This document shows, one piece after another, positions 1 through 6,248 of a DNA stretch of 6,248 nt (position 1 is the first letter of the stretch; each line of letters starts with the position of its first letter). Under the pieces are notes generated by a model. It searched no databases. It had not been told where the DNA came from and was given only the letters and a program-made list of their open reading frames with translations. Made by a program: the position numbers and the translations under genes. Source of the DNA: Acidobacteria bacterium AH-259-L09 (GTDB lineage Bacteria > Acidobacteriota > UBA6911 > RPQK01). Location: positions 1 to 6,248 of the forward strand of contig JALLOL010000153.1 of NCBI GenBank assembly GCA_027717875.1, read 5' to 3'.

Positions 1-29
1 AAAATCGTCCTCCGAAAGCATATTAACAC

Positions 30-72
30 ATCCCGCAGATCACGCTGTTTGACGCGGATAGGCGCGGATTTA
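30..72 (+). repeat. dispersed GC-rich repeat, copy 1
   Basis: This stretch begins ATCCCGCAGATCACGC and continues with CGCGGATAGGCGCGGATTT. The first 16 bases are identical to those at 2951-2966, and the following GCGGAT...GCGCGGA pattern is shared too. The tandem units at 4862-4943 match the same pattern on the opposite strand. I see a family of short repeats built from CGCGGAT-like words and present in both orientations. Such repeats are common between genes in several bacterial phyla, but I cannot assign a named family. Confidence 0.6.
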
Positions 73-103
73 TGAGGCTGGCGATTGTGGTGCAGAGGTA
101 TGA

Positions 104-339
104 TTAATTTGTGGTGAAGTCCTGGCAGAGAGTCAGGATGAACTTGGTCTCGCTCAGCGCTTCAAGGAACCGCGGGCCATCTCTTCGTTCGTCACAGCTC
201 GAAGACTTCCCCAGGGATCAGGTCCGGTTTCAGGTCCCAGTATGGAACCTTTCCAAGGCGGAGACGACGGGCCCCCAGCCGTTCCAGCGAGTGCTGAGCT
301 GCCAAAGCGTGTGTCCTCGGCATCAAACCACACCTGAGT
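104..339 (-). pseudogene. possible frameshifted remnant of an unknown gene
   Basis: Reading the minus strand from the insertion sequence edge, a plausible protein runs through successive frames: VWFDAEDTRFGSSAL, then ERLGARRLRLGKVPYWDLK followed by PDLIPGEVFEL (stop at 192), then ERRDGPRFLEALSETKF followed by ILTLCQDFTTN (stop at 104). The pieces look protein-like and follow each other, which suggests a 3' gene end carrying two or more frameshifts and cut by the insertion sequence at 340. I do not recognise the family, and chance open frames could explain it. Plus-strand readings across the same stretch look less protein-like. Confidence 0.25.
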
Positions 340-356
340 TCAGAACTCCTGATCTC
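340..356 (+). repeat. left terminal inverted repeat
   Basis: TCAGAACTCCTGATCTC is the exact reverse complement of 2659-2675. It lies just downstream of the transposase stop codon at 364-366. Inward of the 17 bp the two ends keep only weak similarity (a T-run followed by GACC). Confidence 0.85.
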
Positions 357-363
357 GAGGATT

Positions 364-2058
364 TTAGGATGACCCCAATTCATAGATGAGCTTCAACTCC
401 GTGCCTGGAAAAATCGTTTCGGTCTCATTGAGTTGCCGGCACAGGTGGCGGATGGCTTCATCGTGGGCGGCTTGAGTTAAATGATGCAGCCGCACGGTGA
501 GGGTGTTCTCCTGCAGGTTGGGTTTCAGATCCACCTCAGTACCATAGACCTGACGCAGTAGGGCGCGGGCATCATGGCGACGAGACAGTTTTTCGCGAAC
601 GATCTGCACCATGTTTGTCTCGGCCCGGTAGGCAATGAGTTTGAGCGTATCGACGAACTGTTTTCTTTCCGTGCGCAGGCGCGAGAAACGATCCGGGGCC
701 GGCAACTGCTTGACGGTGATGTGATGGGAGGTTTGCTTGCGCTCGCCTTTGAGTTGATCCATTTGCCGATCCAGGTGAGCAATATTCTCCTGCAGCTGAC
801 CTTTGTGCTGCTGGTAACGTTCCACCTCCCCCTCCTGCAATTCTCCTTCTAATTGCAGTTCCCCAAACCGGGCCAGCTGGCGTTGTCGCTGGCCGTTGAG
901 GCTGCGGATTTGACTGTCCAACTCGCGCCAGCGCGGATTGACCACGCGGGTGGTCTCAGGAATGGACTCGGTACCATACTCCACCAAGCGGTCTAAATGG
1001 AAGTGTTCACGCATGTATTTGTAAAAATTTTCCTGACACCAGCGGGCGAACATCGAAGCCGCCAGCTGGGTCAAACGGGTCTGATAATCGGTGCTAAGAA
1101 TGGAGGTCTGGTGGCCGCTGTCGGTGAGCTTGCGGATCTCCCGCAGCCACAGCCCATTGGAGAGCCTGGTCCCCCGTTCGGTCAAGCTCATCTTGACCCG
1201 CTCGCCCCGAATCAGCTCCACCTTGTGCCGGCCAAACTCCTCCTTCGCCCAGGGGTCCCCCGGATACTTGTGGTAGGTCAAAATGGCAATCTGCTTCGCT
1301 TTCATCTCCCGGAAAAAATCCGGGCTGTAGGCCTCCCGGTCGAAGACCAGGGTAAAGCGGGGCCGGAACGGTTCGCTCTTCTCGGGGGCCGGTTGCGGAA
1401 GCATCTTCTCCAAACGCGGGACCAGTTCCTGGCGCAGCATGGCGATTAGGCCCGGATCCACCTCGCGGCTCACCAGAAAAAAAGGCCGCCCATCCAGAGC
1501 GTTGATCCAGTAGTCCGTCGTGCCCCGCAGACAGAGCCGCTCCCGCGCCACATAATGGCGGGGCAATTTGGTGAGCCGGCCATGATAAACCCGCACATGG
1601 CCATCGGCATAAAAGATCCCCGCGCTTTGGGGATCGGCCTCTATCCATTCCCTCGCCAGTTGGTTTCCCCAGCGGGCCGCCCGACCCGGCTCCCCACATA
1701 GGGCCTGGAGTTTTTGGCGAAGCGTACGCACTTCAGGGATGCGGTCCAATCCCAACAACTTGCCCCACTCGCCCGGGGCGGCATAGCGGATCTGCTCGAT
1801 CGATTTGACCCGGGCCAGGGCCATGAGGGCCAGCAGCAGAAACACCGTCTCGATTCCGTAAAACCCCTTAGGCAGCGCATACAGATCGCGGCTGTGGCGT
1901 AAAAGACCATTGGCCAAAAGCGCCGGTAAGGCCCACAGCACCCCTCCCTGGGACAGGTCGTCGACTGCCTCAAACTGAGCCGGGGCTCCGTCGAGTTCGC
2001 CTATGGCCGCGGCGACCCGATCCAAGGTGCGCGTGGCTCCATAGCCCATGGCCGCCAC
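364..2058 (-). CDS. DDE transposase, catalytic part (orfB)
   Basis: This is the catalytic portion of the insertion sequence transposase, which would cut and join the element ends on DNA. The 564-residue reading starting at GTG 2058 has a YADGHVRVYHG motif (D152), LVFDREAYS (D240) and RWCQENFYKYMREH (E343). These are the likely DDE triad of an RNase H-like fold. A charged, helical, probably coiled-coil segment (about 375-445) follows, then a conserved C-terminal domain ending PGTELKLIYELGSS. The frame stays open upstream of 2058, through STKSQRSESDSV and past the A8 run. I therefore infer that the GTG is not a real start and that this part is made as a fusion to the HTH part at 2094-2573, giving 736 residues. 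The frame contains no internal stop. Whether the fusion is made is untested. Confidence 0.85.
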   Translation of the reverse strand: MAAMGYGATRTLDRVAAAIGELDGAPAQFEAVDDLSQGGVLWALPALLANGLLRHSRDLYALPKGFYGIETVFLLLALMALARVKSIEQIRYAAPGEWGKLLGLDRIPEVRTLRQKLQALCGEPGRAARWGNQLAREWIEADPQSAGIFYADGHVRVYHGRLTKLPRHYVARERLCLRGTTDYWINALDGRPFFLVSREVDPGLIAMLRQELVPRLEKMLPQPAPEKSEPFRPRFTLVFDREAYSPDFFREMKAKQIAILTYHKYPGDPWAKEEFGRHKVELIRGERVKMSLTERGTRLSNGLWLREIRKLTDSGHQTSILSTDYQTRLTQLAASMFARWCQENFYKYMREHFHLDRLVEYGTESIPETTRVVNPRWRELDSQIRSLNGQRQRQLARFGELQLEGELQEGEVERYQQHKGQLQENIAHLDRQMDQLKGERKQTSHHITVKQLPAPDRFSRLRTERKQFVDTLKLIAYRAETNMVQIVREKLSRRHDARALLRQVYGTEVDLKPNLQENTLTVRLHHLTQAAHDEAIRHLCRQLNETETIFPGTELKLIYELGSS

Positions 2059-2093
2059 ACTGTCGCTCTCGCTGCGCTGACTCTTGGTGCTGG

Positions 2094-2573
2094 CTATCGC
2101 TTCTTTGGCAATAGAGTTTTTTTTACACTCCGGTGTAAGCGCCCCGCGCGAATGGCCTTGTGCAGGGTATTGGGGAGGATGTCTAACTGCCGTCCCACCT
2201 CGGGGACGCTCTTCCCCTCATCCAGCAACTCCTGAACTCGTTCTCTCACCTCTCCTTTGAGCACCGAGGCCGAGCGTCGTCGTCGCTGTTTGAAAAAGCC
2301 TTTCGGCCCCTCTTGCCGATACACTTTCACATAGCGCTTGACCGTCACCAGCGGCACCCCAAAGGCGCGCACGATCTCCACCTGCCGGACCGTCCCGTTG
2401 ATAATCAGCTGACTCGTGAACAGACGAAAACTCGTCACGTCCTCTTTGTCGTGGATGAAAACGGGCAAGTGGCCATTCCAGTAGGTCACCTTCTCCCCTT
2501 CACAACTGAAGGCGATTTCGCGGGTAATCTCATGCGAGCCTTGCGGAAAAATCGGTAGTTGGATTTGCGGCAT
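2094..2573 (-). CDS. transposase N-terminal HTH part (orfA)
   Basis: This is the N-terminal DNA-binding portion of the same transposase, 159 residues from ATG 2573; a GTG at 2597 would add 8 residues. I prefer ATG 2573 because the resulting start, MPQIQLPIFPQG, is the start I remember for full-length relatives. A purine-rich GGGGGAG lies upstream. There are two helix-turn-helix-like regions (numbered from the GTG): about 60-95 (GTVRQVEIVRAFGVPLVTVK) and about 113-155 (VPEVGRQLDILPNTLHKAIR). These probably bind the terminal repeats. Between them is an arginine-rich stretch, KQRRRR. The frame stops at TAG 2094-2096, shortly after the A8 run, while the catalytic part is in the -1 frame. It is either the first half of a slippage-dependent fusion or the N-terminal half of a recently frameshifted transposase. 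Confidence 0.8.
   Translation of the reverse strand: MPQIQLPIFPQGSHEITREIAFSCEGEKVTYWNGHLPVFIHDKEDVTSFRLFTSQLIINGTVRQVEIVRAFGVPLVTVKRYVKVYRQEGPKGFFKQRRRRSASVLKGEVRERVQELLDEGKSVPEVGRQLDILPNTLHKAIRAGRLHRSVKKTLLPKKR
2117..2124 (-). other. A8 slippery run joining the two transposase frames
   Basis: The minus strand reads GTA AAA AAA ACT in the orfA frame, with eight consecutive A. A -1 slip on A_AAA_AAA gives AAA AAA AAC TCT ATT GCC and enters the catalytic frame, which is open from well upstream of this point. Transcriptional slippage that adds one A would give the same result. Homopolymeric A runs drive frameshifting in several IS families. No downstream pseudoknot was worked out, so the alternative of a simple indel mutation remains. 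Confidence 0.6.
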
Positions 2574-2658
2574 GGCCCATAATCTACTCCCCCACACCGA
2601 CGTGATCCCTTCAAAAGTGGATCATTCCATTTTCCTCGTGAGGTCAAAAAACCCGGTA

Positions 2659-2675
2659 GAGATCAGGAGTTCTGA
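2659..2675 (-). repeat. right terminal inverted repeat
   Basis: GAGATCAGGAGTTCTGA is the exact reverse complement of the left end at 340-356. It lies about 85 bp upstream of the preferred transposase start, so the transposase promoter must lie in or next to this end. I see no convincing -35/-10 pair there. Confidence 0.85.
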
Positions 2676-2901
2676 CGTTACGCCGGGATCGCACCCAGAG
2701 GGAAGATTCACCTCGGCCTGAAGGATAGGCACGGAGGGAGGGAGGCGGATTCCAGCTTCCTGCGCCACGTCATTGGAGACACCTTCGGCTCCGATGATGG
2801 GGTCGGTTGCAAGAGCCATTTTCTCCCCTCGGGAGCTTGAGTAAACTGAGAATCCTCCCTTCCCCCCCCAGTCATGGATTAAGTGAATCTCCGCTGCTGA
2901 A

Positions 2902-2920
2902 CTGTTCGATAGACGAACAG
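2902..2920. repeat. perfect short hairpin
   Basis: CTGTTCG-ATAGA-CGAACAG is a perfect 7-bp stem with a 5-base loop. No T-run follows on either strand, so it is not an ordinary intrinsic terminator. It may be a protein-binding palindrome or chance. It resembles neither the classical enterobacterial LexA box spacing (CTGT-N8-ACAG) nor any operator I can name. Confidence 0.5.
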
Positions 2921-2950
2921 AGGTTTCGGTGATTGTGAATGTCAAGGGAA

Positions 2951-2990
2951 ATCCCGCAGATCACGCGGATTTGGGGCGGATCAGCGCGGA
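2951..2990 (+). repeat. dispersed GC-rich repeat, copy 2
   Basis: The start ATCCCGCAGATCACGC is shared exactly with 30-45. It continues GGATTTGGGGCGGATCAGCG then CGGA. The reverse complement of the unit at 4907-4943 aligns along most of its length (CGCGGATCACGTGGATTT, three or four bases, CGGATC, two bases, CGCGGA). It sits about 75 bp upstream of the first recognisable base of epimerase copy A. Confidence 0.6.
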
Positions 2991-3063
2991 ACTTTGGGGG
3001 CCACGGGAGAAATGCCAAGCCGCGGCGAGATCAGAAGATCTGGGCAAAGAAGTGCTATCCGAA

Positions 3064-3156
3064 ACTCTGCAAGGCGATAGCGAAGCTGGGTGGTAAGCGG
3101 CGAATGGTCCTGGGGCAGGTGTTAAGCATCTGTTCAGACGAGGAAATTACTATCCT
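3064..3156 (+). pseudogene. sugar epimerase copy A, upstream fragment
   Basis: This is a remnant of an NAD-dependent epimerase/dehydratase gene. The frame reads CKAIAKLGGKRRMVLGQV then LSICSDEEITIL. It aligns with VVGAIFELSQKEEAMGQV then FNIGSNEEITIL in copy B at 5989-6083, and 13 bases (3111-3123) are identical between the copies. The match breaks after ATCCT at 3156, at the equivalent of the last codon before ELARKV in copy B. The remainder of this gene resumes at 4301. Nothing of the N-terminal Rossmann half is recognisable upstream. It is not functional. Confidence 0.65.
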
Positions 3157-3157
3157 A

Positions 3158-4300
3158 GGCTCCTCAAGGCCACGAGAAAGTTCACAAAAAGGTCAAAAGG
3201 TATCATGCTGCCATGAGCTGTGTCTCGATGAACTCATCCAGAGTTCGCTCGAAGCGGCGCCAAGCCATCGCCAGAGGGCGGCGCTGAGCCAGTTCATCGG
3301 AGAGTTCGAGATCCAGCGCGGTTAGTCCGGGAGCCGTAGGTTTTCACAAACAAACACGGCTACTCTCCGCCCCAAGGGAGTTAGGAAATAACGTCGCCAG
3401 CGGGAAGCTCTCTGAATGAGTCCTTTGCACCGGAGACGTCGCAGGTCATAGGTCGCCTGTCGGGGCGTGTAAAAAGCCTCCAGCAAAGCACCGACCTGGC
3501 GCACCAGGTCAGCGTTGGTGAATCCTCGAACCAGGTGGCAAAAATCCGCCAGACTAGCCAGAACAGCCATGACCCTCGGGTCGCCGAAGCGAAGTCCTGG
3601 GGCCGATAGACCCTTGTCTGTTTTGGTGGGTCGGCTCACCTGCTCAAAGGTGAGCACATCGGGAGCAGGGTGTGCGTCTGCTGCTTCGGCCTCACACAAT
3701 CGCCGGTTGGCGGTTTCGCCAACTGCCCGAAGGACATTCCAGTTTTTCAGGCAAACGCGGCGCCCAATCCCAAAATCGTGGCTGTCACAGATCACCGTCT
3801 CGGTTCGCAGCGCCCGTCCCTCCTCGAAGTACTGCTTCAGGCGCGAGGATTTGTAGTAACAACTCAGGATGGGATCTGCGTCTCGAGTCAAGACGCGGGT
3901 GCGAAATCTCCCGGGTGTGCGGCGGGTGATTCGCCGATCAAACAGGATGGCCACTTGATGAGGCCGACCCACATCCAGGTGGTCCCGGATTACCCCCACA
4001 TCCGCCCGGCTTGCGGTCGATCAAAGACCTGAGTTTCCGAGACCTCCAGCTGGCGGAAAGCCACCTCATAGACGTAACCGGCCTGCAGATCCGATTGCTC
4101 GAAAGGAGAGGGAAGTCGGTGAAAGCAACGCCAGAACAAGTTTCTTACCGCCCCCGGACCCAGCCCATCGCAGATCTTCTGCAAGGCCTGCTCATCCTCA
4201 CAACTCCGAAAGGCGTTTCCAGTGCCTCAAAGCCGATCCCCGCCTTCTCCAGCTGCCTTCTTGCCCAGTAGTGCGCGGTATGAGGTCGCTCGCTACATCT
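3158..4300 (-). mobile_element. candidate 1.14-kb inserted segment within epimerase copy A
   Basis: Epimerase copy A is collinear with copy B up to 3156 and again from 4301 (GGCTAGAAAAGT, identical to 6090-6101). The foreign material between them is 1143 bp and is almost entirely one minus-strand pseudogene. GGCT occurs at both junctions (3158-3161 and 4301-4304), so a short target duplication is possible. I see no terminal inverted repeats and no known transposase. That this is an element, rather than the product of illegitimate recombination, is inference. Confidence 0.4.
3203..4300 (-). pseudogene. frameshifted member of an unknown-function dispersed family
   Basis: On the minus strand a single protein can be followed through four frames. 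The first reads AHYWARRQLEKAGIGFEALE. After a frameshift near 4208 comes SCEDEQALQKICDGLGPG, then AGYVYEVAFRQLEVSETQVF. After a second near 3998 comes the longest intact stretch (3322-3999), with YYKSSRLKQYFEEGRALRTE, GLRFGDPRVMAVLASL and QATYDLRRLRCKGLIQR. After a third near 3330 comes GLTALDLELSDELAQRRPL, ending LDEFIETQLMAA and TGA at 3203-3205. I remember this layout (KSSxxKQYxKEGRALRTET, TYDLRRLRxxGLI, a C-terminal winged-helix-like part) from a large family of hypothetical proteins in diverse bacteria. Its biochemical function is unknown to me. The relatives I recall are longer at the N-terminus, so this copy is probably 5'-truncated at the epimerase junction as well as frameshifted. Confidence 0.75.
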
Positions 4301-4525
4301 GGCTAGAAAAGTTAAATCATGACCAAGAGCCGTTCCAAGATCCAGCTAATTCCCTATCAGGAAGCCTACGAAGAAGGTTTCGAAGACATGCCGCGGCGTG
4401 TTCCCGATCTCTCCAAGATCAGCCGTCTGGTCGGCTTTCGGCCCAATAAAACCTTGATGGAAATGATTCAAAGCGTGATCGATCAGGAGGGAACCACGAT
4501 GGAACTGGCTAAGCAATCACGCTAA
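4301..4525 (+). pseudogene. sugar epimerase copy A, C-terminal fragment
   Basis: The sequence resumes epimerase copy A at GGCTAGAAAAGT, loses one base before the ATG at 4319, and then reads MTKSRSKIQLIPYQEAY, EEGFEDMPRRVPDLSK and ISRLVGFRPNKTL to a stop at 4523-4525. Over 43 aligned residues, 30 are identical to copy B. This is the substrate-domain C-terminus of NDP-sugar epimerases, with the usual end of GF.P..tL..mi..vi. It is separated from its upstream part by the inserted segment and has a one-base deletion, so it is non-functional as an epimerase. Translation from ATG 4319 would give only a 68-residue fragment. Confidence 0.75.
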
Positions 4526-4854
4526 TAAACGAGAATCTCTCTCAAGGGAACTTTCGAAGTAACCAAATCCTGCGGGATTCCGGGCCCTTGCCGCTCCACG
4601 GCCGACATGATCCGCGAGAAGCAGAGAGTATGCAGCAACCCCGTCTTGTAGGCTCTTCCGTAACCTCGAACCCTCTCCTGAATCACTCGGGCACCCATTT
4701 GTTCTGCGATTTTTGGTGTTTCATCGGTCGAGTCATTATCGACGACGATCACCTCATCGACGAACTCCGGCATCCGGGCCAGTACGTGTTGGATCCCCTC
4801 TTGTTCGTTCAGACAGGGAATCACCACCGTTATCTTCCGATCTCTGTACATCAT
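4522..4854 (-). pseudogene. truncated family 2 glycosyltransferase
   Basis: The start at ATG 4854 or 4851 follows a good GAGG site. The N-terminus is a clear GT-A fold family 2 glycosyltransferase, similar to dolichyl-phosphate mannose synthase-like enzymes of polysaccharide loci. It has ITVVIPCLNEQEGI (residues 8-21), EVIVVDNDSTDET (34-46, nucleotide-binding) and GARVIQERVRGYGRAYKTGL (54-73). At about residue 73 (near 4635) the similarity stops. The next 37 residues (LHTLCFSRIMSAVERQGPGI onward) do not look like this family, and the DxD metal-binding motif expected next is missing. At 110 residues against the usual 230-330 it cannot be active. Its stop overlaps the stop of epimerase copy A, so the two are convergent. 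The tail may be the 3' end of another gene joined by deletion. Confidence 0.7.
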
Positions 4855-4861
4855 TCCGCCT

Positions 4862-4943
4862 CATCCGTGAAGATCCGCTCAAATCCCCGTGATCCGTGTC
4901 AACTGACATCCGCGAAGATCCGTTTAAATCCACGTGATCCGCG
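4862..4943 (-). repeat. two tandem units of the dispersed repeat
   Basis: Units at 4862-4898 and 4907-4943 are each 37 bp with a period of 45 bp, and 32 of 37 positions are identical (CATCCG.GAAGATCCG...AAATCC.CGTGATCCG.G). The reverse complement matches the repeat at 2951-2990. The pair fills the gap between the glycosyltransferase remnant start and the MNT/HEPN promoter, so it may mark a recombination joint. Confidence 0.75.
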
Positions 4944-4954
4944 GGCTTATTTTA

Positions 4955-4960
4955 TATAAT
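4955..4960 (+). promoter_or_regulatory. -10 box for the MNT/HEPN operon
   Basis: TATAAT is a perfect consensus -10 hexamer within an AT-rich island (TTATTTTATATAATCAATTT) just after the GC-rich repeats. Transcription would start near 4967, giving a leader of about 46 bases before ATG 5013. No good -35 hexamer is visible at 16-18 bp spacing; that position falls inside the repeat unit. Confidence 0.5.
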
Positions 4961-5002
4961 CAATTTGGGATCAGACAAACCCGTTATATTAAAGTGTGCT
5001 CC

Positions 5003-5006
5003 GGAG
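5003..5006 (+). promoter_or_regulatory. ribosome binding site deciding the MNT start
   Basis: GGAG lies 6 bases upstream of ATG 5013. This favours 5013 over the in-frame TTG at 4965, which would overlap the probable transcription start and add 16 residues not typical of the family. Confidence 0.6.
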
Positions 5007-5012
5007 ACTCTC

Positions 5013-5333
5013 ATGGCCGAAAGGCAAATTACTAAACTATTGAACGAGTTACGCACGGGCCTGAAAAAGATCTATGCTGAACGGCTAAGCGGCATATATC
5101 TTTTCGGATCTTATGTTCGTGGAGAACCAGATGACGAATCGGATCTTGACGTCGCGATCGTTCTTGAGGACTTTTATGATTATTGGGAGGAAATTCAACG
5201 AACAAGCCGGTTGATCTCCCAGTTAAGCCTGCATTACGGCATTAGCATATCCCCCGTACGAGTTCGCAAAGCGCAATGGTTTGAGGACGATCCTTTTTTG
5301 AACAATGTTAGAAAAGAGGCTCTTCCGATTTGA
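5013..5333 (+). CDS. MNT-type nucleotidyltransferase (antitoxin-like)
   Basis: This is a 106-residue minimal nucleotidyltransferase of the polymerase beta superfamily. The signature GSYVRGEPDDESDLDVAIVL (residues 32-51) has the GS motif and the metal-binding pair D44 and D46. A C-terminal ISPVRV...DDPFLNNVRKEALPI segment is typical of the subfamily paired with HEPN proteins. That subfamily lacks an obvious third carboxylate in the ISPVRV strand. Homologues in MNT/HEPN pairs act as antitoxins, in studied cases by transferring AMP to the partner HEPN protein; applying this here is inference. The stop codon overlaps the start of the HEPN gene by four bases (TTGA), so the two are translationally coupled. 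The length is full and the frame intact. Base composition is more AT-rich than the neighbouring insertion sequence, which fits a transferred cassette. Confidence 0.9.
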   Translation: MAERQITKLLNELRTGLKKIYAERLSGIYLFGSYVRGEPDDESDLDVAIVLEDFYDYWEEIQRTSRLISQLSLHYGISISPVRVRKAQWFEDDPFLNNVRKEALPI

Positions 5334-5713
5334 AAGAGAAAACGCGAGAGCTGTTCGACAAAGCCAAGCGATCGATCGAAGCAGCACAACTTCTACTCAG
5401 AAATGAGCAGATCGATTTTGCCGCATCGCGCGCCTATTATGCGCTTTTCTATGCCGCTGAAGCCTTGCTTTTCGAAAAAGATCTCGAATTTCGTAAACAC
5501 AGCGGTGTGCATGCCGCTTTTGGCGAGCACTTCGCCAAAAGCGGAGTGATGGATTCCAAGTTTCACGGCTATCTTTTAGACGCGTTTGAGGCCCGATTAG
5601 AAGGAGATTATGGGATCGGCATTGAAATTCGCTCTGAAAAGGTTGCGATTATAATCCAGCGCGCTCAGGAATTTCTTCAAGTGAGCCAAGAACATGTCAG
5701 TTTGATTGACTGA
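5330..5713 (+). CDS. HEPN domain protein (toxin-like partner of MNT)
   Basis: This 127-residue all-helical protein has a HEPN domain across about 2-118. The hallmarks are AASRAYYALFYAAEALL (residues 31-47), FRKHSGVHAAFGEHFAKSG (54-72) and ARLEGDYGIG (88-97). Many HEPN proteins are RNases using an R-x4-6-H motif. Here R55-x5-H61 (RKHSGVH) is a candidate, while the R34 helix carries Y41 where some relatives have H. This places it nearer the HEPN family of SAV_6107/PF05168 type than the DUF86/HepT type, so RNase toxicity is not assured. The start is TTG 5330, overlapping the MNT stop, with GAGG at 5316-5319 ten bases upstream. No other in-frame start preserves the domain. It is cotranscribed with MNT as a toxin-antitoxin-like pair. 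Confidence 0.88.
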   Translation: MKEKTRELFDKAKRSIEAAQLLLRNEQIDFAASRAYYALFYAAEALLFEKDLEFRKHSGVHAAFGEHFAKSGVMDSKFHGYLLDAFEARLEGDYGIGIEIRSEKVAIIIQRAQEFLQVSQEHVSLID

Positions 5714-5757
5714 CTAAATTAGTAGGAAGTTTCCCAGGGATAGGAACAAGTCCTTGA

Positions 5758-6248
5758 AGTCCTTTAGCGCAGTGCGCTTGCAGCAAGGCTATCGATGAGT
5801 TTCTGGCCCTAGCCTACTGGCGCGAAAAGAAGCTTCCAGTGGTTGTAACGCGCCTGTTCAACACGGTAGGACCTCGTCAGACGGGCCGCTACGGCATGGT
5901 CTTACCGACGTTTGTCAAACAGGCTCTGGTGGGAGATCCCATCACGGTTTTTGGGGATGGAAGCCAGTCCCGCTGTTTTGCCCACGTTCTCGATGTCGTC
6001 GGAGCTATCTTCGAACTTTCCCAAAAGGAGGAAGCAATGGGGCAGGTGTTCAACATCGGTTCGAATGAGGAGATCACCATCCTGGAATTGGCTAGAAAAG
6101 TAAAGGCCATGACCCTCAGCCGATCCGAAATCCAGCTTGTTCCGTACGAGGAAGCCTACGAGGAAGGATTCGAAGACATGCCCCGGCGAGTGCCGGATAT
6201 TTCTCGTATTCAACGGGTGATCGGCTATCAACCGACTTACAGCCTTAA
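5758..6248 (+). pseudogene. sugar epimerase copy B, N-terminally truncated and partial
   Basis: This is the C-terminal half of an NAD-dependent NDP-sugar epimerase (UDP-glucose 4-epimerase-like), which would supply sugars for glycan synthesis. Recognisable sequence runs from CACSKAIDEFLALAYW (5773 on) through TRLFNTVGPRQTGRYGMVLP, VFGDGSQSRCFAHVLDVV, GQVFNIGSNEEITILELA and EEGFEDMPRRVPDISRI, ending GYQPTYSL at the window edge. The frame has a TGA at 5755-5757, so the Rossmann N-terminal half of about 150 residues is absent. Similarity begins right at the catalytic YxxxK motif, where Tyr appears as Cys (CACSK), implying the break lies at this point. The 3' end lies outside the window. It is not functional in its present form unless rescued elsewhere. 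Confidence 0.85.

Follow-up and report, generated by a model that had tools for sequence, protein, structure and literature searches.

To our knowledge, the known classes of transposase are the DDE, HUH, tyrosine, serine, DEDD and reverse transcriptase enzymes. Among HUH systems, IS200/IS605 insertion sequences are moved by a transposase of about 150 amino acids, have no inverted repeats, may form hairpins at their ends, and insert 3' of a short fixed target that also supplies the last bases of the right end. IS91, ISCR and Helitrons use HUH enzymes of the Y2 type, and the Helitron 3' end lies in a CTAG-like sequence. An unrelated kind of tyrosine enzyme, built on a curved sheet like that of the TATA-binding protein (TBP), is represented by the Rep_trans initiators (PF02486) and MOBT relaxases (RepDE, 4CWC; RepSTK1) and by the Rep-Arvir initiators (DUF7845, PF25227) of archaeal viruses and plasmids. 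Such nucleases cut one strand and stay covalently linked to its 5' end, as described in PMC5714925 and PMC13107129.

Here we analyze a window of 6,248 nucleotides, an entire contig of Acidobacteria bacterium AH-259-L09, in which an epimerase gene is interrupted by an insert best explained as a defunct member of a new insertion-sequence family, with an internal deletion. Like IS200/IS605 elements, members of this family lack inverted repeats, may carry end hairpins and insert 3' of a short fixed target, in which the right terminus also ends; unlike them, they encode a protein of about 540 amino acids with no match to HUH Y1 transposases by sequence, and have no TnpB between their ends. The many short hairpin-type copies in genomes with few coding copies, some of them in back-to-back inverted pairs, recall REP/BIME repeats and their TnpA-REP (RAYT) enzymes, but many of the short family copies possess a left as well as a right end, and the enzyme is not HUH by sequence. 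With IS91/ISCR and Helitrons the family would share a tyrosine single-strand enzyme as well as the lack of inverted repeats, and its right end resembles the 3' end of Helitrons; however, the predicted fold is a different one, and the 42 members scanned against Pfam, NCBIfam and PHROGs gave no HUH Y2 match.

An insert in an epimerase gene

Epimerase copy A, read from its first part directly into the part after the insert (Table 1), is collinear with copy B from position 6038 onward; copy B itself continues past the window edge. When the flanks are joined at the CTA, they align with copy B without gaps across the junction, with 54 of the first 70 bases identical, and a longer alignment, in which the joint is 1 base short, has 157 of 207 identical bases; the rejoined flanks show neither gain nor loss of bases. 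Past the insert, the repeat with copy B was picked up from 4300 or 4318 on, and the remaining part of copy A matches epimerase-type models weakly. Copy A was already decaying, with only 47 bp of epimerase before the insert and a 1-nt shift after it. The two-sided collinearity from which the initial annotation had read a precise interruption is borne out by these alignments, as is its left edge at 3158, whereas the right edge falls at 4295, 5 bases short of the 4300 it gave. The GGCT that it placed at both junctions lies only nearby; the repeat common to the two junctions is CTA, and GGCT was rejected as a target duplication.

Table 1. Features of the insertion site and of the inserted element in the window.
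Feature	Positions	Strand	Evidence
Epimerase copy A, part before the insert	3111..3157	+	46-bp direct repeat with copy B, 80% (3111-3156)
Target CTA (TAG on the element strand), right (3') end of the element	3155..3157	-	Flank joining; the empty site of another copy likewise has CTAG
Right end (RE), TTGACC..GTGAAC-N21-CTAG	3155..3196	-	RE of relatives and of short copies
Inserted element, internally deleted, 1138 bp including one TAG/CTA copy	3158..4295	-	Both termini; flank joining
Pseudogene of the family protein, about codon 176 to stop	3203..4275	-	tblastn with the 538-aa L039 protein; translations
Left end (LE), TAG followed by CGAGCGACCTCATAC, possible hairpin	4278..4295	-	Relatives carry this motif upstream of the gene
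Target CTA (TAG on the element strand), left (5') end of the element	4293..4295	-	Flank joining
Epimerase copy A, part after the insert	4296..4525	+	122-bp direct repeat with copy B, 75%
Epimerase copy B, C-terminal part, uninterrupted paralogous site	5839..6246	+	PF01370 and PF16363 matches

The block between the junctions is, as had been described, foreign and occupied by a minus-strand pseudogene of an unannotated family; the added statement that it holds little else did not stand, as both conserved ends of an element are there. A tblastn search of the window with the L039 protein recovered residues 196-269, 272-486 and 472-538 in separate stretches, and the pseudogene is frameshifted near 3996 and between 3427 and 3352. 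The middle of this copy is deleted, such that about 21 nt of LE are followed by a jump to about codon 176. Its closest relative among 38 loci, a longer copy (L009), is 95.9% identical over 1112 bp. Our first reading of the window copy, a 5'-truncation of the LINE type, was dropped because LE was found; having kept both LE and RE, the copy is therefore complete at its ends and deleted internally.

The window is a short contig, as would suit an origin without transposition, by recombination or an assembly artefact that joined unrelated pieces. We regard such an origin as scarcely credible: both ends and both TAGs are there, the two flanks continue along copy B through the join, the same terminal motifs bound independent copies, and the filled/empty pair and the genomes with many LE copies described below also speak against it.

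Elsewhere in the window, a complete-looking insertion sequence at 340-2675 has 17-bp perfect inverted ends, a Transposase_29 match (PF21804, E 7.8e-180) and, on the minus strand, a separate helix-turn-helix gene. A nucleotidyltransferase gene (PF01909) and an overlapping HEPN gene (PF05168) at 4965-5713 form an MNT/HEPN toxin-antitoxin-like pair, a truncated family 2 glycosyltransferase lies at 4522-4854 on the minus strand, and repeats of the type ATCCCGCAGATCACGCGGATT / CATCCGTGAAGATCCGCTCAAATCC occur at 30-50, 2951-2971 and 4862-4941.

Element ends, target sites and short derivatives

A full element of the window's subfamily measures about 1.73-1.83 kb and consists of LE, a leader of 110-230 nt, a single gene (about 540 aa) and an RE ending in CTAG. 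Upstream of the gene, LE reads TAG and then, from the element boundary, CGAG-n-CCTCATAC; past the stop codon, RE is made up of a TTGACC-type motif, GTGAAC, N18-21 and the terminal CTAG, after which unrelated DNA begins. Pairs of LE and RE 1725-1830 bp apart are found in 9 of the 38 loci, and L006 has a further pairing at 1996 bp via a second LE. A search of the 38 loci and the window, using an LE pattern from which the TAG had been left out, found TAG directly before LE at 18 of 18 sites (15 GTAG, 3 ATAG). Of 15 relatives, 7 have a hairpin as the best fold of their 30-nt LE; at RE, a hairpin is clear in two groups of short copies, with no overall covariation to support it. Rhodococcus members have other ends that follow the same logic, with CTA before CCGGGGCTGCGCCCC on the left and a right terminus in CTACCTAG in most of the copies compared (L081 and L097 differ). 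At L077, L080 and L095-L098, IS701-like ends (..AGTACTA) directly adjoin the element upstream, and both kinds of element may favour CTAG. At L003, L006, L007, L009 and other loci, AACCTC in the leader can base-pair with the GAGGTT that lies in the ribosome-binding region, immediately ahead of the start codon, as if RNA folding controlled translation.

The target at the sites is CTAG or GTAG/ATAG, and insertion takes place 3' of this short fixed sequence with no target loss. In the only strict filled/empty pair, an empty Rhodococcus locus of another genome (L115) matches both flanks of the full L075 copy (88% and 95%); the flank matches overlap by 3 bases within CTAG, indicating that a whole element was inserted into CTAG without loss of target. 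A comparison of L014 with L104 shows a native CTAG at the right flank and a left flank that is not clean. Flank searches found no empty site in the genus Variovorax (100 genomes) or in the genus of G153 (2 genomes), nor did the flank part of the query in the genus of G002 (2 genomes), where 163 of the 297 query bases are the short element itself. A few Rhodococcus copies (L069, L073, L099 and L102) are missing their 5' part and look truncated; the CTACCTAG terminus is preserved on the 3' side of L069 and L073, and the match of L099 extends to the same point. The truncated L069 copy sits in a gene annotated as one CDS in pRHL2 of R. jostii RHA1, to which the locus is 98.9% identical over 3592 bp up to the junction, with an IS on the other side.

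The LE pattern is abundant in three genomes, with 69 copies in G153, 60 in G004 and 21 in G002, and occurs 0-2 times in each of the other 15; 14 of the 18 genomes searched have at least one copy, and the reversed pattern, used as a control, occurs in none of the 18. In 58 stretches from G153, G004 and G002 (20, 20 and 18, respectively), which together hold 68 LE sites, an RE was located by pattern within 420 nt at 39 sites, the other 29 being without one. LE sites with an RE nearby are short non-autonomous derivatives of the element. The unit is about 95 bp long in G153 and about 163 bp in G002, where it has 39 further matches, 31 of them beginning within 10 positions of its RE; the query ends at the LE side, so these counts bear on the RE side. 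Eight distinct head-to-tail RE-TAG-LE junctions have a single TAG common to both units, and in G004 some LE pairs stand back to back, 4 bp apart. The TAG of 10 of the 68 LE sites (L170-L227) ends an open frame of at least 80 codons, a raw count uncorrected for chance; at stop codons the element may perhaps be harmless.

The initial annotation had taken the interruption as evidence that the family can travel, and had proposed a search for conserved termini and empty sites. Both were found, in the LE and RE of relatives and in the strict Rhodococcus pair, and comparison of copies thus establishes mobility, to which the many short derivatives and a patchy distribution across phyla also testify.

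The family protein and its predicted fold

For the longest minus-strand frame of the window (225 aa), 4081 of 6638 candidates are relatives at E <= 0.001, and none of 120 listed relatives carries a precomputed Pfam domain; for the 538-aa L039 member, at least 6595 of 8000 candidates scored match at E <= 0.001. The 38 loci are all bacterial by record title and include Acidobacteria, Terriglobia, Verrucomicrobiota, Chloroflexi, Gemmatimonadetes, Actinomycetes, Mycobacterium, Rhodococcus, Variovorax and Rhizobacter. Spread is patchy: within the phylum of G001 the family is present in 9 of 297 genomes (E <= 1e-20, G001 counted), and within the genus Rhodococcus in 7 of 28 (G010 counted). On a plasmid (L071, 3503-6920), two divergent members lie side by side, the second with 26% identity to L039. 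Distant relatives with 24-29% identity and frames of about 520-560 aa (G002:C39, G004:C695, G011:C100, G209:C208 and others) suggest, at the level of sequence, a wider superfamily.

Neither profile scans, run on pieces of the window and on partial members, nor a PDB sequence search with the family returned anything convincing. The 42 members of alignment A3 matched no transposase, HUH or replication family (Pfam, E <= 10; NCBIfam and PHROGs, E <= 1), which supports the earlier proposal of an undescribed mobile element with no recognised transposase. Weak matches, which we take as chance or as the winged helix, were to HVO_A0261_N (25 of 42 members, best E 0.0079) and 10 further families in Pfam, 10 families in NCBIfam (best E 0.004) and 17 in PHROGs (a transcriptional regulator in 22 of 42, best E 0.001; a single other at 8.3e-5). 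A phage origin was rejected: phage records gave no match, and none of the 7 stretches matched by pattern in viral_contigs was confirmed. Rfam gave no match at gathering thresholds in 10 sources, to an intron (group I or II) or to any other known RNA element.

In the protein model, a C-terminal winged-helix domain follows an N-terminal core that aligns with TATA-binding proteins and also with three solved Rep_trans-type rolling-circle initiators, the structural Z being below 8. Foldseek alone gave no PDB match at E <= 0.001, and the best viral match was A0A7S5V094 (E 2e-5); HUH folds are absent from the fold-match lists, an absence that excludes nothing. Conserved positions are D20, QxE253, KxY327xK and RxE337, and they appear to match the Rep_trans pattern of R/KxYxK, RxE and an acidic triad, with residues as given in PMC4797284. 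From fold and residues we infer a Rep_trans-like tyrosine endonuclease, the best explanation of the model being an N-terminal TBP-fold endonuclease of the Rep_trans / Rep-Arvir kind joined to a C-terminal winged helix.

With Rep_trans and MOBT enzymes the protein would share the TBP-like curved sheet, a strand-borne tyrosine flanked at -2 and +2 by basic residues, three acidic residues that each lie on a different strand, and the motif order D, xxD/E, Y, RxE. It differs from Rep_trans in having no PF02486 match (0 of 42, E <= 10), a longer core, other distances between motifs and the C-terminal winged helix, and in belonging to a one-gene element, for which conserved ends and an empty site are seen, rather than to a plasmid, phage or ICE replicon. 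Rep-Arvir, according to PMC13107129, likewise has a TBP-fold domain followed by a MarR-like winged helix, an invariant tyrosine (KHYYM, compared with KQYFK in the family) and a hairpin as a cis-acting DNA site. The same paper calls DUF7845 exclusive to archaea, whereas the present family is bacterial, is transposon-like rather than replicon-like and has no PF25227 match (0 of 42, E <= 10).

Proposed transposition and its alternatives

Because the gene stands alone between precise ends, its product is the natural candidate for the transposase. The gene could instead be a passenger moved by another transposase of the cell, such as IS701, which is often adjacent in Rhodococcus and whose family-like ends abut several copies there. 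This we consider very unlikely, and the IS701 version was rejected, since several copies are without an IS701-type end: by eye, none is seen at the LE flanks of the Acidobacteria, Variovorax and other copies, of the window, or of Rhodococcus L075 and L081. Moreover, the ends of the element are unlike those of IS701 type, and only this gene fits between them.

We think it probable that the element is an insertion sequence mobilized in single-stranded form by a tyrosine endonuclease of the TBP fold, in a manner resembling IS200/IS605 or IS91 although the catalytic fold is unrelated to theirs. Strand-specific cutting, the nucleophile and the circle we infer as follows. With a metal ion held by D20, E253 and E337, Y327 would nick one strand just 3' of the TAG at the left flank and likewise just 3' of the terminal TAG of RE. 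The element would then exit as single-stranded DNA, probably circular with an RE-TAG-LE junction, and the donor would be resealed. Re-entry would occur 3' of TAG, often CTAG, in a single-stranded target, leaving one TAG on each side, no target loss and a fixed orientation; short copies with ends only would be moved in trans. Cuts 3' of TAG and the reverse reaction at a target TAG would yield exactly the products observed.

The main rival retains this enzyme and these ends and has the element transpose replicatively by a rolling circle, as in IS91/ISCR and Helitrons, such that the donor copy stays and the displaced strand is copied out. We hold it to be possible, at clearly lower probability. 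The enzyme's relatives start rolling-circle replication (PMC13107129 and PMC5714925), and tandem head-to-tail copies, a CTAG-type 3' end and Rhodococcus copies that lack the 5' part yet end in CTACCTAG are all consistent with it; TAG on both sides and possible hairpins at both ends are instead as in IS200/IS605, and the truncated copies are without a clean two-sided empty site.

Conventional double-strand cut-and-paste by an unrecognised nuclease, with a 3-bp CTA/TAG target duplication, would account for the 3-bp overlap in the filled/empty pair, and the likeness to Rep_trans would then reflect the common TBP fold only, in keeping with the structural Z below 8. We judge this unlikely. DDE insertion sequences differ from the family, which matches no transposase model and has no terminal inverted repeats in 9 of 9 copies (LE against inverted RE; a score as high arises in 31-500 of 500 shuffles). 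The tyrosine and the acidic residues that were matched show no variation and do not resemble a DDE set, and the two sides are dissimilar, with a fixed TAG on the left and mostly CTAG on the right.

Returning to movement by a TBP-fold tyrosine endonuclease, we think it fairly likely that these proteins form a separate bacterial transposase class, sister to the Rep_trans and Rep-Arvir initiators, which moves one-gene insertion sequences as single-stranded DNA at CTAG/TAG and drives extensive families of short satellites with hairpin ends. It would have been invented a second time, independently of the HUH enzymes (IS200/IS605, IS91, RAYT/REP). In the open-licence literature (ISfinder and bioRxiv lay outside the search), no TBP-fold or Rep_trans enzyme linked to an insertion sequence was found. 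If true, a TBP-fold transposase would add a class to the known transposases, and it would provide a compact enzyme whose target is short and fixed and whose end sequences are defined. Replicons as well as transposons would then have arisen from each of the two unrelated kinds of rolling-circle enzyme, and a very large set of hypothetical proteins, together with the abundant short repeats beside them, would be explained.
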